From: Candidatus Nanopelagicus abundans
Lineage (GTDB): Bacteria > Actinomycetota > Actinomycetes > Nanopelagicales > Nanopelagicaceae
Direction: 5' to 3'
Assembly (NCBI RefSeq): GCF_002288305.1
Contig: NZ_CP016779.1
Coordinates: 682,001 to 746,000, forward strand
DNA: 64,000 nt
A program made the position numbers and the translations under genes. Numbering within the stretch: the stretch's first letter is position 1; the number at the start of each line of letters is the position of its first letter. Below are positions 1 through 64,000 of the stretch, in pieces. The notes beneath the pieces were generated by a model. It was not told the DNA's origin, did not search any database, and saw only the letters and a program-made list of their open reading frames with translations.

Positions 1-356
1 AATATTGGCTTGCGCAGAAGCGCACCAGCTAAATAGAGCGGTGGGCAGGCATAACCACCAAATCCAATAATTAAATCAGCATCTTTGCAGATTTTAATAC
101 CTTTCCAAGTTGCTAGCAGAATTCTAACTGGCCAAAATAATGCACCAGGAGTTAACTGCCTTGGCATTAATACCTTAGGAATATGGACAAGCTCAAAACC
201 TGCCTCTGGAACAAGTTGATTTTCAAGACCAGTTTTTGTGCCAACAAATTGATACTGCCAATCCGGCTTTTTATCTCTAAGCCAATTTGCAACAGCTAAC
301 GCTGGTTCAACATGGCCAGCAGTGCCACCACCTGCAAAAATTATTTTAGGAGTCAT
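1..356 (-). CDS. murG: MurG, N-terminal part (runs off window start)
   Basis: UDP-GlcNAc:undecaprenyl-pyrophosphoryl-MurNAc-pentapeptide GlcNAc transferase, which turns lipid I into lipid II at the inner face of the membrane. The visible N-terminal 118 residues start MTPKIIFAGGGTAGHVEPAL, with the GGGTAGH glycine-rich loop characteristic of MurG, followed by the GFGGYACPP segment. The C-terminal two thirds lie outside the window. The start codon overlaps the ftsW stop by 4 bp (ATGA), so it is translationally coupled at the end of the visible dcw operon. Identity is secure; the end is set only by the window edge. Confidence 0.95.
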   Translation of the reverse strand, partial: MTPKIIFAGGGTAGHVEPALAVANWLRDKKPDWQYQFVGTKTGLENQLVPEAGFELVHIPKVLMPRQLTPGALFWPVRILLATWKGIKICKDADLIIGFGGYACPPLYLAGALLRKPI

Positions 357-1534
357 CTGCCTAATTTTCTCATCCTGCTTAACTTAATACCTTCAGATAT
401 CTCCGGTGTTCGCCTTGCAACACCTAATACATAGCCAACTGCAAGCAGATTAGCCAGCAAAGATGAACCTCCATATGAGATAAATGGCAAAGTAACTCCA
501 ATTACTGGAATTATCGATGTAACTGATCCGATATTCACAGTTACTTGGGCAATAAACCAGCATGCAATTCCTGCGGTTGCATATCTTGAAAAATCATCTT
601 TAGTTTTAATAGCAATTCGCAACATAGAATAAATCAAAGCTGCATAAAGGGCTAAGACTAGAAGTGTTCCTAATAGTCCGAGCTCTTCACCAATTACTGA
701 AAAAATAAAATCAGTATGAGCTTCAGCTAAATTAGCCCATTTTTGCTTGCTTGCCCCAAGCCCACTTCCCCAAAGGCCACCACTTGCTAACCCCATAATG
801 CTGTGGGCTGGTTGCCAACCAGAGAACTTGTAATACCTCTCATCAAATGGATCAAAAAGAGCAGCAAATCTGCTCATTCGATAGCTATTACTAAATATAA
901 GTACCGCACTAATAACGCTAGCTAAAATAGCTACTGCGATAAAATTCTTAATTGGTGCGCCAGATACAAATAAAATACCACCAAAAATAATTAAAACTAG
1001 TAATGCAGTTCCTAAATCCCTCTCTAATATAATTAATCCCTCAATAACCACTAAACCAGGGAAAATTAAACCAATAGGATTTTTACCTGCAACTAGATCG
1101 ATCCTTCGTAATTGAAATGCACACCAAAGAATTAATCCAAATTTAGCAAACTCTGACGGCTGTAGTGTGAAGCCGGCAATCTCAATCCAGTTCCTATTTC
1201 CATTGATATTTTTTCCTAGATTGGGAATAAATGGGAGTAGTAATATAAATATTGAAATCGTTAGACTTACTTTGGCTAATCTTAACCAAATGGCACCTTG
1301 CACTTTAAATGCCCAATATGCTGTGGCTGCGCCAAGAATTAAGAATAAGAACTGCCTGATAAATATTGAGTAACTATTACCACTTTCCTGTAAGGATGTG
1401 ACTGTTGAGGAAGATAAAACCATAGTTAGACCAAGGGCGCATAAAAATATGGTGCTCCAGATTATTAGAAAATATGGTAACTCTGGGCGGGTAAGTATTT
1501 TTGAATATTTTCTAACCGTTAAATTATTAGCCAT
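353..1534 (-). CDS. ftsW: FtsW, septal peptidoglycan polymerase (SEDS family)
   Basis: SEDS-family glycosyltransferase that polymerises lipid II at the division septum together with the PBP encoded by ftsI in the same cluster. The 393 residues form about ten hydrophobic segments. The family signatures are visible: the LGTALL segment near residue 175, the EELGLLG motif near 283 and the GVTLPFISYGGSS motif near 350. It starts 1 bp after the murD stop and ends overlapping murG by 4 bp. A rodA paralogue is possible on sequence alone, but the position between murD and murG identifies it as FtsW. Confidence 0.95.
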   Translation of the reverse strand: MANNLTVRKYSKILTRPELPYFLIIWSTIFLCALGLTMVLSSSTVTSLQESGNSYSIFIRQFLFLILGAATAYWAFKVQGAIWLRLAKVSLTISIFILLLPFIPNLGKNINGNRNWIEIAGFTLQPSEFAKFGLILWCAFQLRRIDLVAGKNPIGLIFPGLVVIEGLIILERDLGTALLVLIIFGGILFVSGAPIKNFIAVAILASVISAVLIFSNSYRMSRFAALFDPFDERYYKFSGWQPAHSIMGLASGGLWGSGLGASKQKWANLAEAHTDFIFSVIGEELGLLGTLLVLALYAALIYSMLRIAIKTKDDFSRYATAGIACWFIAQVTVNIGSVTSIIPVIGVTLPFISYGGSSLLANLLAVGYVLGVARRTPEISEGIKLSRMRKLGR

Positions 1535-1535
1535 A

Positions 1536-2885
1536 CTAAACCTGCGCTTTCACGGCTTGAGCAAATAACTGTCCACGCTGCACGTAGGAATCAAATTGGT
1601 CCATTGAGGCACAAGCTGGAGCCAATAAAACGGTATCACCAGGCTGGGCTAATTTGATCGCAGCACTTACTACATCATTCATTAACGTTTTAGCATCACT
1701 TAATTGATTAACTCTTACCACTTCAATCTTCGGTGAATAATCTCCAATAGCCTTCGCAATTAATTCGCGATCTTCCCCAATTAAAATAACAGCCTTAATT
1801 CTAGATGCGCATCTTTTAACTAGGTCACTCATACTTGCACCCTTTGCTAGCCCACCAGCAATCCAAACTACTTTAAAGTTTGAAAGTAATGATGCGGCGG
1901 CGGCATGCGGATTAGTTGCTTTTGAGTCATCGATCCAATTAATCTCATTCTTACTAAGTACTAATTCCATTCGATGATGGTCGGGTGAAAAATTCTTTAA
2001 TCCAATTTTGATATCCTCATATTTAATGCCAATTGATAGAGCAAGTGCAGCTGCAGCTAGGGCATTTAAAACATTGTGTGGAACAGTTGGCGTTATATCT
2101 ACTAGTTCAGCTATCTCATTTGCTTGGCTAGGTGAAGCAGAGAATGCGCGATCAATTAAAAGATTCTCCACAACCCCAAGTTCACCTGCATTTGGAGTAT
2201 CTAGTGAGAACCACGTAATTAAATCACTAGAAGTTCTACGAGATAATTCTGAATCAGACTTATTTAGTATCACTTTATTTGAATGCTTAAGCAGTTTTAG
2301 CTTTGCTTGCGAGTAAGCCTCAAAACTACCGTGCCAATCAATATGATCTTCTGCAATATTAAGCACTGCAACAGATTCATACTTCGGCAAATTACTCCAA
2401 TGGATCTGAAATGATGAAAGTTCAATCGCAAGATAATCTAATGGTTTTTTAGCGCAAACCGATGCAATCACAGTTTCTCCAACATTGCCACATGCTGCGC
2501 CGTTAATTTTTGCTGCCTTAAAAATAGATTCAACCATTTTAATTGTTGTGGTTTTGCCATTAGTACCAGTTAGCGCAATCCATTTTTGTGAAGGGGCAAG
2601 TACTTGCTTAACCTGCCAAGCAAAATCAATCTCACTTAAAATCTCAACTCCATCTGATCTAAGTTTGCTAATTACCAAGTGATCATCTCGCCAGCCAGGA
2701 GAAATAATTGCTAACTCCACTCCGCTTGGAATTTCATTCACAATATCTGCGCCAGCTTTTACTTTTTCATCAAAAAGTTTGGAATTAGCACCAAAATTAA
2801 CTAAGGCCTCCTGACAAGCCATACCCGTGACACCAGCACCAATAACTAAACAGTTTTTTCCAGCCAGTGACTGAACAAAATTCAT
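1536..2885 (-). CDS. murD: MurD, UDP-MurNAc-L-alanine:D-glutamate ligase
   Basis: Cytoplasmic Mur ligase that adds D-glutamate to UDP-MurNAc-L-Ala using ATP. The central ATP-binding loop reads ALTGTNGKTTT near residue 110, and the Mur ligase C-terminal motif WIDDSKATNPHA follows near 310. I place the start at the ATG giving MNFVQSLAGKN, which overlaps the mraY stop as TAATG; a five-codon upstream extension is open but would lie inside mraY. The resulting 449 residues are normal for MurD. It lies between mraY and ftsW in the dcw operon. Confidence 0.95.
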   Translation of the reverse strand: MNFVQSLAGKNCLVIGAGVTGMACQEALVNFGANSKLFDEKVKAGADIVNEIPSGVELAIISPGWRDDHLVISKLRSDGVEILSEIDFAWQVKQVLAPSQKWIALTGTNGKTTTIKMVESIFKAAKINGAACGNVGETVIASVCAKKPLDYLAIELSSFQIHWSNLPKYESVAVLNIAEDHIDWHGSFEAYSQAKLKLLKHSNKVILNKSDSELSRRTSSDLITWFSLDTPNAGELGVVENLLIDRAFSASPSQANEIAELVDITPTVPHNVLNALAAAALALSIGIKYEDIKIGLKNFSPDHHRMELVLSKNEINWIDDSKATNPHAAAASLLSNFKVVWIAGGLAKGASMSDLVKRCASRIKAVILIGEDRELIAKAIGDYSPKIEVVRVNQLSDAKTLMNDVVSAAIKLAQPGDTVLLAPACASMDQFDSYVQRGQLFAQAVKAQV

Positions 2886-3943
2886 TAAGCCACAACCCAC
2901 TGGGCATAGAACAGGCCTAAACCTGCAGCAACCCCAAGGCTTGAAATAATCCAGAATCTAATGACAATTGTTACCTCACCCCAACCAATTAACTCAAAAT
3001 GATGTTGTAGGGGAGCCATTTTAAATATCCGCTTACCACCAGTAATTTTAAAATATGCAACTTGAATAATTACTGATGATGTAATTAATACAAAAATAAA
3101 TCCAAGCACTACTAGTAACAACTGAATCCTAAGAGTTATTGCTAGCCCTGCAAGGGCTCCGCCTAATGCTAATGAGCCAACATCTCCCATAAATATCTTC
3201 GCAGGTGAAGCGTTCCACCATAAGAAGCCACCACATGCACCAGCAAGTGCTGCTGCAAGTACTGCTAAATCAAGTGGATCACGAACTGCATAACATTTAA
3301 GCCCAGGTGAAACGGCGCAACTTTGTCCAAACTCCCAAACACCGATCAAAATAAATGCTGTAAACACCATAACTGCTGCGCCAGTAGCTAATCCATCAAG
3401 GCCATCAGTTAAATTAACCCCATTACTTGTTCCTAACACCATTAAAATTACCCAAATTATTACTAAGACAAGTCCCATCTTTATTGAAGTATCACGAACT
3501 GTTGAAAGATAAGAAGATATTGGCGTTAATCCGCCTTGATCAGGAAATTGCAAACCTGCATATGCAAAGCCGCCAGCAACAATTGCTTGTCCAAGTAGCT
3601 TTTGTTTGGCATTTAATCCAAGTGACTTTTGTTTTGCCACTTTAAGATAATCATCTATAAAGCCAACAAAACCTAAGCCAATTATTAAAGCAATTACCAA
3701 GAGGGCAGATGTAGTGACTGCAACACCATTAATTAAATGGCTAAGTCCATATCCAACTACCACTGCTGTTATTAATACTAATCCACCCATAGTGGGGGTA
3801 CCACGCTTAACTTGGTGAGTGGTAGGTCCATCATCTCGAATAATTTGCCCATAGCCTTTTTTAGTTAGTAATTTAATTAGTAATGGAGTTGCAAAAAAAG
3901 CAAAGATGGATGCAATTGCGCCAGAAAGTAGTATTCCTCTCAC
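2885..3943 (-). CDS. mraY: MraY, phospho-MurNAc-pentapeptide transferase
   Basis: Integral membrane enzyme that transfers phospho-MurNAc-pentapeptide to undecaprenyl phosphate, giving lipid I. It has about ten transmembrane segments, the FIDDYLK motif with the catalytic aspartate pair, the NLTDGLDGLA motif and the C-terminal MAPLQHHFEL motif. An ATG at 3961 is in frame, but a GGAGG ribosome site lies just after it, 7 nt upstream of a GTG at 3943 giving (V/M)RGILLSG. That GTG overlaps the murF stop as GTGA, so I prefer it (352 residues). Translational coupling with murF and murD is evident on both sides. Confidence 0.95.
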   Translation of the reverse strand: MRGILLSGAIASIFAFFATPLLIKLLTKKGYGQIIRDDGPTTHQVKRGTPTMGGLVLITAVVVGYGLSHLINGVAVTTSALLVIALIIGLGFVGFIDDYLKVAKQKSLGLNAKQKLLGQAIVAGGFAYAGLQFPDQGGLTPISSYLSTVRDTSIKMGLVLVIIWVILMVLGTSNGVNLTDGLDGLATGAAVMVFTAFILIGVWEFGQSCAVSPGLKCYAVRDPLDLAVLAAALAGACGGFLWWNASPAKIFMGDVGSLALGGALAGLAITLRIQLLLVVLGFIFVLITSSVIIQVAYFKITGGKRIFKMAPLQHHFELIGWGEVTIVIRFWIISSLGVAAGLGLFYAQWVVA

Positions 3944-5319
3944 GATTGCCCTCCATTCCATTTATTGGTAATTAAATCTGCAAGATCTTCAAATTTCTCA
4001 GATCGTGAAGCTTTTAGTAAAACCACATCTCCATGTGAGAAATTACTGACTAACTCTAAAACAGCATTGGTATTTGGGCAGTGATGCACCACCATATTTT
4101 TCAGATTTGATTCATTTTTAGAGAGTCTATATAGGTCAGTGCCCACACTAAGCAGATGATCTACCCCAATTTCCTCACAGTACATAGCTATTTGTCTGTG
4201 AGCCTCTTCTTCGATAGCACCTAACTCATGCATTTTTCCAAGAATTGCCCAAGATGACCCACCATTTTCTTGACTTAGTAAAACTAAAGTTTTAAGTGCA
4301 GCTTTCATACTCTCAGGATTTGCGTTGTAGTAGTCATTAATAATCTTTAAGCCATTTAACTCCTCAATCTGCATACGCCACTTACTACCAAGATCTGCAG
4401 TTGTTAGTCCGAGTGCAATTACTTCATTACTAATTCCAAGGGCAAAAGCTGCTGCTGCTGCGCCAAGTGCGTTTGGAATCTGATGCTCACCTAATAATTG
4501 AAGTGAAACTGGATTTCGCCCATTTGGAGTTACCAATTCAAAGTGGGCATAACCACCAGGTAGTTGAATATCTGCTGCTCTAACCATTGCAGATTCACCA
4601 AAATTAATTACTTCAAGAGGTAAATTAGTAGCCATTTTTGGAGTCCAACTGTCGTAGCTGCCAAGAACAGCAGATTTTCCAGCTGACAAATTAGTAATTA
4701 ATTCTGATTTAGTTTTAGCAATCGCTTCAATTGATCCAAACTCACCAATATGAGCTGAGCCAACAGCTAAAACTACGCCGACATCTGGTGAACTGACCTT
4801 AGTTAATTTTGCGATATCACCTAAGTGCCTAGCACCCATTTCAACAATACAAAACTTTGTGCTCTCTTTACATCTTAGAAGTGTTAATGGAACACCAATC
4901 TCAGTATTAAAGTTTGCCTCAGTTGCAACACACTCACCTACTGATTTTAATATTGAATATAAAAATTCTTTTGTTGTCGTTTTACCTTGTGACCCAGTGA
5001 TACCTATAACTTTCATTTCAGGAAGTTGCCCTCTTACAAACTCGGCTAGGGTTAAAAGTGCCTGACTTAAATCTGCTACAACAATTGATGGTGCACTAAC
5101 GGGCTTTGAAACTAATGCAAATTTCGCGCCAGATTTAATTGCGTCTTCGACAAAAGAATGGCCATCAACATTTACTCCCTCAAATGCAACAAAAAATGTT
5201 CCATTCTTTGCATTTGCAGAGTTAATTACTGGGTACTGATCGATAACTGTATCTGCAGATAGATTCTCTAACTTACCCGAGAGAATTTTTGCAAGTTCTG
5301 CGGCTGTAGTTTTTATCAT
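3940..5319 (-). CDS. murF: MurF, UDP-MurNAc-tripeptide:D-Ala-D-Ala ligase
   Basis: Cytoplasmic ligase completing the UDP-MurNAc-pentapeptide by adding the D-Ala-D-Ala dipeptide (made by Ddl, encoded at 55.6 kb). The P-loop reads ITGSQGKTTTKEF near residue 105 and the family motif INDYYNANPES lies near 335. Its 459 residues are typical. The ATG overlaps the murE stop by 4 bp (ATGA), and its stop overlaps the GTG of mraY, so it is tightly coupled within the dcw operon. Confidence 0.95.
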   Translation of the reverse strand: MIKTTAAELAKILSGKLENLSADTVIDQYPVINSANAKNGTFFVAFEGVNVDGHSFVEDAIKSGAKFALVSKPVSAPSIVVADLSQALLTLAEFVRGQLPEMKVIGITGSQGKTTTKEFLYSILKSVGECVATEANFNTEIGVPLTLLRCKESTKFCIVEMGARHLGDIAKLTKVSSPDVGVVLAVGSAHIGEFGSIEAIAKTKSELITNLSAGKSAVLGSYDSWTPKMATNLPLEVINFGESAMVRAADIQLPGGYAHFELVTPNGRNPVSLQLLGEHQIPNALGAAAAAFALGISNEVIALGLTTADLGSKWRMQIEELNGLKIINDYYNANPESMKAALKTLVLLSQENGGSSWAILGKMHELGAIEEEAHRQIAMYCEEIGVDHLLSVGTDLYRLSKNESNLKNMVVHHCPNTNAVLELVSNFSHGDVVLLKASRSEKFEDLADLITNKWNGGQS

Positions 5320-6785
5320 TTTTTTAGTGCCTGCTTTATTGAATCAGCTAGCTCTATTCGATCATCAAATGTTGTAATGATTCCATTAACTTCTTGGCCA
5401 CTTTCATGTCCCTTTCCTAGAACCAATAGACAATCACCTGCAGATGCCTGTGCTACTGCAAAATCAATTGCTGCTCGGCGATCTTTAATTACAAACCCTT
5501 TATCAGCAAGATCAATTCCAGCGACCATTGCTTTAAGAATCTCATCTACAGATTCGCTTCGTGGATTATCGCTTGTGAAGATTGCTTTATCACTACCGAT
5601 GAAAAGTGCTTGTCCCATTAGTGGGCGCTTTGAAATATCTCTATCGCCACCACAACCTAGAACTGCAATCACTTTACCTTTAGTAAATTTAGCTGCTATT
5701 TCTAAAACTCTCGCTACCGCGTCAGGTGTATGCGCGTAGTCAACTAATGCAGTAAATCCTTGACCAACTTTAATCTGTTCTAATCGACCCGGCACACTCG
5801 TCAATTTTGTGATAGCAGATGAAATTTTAACTTCATCTAGTCCAGCCATACTTGCTAGAGCAACTGCTAGTAGAAGATTATCTAAATTAAATTCACCTAT
5901 CAATGGAAACTTTCCGCTAATTTTCTTGCCATCTTTGCTATTGATTTCTACCTCAAACCCATCATGACTTGGTTTTACTTTTTCATAATACCAATTCGCA
6001 TTTTTGTTATCTCGAGATACTGTTTGGGTAGGAATAGATAATTGCTTACTAAGTTTTAATCCATATTGATCATCAATATTAATTACTGCACTTTCTGCAT
6101 ATTCTTTCGAAAATAGCTTTGCCTTCGCGCTAAAGTAATTATCCATATTTTTATGGTAATCCAAGTGATCCTGAGTCAGATTTGAGAATCCAACAACTTT
6201 AAACTTTGCACCTTTAACTCTTAATTGATCAAGGCCGTGACTACTGACCTCCATTACAAGGTGGCTTAAATCTTTACTCACCATCAACGCAGCTAATGCT
6301 TGCAGCTCATCTGCTTCTGGGGTGGTTCTCACGCCATCAAGTGATTGACTACCAACTTCAACTCCTAATGTTCCAATTAATCCTGAATTTAACCCACATA
6401 ATTGCCAAATCTGTTTAAGAATATTGCTAGTTGTAGTTTTTCCATTTGTACCAGTAATACCAATTGCGGTCAGTTTAGTAAATGGTTTTTCATAAACCCA
6501 TGCTGATAACTCTCCTAGGATTTCCCGCGGTGATGGATGAATAAAGCTTGGTATCGAAAGGTCAAGGTTTTTATCACTTAAAACTGCTACCGCACCGTTT
6601 TGAATTGCTTGATCAACAAAATTTGCACCATGAGTTTTGGTTCCAGCTAAGGCAACAAATATGTCACCCTTTTTTACCTGAGCTGCATTAATTGCAATTC
6701 CAGAAATTTTAATATCTTTGTCAAAAATGCTTTTATCAAAAGTGGAAAGAGATTTCTGCACTACTTGTGCTGGTCTGGTGCTCAT
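5316..6785 (-). CDS. murE: MurE, UDP-MurNAc-L-Ala-D-Glu:meso-DAP ligase
   Basis: Cytoplasmic Mur ligase adding the third residue of the stem peptide. The P-loop is ITGTNGKTTTSN near residue 110. A TSDNPRSES segment near residue 405 contains the DNPR motif that in the MurE family marks meso-diaminopimelate specificity, so the cell wall is predicted to be DAP-type. The 489 residues are complete. The gene follows ftsI by 3 bp and overlaps murF by 4 bp. Confidence 0.95.
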   Translation of the reverse strand: MSTRPAQVVQKSLSTFDKSIFDKDIKISGIAINAAQVKKGDIFVALAGTKTHGANFVDQAIQNGAVAVLSDKNLDLSIPSFIHPSPREILGELSAWVYEKPFTKLTAIGITGTNGKTTTSNILKQIWQLCGLNSGLIGTLGVEVGSQSLDGVRTTPEADELQALAALMVSKDLSHLVMEVSSHGLDQLRVKGAKFKVVGFSNLTQDHLDYHKNMDNYFSAKAKLFSKEYAESAVINIDDQYGLKLSKQLSIPTQTVSRDNKNANWYYEKVKPSHDGFEVEINSKDGKKISGKFPLIGEFNLDNLLLAVALASMAGLDEVKISSAITKLTSVPGRLEQIKVGQGFTALVDYAHTPDAVARVLEIAAKFTKGKVIAVLGCGGDRDISKRPLMGQALFIGSDKAIFTSDNPRSESVDEILKAMVAGIDLADKGFVIKDRRAAIDFAVAQASAGDCLLVLGKGHESGQEVNGIITTFDDRIELADSIKQALKK

Positions 6786-6788
6786 TAA

Positions 6789-8597
6789 TCATGCTCCACT
6801 CTTTGGAGTAATTTTACTGCGCTGCTTAAGAGCTGCCTCTGTTAATGAGTAGAAAGTTTTAGTTTCAGGAGTGGGTGAAATACGCTGATTTTGCAGGACA
6901 AATCCCATAACTTTTTTAAATACCGGCCCGGCAAGCACACCGCCCCAATGCATGCCCTTTGGATCTTGAATAGTCACACTAACTACGTACTTAGGTTGAT
7001 CAGCTGGTGCAAATCCAATAAATGATGCGGTGTATCCGCTGTAACACCTACAAGCGGTGTTATATCTTTGGGCAGTACCAGTTTTACCAGCAACTCGATA
7101 GCCATCAATTGCGGCAGACGGTGCTGTACCATTTTTTGAAACTACATTCTCCATCATTGCGCGCATATTTATTGCTGTCTGCTCACTTAGTACTCGAGTT
7201 GATTCATTTGCTGCAGAAGGCGTGTATTTGCCACTTTCATCAACAACACCAGCAAGAATTGAAGGTTTTACTCTAACTCCATTATTAGCAATTGTGGCAA
7301 AGACTGAGGTGGATTGCATTGCTGTTAGTGAATAGCCCTGTCCAAATGAAATTGTAGGAAGTGATGTTCCAGACCAATCCTTAACGGGATGTAAAATACC
7401 GGCAGATTCACCAGGTAGTTTCGAGTTTGTACTCTGCCCAATTCCAAATTTAGTTAGATATTTATACAGATTATCTTTACCTAGTTTTTGGCCAATTTGA
7501 ATTGAACCAGTATTACTAGAAACTGCTAATAAACCTGTAGTAGTTAGCCTTTGCGTAGGGTGCTTTTCATGATCTTTAAATACACCATCAGATACTTTCA
7601 TTGAGTATGGAATTGAAAAGACACTCTCAGGTGTAATTAAGCCTTCCTCCATCGCAGCTGCCACAGTAATTACCTTGCCAGTTGAACCTGGTTCATAAAC
7701 CTCTTGCACTGATGGATTATTTAATTTATCTACTGTAATTGAACTCGGTACATTTGGATCAAAGGTAGGCGCACTTGCTTGTGCAAGAATTTCACCAGTT
7801 TTTGGGTCCATCACAATGACTGTGCCTGATTTTGCTTTTGACGATGCAACCGCTTGGCTTATCGCGTTTTGGGCTACCCATTGAACATCACGATCAATTG
7901 TTAATCGAATACTTGTACCCGATTTTGCTTCAACTCTTATTTCTTCAGAGCCAGGGATAATATTTCCGCGACCATTCGCGTATACGTACTTTCCATTTGT
8001 GCCGGATAAGATGCTATTTAAGCTGCTTTCAAGTCCACCAGATCCAACTCCTTGATCATTTACTACTCCAATAAGTGAAGCGGTTAATTTTCCACTTGGA
8101 TAATCTCGAATATAACTACGCTCTGGCACAAAGCCACCTATGCGCTTATTGAGGTCACTCTTAGTTTTAACTACTCTTGTATTGTAAGAAATAATGGCAT
8201 CATTCACCTCTCGCCAAACAGATGGCTGTACATCCTTAGCTATTAAAACATAACGCTTTTGGCCAGTAAGACTTGGCAATAACTCTGCTGGATTCATCCC
8301 AAGAATTGGCGCAACCACCATTGCTGCATTAACTGGGTCATTAACAACTGTTTGATCAACTGCGATATTTATCGCTGAAATACTTCGAGCAAGTTCGACA
8401 CCATTAATGTCGTAAATATCTCCTCTAGGTGCAAGTAAGGTGGCTGATTTACTTAACTCATTATCTGCTCGCTCAACATAACCCTTTGCGCGAATTGCTT
8501 GAATCTCAATTAACCTAAGTCCAAATAGTAAAAAAATTACAATTGCAATTGCTACGATCTTTCGAATTCGGTCTTGAACTAATTGTTGATGATTCAT
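6789..8597 (-). CDS. ftsI: FtsI / PBP class B, septal D,D-transpeptidase
   Basis: Membrane-anchored penicillin-binding protein that cross-links septal peptidoglycan and partners FtsW. An N-terminal membrane anchor spans about residues 13-30, followed by the non-penicillin-binding dimerisation domain and the transpeptidase domain. The three active-site motifs are present: STGK at about 305-308, SSN at about 360-362 and KTGTA at about 505. There is no C-terminal PASTA domain in the 602 residues. The ATG overlaps the stop of the upstream ftsL-like gene as TAATG. Confidence 0.95.
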   Translation of the reverse strand: MNHQQLVQDRIRKIVAIAIVIFLLFGLRLIEIQAIRAKGYVERADNELSKSATLLAPRGDIYDINGVELARSISAINIAVDQTVVNDPVNAAMVVAPILGMNPAELLPSLTGQKRYVLIAKDVQPSVWREVNDAIISYNTRVVKTKSDLNKRIGGFVPERSYIRDYPSGKLTASLIGVVNDQGVGSGGLESSLNSILSGTNGKYVYANGRGNIIPGSEEIRVEAKSGTSIRLTIDRDVQWVAQNAISQAVASSKAKSGTVIVMDPKTGEILAQASAPTFDPNVPSSITVDKLNNPSVQEVYEPGSTGKVITVAAAMEEGLITPESVFSIPYSMKVSDGVFKDHEKHPTQRLTTTGLLAVSSNTGSIQIGQKLGKDNLYKYLTKFGIGQSTNSKLPGESAGILHPVKDWSGTSLPTISFGQGYSLTAMQSTSVFATIANNGVRVKPSILAGVVDESGKYTPSAANESTRVLSEQTAINMRAMMENVVSKNGTAPSAAIDGYRVAGKTGTAQRYNTACRCYSGYTASFIGFAPADQPKYVVSVTIQDPKGMHWGGVLAGPVFKKVMGFVLQNQRISPTPETKTFYSLTEAALKQRSKITPKSGA

Positions 8598-8977
8598 TAT
8601 TTAACCACCGATAAGTCTAAAAAATGCATCTTATTTAAAGCTACCATTCCAAGATCAATTGCACTTTGCGCTAATTTATCTGGAGATGATTGGGCTGCTA
8701 GCTCACGTAAAATAGCTTCGCGCTCATCAGTGAGTACCTGTGCCTGTTGCTTTAAATCTTGTAGTACAAATGCATCCTCAGCGAGTGCTGTATTTATTAC
8801 CAATAAAGCTAATAATCCAATTGTAAATATACCTACCAAGAACATTCCAAAAGTACGATCTGCTGCCACCTGACCGGTTTTCGTATCTGGTACTAAACGC
8901 AGCACTACTTGATTTGTTTTTTCTCTAACTATTTTGCGCGAGATTTCAATCGCAGGTGCTAAGTCAAATATCGCCAT
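8597..8977 (-). CDS. ftsL: FtsL-like divisome membrane protein
   Basis: Short bitopic protein of 126 residues: a cytoplasmic N-terminus, one hydrophobic helix at about 44-62 (MFLVGIFTIGLLALLVI), then a predicted coiled coil (DLKQQAQVLTDEREAILREL). This architecture and the position between rsmH and ftsI are those of FtsL, which bridges FtsB/FtsQ to FtsWI. Sequence conservation in the family is low, so the call rests mainly on topology and position. Both ends are coupled by TAATG overlaps. Confidence 0.8.
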   Translation of the reverse strand: MAIFDLAPAIEISRKIVREKTNQVVLRLVPDTKTGQVAADRTFGMFLVGIFTIGLLALLVINTALAEDAFVLQDLKQQAQVLTDEREAILRELAAQSSPDKLAQSAIDLGMVALNKMHFLDLSVVK

Positions 8978-9930
8978 TAGGCAGCCACCCGCTCAATTGC
9001 TCTAAGTCTCATAGATTGTGAGCGTGGATTACTATCCTGCTCATCCTCATCAGCGCCTTGGCTACCACTTATAAGCAACTTGTAACTAGCTGCAGAATCT
9101 GGCAACTCAACTGGTAACTGCAACGGAGTTTTAGATTTACTTACCTGCATAAAATGGTTCTTTACTATTCGGTCCTCAAGTGATTGATAGGACATAACAA
9201 CAAGGCGACCGCCGATAGTTAAAGCTGATAACGCCTCTGGAATAGCTCGCTCCAGTATTGTCAGCTCCTGATTAACCTCAATTCGAAGTGCTTGAAAGGT
9301 TCGCTTTGCTGGATTACCGCCAGTGCGCCTTGCTGGTGCTGGAATTGAGTCTTTAACAATCTCAGCTAAGTCTTTGGTGGTATTAAGAGCTGCTTTCTCT
9401 CTAGCCTTAATAATATTTTCAGCGATTTTGCTAGCAAACTTCTCTTCTCCATAATTTTGTAGTAATTTAGCTAACTGGCCATGGGTATAGGTGTTTAATA
9501 TTATGGCTGCTGTAGTTGGGCTACTTTGATCCATTCTCATATCTAGTGGTGCTTCTTGCGAGTATGAAAATCCCCGATCCGCCTGATCTAGTTGCATAGA
9601 TGAAACACCTAAATCAAAAAGGATTGCATCGGCTGCCTTTACATTGGCCTCACTAAGTGCAAGTTGGATTTGATCATAAGTAGTGTGACTAAAGGAGATT
9701 TGCTTTACATACTGGGCTAGATTTGCCTTTGCAATCTCTAAGGCGTTTAGATCTCTATCTATTCCAATTAATTTTAAATTCTCAAAACGCTCTAAAAATA
9801 CCTTTGCATGTCCACCTAATCCCAAGGTGGCATCAATTAAAACTGGGTTCTTTTTATTTATGATTGCAGGGGCTAGCATGTTTATGCATTGCTCTAACGC
9901 AACTGGAATGTGTGTAACATTCGCGTTCAT
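8977..9930 (-). CDS. rsmH: RsmH, 16S rRNA m4C1402 methyltransferase
   Basis: SAM-dependent methyltransferase (formerly MraW) that N4-methylates C1402 in 16S rRNA. The 317 residues begin MNANVTHIPVALEQ with the family HIPV motif. They contain a SAM-binding segment (IDATLGLGGHA) and the ILFDLGVSSMQLD and GFSY motifs, then the GGNPAKRTFQALRIEVN motif. A purine-rich ribosome site (GGGGGAGG) sits immediately upstream. It is the first gene after the mraZ-rsmH palindrome and is coupled to ftsL. Confidence 0.95.
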   Translation of the reverse strand: MNANVTHIPVALEQCINMLAPAIINKKNPVLIDATLGLGGHAKVFLERFENLKLIGIDRDLNALEIAKANLAQYVKQISFSHTTYDQIQLALSEANVKAADAILFDLGVSSMQLDQADRGFSYSQEAPLDMRMDQSSPTTAAIILNTYTHGQLAKLLQNYGEEKFASKIAENIIKAREKAALNTTKDLAEIVKDSIPAPARRTGGNPAKRTFQALRIEVNQELTILERAIPEALSALTIGGRLVVMSYQSLEDRIVKNHFMQVSKSKTPLQLPVELPDSAASYKLLISGSQGADEDEQDSNPRSQSMRLRAIERVAA

Positions 9931-9991
9931 TGCCTCCCCCTCTTTCTCTTTTATAGTTCTTTATAACTTTTTAATTACAAGCTCTCTTACT

Positions 9992-10106
9992 CCTAGATAT
10001 CTACTTAGGTCACCGCCACTTGACGGAGCTTTAGTTAATAACGCGCGGCACCGGGGAAGTGGCGCCGCGAATATTTAAAGTGGCGGTGGCCTAAATAGAT
10101 ATTTAG
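9992..10106 (-). repeat. Long imperfect palindrome between mraZ and rsmH
   Basis: The two outer arms (about 9992-10021 and 10077-10106) are inverted copies of about 29 bp with two mismatches and one G-U pair in the minus-strand RNA; each arm contains CACCGCCACTT or its complement. Inside is a second GC-rich hairpin (CGCGGCGCC paired with GGTGCCGCG) with an ACTTCCCC loop. No T-run follows, so it is not a standard intrinsic terminator. It begins a few bases after the mraZ stop. It could be a processing or attenuation structure or a MITE-like insertion; function is unknown. Confidence 0.75.
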
Positions 10107-10112
10107 TTGGAT

Positions 10113-10544
10113 TTAAAACAATCCAGGTAGTACCTCCTCTGAAACATCAGCAAAGGTTTTTTCTCGATCTGCTAGGTATTTACTCCATGCAGTTGCATCC
10201 CAAATTTCAAGGCGTGTATTCGCGCCAATCACCACACAATTTTTTTCTAAAGTTGCATAGCTACGAAGGCCAACTGGAATATTTATTCGACCTTGGTTAT
10301 CTGGCACCTCATCATGAGCGCCAGCAAACATCACTCTTAAATAATCCCGAGAATTTTTTTGAGTAACTGGTGCTTGTCGTAATCTTTCGGTTATTAATGC
10401 AAACTCAGCAGCAGGAAAAACATAAAGACAATTTTCTTGGCCTTTAGTTATTACTAAACCTTCTGCTAAATCTTCTCTAAATCTGGCAGGTAAAATTAAT
10501 CTGCCCTTTTCATCAAGTTTCGGCTCATGGGTGCCAAGGAACAT
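10113..10544 (-). CDS. mraZ: MraZ, transcriptional regulator of the dcw cluster
   Basis: AbrB-fold DNA-binding protein that binds repeats ahead of its own operon and controls dcw genes. The 143 residues begin [16 protein letters not shown] and contain two SpoVT/AbrB-like repeats with DEKGRL and DNQGRI signatures. A GTG one codon earlier is possible, but GGAGG lies 7 nt from the ATG, favouring the ATG. It is the first gene of the cluster, preceded by a repeat array (10583-10629) that fits MraZ operators. Confidence 0.95.
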
Positions 10545-10582
10545 CACTTGACCTCCCCACGCTTAAGTAATAGCTCAGGTCA

Positions 10583-10629
10583 CCACTTTACTCCCTTTTT
10601 CTCCACTTTCAACCCTATGCGCCCACTTT
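10583..10629 (-). promoter_or_regulatory. Putative MraZ operator array, three AAAGTGG boxes
   Basis: Read on the minus strand, AAAGTGG occurs three times at exactly 20-bp spacing (10623-10629, 10603-10609, 10583-10589), 39-85 bp ahead of the mraZ ATG. Degenerate G-rich boxes (CATAGGG, AAAAGGG) sit at the half-steps, so the array has a 10-bp helical repeat. MraZ sites described for Mollicutes have an AAAGTG(T/G) consensus with 3-nt spacers, and those of E. coli are TGGG repeats on a 10-bp pitch; the match in sequence and period supports autoregulation here. Binding itself is inferred. Confidence 0.7.
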
Positions 10630-10693
10630 CCTACCCAACCCCTCCCTCATGGAAGTACCTGTGGGAAATCGGCCTATTGGGGGCATTTGGGCA

Positions 10694-10719
10694 TAAAAAA
10701 ACCACCCATGCGGGTGGTT
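10694..10719 (-). terminator. Intrinsic terminator after the DUF3040 gene
   Basis: On the minus strand the hairpin AACCACCC-GCAT-GGGTGGTT is followed by a run of six or seven T. It lies 20 bp beyond the stop of the DUF3040 gene and insulates the mraZ promoter region. Confidence 0.85.
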
Positions 10720-10738
10720 ACCTTGGTCAGTTTAGATA

Positions 10739-11083
10739 CTAATTATCGTTATTTCGCCGATCCCATCGCTGCTCCAGGTTATTCCCCCAGCCTGGCTTCT
10801 TTACCCGCACAGGGGTAGAGCTGACCTTGATATTGGTAATAATTAATATCAGCCCAGTTAAGGAGATTAAAAAGGCAATTACCCCAACTACGGTTGCCTT
10901 AGCAATTAACCCGCTAATTAAAACCAAAAGCCCAACAACTAAAATACTTAATCCTAGAAGTGCTCTAGAGCCTTGGCGGGTGCGGGCCTTACCCGTAAGG
11001 GTTGAAAGTAACCGTGGATCCTCCTGCTCAAGGGCAGCCTCCATCTCGGCCAAAAGCTTGCGCTCATTATCTGAAAGTGCCAT
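10739..11083 (-). CDS. DUF3040 family membrane protein
   Basis: Actinobacteria-specific small membrane protein of unknown function that commonly lies near mraZ. The N-terminus MALSDNERKLLAEMEAALEQ is the DUF3040 signature. Two hydrophobic helices follow at about residues 43-61 and 65-83, then a basic, Asn-rich tail ending NNDN. I start at the internal ATG (MALSDNE); six further codons upstream are open but fall outside the conserved start. It has its own terminator and is transcribed away from dinB's end on the same strand. Confidence 0.85.
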   Translation of the reverse strand: MALSDNERKLLAEMEAALEQEDPRLLSTLTGKARTRQGSRALLGLSILVVGLLVLISGLIAKATVVGVIAFLISLTGLILIITNIKVSSTPVRVKKPGWGNNLEQRWDRRNNDN

Positions 11084-11119
11084 ATTCGCAATATAGAGCA
11101 ATTAGTAAAATTTTAAAAC

Positions 11120-12310
11120 TCAACCACTGTTATCTTCATCATCCTCGCTCACCAACCGGGCTGGCCTAAGGCTAGAGCGCCCAAATTTTTCCTTAACCAG
11201 GTCAACTGCCCTATCTACCTGCCGCCAACCACTATCGCGTTGGCCTAAAACCATCTGCTGCAGATCTTCATTTTCTACCAATGAATCCAACCCAACTCCG
11301 ACTAGCCTAATTAGAGCCCGATCTAAATTAAGGGCTAAGTAAAGAGCTTTGACCACCTCAAAAATTTCTTGCGTACCAGTAGTTGGCAGATCTAAAGTCT
11401 TTGATCTTGTAATAGTTTTAAAATCAGCAAATCTAACTTTAATTGTAATTGTATTAGCGGCTAAATTTTTCTCTCGCATCCGTTCAGCAACTTTTTCAGT
11501 TAGGCGTAAATACTCTTTTAGTATCTCTTCTTGTTTATCAATATCAAAGCTAAAGGTTTCAGATGCGCTGATACTTTTTTCTATATGCTCAGTTATAACA
11601 TCTCGATAATCTCTACCCCACGCAAGTTCATATAATGAAGCACCACTTGCTTGGCCCAATATTTTTATTAGAGTATTTCGAGGCGTATTGGCAATATCAG
11701 CAACAGTAAATAAGCCCATCTTTGCTAGCTGCTCATTTGTCTTTGCACCTACTCCCCAAATTTGTGATGCTGCTAGTGGGTGTAAAAAATCAAGCATTTT
11801 CGCTGGATCAATCTCAAGTACGCCATTTGGTTTGCAGGCAGCAGAGGCAATCTTTGCAATAAATTTGTTGTGGGCAATTCCAACTGAGCAGGTAATCCCC
11901 TGCTCTTTTTCCACTCGCTTTCTAATTAGATCTGCGATATCTCTACCGCTTCCAAGTAAACGCTTAGCTCCTGTTACATCTAAAAATGCTTCATCTAGTG
12001 AAATTGGCTCCACATAAGGTGTGACATCATTAAATATCTGCATAACTTCTTTTGAGACAGCTGAATACTTTTCAAGATCAGGTGTAATAAACACAGCATG
12101 TGGAGCTAAAGTTTTTGCGCGAAAAATCGGCATCGCAGAATGAATTCCATATTTCCTTGCTTCATAATTTGCTGCCGAGACAACGCCTCTAATTCCGGCT
12201 CCGACAACAACTGGCTTACCTTTTAATTTTGGATTATCTCTTTCCTCAACAGATGCATAAAAAGCATCCATATCAACATGCAAGATAGTGGCGATATTTT
12301 CACTAGACAC
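11120..12310 (-). CDS. dinB: DNA polymerase IV (Y-family, DinB)
   Basis: Error-prone translesion polymerase. The catalytic carboxylates are visible in LHVDMDAFYASVEERDNP (residues about 10-27) and in PISLDEAFLDVTGA (about 100-113). The HhH segment, little-finger domain and full 396-residue length are normal. No LexA/SOS box of the actinobacterial GAAC-N4-GTTC type is visible in the short upstream gap, so damage induction is not supported by sequence. Confidence 0.92.
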   Translation of the reverse strand: MSSENIATILHVDMDAFYASVEERDNPKLKGKPVVVGAGIRGVVSAANYEARKYGIHSAMPIFRAKTLAPHAVFITPDLEKYSAVSKEVMQIFNDVTPYVEPISLDEAFLDVTGAKRLLGSGRDIADLIRKRVEKEQGITCSVGIAHNKFIAKIASAACKPNGVLEIDPAKMLDFLHPLAASQIWGVGAKTNEQLAKMGLFTVADIANTPRNTLIKILGQASGASLYELAWGRDYRDVITEHIEKSISASETFSFDIDKQEEILKEYLRLTEKVAERMREKNLAANTITIKVRFADFKTITRSKTLDLPTTGTQEIFEVVKALYLALNLDRALIRLVGVGLDSLVENEDLQQMVLGQRDSGWRQVDRAVDLVKEKFGRSSLRPARLVSEDDEDNSG

Positions 12311-12395
12311 ACCCCAAGATTAGTTTATCTACCTGACAGTAGGGCTTAACCTCTATCAAATGGCCAAATTAGGCTAAACGAAGTTATGGAGAAAA

Positions 12396-12818
12396 ATGTC
12401 AGTTACTGAAATCGCATTAATCGTAGGTCGAGTGCTATTTGCTCTACTTTTCGTTAGCTCTGGTATTAATCACTTTACACAAAACTCTGCAATGACTGGC
12501 TATGCCAAGTATAAGAAAATTCCAATGGCAAAGATATCTGTTTACGTAAGCGGCTTGATGCTTGTTCTAGGCGGCATCTATATTGCACTGGGCTTCTATG
12601 CTGACTTAGGTGCACTTTTAATTGCAATCTTCTTGATTCCAACTGCATTTTTAATGCATGCTTTCTGGAAAGAAAGTGATGCAGCAGCTAAGTCAAATGA
12701 GAGAATTGCTTTTTTCAAGGATCTCTCCCTCGCTGGTGCTGCTTTGATTATCTTCGCTCTCCTTCGCGGTGGAGCAGATTTTGGAAGCAATGTAGGAACA
12801 CTGCTTTTCTTTAGCTAA
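12396..12818 (+). CDS. DoxX family membrane protein
   Basis: Four-helix membrane protein of 140 residues. The start LIVGRVLFALLFVSSGINHF matches the DoxX family, whose better-studied members take part in sulfur or thiol-linked redox processes; the specific role is unknown. A GGAG ribosome site lies 5 nt ahead of the ATG. It is transcribed divergently from dinB and followed by a strong terminator, so it is probably monocistronic. Confidence 0.8.
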   Translation: MSVTEIALIVGRVLFALLFVSSGINHFTQNSAMTGYAKYKKIPMAKISVYVSGLMLVLGGIYIALGFYADLGALLIAIFLIPTAFLMHAFWKESDAAAKSNERIAFFKDLSLAGAALIIFALLRGGADFGSNVGTLLFFS

Positions 12819-12826
12819 TTAGTAAG

Positions 12827-12866
12827 AAAACCACCCATTAGAATTTTTAGTAGTGGGTGGTTTTTT
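12827..12866 (+). terminator. Intrinsic terminator after doxX
   Basis: AAAACCACCCA pairs with TGGGTGGTTTT across a 16-nt loop and runs into six T. The stem sequence CCACCC/GGGTGG is the same one used in the terminator at 10.7 kb on the other strand. Confidence 0.85.
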
Positions 12867-12903
12867 CTTCCCAAAAAGTAATTATCTGTGAAAGTATCTA
12901 CAC

Positions 12904-13659
12904 ATGAGCGCCACCTTAATATTCACCGCCATCGCATCTGGTGCATTTATAGGCGCAGTCTTGGGATTAATTGGAGCAGGTGGGGCGATGGTCTCAGTTC
13001 CAATCCTGCTCTACCTATTTGATTTCTCACCTCTTCATGCCACAACTGCAGCGCTAGCAGTTGTTTTTCTAGCAGCGCTAGCTGGAGTTGGTCCAAAGTT
13101 TAAAAGTAAAGATGTATTGATAAAAGAAGCTGTAACAATTTGGGCACTTGGCCTTGTTACAAATATTGGTCTAGGTTTGATAGTTACTAAAATACCTGAC
13201 CTAGTAATTCTTATCGGATTTTCATTAGTGTTAATAGGAGCTGGCTACTCAATGCTTCGCGCTCCAATTAGTGTTAGGCCAGAAAAGAAGATGCCTATTT
13301 GGGCTTTAATACTTCTATCACTTCTAATTGGTTGCCTGACTGGATTATTTGGTATCGGCGGTGGTTTTCTAGCAATTCCGGTTTTAGTACTTTTCTTCCA
13401 TACGCCTCAAAATAAAGCAGCTGGAACATCACTTCTAATCATTGCCTTAAATTGCTTAACCGCTTTATTAGCAAAGTATGCAATTTGGAGTGAGATTAAC
13501 TGGCGCTATCCGCTGATAATTGCAATCTGTGCGCTCATAATCGCTTGGGTATCTTCACGCCTTGCCCCTAAAGCACCAACTGTTCATCTAAAACGAGGCT
13601 TTGCATTTTTATTATTCGCAATAGCAGCCTTTACTATTATCAAAGAGTTATTTATTTAA
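12904..13659 (+). CDS. TauE/SafE family membrane exporter
   Basis: Eight-helix TauE/SafE (DUF81) transporter of 251 residues. The two family repeats are visible: GAVLGLIGAGGAMVSVPIL near residue 20 and GCLTGLFGIGGGFLAIPVLV near 145. Family members export sulfite, sulfoacetate or other organosulfur anions; the substrate here is not determinable. The stop is 9 bp ahead of an aquaporin gene which in turn overlaps arsC, so the three look like one transcription unit, perhaps for metalloid or oxyanion efflux. Confidence 0.85.
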   Translation: MSATLIFTAIASGAFIGAVLGLIGAGGAMVSVPILLYLFDFSPLHATTAALAVVFLAALAGVGPKFKSKDVLIKEAVTIWALGLVTNIGLGLIVTKIPDLVILIGFSLVLIGAGYSMLRAPISVRPEKKMPIWALILLSLLIGCLTGLFGIGGGFLAIPVLVLFFHTPQNKAAGTSLLIIALNCLTALLAKYAIWSEINWRYPLIIAICALIIAWVSSRLAPKAPTVHLKRGFAFLLFAIAAFTIIKELFI

Positions 13660-13668
13660 GGGGGATTT

Positions 13669-14334
13669 ATGAAGACACAACGGGCAATTGGTATGGAATT
13701 TGTTGGAAGTTTAATACTGGCATTAGCGATAGTTGGCTCAGGGCAGATGGCAACAAATCTGACCACAGACTCTGGCCTTAGATTATTTATAAATGCGTTG
13801 GCAACTGGAATTGGCCTGGCATTTGTAATCCGATTAGGTGTTAAAACTAGCGGATCTCACTTTAATCCAGCAGTAACTTTAATCATGCTGTCTCTGAAAA
13901 GAATTAAACCTAAGCTCTCACTTGGCTACATACTTGCCCAAATTACTGGTGGAATAACGGGAGTGGCGATTGCAAACTTTATTTTTGATCAATCAGCCCT
14001 AGCCCAGTCAGCTACATTGCGAAGTGGTTCAAACCTATTTGTTTCAGAGGTGCTGGCTACAGCAGGCTTGGTTTGGATAATTTTAAGATTTCCTAAGCGT
14101 GATGATTTAATCGCTATATATGCCCCACTATGGATATTTGGTGGGATTCTTTTCACTTCAAGTACTGCATTTGCAAATCCAGCAATTACTATCGCTCGTT
14201 CCTTTACAACATCAATAACTGGAATTGCTAACGAATCTGTTTTAGCTTTTATCACCGCCCAACTTATTGGTGCTGTGATTGGACTAGCAGCTGCGCTGTA
14301 TATTACAAATCCAAAACTTGAGGCAAATGAATAA
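13669..14334 (+). CDS. Aquaporin (MIP family), AqpS-like by context
   Basis: MIP-family channel of 221 residues with six predicted helices and both half-helix NPA motifs: SHFNPAVTL near residue 67 and FANPAITIARSFT near 170, the latter with the selectivity-filter arginine. It follows a TauE gene by 9 bp with a GGGGGA ribosome site. It overlaps an arsenate reductase by 8 bp. In Sinorhizobium meliloti an aquaglyceroporin (AqpS) replaces the arsenite pump in an ars operon; the pairing here suggests the same role, but transport of water or other small solutes cannot be excluded. Confidence 0.88.
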   Translation: MKTQRAIGMEFVGSLILALAIVGSGQMATNLTTDSGLRLFINALATGIGLAFVIRLGVKTSGSHFNPAVTLIMLSLKRIKPKLSLGYILAQITGGITGVAIANFIFDQSALAQSATLRSGSNLFVSEVLATAGLVWIILRFPKRDDLIAIYAPLWIFGGILFTSSTAFANPAITIARSFTTSITGIANESVLAFITAQLIGAVIGLAAALYITNPKLEANE

Positions 14335-14731
14335 ACCTTCAGTTCTTTTTGTCTGCGTGCATAATGCTGGCAGATCACAAATGGCGGCTGCATTCTTAAC
14401 ACATCTGACTCTAGGTAAGGTTGAAGTTAGATCAGCTGGCTCTGCTCCTGCTGACTCAATTAATCCTGCGGTAGTTGAGGCATTAAAAGAGGTTGGCATA
14501 GATATCTCAAATGAAATACCAAAAGTTCTTACAACCTCCGCAGTTGAACAATCAGATGTTGTGATAACCATGGGATGTGGGGATGCTTGTCCATTTTTTC
14601 CTGGTAAGCGATATTTAGATTGGGTACTACCTGATCCTGCTGGGCAAGGTGTGGCAGATGTTAGACCAATTCGAGACCAAATAAAAAAACTAGTTGAGGA
14701 ATTAATTCCTACTTTATTTGAATCTAATTAA
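14327..14731 (+). CDS. arsC: Arsenate reductase, low-MW protein tyrosine phosphatase fold
   Basis: Reduces arsenate to arsenite, or acts as a low-MW phosphatase. The P-loop VLFVCVHNAGRSQMA (residues about 5-19) carries the catalytic CX5R signature. The MGCGDACPFFPGKRY segment with two more cysteines and the DPAGQ motif fit ArsC rather than a plain phosphatase. The ATG at 14327 overlaps the aquaporin stop and has GAGG just upstream; an in-frame TTG at 14318 is less likely. Thioredoxin versus mycothiol as reductant cannot be decided here. No arsR, arsB or acr3 is adjacent. Confidence 0.85.
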   Translation: MNKPSVLFVCVHNAGRSQMAAAFLTHLTLGKVEVRSAGSAPADSINPAVVEALKEVGIDISNEIPKVLTTSAVEQSDVVITMGCGDACPFFPGKRYLDWVLPDPAGQGVADVRPIRDQIKKLVEELIPTLFESN

Positions 14732-15038
14732 CAGTACCTCTACCTGACTCTATCCACTCCATAATTCCACCTGTTAAGTTGTAAACATTAGTTACACCAA
14801 TTTGATCCAATACTTCAGATGCGAGTACTGATCTCTTACCGGACCTACAGTAAACTGCATAACTTTTTGACTTATCCAGCGCACTCACATCAGCGGTGAA
14901 ATAATCACCTTGAACATCAATATTAATCGCCTCTTGGATATGACTTTGGCTAAATTCATCAAAGGTTCGAACATCAAGTAGGACAACATCTTTTTCCGTT
15001 ATTTTTTCCGCAAAAGTTGATGCATCTAGATTTATCAT
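14724..15038 (-). CDS. Single-domain rhodanese-like protein
   Basis: Sulfurtransferase fold of 104 residues. The active-site loop reads YCRSGKRS near residue 64 with the nucleophilic cysteine, and VLLDVRTFDEFSQSHI near 18 is the usual N-terminal motif. It is convergent with arsC and the two coding regions overlap by 8 bp. A role in sulfane-sulfur trafficking or as a partner of the neighbouring thiol-dependent ArsC is possible but unproven. Confidence 0.85.
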   Translation of the reverse strand: MINLDASTFAEKITEKDVVLLDVRTFDEFSQSHIQEAINIDVQGDYFTADVSALDKSKSYAVYCRSGKRSVLASEVLDQIGVTNVYNLTGGIMEWIESGRGTVN

Positions 15039-15058
15039 TAGAAGGTAATCTTATCGTT

Positions 15059-15847
15059 ATGAAACTTGCAATAGAGTCCTTCGGAACGGGTGAGCCATTA
15101 GTGCTCATTCACGGTATGGGTTCTGCAGCCACAGCATGGAAGCCAATAATTGGTGATCTAAAGAATAAATTTAAGGTTGTTACCGTTGATTTACCAGGCC
15201 ACGGCAGGACAGCTTTTTCGCCGGTTCAGCCGATGGATCCAACCTCACTAGCGCAACTTGTTATGAAGAATTTAAATAGTTTAGGAATAGATAAATTTCA
15301 TCTAGTTGGTAATTCACTTGGTGGTTGGATTTGCCTTGAGATAGCAGCAAGTAATCCAGAAATTGTTAAAAGCATCACCGCACTTGCCCCAGCTGGATTA
15401 TGGCTAACACCTTTCACATCAAGATATCCAGGTGAGGTGGCACTTCGCTTTATGGCAAGTGGAGTAGAAAAGGTTGCACCATCTGCCTTAAATTATACTT
15501 GGGCAAAAAAAATGGGATTTGAAACAGTCTCACCTCGTTGGCGCGAGTTAAGTTATGAACTCTGCCTTGATGCTACAACTGCGATGGCAAATTCAACTGG
15601 ATACTTTCCAGCCTGGGATGCACTCCTTGGAAAAAGATTTGATAAACAAATTACAACTTCGATTCCGATTACAATAATTTTTGGCGATAGTGATCACACA
15701 CTTCCCCAAAAAACCTGTCAAGAACGATCATTAGCTCCTACTCATGCAAAGTGGGTTGTGTTACCACAAACCGGTCATGTGCCTATGTGGGATAGCCCAA
15801 ATGAGGTTTTATCTGAAATTATGGCAACTACTGGAGTAAGCAAATGA
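15059..15847 (+). CDS. Alpha/beta hydrolase coupled to the carotenoid genes
   Basis: Alpha/beta-fold hydrolase of 262 residues. The oxyanion segment LIHGMGSAATAW, the nucleophile elbow LVGNSLGGW (serine near residue 85), an acid in IFGDSDHTLP and a C-terminal histidine in QTGHVPMWD form a complete triad. I start at ATG 15059 (MKLAIESFG) because upstream codons overlap the divergent rhodanese gene. Its stop overlaps the crtA-like gene as ATGA, making it the first gene of the carotenoid tailoring operon. The substrate is unknown; an esterase or transferase acting on carotenoid glycosides is one possibility. Confidence 0.85.
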   Translation: MKLAIESFGTGEPLVLIHGMGSAATAWKPIIGDLKNKFKVVTVDLPGHGRTAFSPVQPMDPTSLAQLVMKNLNSLGIDKFHLVGNSLGGWICLEIAASNPEIVKSITALAPAGLWLTPFTSRYPGEVALRFMASGVEKVAPSALNYTWAKKMGFETVSPRWRELSYELCLDATTAMANSTGYFPAWDALLGKRFDKQITTSIPITIIFGDSDHTLPQKTCQERSLAPTHAKWVVLPQTGHVPMWDSPNEVLSEIMATTGVSK

Positions 15848-16506
15848 TCACTGTTATATATTTTTGGCAGATTAAAAAAGTATTACTACCAGTTGCAATA
15901 CTTTTCATGGCTATTCATAAATTTGTAATTAAGAGATTACCTGGTGTTTCATTTGTAAAACTACTAGGAACTGGAAAAGGTGAGAGTTTTACACCAAAGG
16001 ACGCTGACCCATATCGCTGGGGTGCTTTAGTTACAATCCAAAAAGATAACTTAGATAATCTAGATAAATCTAAAGTAATAAGAGGTTGGCAAAGAATCGC
16101 AAAAAAAGAGTATCGAGCAATTTTAAAACCTATCTCTGTGCATGGCTTATGGTCGGGTAAACAACCATTTGAGGTTGAAAAATTTGATTGGAATGGAAAA
16201 ATTGCCGCGATCACGCGAGCACGGATTGTTTGGCGAAAAAACTTAATTTTTTGGCGAGCTGTGCCGCCAGTAACAATTAGTCTGCATCAATCCCCTGGCT
16301 TAATAAATGCAATTGGAATTGGAGAAGCACCTATCGGGCTACAGGGGACATTTTCTTTGTGGGAAAGCGCTGCTCAGCTGAGAGATTTTGCCTATAAGGG
16401 TCAGGCTCACACCCAGGCAATAAAAGCGACGGAAGAGAATAAGTGGTACTCAGAGGAGCTATTTTCTCGATTTGCAGTTGTGCAAGAGCGAGGCGGGCTT
16501 AAGTAA
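15844..16506 (+). CDS. crtA: CrtA-like carotenoid (spheroidene-type) monooxygenase
   Basis: In purple bacteria CrtA introduces a keto group at C-2 of acyclic carotenoid ends. This 220-residue protein has features I associate with the CrtA family: an N-terminal hydrophobic stretch, the TRARIVWRKNLIFWRAVPP segment, a GIGEAPIGLQGTFSLWES motif, an FAY..QAH pair and the closing WYSEELFSRFAV motif. It overlaps the hydrolase gene by 4 bp and is followed 17 bp later by cruF. In this context the likely substrate is the acyclic end of a gamma-carotene-type compound. The exact carbon attacked is not predictable. Confidence 0.65.
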   Translation: MITVIYFWQIKKVLLPVAILFMAIHKFVIKRLPGVSFVKLLGTGKGESFTPKDADPYRWGALVTIQKDNLDNLDKSKVIRGWQRIAKKEYRAILKPISVHGLWSGKQPFEVEKFDWNGKIAAITRARIVWRKNLIFWRAVPPVTISLHQSPGLINAIGIGEAPIGLQGTFSLWESAAQLRDFAYKGQAHTQAIKATEENKWYSEELFSRFAVVQERGGLK

Positions 16507-16523
16507 TACGGCACAATTACCCC

Positions 16524-17336
16524 ATGTCGTTGCGCCAGTTTTATCCAAAACGAAATAGTCGTCACCAAGTTTCATCATGGAAAATGGCAATACTCTATAT
16601 AACAATTGCAATTGCTATTTTACTTCAAATTTCTTATCCATTAATTGACGGTGAATCCCTAAGAATTGTCACAATTGCAACTGTCTACTGGGCTGCCGCT
16701 GCGATGTGCATACACGCTGTACTCGCATATGGAATTAAATACGCATCAATTTTTGTATCTACAACATTTGCATATGCATTAATTGTTGAGCAGATTGGCA
16801 GTAAAACAGGGTGGCCGTTTGGAAATTATGAATACTCTGGCACTTTAGGTTATCAAATATATGGAGTACCACTAGTGGTTCCATTCGCATGGGTAATGAT
16901 CGCTCACCCATTACTGATTGCTGCCCGAAAGATAACTAAAAATTGGGTATTTCTTTATGGCGGCTTAGCGATGATGGCTTGGGACCTATTTCTAGATCCA
17001 CAAATGGTTGCATCTGAAAGATGGCAATGGGATTTTTCTGGCTCACATGTACCATTCCAACCGGAAATCCCACTATCAAATATGTTTGGGTGGCTTCTAA
17101 CTGGCATGGGTTTGATGGCAATTTTAAATAAGTTTTTACAAGTAGATCGACGAAAGACTAAAACCTCTACCTTAGTGCCAGATTTATTTCTTTTTTGGAC
17201 TTTATTTTCTGGAATAGTTGGAAATATTTTCTTTTTTGATAGACCAGGAGTTGCGCTATTTGGTGGTGTGGTATTTGGATTAGTTCTAATTCCTTATGTG
17301 TTTGTTTTACGTTTTGGTCCACCAGCTAACGATTAA
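16524..17336 (+). CDS. cruF: CruF-like carotenoid 1',2'-hydratase (DUF422)
   Basis: Membrane hydratase that adds water across the terminal 1',2' double bond of acyclic carotenoid ends (gamma-carotene, bisanhydrobacterioruberin). The 270 residues form seven or so hydrophobic segments. The family motifs are GWPFGNYEYSGTLGYQ near residue 94, VPFAWVMIAHP near 115 and the AWDLFLDPQMVASERWQW segment near 152. No good ribosome site precedes the ATG. The gene ends TAATG, overlapping the glycosyltransferase that follows, which mirrors the cyanobacterial CruF/CruG pairing. Confidence 0.8.
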   Translation: MSLRQFYPKRNSRHQVSSWKMAILYITIAIAILLQISYPLIDGESLRIVTIATVYWAAAAMCIHAVLAYGIKYASIFVSTTFAYALIVEQIGSKTGWPFGNYEYSGTLGYQIYGVPLVVPFAWVMIAHPLLIAARKITKNWVFLYGGLAMMAWDLFLDPQMVASERWQWDFSGSHVPFQPEIPLSNMFGWLLTGMGLMAILNKFLQVDRRKTKTSTLVPDLFLFWTLFSGIVGNIFFFDRPGVALFGGVVFGLVLIPYVFVLRFGPPAND

Positions 17337-18400
17337 TGGAAATATCTCTGGCATTATCATGCCTAGCATTAGCACTTGTAATTCTAAATAGCCTAACAAT
17401 TAGAGTTGTCAGAAATCAGCCTAAAAAAGTCAGTGAATCTGTATCAATTCTAATCCCAATGCGCAATGAAGAAAAAAATGTAGCTAATTGTGTTAACTCA
17501 CTCATCTCACAAACTGGCCTAGAGGATTTTGAAATATTAGTGCTAGATGACTGTTCAACAGATCAAACTATGAAGGAATTATCTAGGTTTTCAGATATTA
17601 AGCTGTTAAGTGGTAAATCACTACCCGATGGATGGCTAGGCAAATTATGGGCATTAGAACAATTAGTAGCTGCAAGTGATGGTAAATATTTAGTCTTCAT
17701 TGATGCTGATGTAAGACTTACTGAACATGCAGTTGCTTCAGCAATTAAGCAAATGCGGGATTGGGATTTTATTTCTGCTTATCCTAAACAGATAACAAGT
17801 GGATTTATACAAAGGTTATTTCAGCCACTTCTTCAATGGTCTTGGCTAGCTTCTGTACCGTTAAAAATTAGCGAAAAATTTTCGATCAAATCGATGGCGG
17901 TAGCAAATGGTCAATTCTTTATTATAAAAAGAGATGCTTACCTTAAATCAGGTGGCTTTGAAGTTATAAAGTTTGAGGTACTAGATGATTTAATGATGGC
18001 TAAACAGTTACTTAAGTCTGGCTTTAAAGGTGGGGTTGCTGAAGCAAGCAATGTAGCAACTTGCCAAATGTATGACTCACCTATGCAACTGATTAAAGGT
18101 TATCAAAAATCACTTTGGCGAGCATTTGGTTCACCTCTGGGAAGTATCATGGCTGTAGTGCTTCTATTTGTAACTGGAGTTCTCCCCTTTATTTCTACCT
18201 TATTTGGCTCAGAGATTGGGCTAATATCATTTGGCTTAATATTTCTTGGCAGAATTATTTCTTCAGTTAGAACAAATACTCCACCGAATACAGCTCTTCT
18301 GCATCCAATCGCAATATTATTTTTAATTGGCTTAATCGCCTATTCATGGTTTGGTAAACTTACAAAAACTTTAACTTGGCGAGATCGGCCGGTCATATAA
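17336..18400 (+). CDS. cruG: CruG-like carotenoid glycosyltransferase (GT2)
   Basis: Family 2 glycosyltransferase of 354 residues: an N-terminal membrane helix, the SILIPMRNEEKNV donor-binding start, the VLDDCSTDQT motif, FIDADVRL as the DXD-type metal site near residue 122, the LDDLMMAKQLL acceptor-side acidic motif and a QKSLWRAF segment resembling QXXRW. Two or three C-terminal helices anchor it in the membrane. CruG attaches sugar to the 1'- or 2'-hydroxyl created by CruF in myxol-type carotenoids; the one-base overlap with cruF supports that function. The sugar is unknown. Confidence 0.75.
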   Translation: MEISLALSCLALALVILNSLTIRVVRNQPKKVSESVSILIPMRNEEKNVANCVNSLISQTGLEDFEILVLDDCSTDQTMKELSRFSDIKLLSGKSLPDGWLGKLWALEQLVAASDGKYLVFIDADVRLTEHAVASAIKQMRDWDFISAYPKQITSGFIQRLFQPLLQWSWLASVPLKISEKFSIKSMAVANGQFFIIKRDAYLKSGGFEVIKFEVLDDLMMAKQLLKSGFKGGVAEASNVATCQMYDSPMQLIKGYQKSLWRAFGSPLGSIMAVVLLFVTGVLPFISTLFGSEIGLISFGLIFLGRIISSVRTNTPPNTALLHPIAILFLIGLIAYSWFGKLTKTLTWRDRPVI

Positions 18401-19894
18401 ATGGCAAATACTGTAGTAATTGGTGCAGGCATAGGTGGAATGAGTGCGGCAGCGCGACTTGCTAAAGCCGGACATGAAGTCACAATTTATGAAAATAGTG
18501 ATCGCTCCGGTGGTAAGTGTAGAACTGAATGGTTTGGTGACTATGCATTTGATACTGGTCCATCACTATTAACACTCCCAGCTGTCTACCGTGACTTATT
18601 TCTTAAAACTGGTAAACGTATAGAGCATGTTTTAAATATCAAGCCAGTTGATCCTGCATTTAATTATCATTTTTCAGATGGGAGTTCAGTCTTATTCCCA
18701 AATCTATCGAACCCAAATACTTATAATGAAATTGAAAAATCATATGGCCTAGTAGCCAGTAATCAATGGAAAGAGTTAATAGATAGAGCAGAGCGAATGT
18801 GGGAGGTATCTCGTGAACCTTTTATCGAATCAGAACTAAACTCAATTTTCTCACTTTTAAAACGGAAAAACTTACTCCGTGATATTAAAGAGATTGCTCC
18901 ATTTACCTCTCTTCGTAAATTAAGTGAGAAACTAAAACTAGATCCTCATCTACAAATGATCGTAGATCGCTATGCCACCTATACGGGCAGTGATCCACGA
19001 AGTGCACCCGCAGTACTGCTTACTATTGCATTTGTAGAAAGCACATTTGGTGCCTGGCATATTGAAGGTGGGGTCGGCCAACTCTCTACAGCACTAGAGC
19101 AGCGTTGTTCGGATTTGGGAGTTAATTTTAAGTTTAATACTTTAGTCTCACAGATATTAGTAAATAATAATCAGGCTACTGGGATTAAAACTAGTGATGG
19201 AAAAGAGTTTAAAGCCGATTTAGTGGTTGCTAACTCTGATGCTGAATATATTTACAATAAATTGCTAGCTAATAACGTTAATGCAGCACGAAGTGAAAGG
19301 CGAAAGCTCAAATTCGCTACTAAATCTCTATCTGGATTTTCGCTTCTACTTGGCCTAGATAATTCAAAGGGGAAAGCTGTTCCAATCGATCATCATAATG
19401 TTTATTTCCCAAATAATTACGATGCTGAATTTGATGATGTTTTTACAAAGCAAATACCAGTTCAGGATCCAACAATTTATATATGTGCACCAAAAGATCC
19501 CCATATGACTAAAGGAGAAAATAAAGAGGCATGGTTTGTACTAGTTAACGCACCTCGCCATCAAGTAGATGGTGGCTGGGATTGGCGTCAAGGTGGGGCT
19601 GAGTATGCACAAAAGATTATTCAAAAGTTAGATGACCTTGGTTTAAATGTCTCCCCTAGATTAGATTTTATGAAATACAGAACTCCTGCTGATCTGGAAA
19701 ATTATGCAATGGCTCCAGGTGGTTCTATATATGGCAGTTCTAGTAACTCAGCAGCCTCTGCCTTTTTGCGCACAAAGAATCGATCAAAAATTAAAGGATT
19801 GTTCTGTGTTGGTGGTTCATCACACCCAGGTGGTGGCTTACCACTAGTTGGAATAAGTGCTGAAATAGTTGCGAATGCGATTGGTAAAGCTTAA
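18401..19894 (+). CDS. crtD: CrtD-like carotenoid 3,4-desaturase
   Basis: FAD-dependent desaturase of the CrtI superfamily (497 residues). The dinucleotide-binding motif VVIGAGIGGMSAAARLAKAG is at the N-terminus, the FDTGPSLLTLP motif near residue 45 and the C-terminal GGSSHPGGGLPLVGISAE motif near 470. A separate CrtI lies at 21.7 kb, so this copy probably performs a later step such as 3',4'-desaturation of the hydroxylated end, as CrtD does. It follows cruG without a gap and overlaps the convergent phosphatidyltransferase gene by 4 bp. Confidence 0.75.
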   Translation: MANTVVIGAGIGGMSAAARLAKAGHEVTIYENSDRSGGKCRTEWFGDYAFDTGPSLLTLPAVYRDLFLKTGKRIEHVLNIKPVDPAFNYHFSDGSSVLFPNLSNPNTYNEIEKSYGLVASNQWKELIDRAERMWEVSREPFIESELNSIFSLLKRKNLLRDIKEIAPFTSLRKLSEKLKLDPHLQMIVDRYATYTGSDPRSAPAVLLTIAFVESTFGAWHIEGGVGQLSTALEQRCSDLGVNFKFNTLVSQILVNNNQATGIKTSDGKEFKADLVVANSDAEYIYNKLLANNVNAARSERRKLKFATKSLSGFSLLLGLDNSKGKAVPIDHHNVYFPNNYDAEFDDVFTKQIPVQDPTIYICAPKDPHMTKGENKEAWFVLVNAPRHQVDGGWDWRQGGAEYAQKIIQKLDDLGLNVSPRLDFMKYRTPADLENYAMAPGGSIYGSSSNSAASAFLRTKNRSKIKGLFCVGGSSHPGGGLPLVGISAEIVANAIGKA

Positions 19895-20508
19895 CGTAAG
19901 TTTAAAAATAAAAATCTAGTAACCATCAAAAAACTAATTACTTGTAGAAGTAACCAAAGAATCACTATTTGAGGAATAATTGCAATATCAACTGCTGATG
20001 CGACTAGCGCAATAAAAATAAATGATGCTCTAACTGGCCTTTCTGCAAAAGTAACAACTCCAACTTGTGGCATTCCTAAACCTCCTGCGCGCGCTCTTAA
20101 ATACTCTTGAACTGATGCGAAAACAGCTATAGCTAGTAGCAGCTTTATATCAGCACCAATTTTATAAAGAGTTATTAACCAAAAAACTTCGGTAATTCGA
20201 TCAACAGTTGAATCAAGGAGTGCGCCCCATTTTGAAAATTTTGAAGTCAATATTGCAAGGCTTCCATCAATGCCATCACAGGTAAGTGATAAAACTAATA
20301 AAAGTGCAGCCCAAGGTGATTGAGCATTTATATAAAGTAATACTCCAAAGAATAAGCCAAGGAGCGTTAATATATTTGGGGTAAATTTAAGTTTTGAAAG
20401 CGGTTTAACAAGTGCGAAAGAAATTATGAGCCAAGCCTTAACTATTCCGGCAACCTTTGCATCACCGTGTAGTTTGCTCCAAACTATGAAAAAATCCTGC
20501 TGCTTCAT
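19891..20508 (-). CDS. CDP-alcohol phosphatidyltransferase family protein
   Basis: Membrane enzyme of 205 residues joining a CDP-lipid to an alcohol in phospholipid synthesis. The family motif D-X2-DG-X2-A-R-X8-G-X3-D-X3-D is visible as DGIDGSLAI...WGALLDSTVDR at about residues 80-107. The arginine after the alanine is replaced by isoleucine. The four aspartates are intact. About six hydrophobic segments surround it. The alcohol is not determinable; PgsA-like, inositol-phosphate or other acceptors are possible. Divergent from the crtE leader, convergent with crtD. Confidence 0.75.
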   Translation of the reverse strand: MKQQDFFIVWSKLHGDAKVAGIVKAWLIISFALVKPLSKLKFTPNILTLLGLFFGVLLYINAQSPWAALLLVLSLTCDGIDGSLAILTSKFSKWGALLDSTVDRITEVFWLITLYKIGADIKLLLAIAVFASVQEYLRARAGGLGMPQVGVVTFAERPVRASFIFIALVASAVDIAIIPQIVILWLLLQVISFLMVTRFLFLNLR

Positions 20509-20572
20509 GACTTAATTAGTCTCACATTCTCGTAAGCTAATAGAGACAGCAGCCTTGCTAGCGCATGCCATA

Positions 20573-20684
20573 GTCGAGCCTCACCGCCGGTATCTTTCAG
20601 CGGGGAAAACTCCAGCGAGAAGGTGGTTCTCAGATAATCGTTCACAGCAAGCAGGGTACCGTTGCGCCGTGAGTTTTTCTTCGA
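20573..20684 (+). ncRNA. Unidentified structured leader RNA upstream of crtE
   Basis: This stretch is clearly more GC-rich than its surroundings and folds on paper into a multi-stem element. The closing helix pairs CTCAC-CGC-CGGTA (20580-20592) with TACCG-TT-GCG-CC-GTGAG (20657-20673), extended by GTCGA/TCGAC. Internal hairpins are GGGG-AAAA-CTCC and GAGAA-GGTGG-TTCTC. Five T follow the closing helix, so it could act as a terminator. A possible GTG start of crtE (20669) lies inside the closing helix, giving a translation-control option. It matches no riboswitch class I know. Confidence 0.5.
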
Positions 20685-20701
20685 CCTCCGATATTAATTC
20701 A

Positions 20702-21742
20702 ATGCGTTCTGCCATAAATCAGGCGCTAAGTGAGTTCGTTAAAAGTGAGAATAAATATTTAGCTAAAATTGGCCCCGAATTGGATCCGGTTGCTACGGCA
20801 ATCGAATCCTTTCTTTTAGATAGTGGTAAAAGATTACGCCCATTATTTGCATATGTAGGTCTATTAGGTGCTGGTGCAGATGCTTCGCCAGAGATTATTA
20901 AAGCAATTTCATCACTTGAACTAATTCATGTCTGTGCACTTATTCATGATGATGTGATGGATGGGTCAGATACTAGAAGAGGATCACCTAGTATTCATAA
21001 GTTATTTGAAAAAATGCATACAGAAAACCAACTAGTGGGCTCTGCTCCTCAGTTTGGAATATCTTCTGCAATATTAATTGGTGATTTGGCATTGATTTGG
21101 TCCGCGCAAATGCTGCATACATCTAGTATTAAAAATGATCAGTTAATTAGGACCCTACCTGTTTATGATGAAATGAGAGTTGAATTAATGGCTGGGCAGT
21201 ATTTAGATGTTTATGAACAATCTCTTGGAACACAAAATGTTGAGCGATCACTTAAGGTGGCAAGATATAAATCAGGTAAATACACAATTCAAAGACCACT
21301 GCACTTTGGTGCTTCCTTGGCAGGAGCATCTGAAGAATTGATCAATTCCTATACAAATTATGGAATCCCTCTAGGAGAAGCTTTTCAACTACGTGATGAT
21401 CTTCTTGGAGTCTTTGGTGATCCTTCGGTAACAGGTAAACCAGCCGGTGATGACCTAAGAGAGGGAAAGCGCACTGCGCTAATTGCAATCACTATGGATC
21501 GGGCTACGAATGGGCAATTAAAAGATCTAAAATCAAACTTTGGTGACCCAAACCTCACTGGTGAACAAGTTAATCTTCTTCAAGAGATAATTATTAGTAC
21601 AGGTGCTGCTTCTCACATCGAAAGTATGATCAAAGAGCTAACAGATACTTCCCTCGCAGCGCTAAAGCATGGTGGAATTACTCCTGTTGGAATTAATTTA
21701 TTAACAGAATTAGCAATACTTGCTACTAACAGAAAGATCTAA
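20702..21742 (+). CDS. crtE: CrtE / IdsA-type polyprenyl (GGPP) synthase
   Basis: Trans-isoprenyl diphosphate synthase making the C20 precursor of phytoene. Both aspartate-rich motifs are present: LIHDDVMDGSDTRRG near residue 85 and QLRDDLLGVFGD near 230. The segment SGKRLRPLFAY near 42 is the usual substrate-binding start. I use ATG 20702 (MRSAINQ, 346 residues), which lacks a clear ribosome site; an in-frame GTG at 20669 would add 11 residues. It heads crtE-crtI-crtB behind the structured leader. Chain length C20 is inferred from the phytoene synthase next door. Confidence 0.9.
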   Translation: MRSAINQALSEFVKSENKYLAKIGPELDPVATAIESFLLDSGKRLRPLFAYVGLLGAGADASPEIIKAISSLELIHVCALIHDDVMDGSDTRRGSPSIHKLFEKMHTENQLVGSAPQFGISSAILIGDLALIWSAQMLHTSSIKNDQLIRTLPVYDEMRVELMAGQYLDVYEQSLGTQNVERSLKVARYKSGKYTIQRPLHFGASLAGASEELINSYTNYGIPLGEAFQLRDDLLGVFGDPSVTGKPAGDDLREGKRTALIAITMDRATNGQLKDLKSNFGDPNLTGEQVNLLQEIIISTGAASHIESMIKELTDTSLAALKHGGITPVGINLLTELAILATNRKI

Positions 21743-21745
21743 CTG

Positions 21746-23230
21746 ATGCCAGCAAAAGTAAAGGGACCGACTGATCATGTTGTAGTCGTTGGTGCTGGGC
21801 TTGCTGGATTAAGTGCAGCACTGCGACTTGCTGGTGCTGGCCGAAAAGTAACTGTTGTTGAGCGAGAGTCAGTGCCAGGTGGGCGCAATGGTCTTCTAAA
21901 AAAATCAGGCTATTCATTTGATACCGGACCATCTGTTTTAACTATGCCTGATTTAATCTCAGATGCACTAGCTTGCGTTGGTGAAGACATTAAGGATTGG
22001 CTTGATCTTGTTCCATTAAAACCTTTATACCGAGCTTTCTACCATGATGGCTCGCAATTAGATGTGCATGCTGATACAAACCAAATGCAAGCTGAGATTG
22101 CTAAAAGTATTAGTTCACAAGAGGCAGAAGGTTATGCTCGCTACGTTGACTTTGTAACCAAGCTTTATAAGTATGAGATGAAAGATTTTATTGATCGTAA
22201 TATTGATTCACCACTAAATTTACTCACACCGAACTTAGCTAGATTAATTGCACTCGGAGGATTTCGTAAATTAGCACCAAAAGTAAATCAATTTCTTAAG
22301 GATCCAAGAACTCAAAAGGTTTATTCATTCCAGGCTATGTATGCTGGTGTAAGCCCACAACAAGCATTAGCTATTTATGCTGTGATTGCTTACATGGACT
22401 CTGTAAATGGCGTTTTCTTCCCTAAGGGTGGAATGCATGCTGTGCCACGCGCACTTGCTGGCGCTGCTGAAAAGCATGGCGTAACTTTTAAATATAGTTC
22501 AACTGTTACTTCGATTGAGAGAAAAAATGGGCGGGCAACTGCAGTAATAACAGATAAGGGTGAGCGAATACCTTGTGATGTAGTGGTACTAAATCCAGAT
22601 CTACCCGTTGCTTGGCGTGATTTACTTGGCAAGCAACCACGATCAGTTAAACGCCTTAAGTACTCCCCTTCATGTGCAACTTTATTAATTGGATCAAGTA
22701 AAACCTATGATCATCTTGCACACCATAATATTCACTTTGGTAAATCATGGGCTGGTGTCTTTGATGAGCTAATAAAGAAGAAAACACTTATGAGTGATCC
22801 AAGTATTTTAGTCACTGTGCCATCAAAAGATGATCCTGCCTTAGCGCCTGCAGGTAAATCATCGTATTACGTATTATTTCCAACCCCGAATCTAAGTGCT
22901 GATATTGATTGGGAAAAGATCGGACCTAAATACCGTGATGAAATGATTAAATCTCTGGAAGATCGTGGTTACACCGGATTTGGTGATGCAATTGAGGTGG
23001 AACAATTAACAACGCCCCTTGATTGGAAGAATCAAGGAATGGAACAGGGTGCACCATTTGCAAGTGCGCATACCTTCTTTCAAACAGGACCCTTTAGGCC
23101 AAAAAATCTAGCAAAAGGTTTTGAGAATATTGTGTTCGCTGGATCAGGAACTCAACCAGGAGTTGGTGTACCAATGGTATTAATCTCAGGAAGATTAGCT
23201 GCTGAGCGTATTGTTGGGCCAGTTAAATAA
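21746..23230 (+). CDS. crtI: CrtI, phytoene desaturase
   Basis: FAD-dependent phytoene desaturase producing lycopene. The 494 residues have the Rossmann motif VVVVGAGLAGLSAALRLAGAG at 11-31, then ERESVPGGRNG, FDTGPSVLTMPDL, and the C-terminal GSGTQPGVGVPMVLISGRLAAE signature. It begins 3 bp after crtE and ends 4 bp before crtB. It is more basic and more conserved in type than the CrtD-like paralogue at 18.4 kb. Confidence 0.92.
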   Translation: MPAKVKGPTDHVVVVGAGLAGLSAALRLAGAGRKVTVVERESVPGGRNGLLKKSGYSFDTGPSVLTMPDLISDALACVGEDIKDWLDLVPLKPLYRAFYHDGSQLDVHADTNQMQAEIAKSISSQEAEGYARYVDFVTKLYKYEMKDFIDRNIDSPLNLLTPNLARLIALGGFRKLAPKVNQFLKDPRTQKVYSFQAMYAGVSPQQALAIYAVIAYMDSVNGVFFPKGGMHAVPRALAGAAEKHGVTFKYSSTVTSIERKNGRATAVITDKGERIPCDVVVLNPDLPVAWRDLLGKQPRSVKRLKYSPSCATLLIGSSKTYDHLAHHNIHFGKSWAGVFDELIKKKTLMSDPSILVTVPSKDDPALAPAGKSSYYVLFPTPNLSADIDWEKIGPKYRDEMIKSLEDRGYTGFGDAIEVEQLTTPLDWKNQGMEQGAPFASAHTFFQTGPFRPKNLAKGFENIVFAGSGTQPGVGVPMVLISGRLAAERIVGPVK

Positions 23231-23234
23231 TTAA

Positions 23235-24146
23235 ATGGATGAGTTATCCAAGGCTGGTATAACTGATCCGGCACTAAGAACTTCATATCTAGAGTGCAAA
23301 CGACTTAATTCACTACATGGCAAGACATATTACCTAGCCACACTTTTATTACCACCAGCAAAACGGCCATTTGTTCACGCACTATATGGCTTTGCCCGCT
23401 ATGCGGACGAAATAGTAGATGACCTTGCTTCAACTTTAACTGATGAAGAAAAAGCAAACTCGCTAAAGCAATGGGGTGAGGGTGTTATCTCTGATATTAA
23501 ATCTGGAAATAGTAATGATCAAATCGGTAAAGCACTAGTTGATACAGTAAGAAGATTTGATATTCCAATTCAATACTTTCAAGCGTTCCTTCATTCTATG
23601 ACAATGGATTTAACTATTACTGAATATCAAGAGTATGAAGATCTTCAGGAGTATGTATATGGTTCAGCAGCTGTTATTGGTCTTCAAATGGTTCCAGTAC
23701 TCGGCAGAGAAAAAGGCAGCTCAATTGATGAAGTAAATTCTGCAGCGGAAAAACTTGGTGTGGCTTTTCAATTAGCTAATTTTATTAGAGATGTAGGTGA
23801 GGATTTAGATCGAGGACGAGTTTATTTACCAATTGCTGAATTACAATCACATGGTGTTACACGAGAAATGCTTGAAGATAAAGTCCTTACGCCACAAATT
23901 AAAAGTGCACTAAAAGAGCAGATTGAAAGGGTCAGAAGGCTACAGCGAGAGTCTGCTATTGGAATCAAAATGCTGTCGATCCAAAGCCGGGCATGTATTC
24001 AGGCAGCAAGTGAACTTTATTGTGGAATAGTAGATGAGGTTGAAAAGATTGATTATCAAATATTTAGTAAGCGAGCAAAAACTTCAAACATGCGAAGAAT
24101 GAAGGTTGCAATTCCTGCTTATTTAAGGGCAGTAAGCTCTAGATAA
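23235..24146 (+). CDS. crtB: CrtB, phytoene synthase
   Basis: Squalene/phytoene synthase family enzyme condensing two GGPP to phytoene. Both Mg-binding motifs are present: ARYADEIVDDL near residue 53 and the NFIRDVGEDLDRGRVYLP segment near 180, the latter being the trans-isoprenyl signature. At 303 residues it is complete. It is the last gene of crtE-I-B and its stop is directly adjacent to that of the convergent crtYd, with no terminator between. Confidence 0.93.
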   Translation: MDELSKAGITDPALRTSYLECKRLNSLHGKTYYLATLLLPPAKRPFVHALYGFARYADEIVDDLASTLTDEEKANSLKQWGEGVISDIKSGNSNDQIGKALVDTVRRFDIPIQYFQAFLHSMTMDLTITEYQEYEDLQEYVYGSAAVIGLQMVPVLGREKGSSIDEVNSAAEKLGVAFQLANFIRDVGEDLDRGRVYLPIAELQSHGVTREMLEDKVLTPQIKSALKEQIERVRRLQRESAIGIKMLSIQSRACIQAASELYCGIVDEVEKIDYQIFSKRAKTSNMRRMKVAIPAYLRAVSSR

Positions 24147-24452
24147 TTACCGTTTTTGGATATCTTTTTTACCCCAGAATACCCACATCGCCATCACACA
24201 GAGTATGAGCGCAAACCCAAATAAAAGATCCTCAATCGGGGCAGATGCAATTCTAATTCCGTTAATTGCATCCGGCTTATACATAACAATATTTCTTGAG
24301 GTTAACCACCAATTAGTAATCAATTGAAAAGGTAAAATAATTGCATAACTTGTCCAAAATGCTGCTCGCATGAGCAATTTGGTCTTAATTAGGAATAGAT
24401 CAAAAAATATTGAAAATAAGAATGCCAAAATAGCGATATCTGTATAGACCAT
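24147..24452 (-). CDS. crtYd: Lycopene beta-cyclase subunit CrtYd-like
   Basis: One half of the heterodimeric actinobacterial lycopene cyclase. It is a 101-residue membrane protein with three helices and the conserved P-x-E-D type motif in ASAPIEDLLFGFAL near residue 72. The ATG at 24452 overlaps the crtYc stop as TGATG with AGGGG 7 nt upstream; a GTG one codon earlier is possible. With one cyclase pair and acyclic-end tailoring genes, a monocyclic (gamma-carotene) intermediate is expected. CrtYe/Yf (epsilon or C50 cyclases) have the same architecture and cannot be excluded. Confidence 0.82.
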   Translation of the reverse strand: MVYTDIAILAFLFSIFFDLFLIKTKLLMRAAFWTSYAIILPFQLITNWWLTSRNIVMYKPDAINGIRIASAPIEDLLFGFALILCVMAMWVFWGKKDIQKR

Positions 24453-24781
24453 CACTCATCCCCTACTTTCCAATGTTTGTTCACAGTGCGCACAGCCTCG
24501 ATTGTCATAATTGCAGCAATTGGGATAATTGTGAAAAATAAAAACTCTTCAAGGGGTATATCAAATGGACCAAAAATTCCCAGGATTTGTTCTTGATCAA
24601 AATACCAATGGCCTTGTGAAATTGCATATGCATCCCAAATCAAAAAGAAAATTGAGACCGGAAATATACTTATAACTAACCGCTTAACTCTTCTTAGTAC
24701 ACCAATTTTTAAAACAATTTCAAGCCAGAAGGACCCAAAAACCGTAAAAAGAAGCATTGCCATATAACCAAACTTAAGCAC
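24452..24781 (-). CDS. crtYc: Lycopene beta-cyclase subunit CrtYc-like
   Basis: Partner subunit of the split lycopene cyclase, 109 residues with three helices. The motif FDIPLEEFLFFTIIP near residue 73 is the conserved PLEE segment of the CrtYc/CrtYe family, and WDAYAISQGHWYFD near 49 is also typical. It is transcribed ahead of crtYd on the strand opposite to crtE-I-B, so cyclisation can be regulated separately from phytoene and lycopene supply. Its upstream region is divergent from the TPP riboswitch. Confidence 0.83.
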   Translation of the reverse strand: MLKFGYMAMLLFTVFGSFWLEIVLKIGVLRRVKRLVISIFPVSIFFLIWDAYAISQGHWYFDQEQILGIFGPFDIPLEEFLFFTIIPIAAIMTIEAVRTVNKHWKVGDE

Positions 24782-24821
24782 GCGCTAACTATAGACAATT
24801 TTTATCACCAATCCACTATGA

Positions 24822-24908
24822 TTTCCAATACGGGAGCTAAGAAATTTAGCTGAGAGGACTTGAAACTCAAGTCGACCGGTTGACCAGTTCGGTAATGCGA
24901 ATTGGAAA
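24822..24908 (+). promoter_or_regulatory. TPP (THI-box) riboswitch
   Basis: Classic thiamine pyrophosphate aptamer layout. The closing P1 stem pairs TTTCCAAT (24822-24829) with ATTGGAAA (24901-24908). Between them are the conserved ACGGGAGC, the GCTGAGAGG pyrimidine-sensor core, GACCGGTTGACC and the CGGTAATGCGAATTGG pyrophosphate-side core. The 3' strand of P1 abuts the AAAGG ribosome site of pnuT, so translation control by occlusion is likely. No T-rich terminator is seen. Confidence 0.93.
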
Positions 24909-24918
24909 GGATGTAACT

Positions 24919-25473
24919 ATGTCTATTTTAGAAACCTTAGCCTTTTTAACATCACTAATCGGTGTAATCCTTGGCGTACTCGGCCCACGAGTTACATGGC
25001 CTTGGTGGATAGCAGGTAGTTGTCTATATGCAGTTTTATTTTTCCAATCTGCCTACTATGCAAGTGCAGCACTGCAATTTATTTTCATAGCTGGGGGTAT
25101 TTGGGGTTGGTTTGGTTGGGGACCTAATGGGGCAAAACCAAAAAAATCCGCTACAAAAGAAAGACTTTTACTGTTAGTAGCATTACTTGGATCTTCACTA
25201 TTACTCTGGCCTGTTCTTACAAATATTGGCGCAGCATCCTCCGCTATTGAATCATTTGGTTTTGTTGGTAGCGTGATAGCCCAATTATTAATGGTTTGGC
25301 AAAGATATGAGGCTTGGCCACTTTGGTTTGTAGTAGATGCGGCTTATACATACCAATATTTTAAGGGTGAGCTATACCTAACTGGTGTTCTATATACAAT
25401 ATTTACGGCAATTGCGATTTGGGGTTGGATCCGTTGGGGCAAAGAATCAACAGCAAGTAACAAAAAGGTTTGA
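24919..25473 (+). CDS. pnuT: PnuT-type thiamine transporter (PnuC family)
   Basis: Seven-helix PnuC-family vitamin transporter of 184 residues. Tryptophan-rich segments such as IWGWFGWGPNG near residue 72 and IAIWGWIRWG near the C-terminus are typical of PnuC, PnuX and PnuT. The TPP riboswitch directly upstream marks this one as the thiamine importer PnuT. I start at ATG 24919 (MSILETL), 8 nt after AAAGG; the longer in-frame version would begin inside the riboswitch. It overlaps the following kinase gene as TGATG. Confidence 0.85.
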   Translation: MSILETLAFLTSLIGVILGVLGPRVTWPWWIAGSCLYAVLFFQSAYYASAALQFIFIAGGIWGWFGWGPNGAKPKKSATKERLLLLVALLGSSLLLWPVLTNIGAASSAIESFGFVGSVIAQLLMVWQRYEAWPLWFVVDAAYTYQYFKGELYLTGVLYTIFTAIAIWGWIRWGKESTASNKKV

Positions 25474-26015
25474 TGGAGTATTTAAAACTGCTATCAGAGT
25501 TGCTAAAGATTAAATCTGATAACCCAATCGTGGTTGCAATTGATGGGCCAGCTGGTAGTGGTAAAACTACCTTGGCCCAGAAACTAGTTAACGATCTTTC
25601 TGATGCTCAAGTTATTCATATGGATGATCTCTATGACGGTTGGAATGATCCACTATCAGCAAAATTAACAGCTAGAGTTATTTCTCAATTATTTCAACCT
25701 TTTATTATGCAACTTCCAGTAAAATACCAGTGTTTTAATTGGAAGTTAAATAGGTTTGATGTAATGAAATCTGTTTATCAGTCAAAGTATTTAATAGTAG
25801 AAGGTGTTGGATCTGGACAAAAAAGTTTTAATGAGTACATAAATAAGTTGATTTACATACAAATAGACCCTCAAATTGGGTTTGATCGAGTAATCGCCCG
25901 TGATGGTGAGCAGGTAAGGAATGAAATGTTAAAATTTTTAGTTGATCAAAATAATCATTTTTTAGCAGAATTAACAAAGATTAGAGCGGATTACACCCTA
26001 GATGGCGCGCCTTAA
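25473..26015 (+). CDS. P-loop kinase (uridine kinase-like) in the thiamine operon
   Basis: Small nucleotide-dependent kinase of 180 residues: Walker A in VVAIDGPAGSGKTTLAQKL (about 19-37), a DxD-like acceptor segment IHMDDLYDGWNDP near 52 and YLIVEGVGSG near 104. It resembles actinobacterial uridine-kinase-like proteins of unproven substrate. It is translationally coupled (TGATG) to pnuT and so should be under the TPP riboswitch. PnuT works by facilitated diffusion and needs trapping by phosphorylation, so a thiamine or precursor kinase role is a reasonable hypothesis. No known thiamine kinase signature is seen. Confidence 0.7.
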   Translation: MEYLKLLSELLKIKSDNPIVVAIDGPAGSGKTTLAQKLVNDLSDAQVIHMDDLYDGWNDPLSAKLTARVISQLFQPFIMQLPVKYQCFNWKLNRFDVMKSVYQSKYLIVEGVGSGQKSFNEYINKLIYIQIDPQIGFDRVIARDGEQVRNEMLKFLVDQNNHFLAELTKIRADYTLDGAP

Positions 26016-26051
26016 ACTCTAATTTCAAGTCTCATTCTCTAAACTTTCACC

Positions 26052-27956
26052 GTGTCTGATCTAACGGGTGAGTTAATTGATAATCGCTACCTTTTGCAGC
26101 GGCTAATTGCCTCCGGTGGAATGGCAACAATCTATGCTGGCATGGATACAAGATTAGATCGACCTGTTGCAGTGAAAATAATGCATGCTCATCTTGCAAA
26201 TGATGAAGCTTTTGTATCAAGATTTATTAAAGAAGCTAAAGCAACTGCCGCGCTATCACATCCAAATATTGTTTCAATACAAGATCAGGGTTGGAATGAA
26301 GGTGGGCCACCAGCTGTTTTTCTTGTAATGGAATTGGTAGAAGGAAGCACCCTAAGAGATTTTTTAAATCAACAAGGATCAGTGTCTATTGAGCAGATGT
26401 TTCAATTAATGAGTCCTGTGTTAAGTGCACTTGCTGCGGCACATAAAATTGGAATCATACATCGCGATATTAAACCGGAGAATATTTTAATTTCAAAGGA
26501 CGGGCGAGTTAAAGTTGCAGATTTTGGATTAGCGAGAAATATGGCAATCGGGCAGACCATGACGGTTGAATCAAGTGTGGTGTTGGGAAGTGTCTCTTAT
26601 CTATCACCTGAGCAGGTGCAACGTGGAGTAGCTGATGCTAGAAGTGATATTTACGCAGTTGGAATTGTTTTATTTGAGATGCTAACTGGTGGAAAGCCAT
26701 ATGAGGGCGAGACACCAATCCAAATTGCTTACCGCCATGTTAATGATCGAATTCCATCTCTTCAGAGCATTAAGAGTGATATTCCAATAGCTATCTCAGA
26801 ACTTGTGTATGCGGCAACAGCACCTAATCCTGATCAGCGACCAAGAGATGCTGAAGAGTTACTTAGTAGATTCCGTGAAATTCAAGCACAAATTGACCCA
26901 AAGAAAAGGCAATTGAGTTTAGAGCTTGATCTACCACCATCAATAACTAAGAAGGTTGCTAAGCGAGGCAAAGTTTCAGTCGGATCAGCACTTGAAGGAT
27001 TAAAGGAAAAAACATCTCAATTAATCTCAACGAAACCAATAAAAGTTAGTAAACCAGAGGATTCAATTGGAACTAAAAAACGCAAAGTTTCTAAAAGAGT
27101 TAAACGAAATCGTATAATTGCGCTTCTTCTACTGGTAGGTCTAATTTTTGGTGGCTTTAAATTTTTAAGTATTGGCAAAATTTCAGTGCCATCTCTTGTT
27201 GGTATGAACCAATCTGAAGCAAATAAATCTCTAGAGTCACTTGGCTTAGATTTAGAAATCATTGAAGAGGTATTTAGTGAGGATATCCCTAAAGGTAGAA
27301 TAATTGCATCTAAGCCAGGTGGTGGTGGCAAGATTTCACCTGATGAAAAAATTGGTTTAATTCTTTCAAAGGGGCAAGAAAGAATATTAGTTCCTCAACT
27401 CAAAGGACTCACACCAGATGTTGCCTCTGCTCAGCTATCTAACCTGGGCTTAACAGTTGGTGAGATAAATGAGAGCTTTGATATGCAAATAGCAGCTGGA
27501 TATGTAATTAGTACAGATCCAAAAGATACTTCAGTAGTTAAACGTAAGGCGATTGTTAATTTAATTGTAAGCAAAGGCATTGAACAAATTTCACTTCAAT
27601 CATATGTAGGTAAAGGAGGAGAGCAAGCTCTCTCTGAATTAACGGATATGGGGTTTGATGTAGATGCGGCGTATAAATTTAGTGACAGCGTTTTTAAAGG
27701 GCAAGTAATCTCTCAATCACCTGAGAAACTGGAAAGTATAGGTAAGGGAAGTAAAATTGAATTAATAATATCTAAAGGTCCTGAATTTGTATTTGTGCCA
27801 AATGTTTTAGGAAAAAATAAGAATGACGCCTCTATAGATTTAGAGAATTTAGGGCTTCGTGTAAAAATTAAGGGTTCTGGTAAGGTAAATAACATTTCTC
27901 CTGCTATTGGAACAAAAGCTAAACAAGGCGCAATTATTACCCTGACTCTACGATAG
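26052..27956 (+). CDS. pknL: Ser/Thr protein kinase with PASTA repeats (PknL/PknB type)
   Basis: Membrane-bound eukaryotic-type kinase of 634 residues that senses cell-wall muropeptides or lipid II. Kinase domain: glycine loop at 20-26, Lys42, HRD at 137-139, DFG at 157-159 and a TxT-containing activation loop (QTMTVESS). One transmembrane helix lies at about 354-370, followed by four PASTA repeats (378-634), the third being divergent. Start is GTG. A class II DAHP synthase nearby and the dcw cluster in the region resemble the pknL neighbourhood of mycobacteria, hence the tentative name; it is not in the usual pknB-pbpA-rodA cluster. Confidence 0.88.
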   Translation: MSDLTGELIDNRYLLQRLIASGGMATIYAGMDTRLDRPVAVKIMHAHLANDEAFVSRFIKEAKATAALSHPNIVSIQDQGWNEGGPPAVFLVMELVEGSTLRDFLNQQGSVSIEQMFQLMSPVLSALAAAHKIGIIHRDIKPENILISKDGRVKVADFGLARNMAIGQTMTVESSVVLGSVSYLSPEQVQRGVADARSDIYAVGIVLFEMLTGGKPYEGETPIQIAYRHVNDRIPSLQSIKSDIPIAISELVYAATAPNPDQRPRDAEELLSRFREIQAQIDPKKRQLSLELDLPPSITKKVAKRGKVSVGSALEGLKEKTSQLISTKPIKVSKPEDSIGTKKRKVSKRVKRNRIIALLLLVGLIFGGFKFLSIGKISVPSLVGMNQSEANKSLESLGLDLEIIEEVFSEDIPKGRIIASKPGGGGKISPDEKIGLILSKGQERILVPQLKGLTPDVASAQLSNLGLTVGEINESFDMQIAAGYVISTDPKDTSVVKRKAIVNLIVSKGIEQISLQSYVGKGGEQALSELTDMGFDVDAAYKFSDSVFKGQVISQSPEKLESIGKGSKIELIISKGPEFVFVPNVLGKNKNDASIDLENLGLRVKIKGSGKVNNISPAIGTKAKQGAIITLTLR

Positions 27957-27989
27957 AGAGGTTTGCCAGCTCTCAGGTAGGCTCACCAA

Positions 27990-28865
27990 ATGGCCACAGT
28001 TAAAAGTCCGATTCGTATTGGTGCACATGTGCCGACATCTGGCGGTATGGCAACTCGATCTATTGAATACGCTTTAAAAATTAAGGCTGAAGCAATTCAA
28101 GTATTTGCATCAAGTCCGAGAACTTGGGCAACATCTACACCAAATCCTGCAATGGATGAAGCTTTTAAGATTAAAACTGCAGAGCATGATATTAAGCCCT
28201 ATGTACATGCGTCTTTTTTAATTAATTTAGGATCTCCAACTCAATCTACTTATAAAAACTCACTTTCTGCTACTGCATATTCGCTCAAGCGTGGACGCGA
28301 GATTGGTGCACACGGTGTTGTTGTCCATACTGGCTCAGCTGTTGAAGAATCACATGTGAAGCAAGCATGGAAGCAGATCCATGAAGGAGTGATGCCAATT
28401 CTTAATAATCTTAAAGATGATGATCCTTGGTTACTTTTAGAGCCAACAGCTGGTCAGGGTCAATCACTTGTTAAAAAATTAGATGATCTAACAAAGTATT
28501 TCGAAGCCCTTGAATGGCACCCAAAAGTTGGAGTTTGTCTAGATACTTGCCATGTTTTTGCAGCTGGACATGACATTAAAAAGCCAGGAGGTATGACGGA
28601 AACCATCGATTTACTTGTAAAAATTGTTGGAGTTGAGCGAATTAAATTAATACATGTAAATGACTCAATGGATATATGTGGAAATTTAAAAGATAGGCAT
28701 CAAAATATTGGTAAGGGTGAAATTGGTACAAAACCATTTACTGAACTGGTTTCACACCCAGCAATACTAAATACTCCCCTAATTTTAGAGACTCCAGGTG
28801 CAGAAGCAGAGCATGGCAGTGAGGTTGCTCTACTTAAAAAAATGCGTGATAAAAATGAAAAGTAA
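27990..28865 (+). CDS. nfo: Endonuclease IV (AP endonuclease)
   Basis: Zinc-dependent apurinic/apyrimidinic endonuclease of base-excision repair, 291 residues. The metal-ligand motifs are in order: VHASFLINLGSP near residue 70, VVHTGSA near 110, LLEPTAGQG near 150, CLDTCHVFAAGHD near 182, LIHVNDS near 220, DRHQNIGKGEIG near 235 and LILETPG near 265. A downstream EamA transporter overlaps its 3' end by 11 bp. Confidence 0.93.
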   Translation: MATVKSPIRIGAHVPTSGGMATRSIEYALKIKAEAIQVFASSPRTWATSTPNPAMDEAFKIKTAEHDIKPYVHASFLINLGSPTQSTYKNSLSATAYSLKRGREIGAHGVVVHTGSAVEESHVKQAWKQIHEGVMPILNNLKDDDPWLLLEPTAGQGQSLVKKLDDLTKYFEALEWHPKVGVCLDTCHVFAAGHDIKKPGGMTETIDLLVKIVGVERIKLIHVNDSMDICGNLKDRHQNIGKGEIGTKPFTELVSHPAILNTPLILETPGAEAEHGSEVALLKKMRDKNEK

Positions 28866-29733
28866 ATTACCTTTATATATTGCAATGATTTCGATTGCAG
28901 CTGTCTGGGGTAGCTCTTTTGTGGTTATGAAGGATTCACTTGAGCGCCAGAATGTGTTTTCATTTCTATCTTCTAGATTTATTCTCGCAGCCTTACTAAT
29001 GTTTTTATATAAACCCGGGGTATTTCGAAGATTAACGAAAAAGTTTGTTACTAGGGGAATTATTGCAGGAATCTTGCTTGGTAGTGGATATATTTTTCAG
29101 ACATATGGCTTAACTAAGACCACTGTTTCTAATACTGGATTTATTACAGGCCTATATCTAGTTTTTACTCCATTAATCTCACTACTAATACTTAAGCGAC
29201 ATGTTTTAAAAATTCAATGGGTCGCAGTGATAATTGCAACTATTGGATTGTTTTTTATCTCCTACAACGGGGTGACAATTGGTTTTGGTGAAATATTAGT
29301 TCTAATCTCTGCTTTTATTTACGGCGCTCACTTTGTAGCACTAGGTGAATGGAGTGATGGTAAAAATACCTATGCGCTAACTCTTATTCAGGTAGTGACG
29401 GTAGCTGTTCTTACTTCAATTTTTGCTTTTAGAGATGGTTTCCAAATAGCTCCAGATAGCACAGTATGGTTAGCCATTCTTTACACTGCCTTTTTTGCAA
29501 CGTTCCTAGGATTTTTAGTTCAGACAAAAGCTCAATCAGTTATGAGTGCGACAGTTGCTAGCGTTCTTTTAGCAACTGAAACACCTTTCGCAGTTTTTTT
29601 TGGTCTCTACTTCCACGATGATCCACTTACATTGAGAATAATTACTGGTGGATTACTTGTTATGGCAGCTATGGCACTAGTTATCTGGTCTGATAACAAA
29701 AAGACAAGTATGAGAGCATTAAGCCATGAGTAG
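28855..29733 (+). CDS. EamA/DMT family transporter
   Basis: Ten-helix drug/metabolite transporter of 292 residues with two EamA repeats. The AAVWGSSFVVMKDSLE start and the second repeat ending ATETPFAVFFGLYFHDD are typical. Substrate unknown; many family members export amino acids or metabolites. I start at ATG 28855 (MKSKLPLY), since upstream codons lie within nfo. The 3' end overlaps ltaE by 8 bp, so nfo, this gene and ltaE may be one unit. Confidence 0.85.
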   Translation: MKSKLPLYIAMISIAAVWGSSFVVMKDSLERQNVFSFLSSRFILAALLMFLYKPGVFRRLTKKFVTRGIIAGILLGSGYIFQTYGLTKTTVSNTGFITGLYLVFTPLISLLILKRHVLKIQWVAVIIATIGLFFISYNGVTIGFGEILVLISAFIYGAHFVALGEWSDGKNTYALTLIQVVTVAVLTSIFAFRDGFQIAPDSTVWLAILYTAFFATFLGFLVQTKAQSVMSATVASVLLATETPFAVFFGLYFHDDPLTLRIITGGLLVMAAMALVIWSDNKKTSMRALSHE

Positions 29734-30784
29734 CCCGGTATTAATAGATTTAAGATCTGACACTGTTACTAAGCCATCTGCTCAGATGCGTGAAGTGATG
29801 GCAGCAGCTGAAGTGGGCGATGATGTTTATGGTGAAGATCCAACAATTAACTCCTTAGAGGAAAGAGTTGCCCAATTATTTGGCAAGGAGGCAGGATTAT
29901 TTTGTCCTAGTGGATCTTTAGCAAATCAGTTATCAATTAGAATGTTAGTTGCCCCTGGTGAAGAGTTAATTACAGAAACTAATTCTCATATTGTTAGAGC
30001 AGAGCTAGGTGCTGGAGCAGTATTTAGCGGAATAACCACAAGAACCTGGTTAGCAGATAGAGGTCTCTTATCTGCTTCTGATGCACTTAATATCGCAAGA
30101 CCAGACTCTGGACCTTATTTGGTTTCAACAACTGCAATTGCTATTGAAAATACTCACAACTTTGGTGGAGGAACTGTTCAACCACTTGATGAAATTAAAA
30201 AGTTAAGACAGGAAAGCCAATCTCTTGGAATCGCATTACATCTAGATGGCGCCAGAATTTGGAATGCCCATATTGCATCTGGAGTTGAATTCAAAGAGTA
30301 CGGAAAATACTTTGACACAATTAGTGTTTGTCTTTCAAAAGGCCTTGGTGCACCAGTTGGCTCATTAATGCTATCTACGAAAGATCGAGTAATAAAGGCG
30401 AGGGCATGGCGAAAAAGATATGGTGGTGGGATGAGGCAGGCTGGACTATTGGCGGCTGCAGCTCATTACGCTTTAGATAATAACTTAGCTCTACTTAAAA
30501 ATGACCATAAACGGGCAAAGGAAATTGCTATTGCAATAGCTGCTGTTGCACCAAAAGTAATTAATCCAGATCATGTTGAAACAAATATTGTTGGATTAGA
30601 TATTAGCTCAATGAAGATAACTGCTGCCCAGTTATCAGAACAACTCAAAGCAAGTGGAGTTCTAGCTAGTGCACTAGGTCCAAAGTATTTAAGAGTTGTG
30701 ACACATCTAGATTTAACTGATTCAGATATTGAAAAAGTGAACCAAGTTCTACCGCAATTACTGCAGCGCGCCCTCGTGTCTTAA
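29726..30784 (+). CDS. ltaE: Low-specificity L-threonine aldolase
   Basis: PLP-dependent cleavage of L-threonine/allo-threonine to glycine and acetaldehyde. The start LIDLRSDTVTKPSAQMREVM is a family signature, GEDPTINSLEE follows near residue 32 and the PLP lysine lies in VCLSKGLGAPVGS near 203. The 352 residues are complete. Coupled to the upstream transporter (8-bp overlap) and convergent with ogt, over which it runs by 27 bp. Confidence 0.92.
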   Translation: MSSPVLIDLRSDTVTKPSAQMREVMAAAEVGDDVYGEDPTINSLEERVAQLFGKEAGLFCPSGSLANQLSIRMLVAPGEELITETNSHIVRAELGAGAVFSGITTRTWLADRGLLSASDALNIARPDSGPYLVSTTAIAIENTHNFGGGTVQPLDEIKKLRQESQSLGIALHLDGARIWNAHIASGVEFKEYGKYFDTISVCLSKGLGAPVGSLMLSTKDRVIKARAWRKRYGGGMRQAGLLAAAAHYALDNNLALLKNDHKRAKEIAIAIAAVAPKVINPDHVETNIVGLDISSMKITAAQLSEQLKASGVLASALGPKYLRVVTHLDLTDSDIEKVNQVLPQLLQRALVS

Positions 30785-31258
30785 GAGCCACTCTTTAACC
30801 TCTTCGCCATATGCATAATTTCCCAATGCCCCACCGCTTTTAACTATCCGATGGCATGGAATTATTGGAGCAACTAAATTATTTGCGCACGCTGAGCCGA
30901 CAGCCCTTACTGCGCTAGCAGATCCTGCCCGCTTTGCTAACTCTGCATATGACCAGGTTTTACCAACTGGAACTTTTCGCATCTCTTTCCAAACTGACTG
31001 AGAGAAGGCTGGGCCAGATTGGCGTACTTTAATAGAATTTAATGCTGAAGTTTCACCATTAAAATAATCGGCAATTAGATCACTGATTACTGGAATTTGT
31101 CCCACAGTTTCACTCTTCCGACTCGCATCCAAAGGTGATAATCGCTTAGTTAACTCACTAAAACTTGTGAATCCAGCAGCTAATAAAATCTGTTCATCGG
31201 CTATTAGATAAAGTATGCCAACTGGAGTCTTATAACTTGTTTTTGAAAGCACAATCAA
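30758..31258 (-). CDS. ogt: Methylated-DNA-protein-cysteine methyltransferase (Ogt)
   Basis: Suicide enzyme removing alkyl groups from O6-alkylguanine. The acceptor cysteine is in the IIPCHRIV motif (about residues 134-141), preceded by the RAVGSACANNLVAPI helix that holds the asparagine hinge, and by the VPVGKTWSYAELA DNA-binding helix. 166 residues with a degenerate N-terminal domain, as in stand-alone Ogt. Its 3' end overlaps ltaE by 27 bp on the opposite strand. Confidence 0.92.
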   Translation of the reverse strand: MIVLSKTSYKTPVGILYLIADEQILLAAGFTSFSELTKRLSPLDASRKSETVGQIPVISDLIADYFNGETSALNSIKVRQSGPAFSQSVWKEMRKVPVGKTWSYAELAKRAGSASAVRAVGSACANNLVAPIIPCHRIVKSGGALGNYAYGEEVKEWLLRHEGALQ

Positions 31259-31289
31259 AGATTAAACCTAAGTTGGTGAAAAACCAATA

Positions 31290-32627
31290 CTACTTTTTAT
31301 GGTCTCGCAGCATCTCTGCAACTAAAAAGGCTAATTCAAGTGACTGGGTATGGTTTAACCTAGGGTCACAAGCACTCTCATACCGAGTTGCAAGATCTTC
31401 ATGGCTTATCTGATCTCCACCGCCAACGCATTCGGTAACATCATCGCCAGTTAATTCAATATGGATTCCACCAGGATGAGTACCTAGTTTCTTATGAACC
31501 TCAAAAAATCCTCTAACTTCATCTAATACATCATCAAATTTACGTGTCTTATACCCACTTGGTGCTTCATATGTATTCCCATGCATTGGATCGCATACCC
31601 AAAGTACTACTGAGCCAGATTTCTTAACAGCTTCAACTAGGGATGGTAGTTTTTCACGTATTAACCCCGCGCCCATTCTTGTGATAAATGTAAGTCTGCC
31701 TGGTTCATTACTTGGATTTAATCTCTTAATAATTGCTGAAACATCTTCAGCTGTTGTCTTAGGCCCAAGCTTTACACCAATTGGATTATGTATTTTTTCA
31801 GCGAAGTCCATATGCGCGCCATCTAATTGCCTTGTGCGTTCACCAATCCAAACAAAGTGTGCTGAAACATCATATGGATTATTAGTGCGAGAATCGATGC
31901 GAGTTAAAGCTTTCTCATACTCCAAAATTAGTGCTTCATGACTTGAGTAAAAGTCAACAGATTTAAATGATTCTGGATCAACACCTGCTGATTGCATAAA
32001 TTGAAGTGCTCTCCCAATTTCATTTGCCATCTCTTCATAGCGAGCGCTAAATCTGGCATCAGCTGCAAAACCCTTATTCCAACTATGCACCTGGCGAAGA
32101 TCAGCAAAACCACCTTGTGTGAAAGCACGGACAAGATTTAATGTTGCAGCTGAGGTGTTATAAACCTGTACTAACCTTTTTGGATTAGGTGTTCTAGATT
32201 CCTTAGTAAATTCAATGTCATTAACCGCATCCCCTCGGTAGGCCGGTAAAGTTAAGCCATCACGGGTTTCATTATCATTACTGCGAGGTTTGGCGAACTG
32301 CCCTGCCATTCGGCCAACCTTAATAACTGGTAGCGATGAGAAGTACTGCAGGACTGCAGCCATCTGCAAGATAGTCTTAATTCGGTTTCTAATTGAGTCA
32401 GCAGTTGCCCCTACAAATGTTTCAGCACAATCTCCCCCTTGTAGCCAAAATGCTTCACCGCTTGCTGCCTGGGCTATTCGCTTTTTTAAGTTATCGCACT
32501 CACCAGCAAAAACTAGTGGTGGAAAAGATTCAAGCTCTGCCACTGCAGATTTAACTGCAGCTGCATCCGGCCATGAAGGCTGTTGAGCAGCAATTAAGCC
32601 AGAATTAAATAACGAGTTAGCATTCAT
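31290..32627 (-). CDS. aroG: Class II DAHP synthase
   Basis: First enzyme of the shikimate pathway, joining phosphoenolpyruvate and erythrose 4-phosphate. Class II (plant/actinobacterial) motifs: PPLVFAGECDNLKKR near residue 37, the metal-binding cysteine in WLQGGDCAETF near 62, KVGRMAGQFAKPRS near 102, SAHFVWIGERTRQLDGAH near 250 and CDPMHGNTYE near 340. 445 residues. It is likely monocistronic. The gene also lies close to pknL in mycobacteria. Confidence 0.93.
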   Translation of the reverse strand: MNANSLFNSGLIAAQQPSWPDAAAVKSAVAELESFPPLVFAGECDNLKKRIAQAASGEAFWLQGGDCAETFVGATADSIRNRIKTILQMAAVLQYFSSLPVIKVGRMAGQFAKPRSNDNETRDGLTLPAYRGDAVNDIEFTKESRTPNPKRLVQVYNTSAATLNLVRAFTQGGFADLRQVHSWNKGFAADARFSARYEEMANEIGRALQFMQSAGVDPESFKSVDFYSSHEALILEYEKALTRIDSRTNNPYDVSAHFVWIGERTRQLDGAHMDFAEKIHNPIGVKLGPKTTAEDVSAIIKRLNPSNEPGRLTFITRMGAGLIREKLPSLVEAVKKSGSVVLWVCDPMHGNTYEAPSGYKTRKFDDVLDEVRGFFEVHKKLGTHPGGIHIELTGDDVTECVGGGDQISHEDLATRYESACDPRLNHTQSLELAFLVAEMLRDHKK

Positions 32628-32680
32628 AAGATAATGGTAGGCAATCTCTTGGTATTGAGGTGGCTAATTAGCCGCCATCA

Positions 32681-33706
32681 TTAACCGAAGAAGATCTCCG
32701 CCTCTTTATATAGCTCAGGATCGACCGTCTTTAATTTGGAGGTAGCAGAGGCTAATGGCACACGCTCAATCTTGGTGCCATGAAGTGCAACCATCTTGCC
32801 CCAGTCACCATCATGGACTGCTGTAATTGCATGTAATCCAAATCTAGTTGCAAGTACTCGATCAAATGCAGTTGGCGTTCCACCACGTTGGATATGTCCT
32901 AGTACTGATGTGCGGGCCTCTTTGCCGGTCTTTGTTTCAATTTGATTTGCCAACCACTCGCCAATGCCAGATAGTTTTGCATGACCGAATGAATCAAGGC
33001 TTTTATCTTTAGTTACCATATCTCCATCTTGCGGAATGGCGCCCTCTGCAATAACAATAATTGGTGAGTAACTTTGCTCAAATCTAGATTCAACCCATTT
33101 ACAAACTTGATCAAGTGAGAATTTAACCTCAGGAATTAAAATACATGACGCACCTCCAGCAAGTCCAGAGTGCAGTGCTATCCAACCAGCATGTCGTCCC
33201 ATTACTTCTACAATTAAAGCGCGATGATGTGATTCAGCTGTTGTGTGTAGACGGTCAATTGCCTCAACTGCGATATTAACAGCAGTATCAAAGCCAAATG
33301 TGTAATCAGTATTATTTAAGTCATTATCAATTGTTTTTGGAACACCAATTACTTTAACTCCAAGTGAATCTAATTTTGTTGCAACACCTAACGTGTCTTC
33401 ACCACCGATTGCAATTAAAGCATCTACACCAGCTTTTGCGAGGTTCTCTTTAATTTTTTCAACGCCGCCCTCAATTTTAAATGGATTAGTTCTAGAGGAA
33501 CCAAGAATTGTTCCACCTCTGGGCAAAATTCCTCGAGTAGTTGGAACATCTAATTTCATTGTTAAACCTTCTAAAGGCCCACGCCAGCCATCACGAAAAC
33601 CAATGAACTCATAGCCATAGGCTTTAACACCTTTGCGGACAACTGCACGGATTACTGCATTTAGGCCAGGACAATCTCCGCCGCCGGTTAGAACACCAAT
33701 GCGCAT
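32681..33706 (-). CDS. pfkA: 6-phosphofructokinase, probably PPi-dependent
   Basis: Group III (actinobacterial) phosphofructokinase of 341 residues. The start MRIGVLTGGGDCPGLNAVIR and the PKTIDNDL, IEVMGRHAGW and GHIQRGG motifs are intact. At the phosphoryl-donor site it has Asp104 (GGEDT) and Lys124 (PKTIDND). In ATP-dependent homologues such as that of Streptomyces coelicolor position 104 is glycine, while Asp plus Lys is the combination of the PPi-dependent enzyme of Amycolatopsis methanolica. Donor preference is therefore predicted to be pyrophosphate, allowing reversible glycolysis. Confidence 0.9.
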   Translation of the reverse strand: MRIGVLTGGGDCPGLNAVIRAVVRKGVKAYGYEFIGFRDGWRGPLEGLTMKLDVPTTRGILPRGGTILGSSRTNPFKIEGGVEKIKENLAKAGVDALIAIGGEDTLGVATKLDSLGVKVIGVPKTIDNDLNNTDYTFGFDTAVNIAVEAIDRLHTTAESHHRALIVEVMGRHAGWIALHSGLAGGASCILIPEVKFSLDQVCKWVESRFEQSYSPIIVIAEGAIPQDGDMVTKDKSLDSFGHAKLSGIGEWLANQIETKTGKEARTSVLGHIQRGGTPTAFDRVLATRFGLHAITAVHDGDWGKMVALHGTKIERVPLASATSKLKTVDPELYKEAEIFFG

Positions 33707-33776
33707 TTAGCATGCTCCAAACTGATGATAAGGATAAGAATTGGTCAACGTTGACGGCTAAGTCTACTCTGCCGCA

Positions 33777-34715
33777 ATGGGAGTTAAACCCGAGATAAAA
33801 GATCACCTAGCCCAGCGCGCTAGCAATGGCCTGCCTGAAGTTTGGCAGGCGCCAGTATCTGAGATTCGAAAAAATACCCACTCTCATATTGCCCTTAAAC
33901 AACCCTTAATTGATATTCATGAAGTAAGGCAGCTGAGCATTTCAGGGCCAACTTCGCAGCTGCCTGTTCGAATCTACCGACCAACGGATGAAAAAAATTT
34001 ACCTGCCTTGGTCTACTTTCATGGTGGTGGTTGGGTTTTAAATTTTCTAGATATTTTTGAACCTTCGCTTAGAAAAATTGCAAAGCATGGAAATTTTATA
34101 ATTATTGCAGTTGAGTATCAAAAAGCACCTGAGAAGTCCTACCCGGTGCCCTTTGATGATTGCTATGAAGCACTTAAATGGACAATAGATAATGCAGTAA
34201 GTCTTGGAATTGATCCATTATCTATCGGTGTTGGTGGAGATAGTGCTGGTGGTAACTTAGCCGCAGCTGTTGCAATTAAAGTTAGGGATGAAAAATTAAT
34301 TAATCTGGCATTTCAACTTCTAATTTATCCATGTATTGAAATAAACATGGATTACAAATCAGCAACAGATTTTGCAGAAGGATATGGCCTGACAACAAAA
34401 TCGATGAACTGGTTCTGGGATCAATATCTTCCAGATAAAAAAGATCATAATGATGTTTATGCAGTTCCTGCAAGAGCTAAAACACTTAAAGGAGTAGCAC
34501 CGGCAATTGTAATTACCGCTGAATTTGATCCGCTAACTGATGATGGACGTAATTACTTCAGGCGGTTGAATGAGGATGCAGTGGCTAGCATTTATAAAGA
34601 GTATGCTGGGCAGATTCATGGCTTTTTCAATCTTGGTGGAGTAACTGAGGACGCAGATTTACTCTATTTAGATATTGCCCGTGAGATCAATGCAATTTTA
34701 GGAAGAGGAAATTAA
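33777..34715 (+). CDS. HSL-family alpha/beta hydrolase (esterase)
   Basis: Hormone-sensitive-lipase-type carboxylesterase of 312 residues. The oxyanion HGGGW motif (YFHGGGWVLNF near residue 82), the nucleophile motif GVGGDSAGGNLAA near 150, the acid in TAEFDPLTDDG near 248 and the histidine in GQIHGFFNLGG near 280 are all present. Substrate unknown, probably short acyl esters. The TTG-starting EamA gene follows immediately after the stop. Confidence 0.9.
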   Translation: MGVKPEIKDHLAQRASNGLPEVWQAPVSEIRKNTHSHIALKQPLIDIHEVRQLSISGPTSQLPVRIYRPTDEKNLPALVYFHGGGWVLNFLDIFEPSLRKIAKHGNFIIIAVEYQKAPEKSYPVPFDDCYEALKWTIDNAVSLGIDPLSIGVGGDSAGGNLAAAVAIKVRDEKLINLAFQLLIYPCIEINMDYKSATDFAEGYGLTTKSMNWFWDQYLPDKKDHNDVYAVPARAKTLKGVAPAIVITAEFDPLTDDGRNYFRRLNEDAVASIYKEYAGQIHGFFNLGGVTEDADLLYLDIAREINAILGRGN

Positions 34716-35579
34716 TTGACAAAAGTTGACTGGGGAAGATTTGCTCTGCTGGGATTTCTTTGGGGAACGCCATATTTATTTCTTAAGATAGCCGTTGAAG
34801 AAATACCTACTGCTGCAATCGTATTCTTTCGGGTATTAGTTGGCGCAATCGTATTAATACCGATTGCATTGCGCGGTAAAAACTTAGCAATTGCCAGAAA
34901 ATACTGGCCATTTGTATTTCTTTATGCCATAACCGAATTAATAGGACCTTGGTATCTAATAACTCATGCTGAGCAAAAATTAACATCTGGACTTACCGGT
35001 CTTCTTGTTGCAACAGTTCCTATATGGTCTGCAGTTCTAGCGTCAATCTTCGGCGATCACACTGTTTGGCATAAATCTAGACTTTTTGGTTTGATAATAG
35101 GATTCATTGGAGTAGTCGCAGTAGTTGGTATCGAATCACTAAGTGGGCGCCAAGATCTAGTTTCGATTTTAATGGTTCTTCTTGCTGCAATTGGATACGC
35201 CTACGCTATTAACATGATTAATCGCAGAATTCCAGAGGTCCCTGGGATTGCTATAAATACTTGGGCAATGATTATTACGATGATTGTTTATCTACCATTT
35301 GTATTCCTAAATATGCCTACAGAAGTACCATCTCTAGAAGCCGTAGGGTCAGTATTAGCACTTGGTGTTTTTTGTACTGCAGTTGCATTTATTTTATTTT
35401 TCAAACTTGTGGCAGAAGTTGGCCCACCCAGGGCATCCTTTGTAACCTATTTAAATACGGCAGTTGCTGTTTTACTTGGCGTGGTTATTTTAGGAGAGCC
35501 AATCACGCTAGGAATTGCACTTGGCCTTCCGCTAGTTTTAATTGGCTCCTACTTTGCTAGTCGGAAAGTGAATCGGTAA
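34716..35579 (+). CDS. EamA/DMT family transporter
   Basis: Ten-helix EamA transporter of 287 residues. The ALLGFLWGTPYLFLKIAVEE and FFRVLVGAIVLIP segments form the first repeat; the second ends GEPITLGIALGLPLVLIG. The start appears to be TTG directly after the esterase stop, with GAGG 7 nt upstream; no earlier ATG is available. Substrate unknown. It runs 23 bp into the 3' end of era on the opposite strand. Confidence 0.85.
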   Translation: MTKVDWGRFALLGFLWGTPYLFLKIAVEEIPTAAIVFFRVLVGAIVLIPIALRGKNLAIARKYWPFVFLYAITELIGPWYLITHAEQKLTSGLTGLLVATVPIWSAVLASIFGDHTVWHKSRLFGLIIGFIGVVAVVGIESLSGRQDLVSILMVLLAAIGYAYAINMINRRIPEVPGIAINTWAMIITMIVYLPFVFLNMPTEVPSLEAVGSVLALGVFCTAVAFILFFKLVAEVGPPRASFVTYLNTAVAVLLGVVILGEPITLGIALGLPLVLIGSYFASRKVNR

Positions 35580-36474
35580 AGCCAAGTTTAGCTAGCAACT
35601 TTGGATCCTTTTGCCACTCTTTAGAAACTTTAACGTGAATCTGTAAAAATACTTGTAAGCCGACAATATTTTCAATTGATTTTCGAGCAGTACTGCCGAT
35701 CGCTTTTAACTTGGTGCCTTGCGGGCCAATAATTATTCCTTTTTGACTATCACGCTCAACATGTAGTGTGGCTGAGATATCAAAAATCTTTCCATTATCC
35801 CTCTCCCCCATCTCCTCAATTATGACCATAACTGAGTGCGGAAGCTCTTCGTATAACTCCTCAATCGCAGCTTCGCGAATTAAGTCAGCAAACATTAGCT
35901 CCTGTACTTGATCAGTATTTATGTCAGTTGGATATAAGGCGGGTGAAATCGGAAGTTTCTTAGCTAGTAGATCAAGTAATAAATCTGTTTGTTCTAAGTT
36001 TTTTGCTGAAATTGGAATTATCTCTGCCTTTTCTTGGCCAACCTTTTGGGCAAATTCAGTTACTAAAACGAGCTTGGCCGCTAGTTCAGATTTTGAAACG
36101 GTATCAACCTTAGTCACAACTAAAAAAACTTCTTGCCGGCCTTTAATCTGCTTTGCAATATATTCATCACCAGCACCAATATCTTCATTAGCTGGTAAAC
36201 ATAACACCACTGCATCAGTTGAATTAATATTTTCATTCACCATTGAATTTAATCTGGTTCCAAGGGCTGTCTTAGGCTTATGCATACCTGGTGTGTCAAC
36301 TACGATCATTTGAAAACTATCTTGATTTATTATGCCCCGAATTGGATTGCGAGTGGTGTTTGGGTGATGTGAAGTAATTACAATTTTAGTTCCAACTAGC
36401 GCATTTACTAATGTTGACTTACCCGTATTTGGTCGGCCGACAATTGCAATGAAGCCTGCTTTAAAATCACTCAT
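35557..36474 (-). CDS. era: Era, ribosome-assembly GTPase
   Basis: Essential GTPase for 30S maturation, 305 residues. G1 is GRPNTGKS, G3 VDTPGMH, G4 TKVD and G5 ISAK; the C-terminal KH domain contains HVERDSQKGIIIGPQGTKLK. It is downstream of dprA on the same strand (25-bp gap), which is not its usual actinobacterial neighbour (recO/ybeY). Its 3' end overlaps the convergent EamA gene. Confidence 0.95.
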   Translation of the reverse strand: MSDFKAGFIAIVGRPNTGKSTLVNALVGTKIVITSHHPNTTRNPIRGIINQDSFQMIVVDTPGMHKPKTALGTRLNSMVNENINSTDAVVLCLPANEDIGAGDEYIAKQIKGRQEVFLVVTKVDTVSKSELAAKLVLVTEFAQKVGQEKAEIIPISAKNLEQTDLLLDLLAKKLPISPALYPTDINTDQVQELMFADLIREAAIEELYEELPHSVMVIIEEMGERDNGKIFDISATLHVERDSQKGIIIGPQGTKLKAIGSTARKSIENIVGLQVFLQIHVKVSKEWQKDPKLLAKLGFTDSLSD

Positions 36475-36499
36475 TGACCTTATTCTCTCACCTTTTGCC

Positions 36500-37381
36500 T
36501 TACCTCATTTGCAGTGGAGTTATCACCTCTAATATCTCATCTAGGCTAGTTGCAATATCTGCTACTCGTTCAGCTATTAAACGATGACAGCCCTCACTTA
36601 AAGGTGAGGTAACTGGACCAGGGATTGCAAATACTGGCCGAAATATCTCAGCGGCATCCCTAGCAGTTCTAATTGACCCGCTAATAAATTTTGCTTCAAC
36701 TACAACAGTTGACCTTGAAAGTGCTGCAATTAATCTATTCCTAATTAGAAATCTATACGGCTTTGATTCAGTATTAGGCATAACCTCAGATATCAGTAAA
36801 CCAGATTTGGTTATATCTTTAAACAATTTTTGATTTTCTAATGGATAGAGCCTACTTATGCCACCAGCTAACACTGCAATACTTAAGCCACCCACAGATA
36901 ATGCCCCTTGATGGGAAGCGGTATCAATCCCATAAGCGCCACCACTGACTACTACTAACTGAGCAAGAGATGCCTGACTAGCGAGTGAATATGAAAGTTG
37001 TAAGCCATAATTTGTAGGCTGCCTGCTGCCAACAATTGATATTGATTTATCTAGTTTTAAAAGAACGCTCCTATCACCTGCTATCACAAGGCCAATTGGT
37101 GGTGTTGCTAAATCAGCTAAAGAAATAGGCCAGTCATTATCTTCAGGGGTTATAAAGACTCCACCTGCTTTACTTATCTCTAACTCTAAATCTTTAACCT
37201 GCCTCTGCATAACTTGTTGTTGTAGTTTTAAAATTTCTTGTTGCTTTAAGTAATAGTTTCCAGAGATTATCCGGTTATAAACTGATAATCCTCCACGCTG
37301 ATTTATCTCATAACCCCAAAAGGGATCAGCAGGTTGGATAATAGAAAAAAGTATTAACCTGGCCCTAGCTTCGTTAATCAC
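36500..37381 (-). CDS. dprA: DprA, DNA-processing protein (Smf family)
   Basis: Rossmann-fold protein that loads RecA on incoming single-stranded DNA during transformation. The core is visible as KSISIVGSRQPTNYG, VVVSGGAYGIDTASH, IAVLAGGISRLYP and the FLIRNRLIAALS segment. 293 residues, shorter than usual, with a GTG start. In most actinobacteria yraN and comM (Mg-chelatase-like) lie between rnhB and dprA; here only 56 bp separate the two. That leaves a possibly partial competence system at this locus. Confidence 0.9.
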   Translation of the reverse strand: MINEARARLILFSIIQPADPFWGYEINQRGGLSVYNRIISGNYYLKQQEILKLQQQVMQRQVKDLELEISKAGGVFITPEDNDWPISLADLATPPIGLVIAGDRSVLLKLDKSISIVGSRQPTNYGLQLSYSLASQASLAQLVVVSGGAYGIDTASHQGALSVGGLSIAVLAGGISRLYPLENQKLFKDITKSGLLISEVMPNTESKPYRFLIRNRLIAALSRSTVVVEAKFISGSIRTARDAAEIFRPVFAIPGPVTSPLSEGCHRLIAERVADIATSLDEILEVITPLQMR

Positions 37382-37437
37382 CTAACAAACCTAGCCAAGT
37401 TTTATCTAATTAAAAGAAGAAAAACAGATCCTGTGTA

Positions 37438-38046
37438 TTACTTACTTGCCTCAATTACTGCAGCAATATTTGCAAATGATTTACGATGAATTGGTAGAAC
37501 GCCAAGTTCTTTTATAGCAGCGGTATGTGATGCAGTTATATACCCTTTGTGACTTGCTAATCCATAATTTGGATACTCTTTATCTAATTCAATCATAATT
37601 TTATCTCGATACACCTTAGCCAGGATTGAGGCAGCACTAATTGAAATTGCTACTTGATCACCTTTCCAAACAGCTAAATTTGGTGTGGTAAGACCTGGGA
37701 TTGGATAACCGTCAGTAAGTACATACTCTGGCTTAATAGTTAGGGCATTAATAGCACGTCTCATTCCTTCAATATTACATTTGTGCAGACCAAGTGAATC
37801 AATCTCACTAACGGTGACTTCAATAATCGAGTAAGCCAGAGAATTATCAATTACAACTTTATATAAATCCTCTCGCGCCTGCGCACTTAACTCCTTAGAA
37901 TCTTTTATTTCATTTAAATCTGTAGATAAAGGATCTTTTAAGATTACGCAAGCGACTACAAGTGGACCAGCACACGGCCCGCGTCCTGCTTCATCAACTC
38001 CAGCAATATTTTTTATACCTGCTTTAAGTAAAGTTTTCTCAATCAT
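37438..38046 (-). CDS. rnhB: Ribonuclease HII
   Basis: Removes ribonucleotides from RNA/DNA hybrids. GVDEAGRGPCAGPLV (about residues 18-32) contains the first catalytic Asp-Glu pair, with DSKELS near 48, the LTDGYPIPG segment near 115 and SILAKVYRD near 140. 202 residues. It follows lepB by 7 bp, the usual actinobacterial arrangement. Confidence 0.94.
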   Translation of the reverse strand: MIEKTLLKAGIKNIAGVDEAGRGPCAGPLVVACVILKDPLSTDLNEIKDSKELSAQAREDLYKVVIDNSLAYSIIEVTVSEIDSLGLHKCNIEGMRRAINALTIKPEYVLTDGYPIPGLTTPNLAVWKGDQVAISISAASILAKVYRDKIMIELDKEYPNYGLASHKGYITASHTAAIKELGVLPIHRKSFANIAAVIEASK

Positions 38047-38053
38047 TTTAGCT

Positions 38054-38731
38054 CTAAGACTTATCTTTGACTGAAACCTTTTTTAAATCCTCACCCTTTG
38101 GTATTAAAGCAATATTTGAAATAGGCCAAACAATAAAAGTAGCGCGACCGACCACTTTACTTAACGGAACCATTCCATTATTTGCACTATCTGGGTGAAA
38201 TCTTGAATCAGCACTTGCACCACGATGATCGCCCATAACCCAAACAAAGCCCTTTGGGATATCAACATTAAATTGCATATCACTTGGCTTATCACCTTTA
38301 AATATATATGGCTCAGTTACAGAGACACCATTTACCTGTAGTTTTCCAGTGGCATCACAGCAAATAACTTTGTCGCCACCAACGCCTATTACACGTTTTA
38401 TCAAATACTGTTTTGCTGGGTCTGGTAATACGCCAACTAAAATTAAGCCACTCTTTATTTTTCCAGAAATTGTTGATCCATCTGATTCTGGTGAACTTCC
38501 AAGCCAATTATCTGGATCTGCAAATACAGCTACCTCACCGCGTTTAATATCACTAAATAAAGCACCAAATTTATTTACAGCAATTCGATCCCCAACCTGC
38601 AATGTGTTTTCCATTGATCCAGATGGGATAAAGAAAAAATGCAAAAAGAAAGTTTTGATTACTATTGAGACAATTAATGCAGAAACTACTATTACTGGTA
38701 GTTCGCGAAGGAACGAACCCTTCTTTGGCAT
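38054..38731 (-). CDS. lepB: Signal peptidase I
   Basis: Membrane serine/lysine protease that removes signal peptides from Sec and Tat substrates. One N-terminal helix (about 10-32) precedes the catalytic serine in PSGSMENTLQVGDRI (near 37) and the lysine in LIKRVIGVGGDKV (near 112). The MGDHRGASADSR box near 170 completes the fold. 225 residues. It begins 14 bp after rpsP; in other actinobacteria rimM, trmD and rplS lie between them. Confidence 0.93.
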   Translation of the reverse strand: MPKKGSFLRELPVIVVSALIVSIVIKTFFLHFFFIPSGSMENTLQVGDRIAVNKFGALFSDIKRGEVAVFADPDNWLGSSPESDGSTISGKIKSGLILVGVLPDPAKQYLIKRVIGVGGDKVICCDATGKLQVNGVSVTEPYIFKGDKPSDMQFNVDIPKGFVWVMGDHRGASADSRFHPDSANNGMVPLSKVVGRATFIVWPISNIALIPKGEDLKKVSVKDKS

Positions 38732-38745
38732 AAGTTTTTAGTTAC

Positions 38746-39321
38746 TTAAGCTTGTGGGGTTTCTTCTGCAGTGGCTTCAGCAGGTGCTTCTTCTGCAACT
38801 GGTGCTACCTCTGCAACTGGTGCTTCTTGCGTGACAGCCTCAGCAGGTGCTTCTTCAACAACCGCAGCTTCTTGTTTAACAGCTTCAGCAGGTGCTTCCT
38901 CTACAACTGGTGCACTCTTAGCAGCTAAGCGTTCGACTGCTTTCTTTTTTAATGTTGTTGCACCATCTGCTGGTTCAGCCATTGCTTCTTTTACTGCTGC
39001 TTCATAAGCAACTCGCTTATCAATACGTACTGGCTGTGGCTTTAATGTGCCCTCAGTTCCTGGTAAACCATTTGCTTTTTGATAGTCGCCAGTAATTTTT
39101 AGTAATGCAGTTACTGCCTCAGTTGGTTGTGCACCAACTCCTAGCCAATATTGCACACGCTCTGAGTTAACCTCAATTAATGATGGCTCAGAGGCTGGTG
39201 AGTAACGACCAATTTCCTCAATTGCTTTTGAATTTCGAGCAGAACGAGAATCTGCAATCACAATACGGAAATGTGGTGTACGGATCTTGCCAAGACGCAT
39301 TAACTTAATCTTTACTGACAC
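38746..39321 (-). CDS. rpsP: 30S ribosomal protein S16 with Ala/Glu-rich tail
   Basis: The first 80 residues are a standard S16 ([34 protein letters not shown]). The rest is a long extension: a Lys/Ala linker and then a tail of repeated EEAPAEAV-type units that makes the protein 191 residues against roughly 80-140 in most bacteria. Start is GTG. The 156-bp gap to ffh upstream contains no gene I can identify; it is somewhat GC-rich and probably holds the promoter. Confidence 0.93.
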
Positions 39322-39477
39322 AAAACTCCCTATTAAAAATAATTCGGCTTATCTTTAGTAAACAGCGGGGGCGTTTACATCCAGAGCTAACCTTGCGGAC
39401 AAATATTGCTATGGGTTAGAGGGTCCCACGAGCAGGAGGCTAATCTTGCCAGCACAGGGTGGTAATCCCAAATTGGC

Positions 39478-40914
39478 CTATATTCCCTCTTCAATTGCCC
39501 GCTTTGCAGGGTTACCTGATCGGGATTTTTTCTTAAGATTTTGATTACCTACTTTTGGTTTTAAGGTCCCACTCATACCAGCCATAGGTGCTGCCATGCC
39601 AGCTGGCATATTGCCACCTCGCATTTGCTTCATCATTTTTTGAGCTTGAGAAAAACGTTCAACTAGTGAATTTATTTCAGAAATAGCCCTGCCGCTACCG
39701 CGGGCAATTCGTGCACGCCTAGATCCATTTAATACCTTTGGGTTCCTTCTCTCAAGTGGTGTCATTGATTCAATAATGGCTCTAGTTCTTACTAGTTCTG
39801 ATTCATCAAAGTTATCTATTTGCTTTTTCATTCCAGCAGCGCCGGGTAATAAGCCCATTAACTTACTCATACTTCCCATATTTTTCATCGCCTCTAATTG
39901 TGATAGAAAATCCTCAAACGTGAAATCTTCACCTTTTATAAATTTATCTTCAAGCTTTTTAGAGGCAGCCTCTGGCATTGCCCGCTTAGCACTTTCAGCA
40001 AGGGATGCAACATCTCCCATACCAAGAATTCGAGACGCCATTCGTTCTGGATAAAACAGGTCAAAATCATTTATTTTCTCACCAGTGGATGCAAAAATAA
40101 TTGGCTTACCAGTCACCTCAACAATAGATAGCGCAGCACCTCCTCTAGCATCACCATCTAATTTGGTAAGAACAACTGCATCAAAGCCAACACCAGCTAA
40201 GAAAGCATTTGCAGTAACTACTGCATCCTGACCAATCATGGCATCGACTACAAAAAAGGTTTCATCTGGTTTAACTGCGCTTTTAAGATCATTAATCTGC
40301 TGCATTAATTGCTCATCAATACCAGTTCTACCCGCGGTATCAATAATGACAAAATTATGTAATTTATCTTTTGCAAACTTTATTGATTCTCTGGCAACAT
40401 CAACTGCGTCTCCGATACCATTTCCTGGTTCAGGAGCAAAAACTGGGACTTTTACCGACTCACCAACAACTTGTAATTGGGTAACAGCATTTGGTCGTTG
40501 TAGATCAGCTGCAACTAGAAGTGGTGTATTGCCATCAACTTTTAAGTAATTAGCTAACTTTCCAGCAAGGGTCGTCTTACCGGCTCCTTGGAGACCGATT
40601 AACAAAATGACAGTTGGTGGCGTCTTTGCAAAACGAATCCGCCGGGCTGAACCACCTAGAATCTGGGTAAGTTCGCTATTAACAATTTCAAAGATTTTTT
40701 GTGCAGGGTTTGTGCTTTTATTTATCTCATTAGACCGATCCTGTGATTTTTTATAAACTCGATCAGAAAAAGATTCGGCAACAGAGAGTGCAACATCTGA
40801 TTCAAGTAAGGCATCTTTAATCTGTGCGGTAAAGCTCTTTAAATCTGATTCAGATACTTTCCCGCGCAGGCCAGAGAATATTGAACTAAATCTCTGACCT
40901 AGCGCTTGGAACAT
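39478..40914 (-). CDS. ffh: Ffh, signal recognition particle GTPase
   Basis: SRP54 homologue that targets nascent membrane proteins. N domain (MFQALGQRFSSIFSGLRGKV), GTPase with P-loop LIGLQGAGKTTLAGKLA near residue 108, DTAGR near 192 and TKLDGDARGG near 250, then the methionine-rich M domain (MRGGNMPAGMAAPMAGMSG). 478 residues. In related genomes glnD sits between glnK and ffh; here the gap is 19 bp. I did not find the SRP RNA gene in the window. Confidence 0.95.
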   Translation of the reverse strand: MFQALGQRFSSIFSGLRGKVSESDLKSFTAQIKDALLESDVALSVAESFSDRVYKKSQDRSNEINKSTNPAQKIFEIVNSELTQILGGSARRIRFAKTPPTVILLIGLQGAGKTTLAGKLANYLKVDGNTPLLVAADLQRPNAVTQLQVVGESVKVPVFAPEPGNGIGDAVDVARESIKFAKDKLHNFVIIDTAGRTGIDEQLMQQINDLKSAVKPDETFFVVDAMIGQDAVVTANAFLAGVGFDAVVLTKLDGDARGGAALSIVEVTGKPIIFASTGEKINDFDLFYPERMASRILGMGDVASLAESAKRAMPEAASKKLEDKFIKGEDFTFEDFLSQLEAMKNMGSMSKLMGLLPGAAGMKKQIDNFDESELVRTRAIIESMTPLERRNPKVLNGSRRARIARGSGRAISEINSLVERFSQAQKMMKQMRGGNMPAGMAAPMAGMSGTLKPKVGNQNLKKKSRSGNPAKRAIEEGI

Positions 40915-40933
40915 GGAGGCATCTTACATTTTT

Positions 40934-42573
<1,640 letters not shown>

Positions 42574-42681
42574 AGCAGCTCCAATTTCGCTATTCGGATA
42601 GGTTATAGATTTAAGGTTAAAAACCTCGTCATTGAGATAGGCAACTATGGCTCGGGTGGGTTAAATCAAGTGTTGATTTAG

Positions 42682-42728
42682 ATTTCGACCTTGTGACAGT
42701 TTTACCTGAATTGTTAAAAGTATGTTAC
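42682..42728 (-). promoter_or_regulatory. Putative GlnR-type boxes upstream of amtB
   Basis: On the minus strand, GTAAC-N6-TTAAC (42713-42728) is followed 31 bp later by GTCAC-N6-GAAAT (42682-42697). Both resemble the actinobacterial GlnR pattern GTnAC-N6-GnAAC, each with one or two deviations. They sit 109-155 bp ahead of the amtB start in a 155-bp gap that otherwise holds nothing I can name. The 31-bp spacing is wider than the usual 22 bp, so this is tentative. Confidence 0.4.
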
Positions 42729-43565
42729 TTATTCAAATAGGCCGGCGATATACGCCTCTGAGTCAAAGTCATCTAGGTCTGTGATTTGCTCACCAGTGCC
42801 TACAAGCTTAATGGGCAGACCAGTCTGCTTCTCAATCGCCAATGCAATACCCCCCTTGGCTGACCCGTCTAATTTAGTAATAATAAAACCAGTAACTCCA
42901 ACTGCTTCAATAAATATCTTTGCCTGATTAATTCCATTTTGCCCAGTTGTGGCATCAATAACTAATAAAATTTCATCTACTGGTGATTGCTTACTAATCA
43001 CTCGTATTACCTTGCCTAATTCATCCATTAAATCTTGTTTAGTATGAAGTCGGCCTGCTGTATCAATTAATAAGTAGTTAAAATTTTCAGCCTTTGCTTT
43101 AGTCGCAGCTGAAAATGCAACAGAGGCTGGATCACTATTAATCTCACCTGTAACTATTTCAACTGGGATCCGCCCCGCCCAAGTCTGTAGCTGTTCAGTA
43201 GCAGCTGCGCGAAAAGTGTCAGCTGCTGCTAATAAAACCTTGCTACCACTCTTAGTTAATCTATTTGCCAGTTTTGCTGTAGATGTTGTCTTACCAGTTC
43301 CATTAACACCAACAATTAACACAGTATTTAGACGATCTGAATCTATAAAAAGCTCTCTGCTCTTATTACTTAACCAGCTCTTAACATGAGTAGTTATTGC
43401 CAAAACAGCATCATCTGGTTTAGCAGACTTTACTTTCTCAATTACTTCATCAACTAATTTAACGCCAAGGTCTGAGGCGATTAGCGTGCTTCGAATTTGA
43501 TCCCACTCATCAGATGAAACTGATCCAGTGCGTAGTGCGGTAAATAATCTCTTAAATAAACTCAT
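42729..43565 (-). CDS. ftsY: FtsY, signal recognition particle receptor
   Basis: SRP receptor GTPase, 278 residues. The NG domain is complete: P-loop IVGVNGTGKTTSTAKLA near 85, DTFRAAATEQL near 115, DTAGRLH near 170 and TKLDGSAKGG near 230. The acidic membrane-binding A domain of many FtsY proteins is absent; the protein begins MSLFKRLFTALRTG, which may serve as the lipid-binding helix. It follows smc by 7 bp. Confidence 0.95.
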   Translation of the reverse strand: MSLFKRLFTALRTGSVSSDEWDQIRSTLIASDLGVKLVDEVIEKVKSAKPDDAVLAITTHVKSWLSNKSRELFIDSDRLNTVLIVGVNGTGKTTSTAKLANRLTKSGSKVLLAAADTFRAAATEQLQTWAGRIPVEIVTGEINSDPASVAFSAATKAKAENFNYLLIDTAGRLHTKQDLMDELGKVIRVISKQSPVDEILLVIDATTGQNGINQAKIFIEAVGVTGFIITKLDGSAKGGIALAIEKQTGLPIKLVGTGEQITDLDDFDSEAYIAGLFE

Positions 43566-43572
43566 TTACTTT

Positions 43573-46500
43573 TTAAGATACAGAATCAACTTCACGAATG
43601 CGCTGCGAAATTACCTCACTAACACCATCACCTCGCATTGTGACGCCATATAAAGAATCAGCAATCTCCATGGTGCGCTTTTGGTGAGTAATAATAATTA
43701 ACTGTGATTTCTCTCTTAGCTCTTCAAAGACACCAAGTAGCCTTCCTAGGTTTGTATCATCTAATGCAGCTTCAACCTCATCCATTACATAAAATGGTGA
43801 AGGTCGTGCTTTGAAAATTGCAATTAATAATGCCACTGCAACTAATGATCGTTCTCCACCTGATAGAAGAGAAAGGCGCTTTACCCGTTTTCCTGGTGGC
43901 CTTGCTTCAACATCAACTCCAGAGGTCAACATATCTGATGGGTTAGTAAGTATTAACTTTCCATCTCCACCTGGGAATAATCGAGAAAAGACAATTTCAA
44001 ATTCTCTAGCAGTATCTTCATATGCCTGCGTGAATATCTGCTGAACTCGATCATCAACTTCTTTAACAATATCTAGCAAGTCCTTCTTAGTTTTCTTTAG
44101 ATCTTCAAGTTGTTCAGCTAGATAACGCAATCTTTCTTCAAGTGATGAATACTCCTCAAGTGCAAGGGGATTAATTTTTCCAAGTAATGTAAGAGATCGC
44201 TCAGCTTGAGCTAATCGCTTTTCTTGTTGGTCTCTACGATAAGGAATCAGGTCACCAGGTACAAATTCACCCTGTTCATTTTCATAAAATGTTGGAACGT
44301 CATTATTTGGACCATACTCATTAGCAAGAGTCTGAACATCTATTCCTAGCTCCTCAATCGCTTTATTTTCTATCTGTTCAATTCGCATTCGATGCTCTGC
44401 CCTTGCAATTTCATCTTTATGAACACTTGAAGTCAATCTTTCTAATTCAGTTGCTAACTCTCTACTGCTTGTACGCAAACTTAGTATTTCACCCTCTCTG
44501 GCAGAACGTGATGCTTCTAAACGCTCTCGCTCAGAACCAGCACGTAAAATTGATGATTCAATTTGAATTAAAGCTTCATAAGCAGCATCTGCAATTTGTT
44601 GTGCAGTTACTGCTGCTTGTGCACGAATTTCTCGACGTGAAATAGATTTTGAAGCAGCATCGCGTTCAGCTCTTGCTTGATTTTCTAATGCTCTAGCTCT
44701 TTGTTCAATTGCATCCTTGCGCTCCTCAATTGTTCTTAAGTTTAATCTCGCTTCAACCTCTTTAGATCTAGCATCAGAGACTTGTGAACGTAAATCTTCT
44801 AAATGAGTTAAATCTGGCTCCACAGGGGATTGATGTGATTCAAATTGCGCAATTGCAGCTGCTAAATCTCGCTCATCTGATGTGCGCTGCTCAGTTGCTG
44901 CAGTAAGTGCAGAAGATAATCGATCCAACTCCTCGCCTGAGTTTTTAACATTTTGCCCAGCAACTGCTAGTTGTTCAGCAAGCCCGGTCATAGCTGCATC
45001 TGACTCATTTAACTTTGATAATGCGATCTCAAAGTCTTGATTAACCTTATTTAATACCTCTTGGGCAGTACTTAATTCAAACTTAACTCGATCACAATCG
45101 GCTGAAACTTTAACGAGCTCTGATTCACAGGTTGCAGTTAATGATGAAATTTTCTCAATTAATCCACTATTGCCCGTACTTTTTACTAGCTCATCTATCT
45201 CTTTAAAGGCAGTTAATCTTCCAAGTGAGCCTGCTCTTAGTTTTTCAACTGACTGAAGTTTTTCAGTAAAGGTTTTTAAATTTGCCTCAGATGCTTTTAC
45301 TTCAACTTTTAATTTTTCAAAAATAGCATCTAGCCCTGGTTCTGACGCGGTAAGAGATGAGATCTGAGTTTCAATTACTCCAAAACTTTCTCGGTGCACT
45401 TTTAACTTATCCTGCACCAAGTCTCGAACTGTTGTTAAACGATTTATTTCACCAGTTGTTGCATCAATTCGGGAGCGCAATCCATTGATATGTCCTTCTT
45501 GTCTAGCTGTGCCCTCACGTTGATCAGCTAAAGCTCTAAGAGATGCAGAAACTCTATTTTCTTCTAGTGCTAATTGACCTTCAATTGCTTTAAGTGAATT
45601 TGAATCAACATTTAATTGTTCTTGAGAAATTTTTACCTGCGCTGTGATTGTTGCTTCTTCCTTGCGCAGCAGCTGCGCCTCTTCTTCTAACGCTTTTGGA
45701 TCGCGCCCAGTCGCCTTTGCCTCCTCTGCTTCTTCAGCTAAAAACCTTGAACGCTCAGATGATAAATTTTGTATACCTCTAATTTGCTCCCGCTGTGCAG
45801 TAAGTCGATAGAAATTTTCTTGAGCAGAAATTAATTGTGGATTTTCACTTGCAGCAATCGCATCTAATTCAATCTCTCGATCTCTTGCAGTATTTAATTC
45901 TCGCTCAACTTGCTCTTTGCGATCACGAAGTACGGTTTCATCGGCAACTTCCTCGGCCATCTCTGAACGCATACGAATTAGATCATCAGCTAGTAAGCGT
46001 AATTTTGCATCACGCACATCTGATTGAATGATTGTTGCTTTCCTGGCTACCTCAGCTTGTTTGCCAAGTGGTTTTAATTGCCGGCGAAGCTCCACAGTTA
46101 AATCTTGAATTCTTGCAAGATTTGTCTGCATTGAATCTAATTTTCGAATTGCCTTCTCTTTACGCTTTCTATGCTTAAGAACACCAGCAGCTTCTTCAAT
46201 AAATGCTCGTCGCTCCTCTGGATTTGCAAGCAAGATCGCATCTAGTTGGCCTTGTCCAACAATCACATGCATCTCTCGCCCAATGCCGCTATCACTAAGA
46301 AGCTCTTGAATGTCTAATAATCTTGTTGTCTCACCATTTAATAGATATTCAGATGAACCATTTCTAAATAAAACACGAGTAATCGTTACTTCAGAAAAAT
46401 CAATTGGTAAAACACCATCTGCATTATCTATTGTTACTGAAACTTCAGCTCGGCCTAATGGCGCTCTTCCGGATGTACCAGCAAAAATAACATCTTCCAT

Positions 46501-46680
46501 TTTTCCACCGCGTAAAGATTTAGCACCCTGCTCACCTAATACCCAAGATAAAGCGTCAACTACATTTGATTTACCTGATCCATTCGGACCGACTACACAA
46601 GTGATGCCCTGCTCAAAATTTAGGATGGTAGAAGAGGCAAAAGACTTGAACCCCTTGAGGTTCATACTCTTTAGATACAT
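43573..46680 (-). CDS. smc: SMC chromosome-segregation ATPase, apparently hinge-less
   Basis: Condensin ATPase that organises and segregates the chromosome. I start at MYLKSMNLKGFKSF (1035 residues). N-terminal head: Walker A VVGPNGSGKSNVVDAL (29-44) and the VGQGQLD Q-loop (141-147). C-terminal head: signature LSLLSGGERSLVAVAL and Walker B PFYVMDEVEAALDD (about 962-975). Two coiled-coil arms cover about 170-485 and 530-835, close to normal length. The globular hinge expected between them (about 150-170 residues with a conserved G-rich face) is not visible; only a short segment around GSLGRLTAFKEIDELVKSTG fills the apex, which accounts for the short total length. Confidence 0.93.
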   Translation of the reverse strand: MYLKSMNLKGFKSFASSTILNFEQGITCVVGPNGSGKSNVVDALSWVLGEQGAKSLRGGKMEDVIFAGTSGRAPLGRAEVSVTIDNADGVLPIDFSEVTITRVLFRNGSSEYLLNGETTRLLDIQELLSDSGIGREMHVIVGQGQLDAILLANPEERRAFIEEAAGVLKHRKRKEKAIRKLDSMQTNLARIQDLTVELRRQLKPLGKQAEVARKATIIQSDVRDAKLRLLADDLIRMRSEMAEEVADETVLRDRKEQVERELNTARDREIELDAIAASENPQLISAQENFYRLTAQREQIRGIQNLSSERSRFLAEEAEEAKATGRDPKALEEEAQLLRKEEATITAQVKISQEQLNVDSNSLKAIEGQLALEENRVSASLRALADQREGTARQEGHINGLRSRIDATTGEINRLTTVRDLVQDKLKVHRESFGVIETQISSLTASEPGLDAIFEKLKVEVKASEANLKTFTEKLQSVEKLRAGSLGRLTAFKEIDELVKSTGNSGLIEKISSLTATCESELVKVSADCDRVKFELSTAQEVLNKVNQDFEIALSKLNESDAAMTGLAEQLAVAGQNVKNSGEELDRLSSALTAATEQRTSDERDLAAAIAQFESHQSPVEPDLTHLEDLRSQVSDARSKEVEARLNLRTIEERKDAIEQRARALENQARAERDAASKSISRREIRAQAAVTAQQIADAAYEALIQIESSILRAGSERERLEASRSAREGEILSLRTSSRELATELERLTSSVHKDEIARAEHRMRIEQIENKAIEELGIDVQTLANEYGPNNDVPTFYENEQGEFVPGDLIPYRRDQQEKRLAQAERSLTLLGKINPLALEEYSSLEERLRYLAEQLEDLKKTKKDLLDIVKEVDDRVQQIFTQAYEDTAREFEIVFSRLFPGGDGKLILTNPSDMLTSGVDVEARPPGKRVKRLSLLSGGERSLVAVALLIAIFKARPSPFYVMDEVEAALDDTNLGRLLGVFEELREKSQLIIITHQKRTMEIADSLYGVTMRGDGVSEVISQRIREVDSVS

Positions 46681-46744
46681 AGCTTCGCCCACTTAATCCG
46701 CATAGGCGCAAACCTATCTAAAAATAGGGTGAAATCGGTGCTAC

Positions 46745-47596
46745 CTACCGTTGGCAACGCGGGCAAAAGTGGGAGGAACGATTAGCAAAGGCTATCCGGC
46801 GGATCAAAGTTGAACATCTTGAACATGGCTGCCCAGCCCTGCCGTAAACACTCAGTGACCTAGAAAAGTAGCCACTCGCCCCATTCACATTTTTATATTG
46901 TTGATCAAATGAAGTTCCACCTGCTTTTATTGCAGATTTCATTACCGCCTTTGCGCTATTGATTAGCTTTTTAATTTCATCTTCAGATAGATCCTCACAA
47001 ATAATCTCTGGATGAATTTTTGCTCGCCATAGCGCCTCATCAGCATAGATATTTCCGATTCCACTAATAATTTCTTGATTTAATATTGCTGGCTTAATAG
47101 CAGATTTTCTCGAACTGATATTTGTAATAACTTCTTTTAAGTTAAAATCTGCTTCAAATGGGTCATAGGCAATATGGGCAACTGATGTCGGAACTTGATC
47201 ATGCATTTGTTCTATAGATAGCCAACCAAATGTGCGCTGATCAATAAATCTAATCTCATCACTAGCACTCTTTTTGCCTGCTAATCCTGCTGCCTTTTGG
47301 AGTTCAATTCTGGCGCGTAAATGTGACTGATCAGGTAATTGCTTAGAGGAAATTAGTAACTGCCCACTCATACCTAGATGAGCTACTAAAGTGAACTCGC
47401 GATCAAGTTCAAACCATAAAAACTTTCCCCGTCTTTTAACTGCCCTAATTTTTGCGCCAACAACTGCTGCCAGTGGGGAAATAGAACTGGGTTTAATTGC
47501 TCTTAAATGATAGGAATGAGCAGATGATATTCGCCTATTTAGCACATACTTCTCAAGGCCTGCACGGACAGTTTCAACTTCAGGTAGCTCTGGCAT
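46745..47596 (-). CDS. mutM: Formamidopyrimidine-DNA glycosylase
   Basis: Removes 8-oxoguanine and other oxidised purines. The catalytic N-terminal proline/glutamate is present (MPELPEVETVRAGL), LVAHLGMSGQL lies near residue 70, ISGIGNIYADEALW near 165 and the C-terminal zinc finger CSRCSTLIRRIAFANRSSHF...CPRC is complete. 283 residues. It lies between rnc and smc as in other actinobacteria; the acylphosphatase gene often found next to smc is absent. Confidence 0.94.
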   Translation of the reverse strand: MPELPEVETVRAGLEKYVLNRRISSAHSYHLRAIKPSSISPLAAVVGAKIRAVKRRGKFLWFELDREFTLVAHLGMSGQLLISSKQLPDQSHLRARIELQKAAGLAGKKSASDEIRFIDQRTFGWLSIEQMHDQVPTSVAHIAYDPFEADFNLKEVITNISSRKSAIKPAILNQEIISGIGNIYADEALWRAKIHPEIICEDLSEDEIKKLINSAKAVMKSAIKAGGTSFDQQYKNVNGASGYFSRSLSVYGRAGQPCSRCSTLIRRIAFANRSSHFCPRCQR

Positions 47597-47616
47597 TTTA
47601 TTAAGAAGAAGAGTTC

Positions 47617-48255
47617 TTACTTTTTATTTTCTCTATTACTAATTGCTTCATGAGCAATTCTTGCGGCTGCTTGCTCAGCCTCTCGCTTACTTTTTCCTGA
47701 CCCAGCTGGAAATCTTTCATTATTTAAAATAACAGTTGCTACAAAACTTTTATCATGATCTGGGCCAGATTCAACTATTTCATATTCAGGTGATGGCATA
47801 TTAATACTTGCAGCTAGTTCTTGTAACGCAGTCTTCCCGTCAAGACCTGCCCCTTGTGCGGTGGCTGAATCGATTGCAGAACCAATCCACTTTAAAATAA
47901 CTTCTGAACTTCTTATATATCCATGTTCAAGATAAATTGCACCTACTAATGCTTCAAGTGAATCGGCCAAAATGGAATTCTTATCTCGCCCGTTTGTGGC
48001 CTCTTCACCTTTACCAATTCGAAGATACTCACCTAATTTAAGATCACGAGCAATTTGTGCGAGCGCCCTCATATTTACAACACCTGAGCGAAGTGGACTT
48101 AATCTACTTTCATCTAAATCTGGAAATTTTTTATATAGTTCATCAGTTACTACTAAGCCAAGAACAGAATCGCCTAAAAACTCAAGACGTTCATTTGTTG
48201 GAATACCACCGGCTTCATATGAAAATGATCGGTGAGTTAATGCAAGTTCAAGCAA
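47617..48255 (-). CDS. rnc: Ribonuclease III (start uncertain, may begin at CTG 48303)
   Basis: Double-strand RNA endonuclease for rRNA and mRNA processing. The signature NERLEFLGDSVLGLVV, the second acidic site DSLEALVGAIYLEHG and the C-terminal dsRNA-binding domain (KTALQELAASINMPSPEYE) are present. The first standard start codon, TTG 48255, falls at the LELALTHRSF motif and would remove the first helix. Upstream codons stay open and encode LYSGLTEQLGISVKDK, which aligns with the normal N-terminus; the only start-like codon there is CTG 48303, with GAGG 6 nt ahead inside the rpmF stop region. I list the minimal form. Confidence 0.92.
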   Translation of the reverse strand: MLELALTHRSFSYEAGGIPTNERLEFLGDSVLGLVVTDELYKKFPDLDESRLSPLRSGVVNMRALAQIARDLKLGEYLRIGKGEEATNGRDKNSILADSLEALVGAIYLEHGYIRSSEVILKWIGSAIDSATAQGAGLDGKTALQELAASINMPSPEYEIVESGPDHDKSFVATVILNNERFPAGSGKSKREAEQAAARIAHEAISNRENKK

Positions 48256-48304
48256 CTTATCCTTAACCGAAATTCCGAGTTGCTCGGTTAGGCCAGAGTA
48301 CAGA

Positions 48305-48478
48305 TCAGACCTCTAGAACCTGGCGACGATTATAAGTTCCACAGGTTGGGCAAGCTGTGTGTTGTAATTTTGGTTGCTGACATTGCTCACATGTTGCAAG
48401 GTGTGCAGGAGTTGTCTTCCACATGCTTCGACGAGAGCGAGTGCGTGCTCGCGACATTTTTCGCTTTGGTACTGGCAT
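48305..48478 (-). CDS. rpmF: 50S ribosomal protein L32
   Basis: 57-residue ribosomal protein beginning MPVPKRKMSRARTRSRRS, with a zinc-binding CEQC...CPTC pair in the C-terminal half and ending RRQVLEV. A GGAG ribosome site precedes the ATG by 8 nt. It lies between the DUF177 gene and rnc, the conserved order. Confidence 0.95.
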   Translation of the reverse strand: MPVPKRKMSRARTRSRRSMWKTTPAHLATCEQCQQPKLQHTACPTCGTYNRRQVLEV

Positions 48479-48551
48479 GATCATTACTCCTTATAAACAC
48501 ATTTGCTAAGGTGAGAATTATCTAGGAAAAGTTGGATCTTGTAAAAACGGC

Positions 48552-49127
48552 TTAATTTTTGAGCGGAAAATCCTTCAAGGCGGCCCATCTTTGATCAGCT
48601 GGTGATTCAGATTCAACTACTGGCAGATATGACCAATTCTGTCCCTGCTTTTCCTCAAGGCCAGGGCAATCCTCATTACAAAGTGGATTTACTGCTAAAT
48701 TTAAAATTATCGCATCCCTTATCGCAGGCTCTAAATTAATATCATCACCAATCATAAAACTTAAATCATCTTCTTCAAGATCTAGATCATCTTCTTTACT
48801 AGATTTACTTCCTCGCTTACCTGCAGATTTATTTGCTAAAACTTCATAGTAATAAAGCTCAGTAAAATTTTCATCAATTGGCCAGCTAATTGGCTTTAAA
48901 CACCTAGTGCATTCACCAGTTGCATTTGCTATTACTCGAGCTGTAGCTAGTACTCCCTCATCAACTGATTGCAATCGCAGATCAACCTCGATGATTTCAC
49001 CCGGTTTTACTGATAGCAGGTCAACTCCTACTGACTCGGTGATTTTAAGATCTAATTCGTGCTCTCGCATCTCACCTGCCCGATGAGGCAGATCATGGGT
49101 GTTAAAGATATAAATTGATCTTGCCAT
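48552..49127 (-). CDS. YceD / DUF177 family protein
   Basis: Protein of 191 residues from the YceD family, which is almost always encoded next to rpmF and is linked to large-subunit rRNA or L32 accumulation. The cysteine pair motif GECTRCLKPISWPI near residue 70 and NPLCNEDCPGL near 153 are its hallmarks. A very acidic, low-complexity stretch (KEDDLDLEEDD) separates them. It follows a coiled-coil gene by 4 bp. Confidence 0.85.
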   Translation of the reverse strand: MARSIYIFNTHDLPHRAGEMREHELDLKITESVGVDLLSVKPGEIIEVDLRLQSVDEGVLATARVIANATGECTRCLKPISWPIDENFTELYYYEVLANKSAGKRGSKSSKEDDLDLEEDDLSFMIGDDINLEPAIRDAIILNLAVNPLCNEDCPGLEEKQGQNWSYLPVVESESPADQRWAALKDFPLKN

Positions 49128-49131
49128 AGAA

Positions 49132-49608
49132 CTAATTTTTTAGTTCAGAGAGTGCGTGCTTAGTTTCAAATCCGTCTAGCTTATCTCGGCCCTTACTAAT
49201 CACATCTAAAGTCTTATTTAAAATCACTTCAAGAGTTGCAAGCCTTGAATCAATATAAGCATCAATTTCTTCTCGACTCTTCTCTCCATCTGTGTTTGCC
49301 TCAGCTAGAATTCGATTAGCTTCTTTGCGAGCACTGCTAACAATTGTGGTTTGCTCAACTAAACGAGCAACTTCCTCTCTTGCTTGCTCAATAATGGCAT
49401 CTGCTTGCTTGTGCGCATCTTCTAAAATATTTTCTTTATCACGTTGTATGGAAATAGCTCTGGCTAAATCATTTGGAAAAGAAACTTTAATTTTATCTAA
49501 TAGTTGAAGTAATTCACTTCTATTTATGACGCAAGAAGCAGAAAGTGGAACAGAGCGTGCCTCTTCAACAGCTGCAATTGCTGCCTCTAAATTTTCAACT
49601 ACATCCAT
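49132..49608 (-). CDS. Coiled-coil protein, DivIVA/ATPase-subunit-B-like
   Basis: Protein of 158 residues, mainly a long amphipathic coiled coil (residues about 40-130, rich in A, E, K, R). Actinobacteria usually encode such a protein between coaD and the DUF177 gene, annotated as cell-division-initiation or ATP-synthase-B-like; function is unproven. It lacks a membrane helix and the N-terminal DivIVA lipid-binding motif, so I do not call it DivIVA proper. Confidence 0.65.
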   Translation of the reverse strand: MDVVENLEAAIAAVEEARSVPLSASCVINRSELLQLLDKIKVSFPNDLARAISIQRDKENILEDAHKQADAIIEQAREEVARLVEQTTIVSSARKEANRILAEANTDGEKSREEIDAYIDSRLATLEVILNKTLDVISKGRDKLDGFETKHALSELKN

Positions 49609-49610
49609 GA

Positions 49611-50093
49611 TTAATCCTTCCGCTCAAGGCGAGATCTTAACTTATCCACTATTGCAGCTGGCATATAAGCCGAGACATCCCCACCATAACTAGCGATTTC
49701 TTTGACTAAAGAAGAGGATAAAAATGAATGAGATGGGGCGGTGGACATAAATAATGTCTCAACTCCCTGCAGTTGTAAATTTACTTGGCTCATTTGTAGC
49801 TCATAATCAAAATCACTTACTGCCCGTAATCCCTTAACAATTGTTGGAATCTTATTAGTACGGCAATAATCAACTAATAAGCCAGACCAGGAATCAACCT
49901 TAATATTCGTATACCGAGTAGTTACTTGCTTTATCATTTCAATTCGCTCATCTACTGTAAATAATGAGCTCTTCGTTTGATTAACTAATACTGCAATTAC
50001 AACCTCATCAAATAAAGTACAAGCTCTGGCAATAATATCTAGATGACCATTAGTAATTGGGTCAAATGATCCTGGACAAACAACACGTCTCAT
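49611..50093 (-). CDS. coaD: Phosphopantetheine adenylyltransferase
   Basis: Fourth step of coenzyme A synthesis: ATP plus 4'-phosphopantetheine gives dephospho-CoA. The nucleotidyltransferase motif is VCPGSFDPITNGHLDII (residues 5-21) and the PSHSFLSSSLVKEIA motif near 118 is the usual C-terminal signature. 160 residues. It follows rsmD and precedes the coiled-coil gene by 2 bp. Confidence 0.95.
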   Translation of the reverse strand: MRRVVCPGSFDPITNGHLDIIARACTLFDEVVIAVLVNQTKSSLFTVDERIEMIKQVTTRYTNIKVDSWSGLLVDYCRTNKIPTIVKGLRAVSDFDYELQMSQVNLQLQGVETLFMSTAPSHSFLSSSLVKEIASYGGDVSAYMPAAIVDKLRSRLERKD

Positions 50094-50136
50094 GGATAAA
50101 ACGCTAGCAACTAATTGCTAAGTTAGCCATTTTTAC

Positions 50137-50721
50137 TCACGCATCGCGCTCAGTATGCACTCCATAATGAATGCTACCAGCACCATATGAGCGAACCTTG
50201 AGCTCTGTTAAGGAAGGTGGCCAAGTGAATGCTTTTACTTTCCCATCACGTTCAATTGCAATAACTCCAAACTTACTTAACAAATTAAGTGAAATGATTT
50301 TCTTTAATATCTTTTCAATTTCTGAATTAGCCACTTCATACGGTGGATCTATATAGATAATCTCGTATGGATTAGAAGCAGTATGGTTTAAAAATTCAAA
50401 TACTGTTTTATTATGTACCTTAAATTTCCCAACTCCTGTAAGGGATGAAAGTAATGCAAAGTTTTCTTCACAAACATCTGCGCTAACTGAATTACTTTCA
50501 ACTGCCTCAACAAGGGCTGCTCCTCTAGATAATGCCTCAACTCCCACAGCTGCTGAGCCAGCAAATAAATCTAAAAAGTGAAGTCCTTCTAATGTACCAA
50601 AGGTTGAAATTAAGGATGAGAACAAACCCTCTCGTGCTCGGTCAGAGGTTGGGCGGGTAATTGATGGTGGTGAAAAAAGTTTTCGCCCTTTACCAATTCC
50701 GGCAATAATTCGCATGCTCAT
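50137..50721 (-). CDS. rsmD: RsmD, 16S rRNA m2G966 methyltransferase
   Basis: SAM-dependent methyltransferase of 194 residues. MRIIAGIGKGRKL and RPTSDRAREGLFSSL form the family start, FLDLFAGSAAVGVEALSRGA near 48 binds SAM and IIYIDPPYEV near 118 is the catalytic (D/N)PPY motif. The ATG overlaps the recG stop by 4 bp. Start could alternatively be the second ATG, two codons later. Confidence 0.93.
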   Translation of the reverse strand: MSMRIIAGIGKGRKLFSPPSITRPTSDRAREGLFSSLISTFGTLEGLHFLDLFAGSAAVGVEALSRGAALVEAVESNSVSADVCEENFALLSSLTGVGKFKVHNKTVFEFLNHTASNPYEIIYIDPPYEVANSEIEKILKKIISLNLLSKFGVIAIERDGKVKAFTWPPSLTELKVRSYGAGSIHYGVHTERDA

Positions 50722-52904
50722 GATTTATCCATAAATCTTGCTGCTTCATCACTCTTAAGTTTATCTACTTCACTCTTTAGCTCTGGCAAATGATTTATCT
50801 CTGGATCAACACCTAAAATCTTAAGGGCAACGCCTCTAGCAGAATCAATTAGATTCTCATCACGTAATACTCTTAATAAGCGAAGGTGTGATCTACCACC
50901 AGATTGGGATCTACCTAATACATCACCCTCTTTACGTTGTTCAAGGTCAAGGCGAGCTAATTCAAAACCATCTAAAGTTTGAGCCAGTGCATTTAGTCTT
51001 TGCATACTTTGAGAATCCTCTTGCGCACTTGTAACTAGTAAGCAAAGTCCTGCCACACTACCTCGCCCAACTCGACCACGGAGTTGGTGAAGTTGTGAGA
51101 TGCCAAAACGATCAGCATCCATAATTACCATCATTGATGCATTTGCAACATCAACTCCCACCTCAATTACGGTAGTGGCTACTAAAACATCAATTTCACC
51201 TTTTGCAAACGCGACCATTGTTTGCTCTTTTAAATCACTAGATTGGCGGCCATGAAGTGTGGCAATTTTTAACCCAGATAATTCCCCACTTGCTAGTTCA
51301 GGTGCTAACTCTTCAACTGCGCTCATCTGCTCATTATCTAAGTACTCTTCACCTAATAATTGAGCAGCAATAATCTCTCTTTCTGTTAGTTTCTTATTTG
51401 GGTTAACAATTCTAGGCGCAACGATATAAACCTGATGACCTTTTGCTACCTCCTCCTTAACACGGGCCCATGCTCGATTTAAAAAGTGTGGTTTTTCAAG
51501 TACTGGAATTACATGTGTGGTAATTGCTACTCGCCCACTAGGTAATTCCTTAAGTGTTGAAATATCTAAATCACCAAATACCGTCATTGCCACAGTTCTA
51601 GGAATTGGAGTAGCGGTCATAACCAAAAGATGTGGTGGTTGCTTTGCCTTCATACGAAGTGCATCTCGCTGCTCAACACCAAATCGATGTTGTTCGTCAA
51701 CTACTACAAGTCCGAGATCTGCAAATGTAACTCCATCTGAAATTAGCGCATGAGTACCAATCACAATTCCAGTTTGTCCACTTGCTAACTTTGCATGAAT
51801 CTCTTTTTTCTCAGCAGTAGATAAAGAACCAGTTAGTAATTCAACTTCAGTGCCTATTGAGCCTGCTTGCAGTGTGCCAGCTTGGGCTAATTCGCCAAGC
51901 AATTTTTTTATTGTTCGAAAATGTTGCTGAGCTAAAACCTCTGTAGGTGCAAGCAGCGCTGCCTGACCGGATGAATCAACTACGGAAAGCATTGCCCTAA
52001 GTGCAACAACTGTTTTTCCTGATCCGACTTCACCTTGCAGTAGTCGATGCATTGGATACTTATTTGATAAATCCTTTTCAATTTGCGCGTTAACTTCAAT
52101 CTGACCAGCGGTATATTTAAATGGTAACTTAGCTTCAAAAGCAGCAACTAAAACAGGGGTATTTGGTGTGCGAGATTTTGTTACTAATTTAACTATTTCA
52201 TTTCGTCTTTGACCAAGCAACAACTGCAGTAACAAAGCCTCATCAAATGTAAGCCTTTCTCTTGCATTTGCTGCGCTATCTAGATCAGGTGGTTGGTGAA
52301 TATCAGAGAATGCTTTCATTAAATTTGGATAATTAAATTCCTTAGCTACATCCTCCGGTAGATAATCTGCTAATTCATCTAATGAATCTAAAGCTAATTT
52401 CATGCACTGCATTATCTTCCATGACGGTAGTTTTGCCGTAGCCGGGTAGACAGGTAAAAATTTGCCAGCAAACTCAGCAACTGCAGCATCAACGTCATCT
52501 CCATCTGGAATTAATTGATAATCAGGGTGTGATAACTGTCGCTTACCTTTAAATACACCAACTTTTCCTGCAAACATTCCTACTCGGCCGGCTTTTAAAT
52601 CCTTCTCCCGCCAAGCTTGGTTAAAGAACGTTAAAGACAAGTTCGCACTTCCATCTGTAACAATTACCTCTAATAAGTTTTTGCCATTAGCCCGCCGTAA
52701 TTTAACCGCCTCAATTTCAGCCAAAATTGTGACCTCATCATCAGCTAATAAAGTTGAAATATCAGTTAACTCACCCCGCACCACATACCTTCTTGGGTAA
52801 TGGCGAAGTAGTTCATTGACAGTAGTCATCCCAAATGATTTTTCTAAAACATCAGCAGTTCGATCACCTACTATGTTTTGCAATCGGGTCACAAGGCTGG
52901 CCAT
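50718..52904 (-). CDS. recG: RecG, ATP-dependent DNA helicase
   Basis: Branch-migration helicase that rewinds stalled forks and processes recombination intermediates. An N-terminal OB/wedge domain is followed by Walker A LLQGEVGSGKTVVALRA, the Walker B box VVDEQHRFGVEQR, motif III LLVMTATPIPRT and motif VI QLRGRVGRG. I start at ATG 52904 (MASLVTRLQ, 728 residues) rather than TTG 52919. Divergent from rpmB; the DAK-kinase gene common between them elsewhere is absent. Confidence 0.94.
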   Translation of the reverse strand: MASLVTRLQNIVGDRTADVLEKSFGMTTVNELLRHYPRRYVVRGELTDISTLLADDEVTILAEIEAVKLRRANGKNLLEVIVTDGSANLSLTFFNQAWREKDLKAGRVGMFAGKVGVFKGKRQLSHPDYQLIPDGDDVDAAVAEFAGKFLPVYPATAKLPSWKIMQCMKLALDSLDELADYLPEDVAKEFNYPNLMKAFSDIHQPPDLDSAANARERLTFDEALLLQLLLGQRRNEIVKLVTKSRTPNTPVLVAAFEAKLPFKYTAGQIEVNAQIEKDLSNKYPMHRLLQGEVGSGKTVVALRAMLSVVDSSGQAALLAPTEVLAQQHFRTIKKLLGELAQAGTLQAGSIGTEVELLTGSLSTAEKKEIHAKLASGQTGIVIGTHALISDGVTFADLGLVVVDEQHRFGVEQRDALRMKAKQPPHLLVMTATPIPRTVAMTVFGDLDISTLKELPSGRVAITTHVIPVLEKPHFLNRAWARVKEEVAKGHQVYIVAPRIVNPNKKLTEREIIAAQLLGEEYLDNEQMSAVEELAPELASGELSGLKIATLHGRQSSDLKEQTMVAFAKGEIDVLVATTVIEVGVDVANASMMVIMDADRFGISQLHQLRGRVGRGSVAGLCLLVTSAQEDSQSMQRLNALAQTLDGFELARLDLEQRKEGDVLGRSQSGGRSHLRLLRVLRDENLIDSARGVALKILGVDPEINHLPELKSEVDKLKSDEAARFMDKS

Positions 52905-53031
52905 AGTGGAAGTATCCAACGCCGCCTGCTTTATCTCGCGTAATTACCCACCGGATTAGCCATTTAATACCCCTGCGAGGTAATCTTTCGCCTCTGATTA
53001 GTTCAATTAGGAAATAAAGGGAGTAAATAAA

Positions 53032-53217
53032 GTGTCTTCAGTATGCGATATCTGCGGCAAAGCCCCAAGCTTTGGTAACAACGTCTCCCACTCAAAACGT
53101 GCTACTCGCCGTCGCTGGAATCCAAATATCCAAAAAATTCGTACGCTAATCAATGGACAAACCAAGCGCAAGAATGTTTGTGCCTCATGCCTTAAGGCAG
53201 GCAAAGTAGTTCGCTAA
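53032..53217 (+). CDS. rpmB: 50S ribosomal protein L28
   Basis: 61-residue ribosomal protein, start GTG with GGGAG 9 nt upstream. It keeps the zinc-type cysteine pairs (CDIC near the start and CASC near the end) and the HSKRATRRRWNPNIQ core. It is the only plus-strand gene in this stretch and its stop abuts that of thiL. Confidence 0.95.
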   Translation: MSSVCDICGKAPSFGNNVSHSKRATRRRWNPNIQKIRTLINGQTKRKNVCASCLKAGKVVR

Positions 53218-54153
53218 CTAGAAGTGCTGGTAACCAGTTTTTTTAATTTCTACACCATCTAGTAACAATTTCCCCTCACCTTTACCAACACTACCTATTT
53301 GAATTCCTAATTCATTGCTCTCATTCTCCTTGCCAACAGTTGCCAGGAAGAAGTGATCCTCACCTCCAGTAAGAATCCAATCAAATACATCTTCATTTAA
53401 TTCTTTCGCAAGCTCTGCAAGATCTTTAAAATCTGCTGCTTGTGAGATTAAATCCTTACTCAGATTAAAATTTACATTTGATGCGTAAGATAAGTGTGCG
53501 GCATCTGTTGCTAACCCATCACTTACATCACACATAGATGTTGCTACTTTGATTAACTTATCTGGTGCTACTAGTTTTGGATTTAAATGAGCCTCAACTA
53601 CATACCTTGGCCGATCTAGTTCTCTATTTAATATTGCAAGTCCGGCAGCAGATAAACCTGTAAGTGATGATAAATAAATCAGATCTCCAACTCTCGCACC
53701 GCTTCGAAGAATTGGTTGAGCTGATAACTCACCAAGAGCGGTAATACTTAAAGTCATTTTCTCAGATTTGCTTAAATCACCACCAATAACAGTTACCTCA
53801 AATTTATCGGCAACAGAGCGAATACCTTTAGCAAGTTCGGTAACCGTCTCGCTATTATTTAATTCACTAATACCAGCTGCTACTAATAAATATTTAGGAA
53901 TAGCCCCCATGGCAAAGATATCGGCAAGATTTGCCGTTGTAAGTTTTGCCCCTATTTGAAATGGTGTGGACCACTTTTTATTAAAGTGAATATCCTCTAC
54001 TGCCATATCTACAGTTGCAACTAACTTGTTATTAGAACTCTTTATAACCGCAGCGTCATCACCGATGCCCACTTGCACCTGGGTTTGAAATGAGGTGTGA
54101 AATAGATCGCGTAAGCGCGCTATCAGCCCTGCTTCAGATTCAATCAATGCCAC
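53218..54153 (-). CDS. thiL: Thiamine-monophosphate kinase
   Basis: Phosphorylates thiamine monophosphate to TPP. The 311 residues have VGIGDDAAVIK near 29, VDMAVEDIHFN near 48, the ANLADIFAMGA motif near 73, VIGGDLSKS near 121, CDVSDGLATDAAHL near 208 and the C-terminal WILTGGEDHFFL motif. Together with the riboswitch-controlled PnuT at 24.9 kb it indicates TPP metabolism. Uptake of phosphorylated or synthesised thiamine both remain possible. Confidence 0.93.
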   Translation of the reverse strand: MALIESEAGLIARLRDLFHTSFQTQVQVGIGDDAAVIKSSNNKLVATVDMAVEDIHFNKKWSTPFQIGAKLTTANLADIFAMGAIPKYLLVAAGISELNNSETVTELAKGIRSVADKFEVTVIGGDLSKSEKMTLSITALGELSAQPILRSGARVGDLIYLSSLTGLSAAGLAILNRELDRPRYVVEAHLNPKLVAPDKLIKVATSMCDVSDGLATDAAHLSYASNVNFNLSKDLISQAADFKDLAELAKELNEDVFDWILTGGEDHFFLATVGKENESNELGIQIGSVGKGEGKLLLDGVEIKKTGYQHF

Positions 54154-54236
54154 TCCCCAATTAACTCGCTATAGGCTACCCTTTAATATCGCTTTGGTTC
54201 ACGGCCGAACTTAAAGCAATAATTGAAAGGCTTCAA

Positions 54237-54473
54237 ATGTCTGTTCAGGCTTACATTCTTATTCAAACTGAAGTTGGTAAGGCTTCCAGTGTTGCAAAAG
54301 CTGTTTCTGCCATTGCTGGCGTAACTATCGCTGAAGGTGTTACCGGTCCTTACGATGTAATCATGCGAGCAGAGTCTGCAAGCATGGAAGATCTAGGTCG
54401 CACAGTTTTAGCAAAGGTGCAAGCAGTTGCTGGCATAACTAGAACTCTTACCTGCCCAGTTACTACTTTTTAA
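54237..54473 (+). CDS. Stand-alone RAM domain (Lrp/AsnC ligand-binding) protein
   Basis: 78 residues corresponding only to the C-terminal effector domain of Lrp/AsnC regulators (AYILIQTEVGKASSVAKAV, GPYDVIMRAE, ITRTLTCPVTTF). No helix-turn-helix is encoded upstream, so it is a naturally single-domain form that is common in actinobacteria near thiL and ddl. It probably forms ring-like oligomers binding a small molecule or another regulator. A GAAAGG ribosome site precedes the ATG. Confidence 0.88.
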   Translation: MSVQAYILIQTEVGKASSVAKAVSAIAGVTIAEGVTGPYDVIMRAESASMEDLGRTVLAKVQAVAGITRTLTCPVTTF

Positions 54474-54712
54474 TTTTCACCAACTATAAGTGGCCTTGCA
54501 CTAGTACATTTAATTAACTCGTCATACGTTGTTGGATAAACTGCATGTGGATGACCTGCTGCTGCCCAAACTACTTCGTAATCATTTAGTGCTTGATCAA
54601 TAATTACTATCTTCGGCTGATTTATCCATCCAATTGGTGCAACGCCCCCTATGGCTTTTGAAACCATTGCTACTGAGGAAATTCTGTATGAGGTTCGAAC
54701 TTGGTCTCTCAT
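54470..54712 (-). pseudogene. Truncated YbaK-type copy (C-terminal half only)
   Basis: An 80-residue reading frame whose last 59 residues match the C-terminal end of the full YbaK gene at 55122-55610 in 45 positions by my count (IGGVAPIGW..., ALNDYEVVWAAAGHPHAVYP). The N-terminal half with the start of the aminoacyl-tRNA-editing fold is missing. It begins 9 bp after the stop of the membrane gene that separates the copies and overlaps the RAM-gene stop by 4 bp. Most likely a duplication remnant; expression as a small protein cannot be excluded. Confidence 0.75.
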
Positions 54713-54721
54713 CGGAAATGC

Positions 54722-55117
54722 CTACGCGGCTACTTCTGTTCTTTTTGTGTCGGATTTCAAAATTCGATAAAAAGCAAATGTAATGATTAATGCGGGAATA
54801 ACGTTCCAACGCTCATTAGCGCTTCGAGATGCTGCATTAGCAAGAATCCCCAAAGCTCCGAGAATTACAAAAGCTTTAACTATCCATTTTGGCTTAACTG
54901 CTATGCCGTAGGAGGAGCGAGTAAAAATCACTACCTGATAAGCAATTAGGGCAAAATTTAAAATGTAAACAATTCTTAGGTAAGTGGGAAAGACCTCAAA
55001 TTGGCCACCAGCTGCGCGATCAAGTGCGTAAGAAGCACCCAACATGACACCACCAACTAAATATAGGTTCCAAGCAAAAGAAGCAAAAACTGCGGTTATA
55101 AAAGTTTTGTTCCTCAT
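54722..55117 (-). CDS. Small membrane protein of unknown function
   Basis: 131 residues with four predicted membrane helices (about 8-32, 46-65, 82-97 and 107-121) and a short basic C-terminus. I do not recognise the family. It sits between the intact YbaK gene (4-bp gap) and its truncated copy, so it was probably part of, or inserted into, the duplicated segment. Confidence 0.65.
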   Translation of the reverse strand: MRNKTFITAVFASFAWNLYLVGGVMLGASYALDRAAGGQFEVFPTYLRIVYILNFALIAYQVVIFTRSSYGIAVKPKWIVKAFVILGALGILANAASRSANERWNVIPALIITFAFYRILKSDTKRTEVAA

Positions 55118-55121
55118 TTAA

Positions 55122-55610
55122 CTATTCTCCTACAATCATTGGTTGCGCACCAGTGCATTGAATCAATTCGACATACGTTGTTGGATACACCGCATGAGGA
55201 TGTCCAGCAGCAGCCCACACAACGTCGTAATCGTTTAGCGCTTCATCAATAAGGATGATTTCTGGCTTTGAAATCCACCCCAATGGGCTCACACCACCTA
55301 TTGAAAATCCTGATTTTTCTTTCACATAATCAGCATCTACTCGGTCTAACTTATCTTCTCCTAATTGCCTTGCAACTAACTCAGTATCAACACGATGCCT
55401 ACCTGATGTAATAACTAATAGCGGGCTTTGATCAGGTAGTTTAAAAATAATTGATGAAGCAATCTGACCAACTTCGATACCTAAAGCTGCTGCTGCCTCA
55501 GCTGCGCTCCGAGCACTATCTGCTAAAACCTTAATCTGCCCCTTAGCACCAATACTTATCAAAGCTTGTTGTACTCGTTTAACAGCAGATTTTTCTAAAA
55601 CTCCATCCAT
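55122..55610 (-). CDS. YbaK/EbsC-type aminoacyl-tRNA deacylase
   Basis: Free-standing editing-domain protein of 162 residues from the YbaK/ProX-like superfamily, which hydrolyses mischarged tRNAs (often Ala- or Cys-tRNA-Pro). The FKLPDQSPLLVITSGRHRVD segment, the IGGVSPLGW motif and the AAAGHPHAVYPTT motif are typical. The lysine expected in the active site is not certain from reading. ATG 55610 follows a TTG possibility; the ddl stop is 3 bp away. A truncated copy lies 400 bp downstream. Confidence 0.82.
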   Translation of the reverse strand: MDGVLEKSAVKRVQQALISIGAKGQIKVLADSARSAAEAAAALGIEVGQIASSIIFKLPDQSPLLVITSGRHRVDTELVARQLGEDKLDRVDADYVKEKSGFSIGGVSPLGWISKPEIILIDEALNDYDVVWAAAGHPHAVYPTTYVELIQCTGAQPMIVGE

Positions 55611-55613
55611 CAA

Positions 55614-56657
55614 TTACCTAGTTACATTTATTGAAAGCTTTTGAGCAGTTTCAATTAACTTAGTTATGAGTTGCTGATATGAAATACCGGTTTTCTCAAT
55701 TAACTTTGGATAAACCGAGGTTGGAGTGAAGCCAGGCATAGTATTGATTTCATTAATTATGATCTGATTATCACTTGAATAGAAGAAATCAATTCTGGCC
55801 AATCCTTCACACCCAACTGCGCTAAATGCAAGTAAGGCAGCTTTTTGAATTTTTTCTTCAATGCCGGCTGGAAGAATTGCTGGTGATACAAGTTGCATAG
55901 AATTATCTAAATACTTAGCCTGAAAATCATAAAACTCATACTTATCTGAAATTACAATTTCTCCAACTGGTGATGTAGATAATTTGCCGTCTGCTTGCAA
56001 GACTGCGCATTCAATTTCTTTTCCAATTATTGCCTGCTCAATTATCACCTTAGTGTCAAAAGTCAGTGCGTGCTCAACAGCTGCAGTTAACTCAGTTGCT
56101 GCTTTAACTTTTGTTGTACCACGGCTTGAGCCACTTCTAGCTGGTTTAACAAATAGTGGATATTTAAGACTGCTTGGTAGTTCAAATTTTGAAGATGTTA
56201 CAACTGTGCCTGCTGCAACATTTAAACCAGCAGATGCGAAAATAGGCTTTGCATAGGATTTATCCATACTTACCGCACACGCTAAAACACCTGAACCAAC
56301 GTAGCGCTGCCCAATCATTTCAAAAAGCCCTTGGATAGTTCCATCTTCTCCATATGGTCCATGCAGAATCGGAAATGCAACATCGATTGCTAGGTTTTTC
56401 CCGCCAGAAAATAAACCTTGGCTAGTAACACTTATCTCTACTCCAGATTCTGGCACTACGGGTAAGGCACCATTTTGAATGATAAAACTTGTATCAGCTG
56501 GCAGAAGAAGCCATTTACCTGATTTAGTAATTCCAATTAGTACTGGTTCAAATTTATTTCGATCTATTGCGCCAAGAATTCCATTTGCTGAAACACATGA
56601 AATTTCATGCTCACTACTTTTCCCACCACATATAATTCCAACTCTAACTTTACTCAT
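55614..56657 (-). CDS. ddl: D-alanine:D-alanine ligase
   Basis: ATP-grasp enzyme making the D-Ala-D-Ala dipeptide used by MurF. VGIICGGKSSEHEISCVSA is the N-terminal signature, HGPYGEDGTIQGLFE near residue 95 binds substrate, VKPARSGSSRGTTKV near 170 and INEINTMPGFTPTSVYP near 310 complete the ATP-grasp site. 347 residues. The start overlaps the gpsA stop as TAATG. Confidence 0.95.
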   Translation of the reverse strand: MSKVRVGIICGGKSSEHEISCVSANGILGAIDRNKFEPVLIGITKSGKWLLLPADTSFIIQNGALPVVPESGVEISVTSQGLFSGGKNLAIDVAFPILHGPYGEDGTIQGLFEMIGQRYVGSGVLACAVSMDKSYAKPIFASAGLNVAAGTVVTSSKFELPSSLKYPLFVKPARSGSSRGTTKVKAATELTAAVEHALTFDTKVIIEQAIIGKEIECAVLQADGKLSTSPVGEIVISDKYEFYDFQAKYLDNSMQLVSPAILPAGIEEKIQKAALLAFSAVGCEGLARIDFFYSSDNQIIINEINTMPGFTPTSVYPKLIEKTGISYQQLITKLIETAQKLSINVTR

Positions 56658-57655
56658 TAAATATCTGCCTTAATACTTACTTTCATTAATCTATCAACTG
56701 CATCTTTTGGATTTAATGTACCGGCAACGACATCTGAAACTACCTCGATTATTGGTGCTTCTACTCCTACTCGATGTGCAAGTTCTAGCATCGCACCTGC
56801 TGAATAAACACCCTCAACTGTTTTAACAACCTGAGCTCTAGCTTTAGTGATTGAACCAGTTTTTCCTAATACCTCACCAAAACTTCTATTTCTCGACAGA
56901 GGTGATTGCGCACTTGCTACGAGATCACCAATTCCAGCAAGTCCTAAGAAGGTAAGAGGATTAGCGCCATATGCCTCACCTAATTTAGCAACCTCAGCTA
57001 GCCCCCGAGTAATCATTAATCCTTGAGTATTCTCGCCATATCCCATACCAACTGCAATACCAACTGCAAGTGCAATCACGCTTTTAGCTGCGCCAGCAAA
57101 TTCACAACCAATCAAGTCAGATGATGGGTAGATTCTAAAATAATTAGTTGAAAACATTTCAACCATTAAATCAATATTTTTTTGATTTTCAGATGCGGCA
57201 ACTGCGCCAGCTGGCTGTCTCATAATAATTTCACTAGCTAAGTTTGGTCCAGTAATTATTCCTAATCTTGATTGATCTACTGCTAACACGTCTTGGACAA
57301 CCTCAGTCATTCTAAATTGGGTTTCAACTTCTATACCTTTTAAGGTGCTTATAATTGGTAATTCCTCTGGAAAAAACCCCTTCCAATTTACTAAATTCTC
57401 TCGCAATGTTTGAGCTGGAATTGCTAGTAAAATTACCTCAGCAAACTCAAGTGCAGCTTTAATATCGGTAGTTGCTCTTAACTCTTTTGGTAGATCAATT
57501 CCTTTTAAAAACCTCCGATTTGAATGGCGACGATTTATTTCTCGTACTACTTTTTTGTTTCGCCCCCAAATTAAAACCTGCTGACCAGAATCAACCATTA
57601 CCTGACCAAGTGTTGTTCCCCATGCTCCAGAACCTAAGACAGCAACTTTTTTCAT
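56657..57655 (-). CDS. gpsA: Glycerol-3-phosphate dehydrogenase (NAD(P)+)
   Basis: Makes sn-glycerol 3-phosphate for phospholipid synthesis. The NAD(P)-binding start is VAVLGSGAWGTTLGQVMVDS, the GPNLASEI and CEFAGAAKSVIALAVG motifs with the catalytic lysine follow, then GLAGIGDLVASAQSPLSRNR near 245. 332 residues. Translationally coupled to plsC upstream (ATGA) and ddl downstream, a lipid/cell-wall group. Confidence 0.95.
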   Translation of the reverse strand: MKKVAVLGSGAWGTTLGQVMVDSGQQVLIWGRNKKVVREINRRHSNRRFLKGIDLPKELRATTDIKAALEFAEVILLAIPAQTLRENLVNWKGFFPEELPIISTLKGIEVETQFRMTEVVQDVLAVDQSRLGIITGPNLASEIIMRQPAGAVAASENQKNIDLMVEMFSTNYFRIYPSSDLIGCEFAGAAKSVIALAVGIAVGMGYGENTQGLMITRGLAEVAKLGEAYGANPLTFLGLAGIGDLVASAQSPLSRNRSFGEVLGKTGSITKARAQVVKTVEGVYSAGAMLELAHRVGVEAPIIEVVSDVVAGTLNPKDAVDRLMKVSIKADI

Positions 57656-58434
57656 TTTACTTCTTTCTTAAAATTACCAGTTCGAGGTAGGGCTGATTTT
57701 TTTGGATCAAATACCTCAAACGGTGCTTTCTCACCCCGAATATCTTCTAACAATTTAGTGATTGCACTCATCACATAAGCAGTTGCTTCTTCAACTGCAA
57801 CTGGATCCTCTGCTTTTCCATACCATTTTGAAAAATCAAGTGGTGTTCCAGCTTGAATGATTACCTTTGTACGTGGAAATAACTTTGGCTTTTTTGAATA
57901 TGCTGGCAAAATCTTTTGTGCACCCCACTGCGCGCATGGGATAACTGGAACTTGGGTAAGAATTGCAAGGCGAGCAATTCCGGTCTTAGCCTTCATGGGC
58001 CAGTAGTTAGCATCTCGAGTTAGTGTTCCTTCTGGATAGACACCTAGTAAATGGCCAGCTTTTAAAAATGCAATCGCATGTTGAAGTGCGTCTGAGGCAA
58101 CACTGGTCTCGCGTTCAACTGGAATCTGACCCGCACCAAGTAAAACTCGCCCAATAATTGGCAGTTTAAAAAGTGACGCCTTACCTAAATACCTTGGTGC
58201 TCTGCCATTGTCATATAAAAAATGTGTAAAAAGAAGTGGATCTACATATGAGATGTGATTACAAACTGCAATTGCTGCTCCACTTTTTGGTAAATTTTCT
58301 ACGCCACGCCAATCCCGCTTAGCGATTAAATTTAAGAGCGGCCTAACTAAATCTGCACCAAATCGAAACCAACTAGTTACACCTAATGGTTTTCCGCTAG
58401 GGGGTGCATAGGAAATCTTCAGATCTGTAGACAC
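57652..58434 (-). CDS. plsC: 1-acyl-glycerol-3-phosphate acyltransferase
   Basis: Acylates lysophosphatidic acid to phosphatidic acid. The HX4D motif is CNHISYVDPLLF near residue 56 and the second block YPEGTLTRD lies near 134. A GTG start gives 260 residues with a C-terminal KSALPRTGNFKK tail. Overlaps gpsA by 4 bp, which provides its substrate. The cofC gene often found here in F420-producing actinobacteria is absent. Confidence 0.92.
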   Translation of the reverse strand: MSTDLKISYAPPSGKPLGVTSWFRFGADLVRPLLNLIAKRDWRGVENLPKSGAAIAVCNHISYVDPLLFTHFLYDNGRAPRYLGKASLFKLPIIGRVLLGAGQIPVERETSVASDALQHAIAFLKAGHLLGVYPEGTLTRDANYWPMKAKTGIARLAILTQVPVIPCAQWGAQKILPAYSKKPKLFPRTKVIIQAGTPLDFSKWYGKAEDPVAVEEATAYVMSAITKLLEDIRGEKAPFEVFDPKKSALPRTGNFKKEVK

Positions 58435-58479
58435 AACTTAATTCTACGACTATTACCGTTATTGGCCATAAATGAGCGT

Positions 58480-58512
58480 AAAAAACGGGACCTCATAGAT
58501 GAGATCCCGTTA
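58480..58512 (-). terminator. Intrinsic terminator after hup
   Basis: On the minus strand, AACGGGATCTCAT pairs with ATGAGGTCCCGTT (one mismatched step) and runs into six T. It lies just after the HU stop and separates it from plsC. Confidence 0.85.
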
Positions 58513-58526
58513 ATTAATTTACTTTT

Positions 58527-58931
58527 TTAGCGACGCTTTGACTTCTTCGCTTTTCTAGCAGGCTTACGAGAAACCTTCTTTGCCTTGCCAGCTTTCTTAG
58601 CAGCCTTTACTGGCGCTACTTTTGCTGGTGGTGTTGGTGCTGCACCTAATTTACGTGCGCCAGAGATAACTTCTTTCAAACCCTTTGCAGGTAGAAAGCG
58701 AACCTTCTTGCTGGCTTTAATCTGAATTGATTCACCGGTAAATGGATTACGTCCCTTACGTGCTGGACGATCAACTTTCTTAAACTTACCGAAATCATTA
58801 ATCATTACATCTTCACCCTTTGAGATATTGCGAACTACCGCATCAAAAACAACCTCAATAGCGCGAGCAGCTTCTTTCTTACTATCACCAAATTGTGGTG
58901 CTAGGTAAGCGATGAACTGGGCCTTGTTCAT
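58527..58931 (-). CDS. hup: HU-type nucleoid protein with lysine-rich tail
   Basis: Dimeric DNA-bending protein. Residues 1-92 are a normal HU fold (MNKAQFIAYLAPQFGDSKKE, VMINDFGKFKKVDRPARKGRNPFTG). The last 40 residues form a Pro/Ala/Lys/Arg tail (KAAKKAGKAKKVSRKPARKA) like that of mycobacterial HupB, reminiscent of histone H1 tails. 134 residues. A strong terminator follows and a candidate -10 element lies 113 bp upstream. Confidence 0.94.
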   Translation of the reverse strand: MNKAQFIAYLAPQFGDSKKEAARAIEVVFDAVVRNISKGEDVMINDFGKFKKVDRPARKGRNPFTGESIQIKASKKVRFLPAKGLKEVISGARKLGAAPTPPAKVAPVKAAKKAGKAKKVSRKPARKAKKSKRR

Positions 58932-59043
58932 AATTTCCCCTTATTTACGCATAAACATTAAGCGTTTGCTTAACTAGGGTTAATCTATGGGGTGATGTGA
59001 AATAGTTTGGTTAATTAAATCGGTGTGTCGGCATCAAATTCTT

Positions 59044-59049
59044 ATTATA
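59044..59049 (-). promoter_or_regulatory. Candidate -10 element for hup
   Basis: A perfect TATAAT on the minus strand, 113 nt ahead of the hup start in the 175-bp gap to leuD. No convincing -35 box is 16-18 bp upstream. The long, A/T-rich leader that would result holds no structure I recognise. Confidence 0.3.
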
Positions 59050-59076
59050 AATCAAGGTTTTTTAAGGAAGTTTGCT

Positions 59077-59103
59077 AAACTCTAAAGAATTACTTTAGAG
59101 TTT
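59077..59103 (-). terminator. Hairpin 3' of leuD, possible terminator
   Basis: An 11-bp perfect inverted repeat (AAACTCTAAAG / CTTTAGAGTTT, 5-nt loop) starts 3 bp beyond the leuD stop. It lacks an immediate T-run on the minus strand, so it may act as an mRNA 3'-end stabiliser or weak terminator. Confidence 0.4.
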
Positions 59104-59106
59104 AAC

Positions 59107-59703
59107 TTAACGAATTGGTAGTGTTTTAGGCTTAAAACTCAATCTTTTTTCTTCAAACTTTGTTACCTCATCAATTTTTGTAAAGGTCAACCCAATATCA
59201 TCTAAGCCTTCCATTAGTCGCCATCTGGTGTAATCATCGATGGCAAAGGCGATGCTTGCTGTGTCATATGAGACTGTCTTAGCCTCTAAATCAACAGTTA
59301 TTTTGGTATCAGGTGCGCTTTCTACTTTTTTCCAAATTTTTTCAATCTCATCCTGTGGCAAAATAACTGTTAATAGCCCCATCTTTTGTGAATTACCTCG
59401 GAAGATGTCGGCAAATCTGCTGGATAAAACAACTTTAAAGCCATAATTTTGCAAAGCCCAAACCGCATGCTCTCTAGATGAGCCTGTACCAAAATCAGGG
59501 CCTACAACTAAAACTGTTGCACTCTTATATTGAGGTTGATTTAACTCAAATGTTGGATCATTGCGCCAGGCGGCAAATAGCCCATCTTCAAAACCGTTCT
59601 TAGTAATCCGCTTTAGATAAACAGCTGGGATTATTTGATCGGTATCAACATTGCTACGGCGCAGCGGTAAGGCGCTGCCGGTATGTTTAACAAATTTTTC
59701 CAT
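59107..59703 (-). CDS. leuD: 3-isopropylmalate dehydratase small subunit
   Basis: Swivelling small subunit of the leucine-pathway isomerase. [21 protein letters not shown] is the N-terminal substrate-binding segment, [17 protein letters not shown] near residue 70 is the family signature and [11 protein letters not shown] near 105 follows. 198 residues. It starts 1 bp after the leuC stop and is the second gene of leuCD. Confidence 0.95.
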
Positions 59704-59704
59704 G

Positions 59705-61102
59705 TTACAAATCCGCCGGTGAGGCTAATGTGCCCTTTAAAGCGGTAGCTGCTGCTACCAAAGGGCTAACTAAGTGGGTGCGGCCGCCCTTTCCTTGTCT
59801 GCCTTCAAAGTTACGGTTACTAGTAGATGCTGCTCGCTCACCTGGCTTTAGTTGATCAGGATTCATTCCTAGGCACATAGAGCAACCAGCACTGCGCCAT
59901 TCAGCGCCAGCATCTAGAAACACTTTATCTAAGCCTTCAGCTTCTGCTTGCAATCTAACTCGAGCAGAGCCTGGCACAACTAAAAGCCTAAGTGTTGATG
60001 CAATCTTTTTTCCTTTTAAAATATCAGCGGCAGATCTTAAATCTTCAATCCGTCCATTTGTACAAGAACCTAAGAAAACAGTATCTACTTTAATTGATTT
60101 AAGCGGAGTCCCTGGTTTTAAATCCATATACTCTAAAGCGCGTTCAGCTGCTCCGCGATCTTCAGCATTACTTAAATCTGCTGGGTTTGGCACAGATCCA
60201 CTAAGTGGCAAACCTTGACCTGGATTAGTTCCCCAGGTTACAAATGGTGCTAATTCATCAGCATTTAAGTTAATTTCTTTATCAAATTTTGCATCAGCAT
60301 CAGTAGATAATGTTTTCCAATAAGTAAGAGCGGCATCCCAATCAGCTCCTGCTGGTGCGTGAGGCTTTGTCTTAACATAATCAAATGTTGTTTGATCAGG
60401 TGCAATTAAACCTGCTCTAGCACCGGCCTCAATTGACATGTTACAAATTGTCATACGAGCCTCCATTGAAAGCACTCTAATTGCACTACCTCGGTACTCA
60501 AGAATGTAACCCTGGCCACCACCAGTTCCAATTTTTGCAATTACTGCCAAAATAATATCTTTGCTAGTCACTCCTGGTTTTAATGTGCCTTCAACATTTA
60601 TTGCCATAGTCTTTGGTCGAAGTAATGGCAAGGTTTGAGTTGCAAGAACATGCTCAACCTCACTTGTACCAATTCCAAATGCTAACGCTCCAAAAGCTCC
60701 ATGAGTTGAGGTGTGTGAATCCCCGCAAACAATTGTCATACCTGGTTGAGTTATACCCAGTTGTGGTCCAACCACATGCACAATTCCCTGCTCAACATCA
60801 CCTAGTGAATGTATTCGTACACCAAACTCAGCACAATTTTTTCGAAGAGTATCTACTTGCAATTTTGAAACGGGATCAGCAATCGGTTTATCAATATTAA
60901 GAGTAGGAACATTGTGGTCTTCAGTTGCAATAGTTAATTCAGGCCGGCGCACCTTTCGATTTGCAAGGCGCAGGCCATCAAATGCTTGTGGGCTAGTTAC
61001 TTCATGAATTAAATGTAGGTCAATGTAAAGTAGATCTGGTTCACCCACTTTTGAGCTGACAATATGCTCAGTCCAAATCTTCTCCGCTAACGTCTTACCC
61101 AT
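59705..61102 (-). CDS. leuC: 3-isopropylmalate dehydratase large subunit
   Basis: [4Fe-4S] aconitase-family subunit that isomerises 2- to 3-isopropylmalate with Leu[14 protein letters not shown] is the start; cluster ligands are the cysteine in [12 protein letters not shown] near residue 347 and the pair in [12 protein letters not shown] near 408. [15 protein letters not shown] lies near 126. 465 residues. It is divergent from an NdgR-type regulator 75 bp away, which probably controls it. Confidence 0.95.
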
Positions 61103-61177
61103 TTCCTACTTACTCCCTTATCTTGCAAAATATTCACTAGATTTGCTTCTCACCTAATGAGATGGCATTATCAGAGT

Positions 61178-61900
61178 GTGGACAAGAAGAATAGCGGAGT
61201 TGGTGTATTAGACAAAGCCTTACGCATCCTTGCCGCATTAGAGGCCGGTCCGCAATCATTAAGTGAACTTGTTGCCACCACCGCCATTGCAAGACCTACC
61301 GCCCATCGATTAGCCGTCGCCCTTGAGCACCACCGATTAGTTAGTAGGGATTTTTCTGGTCGATTTATTTTAGGCACCCGCTCATCTGAGTTGGCTGCAG
61401 CAGCTGGTGAGGATAAGTTACTAGCAATTGCAACACCTGCCCTTACTGCACTTAGAGATGCAACTAGTGAGAGCGCACAGCTCTACCGCCGGCAAGGTGA
61501 TCTACGAATTTGCGTAGCTACTGCAGAGCGATTAACCGGATTAAGAGATTCTGTCCCAGTTGGCACTGTATTTACTATGCAGGCTGGCTCTGCTGCTCAG
61601 ATTTTACTTGCGTGGGAGGACCCAGAAAAACTTCATCGTGGATTAGTAAATGCAAAATTTACAGCAGCAAATCTTGCCGCTGTTCGCCGCCGTGGTTGGG
61701 CGCAATCAGTTGGTGAGCGAGAGGCTGGGGTGGCATCAGTTTCAGCACCTGTTCGTGGACCAAATAATAAAGTAATTGCTGCGGTAAGTATTAGTGGGCC
61801 AATGGAAAGATTAAGTCGTCAGCCAGGCAGGCTTCACGCTGCAGCAATTGTTGCTACTGCTGCAAGATTAAGTGACTACTTACTAAAAAATAATAAGTAA
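61178..61900 (+). CDS. ndgR: IclR-family regulator, NdgR/LtbR type
   Basis: Winged-helix regulator of 240 residues that in Streptomyces (NdgR) and Corynebacterium (LtbR) controls leuCD and other amino-acid genes. I start at GTG 61178, giving a DKKNSGVGVLDKALRIL N-terminus that fits the family; an ATG 21 bp upstream is less likely. The helix-turn-helix covers about 20-60 (SLSELVATTAIARPTAHRLA) and the IclR effector domain follows. Divergent position to leuC supports the function. Confidence 0.9.
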   Translation: MDKKNSGVGVLDKALRILAALEAGPQSLSELVATTAIARPTAHRLAVALEHHRLVSRDFSGRFILGTRSSELAAAAGEDKLLAIATPALTALRDATSESAQLYRRQGDLRICVATAERLTGLRDSVPVGTVFTMQAGSAAQILLAWEDPEKLHRGLVNAKFTAANLAAVRRRGWAQSVGEREAGVASVSAPVRGPNNKVIAAVSISGPMERLSRQPGRLHAAAIVATAARLSDYLLKNNK

Positions 61901-61904
61901 GTAG
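61876..61904. other. Perfect 9-bp inverted repeat at the ndgR/tRNA-Glu junction
   Basis: CTACTTACT and AGTAAGTAG flank an A-rich 11-nt loop. It overlaps the ndgR stop and the last three bases of the tRNA-Glu 3' end. It could end both convergent transcripts, but neither side has a T-run beyond the stem. Confidence 0.4.
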
Positions 61905-61974
61905 CTCCGAGGGGATTCGAACCCCCGTAGCTGGCTTGAGAAGCCAGAGTCCTAGGCCACTAGACGACGGAGCC
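61902..61974 (-). tRNA. tRNA-Glu (anticodon CTC)
   Basis: 73-nt cloverleaf on the minus strand. Acceptor GGCTCCG/CGGAGCT, anticodon arm CTGGC-TTCTCAA-GCCAG with anticodon CTC, and the T-arm GGGGGTTCGAATCCCC. The 3' CCA is not encoded. It follows tRNA-Gln and gltX on the same strand. Confidence 0.96.
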
Positions 61975-61998
61975 GTACGGTAGAACATAAATAAATCG

Positions 61999-62070
61999 CT
62001 GGGGTACCAGGACTCGAACCTAGACAAGCTGAACCAGAATCAGCTGGGCTGCCAATTACCCCATACCCCA
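61999..62070 (-). tRNA. tRNA-Gln (anticodon CTG)
   Basis: 72-nt cloverleaf on the minus strand. Acceptor TGGGGTA/TACCCCA with discriminator G, anticodon arm GCTGA-TTCTGGT-TCAGC with anticodon CTG, T-arm with GGTTCGAGTCC. CCA is not encoded. It lies 44 bp after gltX; if Glu-tRNA-Gln is formed by a non-discriminating GltX and then amidated, as is usual in actinobacteria, the cluster is a functional group. Confidence 0.95.
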
Positions 62071-62114
62071 TTATTTATTTTTAATGCAGGGATAAGAATA
62101 CCCTGCACCACAAT

Positions 62115-63578
62115 TTATTTGGAAATCCCCGCCCTAATTCGTGCGATCGAGCGCTCCTTGCCTAACAACTCTAATGATTCAAATAATGGTGGTGAAATAT
62201 GAGAACCAGTTACAGCAATTCGAAGTGCGCTAAAGGCAATTCTTGGTTTAAGTCCTAGTTCATCAATTAATGCGCTACGTAATACCTCTTCAATACTTGT
62301 GTGATTCCAGGTAGAAAGTGGCTCAATTTTCGCTAACGCAACCATTAAAACCTGTTGTGATCCTTCATCTTTTATCTTTGGTAACTCATCTGGGGCTACT
62401 ACAAAATCCTTAACAAATAGAAAATTCAGCATGGCAGGGATTTCAGCTAAAGTAATAATTCGCTCTTGGATTATTGGTAGAGCTGATTTAACAATCGCAA
62501 TCTCTTCCGGTGTACCAGTAATAACCTTTTCTTTAATTAAAAATGGCAAAGCCCACTCTAAAAACTTATCTAAGGTGAGGGCTCGAATTTTATCCCCATT
62601 AATTGCTTCAAGTTTTTTCGGATCAAATCTAGCTGGGCTGCTGTTAACTCGTTCAATGGTAAATAACTGAACTAATTCAGTCATAGATATATTTTCTTTA
62701 TCATCTCCAGGTGACCAACCAAGAAGGGCTAAATAATTACAAATGGCTTCGGGCAAATAGCCATGTTCGCGATACCAATTAATTGATACTTCACCATTTC
62801 GCTTTGATAATTTTGCATTATCTTGTCCCATCACAAATGGTAGATGGGCAAATACTGGATACTGCGCTGGGGTAAGGCCCATCGCTTGATAAACTCTAAT
62901 CTGCCTTGGAGTAGATGAAAGTAAATCCTCTCCCCGTAGCACATGAGTTATCTTCATTAAAACATCATCAACTGCTACCGCAAGTGTATAAAGTGGTGAA
63001 CCATCTGCTCGTGCTAAAACAAAATCTGGAACAAATTCATGTTCAAATTTAACCTCACCACGAATTAGATCAGTAAAAATTGTTTCCCCATTCGGCATGC
63101 GCATACGCACAACTGGTTTGCGGCCAGCAGATTTATATTGCTCAATTTGTGCATCTGATAAATCTCGGCATTTACCGTCATAACCAGGTGCTTTGTTATT
63201 TTTCATTTGCACCTGCCTGCGCTCCTCTAACTCTTCAGAGCTGCAATAGCAATAATAAGCATCACCTTGATCTAAAAACTTTTGTGACCACTGACTATAA
63301 ATATCTAATCTTTCTGATTGTAAATAGGGGCCATACTCACCACCCACTTCAGGTCCTTCATCCCAATCTAATCCGAGCCACTTTAAACTTTGAATTGCGG
63401 CTTGGATGTACTCATCTGTTACACGTTCTTTATCAGTATCCTCAATTCGAAAAATTAATTTTCCGCCAGTATGCCTTGCATATGCCCAATCAAATAGGGC
63501 AGTTCTTATGTTTCCGACATGCAGATCACCAGTTGGTGATGGTGCAAATCGCACACGTACTTCAGAATTATTGGCCAC
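62115..63578 (-). CDS. gltX: Glutamyl-tRNA synthetase
   Basis: Class I synthetase of 487 residues. VRVRFAPSPTGDLHVGNIR contains the HIGH-equivalent HVGN, and FVMGQDNAKLSKRNGEVS the KMSKS-equivalent KLSKR. I start at GTG 63578 (VANNSEV), which overlaps the FAH gene stop by 11 bp; the longer frame is inside that gene. It is followed by tRNA-Gln and tRNA-Glu. Probably non-discriminating, serving both tRNAs, but that is inferred. Confidence 0.94.
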   Translation of the reverse strand: MANNSEVRVRFAPSPTGDLHVGNIRTALFDWAYARHTGGKLIFRIEDTDKERVTDEYIQAAIQSLKWLGLDWDEGPEVGGEYGPYLQSERLDIYSQWSQKFLDQGDAYYCYCSSEELEERRQVQMKNNKAPGYDGKCRDLSDAQIEQYKSAGRKPVVRMRMPNGETIFTDLIRGEVKFEHEFVPDFVLARADGSPLYTLAVAVDDVLMKITHVLRGEDLLSSTPRQIRVYQAMGLTPAQYPVFAHLPFVMGQDNAKLSKRNGEVSINWYREHGYLPEAICNYLALLGWSPGDDKENISMTELVQLFTIERVNSSPARFDPKKLEAINGDKIRALTLDKFLEWALPFLIKEKVITGTPEEIAIVKSALPIIQERIITLAEIPAMLNFLFVKDFVVAPDELPKIKDEGSQQVLMVALAKIEPLSTWNHTSIEEVLRSALIDELGLKPRIAFSALRIAVTGSHISPPLFESLELLGKERSIARIRAGISK

Positions 63579-64000
63579 GAGAAGAGACCTTATTAGTAAG
63601 AGCGCCCAAACCATCAATTGCCACAGTAATTGATGCTCCAGATGGCATAGGACCGATACCAGCAGGTGTGCCGGTAAGAATTACATCTCCAGGAAGTAGT
63701 GTCATTACATTTGTTACAAACTCAATTATTTGTGGGACCTTAAATATCATCTCTGAAAGCATAGAGGACTGCTTTACCTCACCATTTAGTGTGGAGGTTA
63801 TTTTTTGATTTCCTGGAATAAATTCTGTTTCAATCCAAGGTCCAAGTGGGCAAAAAGTGTCAAACCCCTTAGCTCTACTCCACTGCCCATCCTTCTTTTG
63901 AAGATCTCTAGCAGTAACATCATTTGCCAGTGTGTAGCCATAAATAACATCTTTTGCTTTTGATGCTGGAACTTCCTTACAAATACGCCCAATTACTATT
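63568..64000 (-). CDS. Fumarylacetoacetate hydrolase family protein, C-terminal part
   Basis: Metal-dependent FAH-fold enzyme; 143 residues are visible and the N-terminal part lies beyond the window. YGYTLANDVTARDLQKKDGQ, RAKGFDTFCPLGPWI and GDVILTGTPAGIGPM are family motifs. Family members hydrolyse C-C bonds of 1,3-diketones, isomerise or decarboxylate 2-oxo acids; the substrate cannot be told. Adjacency to gltX is the usual actinobacterial order. Confidence 0.92.
   Translation of the reverse strand, partial: IVIGRICKEVPASKAKDVIYGYTLANDVTARDLQKKDGQWSRAKGFDTFCPLGPWIETEFIPGNQKITSTLNGEVKQSSMLSEMIFKVPQIIEFVTNVMTLLPGDVILTGTPAGIGPMPSGASITVAIDGLGALTNKVSSRGQ

Follow-up and report, generated by a model that had tools for sequence, protein, structure and literature searches.

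A candidate thiamine-salvage operon of Candidatus Nanopelagicus abundans: PnuT-type transporter, putative P-loop thiamine kinase and a variant TPP-riboswitch-like leader

The acI actinobacteria rank among the most abundant bacteria of fresh water, and to our knowledge neither a thiamine kinase nor a thiamine pyrophosphokinase has been recognised in them, so that the trapping and activation of imported thiamine in this group lacks an explanation. The passages on thiamine, the riboswitch and PnuT in Kang et al. 2017 (PMC5301498) describe acI strains as thiamine auxotrophs with a THI element in front of a pnuC-like gene, for which the function of PnuT was proposed; the same passages name neither a kinase downstream nor a missing diphosphate site. 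As far as these passages go, the pair of riboswitch and PnuT in acI is already known and the assignment of the kinase appears to be new; no report of the downstream kinase was found in the open-access literature.

In the window, i.e. the whole stretch of 64,000 nucleotides analysed here (positions 682001–746000 of a single-contig genome of 1.16 Mb), the leader, pnuT and the kinase gene form one operon on the plus strand, spanning 24820–26015 (Table 1). Its anatomy, the linkage of its genes, the gap in the pathway, the fold of the kinase and the variant form of the aptamer were all obtained by computation. We regard it as probable that the locus is the thiamine-salvage operon of a thiamine auxotroph, with import by PnuT, phosphorylation to TMP by the kinase, a second step by ThiL and control by a variant riboswitch; the idea of such an operon and kinase is well supported by comparative genomics, and the greater surprise lies in the variant form of the riboswitch. 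The preliminary description had the two genes coupled by TGATG, and the pnuT stop codon (25471–25473) indeed runs into the kinase ATG at 25473; an alternative in-frame TTG start lies at 25470, from which the kinase residues are numbered below. It had also placed thiL at 53.2 kb, where the gene was found on the minus strand.

Table 1. Coordinates of the operon, its leader elements and thiL within the window
Feature	Position	Strand	Basis
TPP-riboswitch-like leader, variant aptamer	24820–24922	+	RF00059, 42.1 bits; variant model R1, 115.9 bits (window leader among its training sequences)
TTTCCAAT, 5′ strand of the P1 stem of the preliminary description	24822–24829	+	pairs with ATTGGAAA (24901–24908)
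CGGGAGC, P2 5′ strand and start of P3	24831–24837	+	invariant in 60/60 aligned leaders
CTGAGA, J3/2 pyrimidine (HMP ring) sensor	24850–24855	+	invariant in 60/60 leaders
P4/P5, single unbroken 8-bp helix CCAGUUCG-GUAAUG-CGAAUUGG, J4/5 and J5/4 absent	24884–24905	+	alignment, covariation, counts
Shine-Dalgarno site of pnuT, GGAAAGGA, which overlaps the end of P4	24904–24911	+	sequence
pnuT-type thiamine transporter (candidate), 184 aa, PnuC/NMN_transporter family	24919–25473	+	PF04973, TIGR01528, conserved adjacency to the kinase
P-loop kinase, 180 aa, candidate thiamine kinase	25473–26015	+	ORF, profile matches, invariant residues, predicted fold
Walker A of the kinase, GPAGSGKT	25545–25568	+	G26, G29, G31 and K32 identical in all 68 sequences
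thiL, thiamine-monophosphate kinase, second step of the route envisaged here	53221–54135	−	TIGR01379, 241.9 bits, above cut-off

The pnuT product is a Pnu-family membrane protein (PF04973, 1.7e-34), which also scores above the cut-off of TIGR01528 (57.8 bits), so that its NCBIfam name would be PnuC. Its gene context is linked to thiamine: a riboswitch core precedes pnuT in 65/65 leaders read, including ones missed by the Rfam search, and this context suggests thiamine as the transport substrate. A second PnuC-like gene (≈ 30 percent identity, 225 aa), possibly PnuC or PnuX, is present in several members of the genus (among other positions G016:C1:8120, G004:C1:976768 and G013:C1:239557).

For E. 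coli ThiC, ThiE, ThiG, ThiD, ThiM and others, tblastn gave no convincing match in the genome itself; within the family, ThiC occurs in one genome only and a full ThiE in six. A dedicated thiamine pyrophosphokinase elsewhere would have weakened the case for the kinase, and no match to PF04263 was obtained in the genome or the family. Matches to this profile in other actinobacteria were rejected as thiamine pyrophosphokinases, being partial matches of ≈ 36 aa inside larger ORFs. ThiL is present in 118 of 120 genomes. With the de novo genes and the pyrophosphokinase missing and ThiL kept, a thiamine-to-TMP kinase fits the gap; without one, import of TMP would be the only way to supply ThiL with substrate inside the cell.

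The candidate is tightly linked to the transporter. Of 73 genomes of the family Nanopelagicaceae searched, 64 carry a thiamine-type PnuT, and the kinase gene follows pnuT directly in all 62 genomes covering both genes; the remaining two, G015 and G025, end at contig edges. Nine family genomes are devoid of thiamine-type PnuT. Four of these (G026, G034, G043, G054) still have the kinase in its usual location, between phytoene synthase/lycopene cyclase and pknB, and carry ThiB/ThiP-type genes behind a TPP riboswitch, identified by an NCBIfam thiamine substrate-binding protein in three and by generic Pfam families only in G034. The other five (G028, G037, G042, G053, G064) have neither kinase nor PnuT; ThiE is present, and no thiamine importer (PnuT, ThiB/ThiP) was seen in them. 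In G028 and G037, the two inspected, thiE, thiO-type and thiG genes fill the crt–pknB slot, and in four of the five a riboswitch precedes a CytX-like permease (Pfam run on two). Seen together, the kinase accompanies thiamine import, whichever of the two transporters serves it, and is not found in genomes where ThiE makes TMP and no importer was seen. This profile reflects a small number of independent losses, as all five genomes without the kinase belong to two genera. The slot between crtB/lycopene cyclase and pknB (23235–26051 of the window; L101–L104, L212, L216) is itself a site of thiamine-gene swapping, occupied among relatives by pnuT and kinase, by the kinase alone, or by thiE, thiO and thiG. 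The proposal of the preliminary description, a candidate thiamine kinase completing salvage together with ThiL, thus draws support from the linkage, the missing pyrophosphokinase and the retained ThiL.

As to the enzyme itself, D25, G26, G29, G31, K32, D52, Y55, W58, W91 and E111 are invariant in 68 family kinases, as are G112, V113, R140, R144 and D145. The AlphaFold2 model (pLDDT 95.3) is closest, in a Foldseek search of the PDB, to 1rz3 (E 2.9e-11) and to uridine kinases such as 3asz (E 8.7e-11), the PDB matches overall ranging from E 1e-11 to 1e-8 at ≈ 15–24 percent identity. Predicted fold and Walker A motif are those of a uridine-kinase-like P-loop kinase. It scores far below the cut-offs for uridine kinase proper (TIGR00235, 33.4 versus 220.3 bits; PRK05480, 40.4 versus 180 bits), and its best NCBIfam match, PRK06547, reaches 88.9 against a cut-off of 173. 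The profile of the APH-type ThiK/YcfN (TIGR02721) is absent from its best 25 NCBIfam matches, and that of ThiN, the pyrophosphokinase catalytic domain (PF04263), from its Pfam matches. An earlier statement that the kinase is not related to ThiN or YcfN therefore stands, in that no sequence relation was detected and the fold is that of uridine kinases instead. The invariant aromatic residues among these, Y55, W58 and W91, could stack on the ring of a ligand.

Homologues of the kinase are found in 266/395 genomes of the class. The contexts of 60 loci and of named contigs were examined, many of them picked as best matches to the kinase of L238, so that frequencies are biased; in high-GC relatives they were taken from tblastn with named queries, ORF picking being unreliable there. 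In five genomes (L238, L349, L351, L355, L383), Aurantimicrobium included, the kinase closes an operon of TPP riboswitch, ykoE, ykoD and ykoC, the riboswitches scoring 55–63 bits, and in family f39 it follows pnuT behind a 33-bit riboswitch. At L379:6642–8218, a 49.6-bit TPP riboswitch, an NMT1/THI5-like binding protein and a kinase overlapping it make up one operon. The kinases linked to ykoEDC separate from those linked to pnuT in a quick tree computed without support values. Most of the 60 loci show no thiamine gene nearby, and no riboswitches were found at the outgroup kinase loci L107–L118. In family f3 (L118:4051–6159, L363, L364) the homologue either forms a fusion with PabB (aminodeoxychorismate synthase) or lies next to it. 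In view of the loci free of thiamine genes and of the pabB fusions, the wider kinase family may have another role.

The leader departs from what had been expected. It matches RF00059 at E 4.5e-7, below the Rfam gathering score of 54.3 bits, as the only such match in the 1.16-Mb genome; a search of the window at the gathering threshold did not find the riboswitch, which surfaces only in e-value mode. The pnuT leaders of relatives likewise fall below this threshold, so that annotation at threshold misses them family-wide. According to the preliminary description the riboswitch has all core elements. The J3/2 motif UGAGA, together with P2 and P3, is indeed present in 60/60 aligned leaders, and J3/2 is the sensor of the pyrimidine (PMC3764141), but the diphosphate-binding J4/5–J5/4 loop is deleted, as seen in the Infernal alignment and in counts. 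Nor could the P1 stem said to abut the ribosome site of pnuT be upheld: the proposed pairing of TTTCCAAT with ATTGGAAA takes bases of the P4 3′ strand and therefore excludes P4, at least 7 bp can form at this position in only 5/60 relatives, P1 being generally not conserved, and in the minimum-free-energy structure predicted for the window leader the P4/P5 helix forms but the stem does not.

In structures of TPP riboswitches, G60, C77 and G78 sit at the diphosphate and its metals, and U59, A80, G60, C77 and G78 are strongly conserved (PMC3764141); for the E. coli thiM riboswitch, pyrophosphate has been described as mandatory for switching (PMC4112796). Most of these positions are deleted in the Infernal alignments of the window leader and of aligned relatives, and the internal loop between P4 and P5 that would hold U59–A80, G60, C77 and G78 is not found. 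In an anchored count, the two bases after P5 are CG (C77–G78) in 1/67 pnuT leaders versus 38/40 other TPP leaders, and UGAU stands directly before P5 in 0/67 versus 31/40. In their place stands a continuous P4/P5 helix, 8 bp long in 49/67 pnuT leaders and interrupted in some by a small bulge of two or three additional bases. Across the alignment of 60 sequences, pairing in the proposed helices reaches 97.5 percent, versus 42.8 percent at best when slid, and 9 pairs have both sides changed, including former loop positions within P4/P5 (A-U to G-C and C-G; G-U to G-C and A-U); an alignment-based fold recovers the same inner six pairs, and the L5 loop is conserved among pnuT leaders. The leader is a variant aptamer that has kept the pyrimidine sensor and lost the diphosphate-sensor loop. 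Its ligand, by this anatomy, probably contains the pyrimidine of thiamine and need not be TPP; the aptamer may sense thiamine instead. No TPP aptamer devoid of the diphosphate site was found in the open-access literature, although Weinberg et al. 2017, on variant riboswitches, may describe one.

The variant follows the type of operon. Canonical leaders in Nanopelagicaceae precede thiE, cytX-like and thiB genes, and the ykoEDC–kinase operons carry canonical leaders too, so that the variant tracks operon type and not clade alone. The variant helix recurs in the leader of family f39 and, in a modified form, in G117. A search with a model built on the variant brought up three more genomes, all of family f88, in which the aptamer precedes genes for ThiT (PF09515) and thiamine pyrophosphokinase (PF04263). 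As the latter enzyme family makes TPP without passing through TMP, the ligands that would suit every case are thiamine or TPP. In G117 the gene directly 3′ of riboswitch and pnuT encodes an unrelated enzyme, a NadR-like (AAA_28) kinase (L100:4964–5533). At the f88 loci (L390, L391 and L392, ≈ 1501–1610) P4/P5 is likewise continuous; the leaders there are long, and a CTCCTC stretch could pair with the Shine-Dalgarno site.

Other readings of the kinase have to be weighed against a role in thiamine phosphorylation. It might act on HMP or another pyrimidine precursor and not on thiamine, and the association of homologues with ykoEDC and with an NMT1/THI5-like (ThiY-type) binding protein speaks for this, transport systems of both kinds being frequently assigned to pyrimidine precursors. 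We consider this unlikely, since HMP phosphate would be a dead end in a genome devoid of ThiE, ThiD and thiazole genes, and the ThiE-bearing genomes with a CytX-like (HMP-type) permease have no kinase. That pnuT was inserted upstream of the pre-existing gene of an ordinary nucleoside or sugar kinase in the crt–pknB slot would account for the four genomes that hold the kinase in this slot without pnuT, and would agree with the uridine-kinase fold and the kinase–pabB fusions elsewhere. It is, however, quite improbable, given that genomes with neither PnuT nor ThiB/ThiP also have no kinase, and that in other families the kinase turns up separately in operons with ykoEDC and with pnuT. An APH-family ThiK/GntI-like protein (G000:C1:345205–346197), with 69.8 bits to TIGR02721 (ycfN_thiK), was considered as the thiamine kinase of the genome and rejected on its distribution. 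The score lies below the cut-off of 299, GntI matches better (159 bits), and the protein occurs in only 4/25 genomes of the genus, being missing from the complete genomes G004 and G013; this patchiness largely refutes its candidacy and leaves it a very slight chance. The gene of this protein (also L137:5202–6197) adjoins a dimethylglycine-dehydrogenase-like gene.

For the leader, there is about an even chance that it is a normal TPP riboswitch in which the shortening of P4/P5 is tolerated and other contacts still hold TPP, a reading compatible with the assignment of the kinase. The L5 loop and the remaining core elements are conserved, feedback by TPP as the end product is the customary logic, and a small loop or bulge persists in some of the leaders; on the other hand, G60, C77 and G78, which contact or coordinate the diphosphate (PMC3764141), are out of place in 66/67 leaders, the P4/P5 positions covary as a plain helix, and the change is seen in 4 lineages, in each case exclusively in front of operons that pair an importer with a kinase. 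Loss of the diphosphate site by itself would favour thiamine over TPP as the ligand, TPP held by other contacts being at least as likely. More tentative is the wider proposal that such leaders form a variant riboswitch class sensing thiamine or TMP, dedicated to import-and-phosphorylate operons (pnuT combined with one or the other of two unrelated P-loop kinases, or thiT with thiamine pyrophosphokinase), and that the kinase represents an unrecognised family of P-loop thiamine kinases; both together we hold to be possible, at clearly less than even odds.

For the salvage operon as preferred here, the following route can be envisaged. PnuT would admit thiamine by facilitated diffusion, the co-translated P-loop kinase of uridine-kinase fold would convert it to TMP and thereby trap the vitamin, and ThiL, encoded elsewhere, would turn TMP into TPP. 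Control would be exerted on translation, the 3′ end of the riboswitch overlapping the Shine-Dalgarno site of pnuT: binding of the ligand is expected to stabilise the fold of the leader and so to block pnuT and, via coupling, the kinase. If true, a P-loop thiamine kinase would fill the acI gap and may explain salvage in other actinobacteria devoid of thiamine pyrophosphokinase. A TPP-like aptamer with no diphosphate pocket, recurring in front of operons for an importer and a kinase, is in turn a candidate case of altered ligand within one of the most thoroughly studied riboswitch classes.

Compared with known systems, the leader shares with the TPP riboswitch (RF00059) P2, P3, the CUGAGA pyrimidine sensor and the L5 loop, as well as the thiamine-gene context and a Shine-Dalgarno site at the 3′ end of the aptamer; it differs in its missing J4/5–J5/4 diphosphate loop, the fusion of P4 and P5 into one helix, and a score below gathering. 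The THI element and PnuT of acI, as treated in the passages of PMC5301498 considered here, are the same pair in the same lineage, with thiamine uptake already proposed. E. coli ThiK (YcfN) would share the reaction, thiamine to TMP followed by ThiL, but is of the APH/choline-kinase type, whereas the kinase in the window has the P-loop uridine-kinase fold. The ThiT–thiamine pyrophosphokinase operon likewise joins a thiamine importer to a phosphorylating enzyme, its f88 copy standing behind the same variant aptamer; transporter and enzyme belong to other families, however, and the pyrophosphokinase makes TPP directly. Finally, the P-loop kinases related to uridine kinase and to PRK06547 and PRK07667 (PDB 1rz3) resemble the kinase in fold, Walker A motif and overall length; identity to 1rz3 is only ≈ 20 percent, and the 1rz3/PRK06547-like kinases stand in an operon context other than that of pnuT and its leader.
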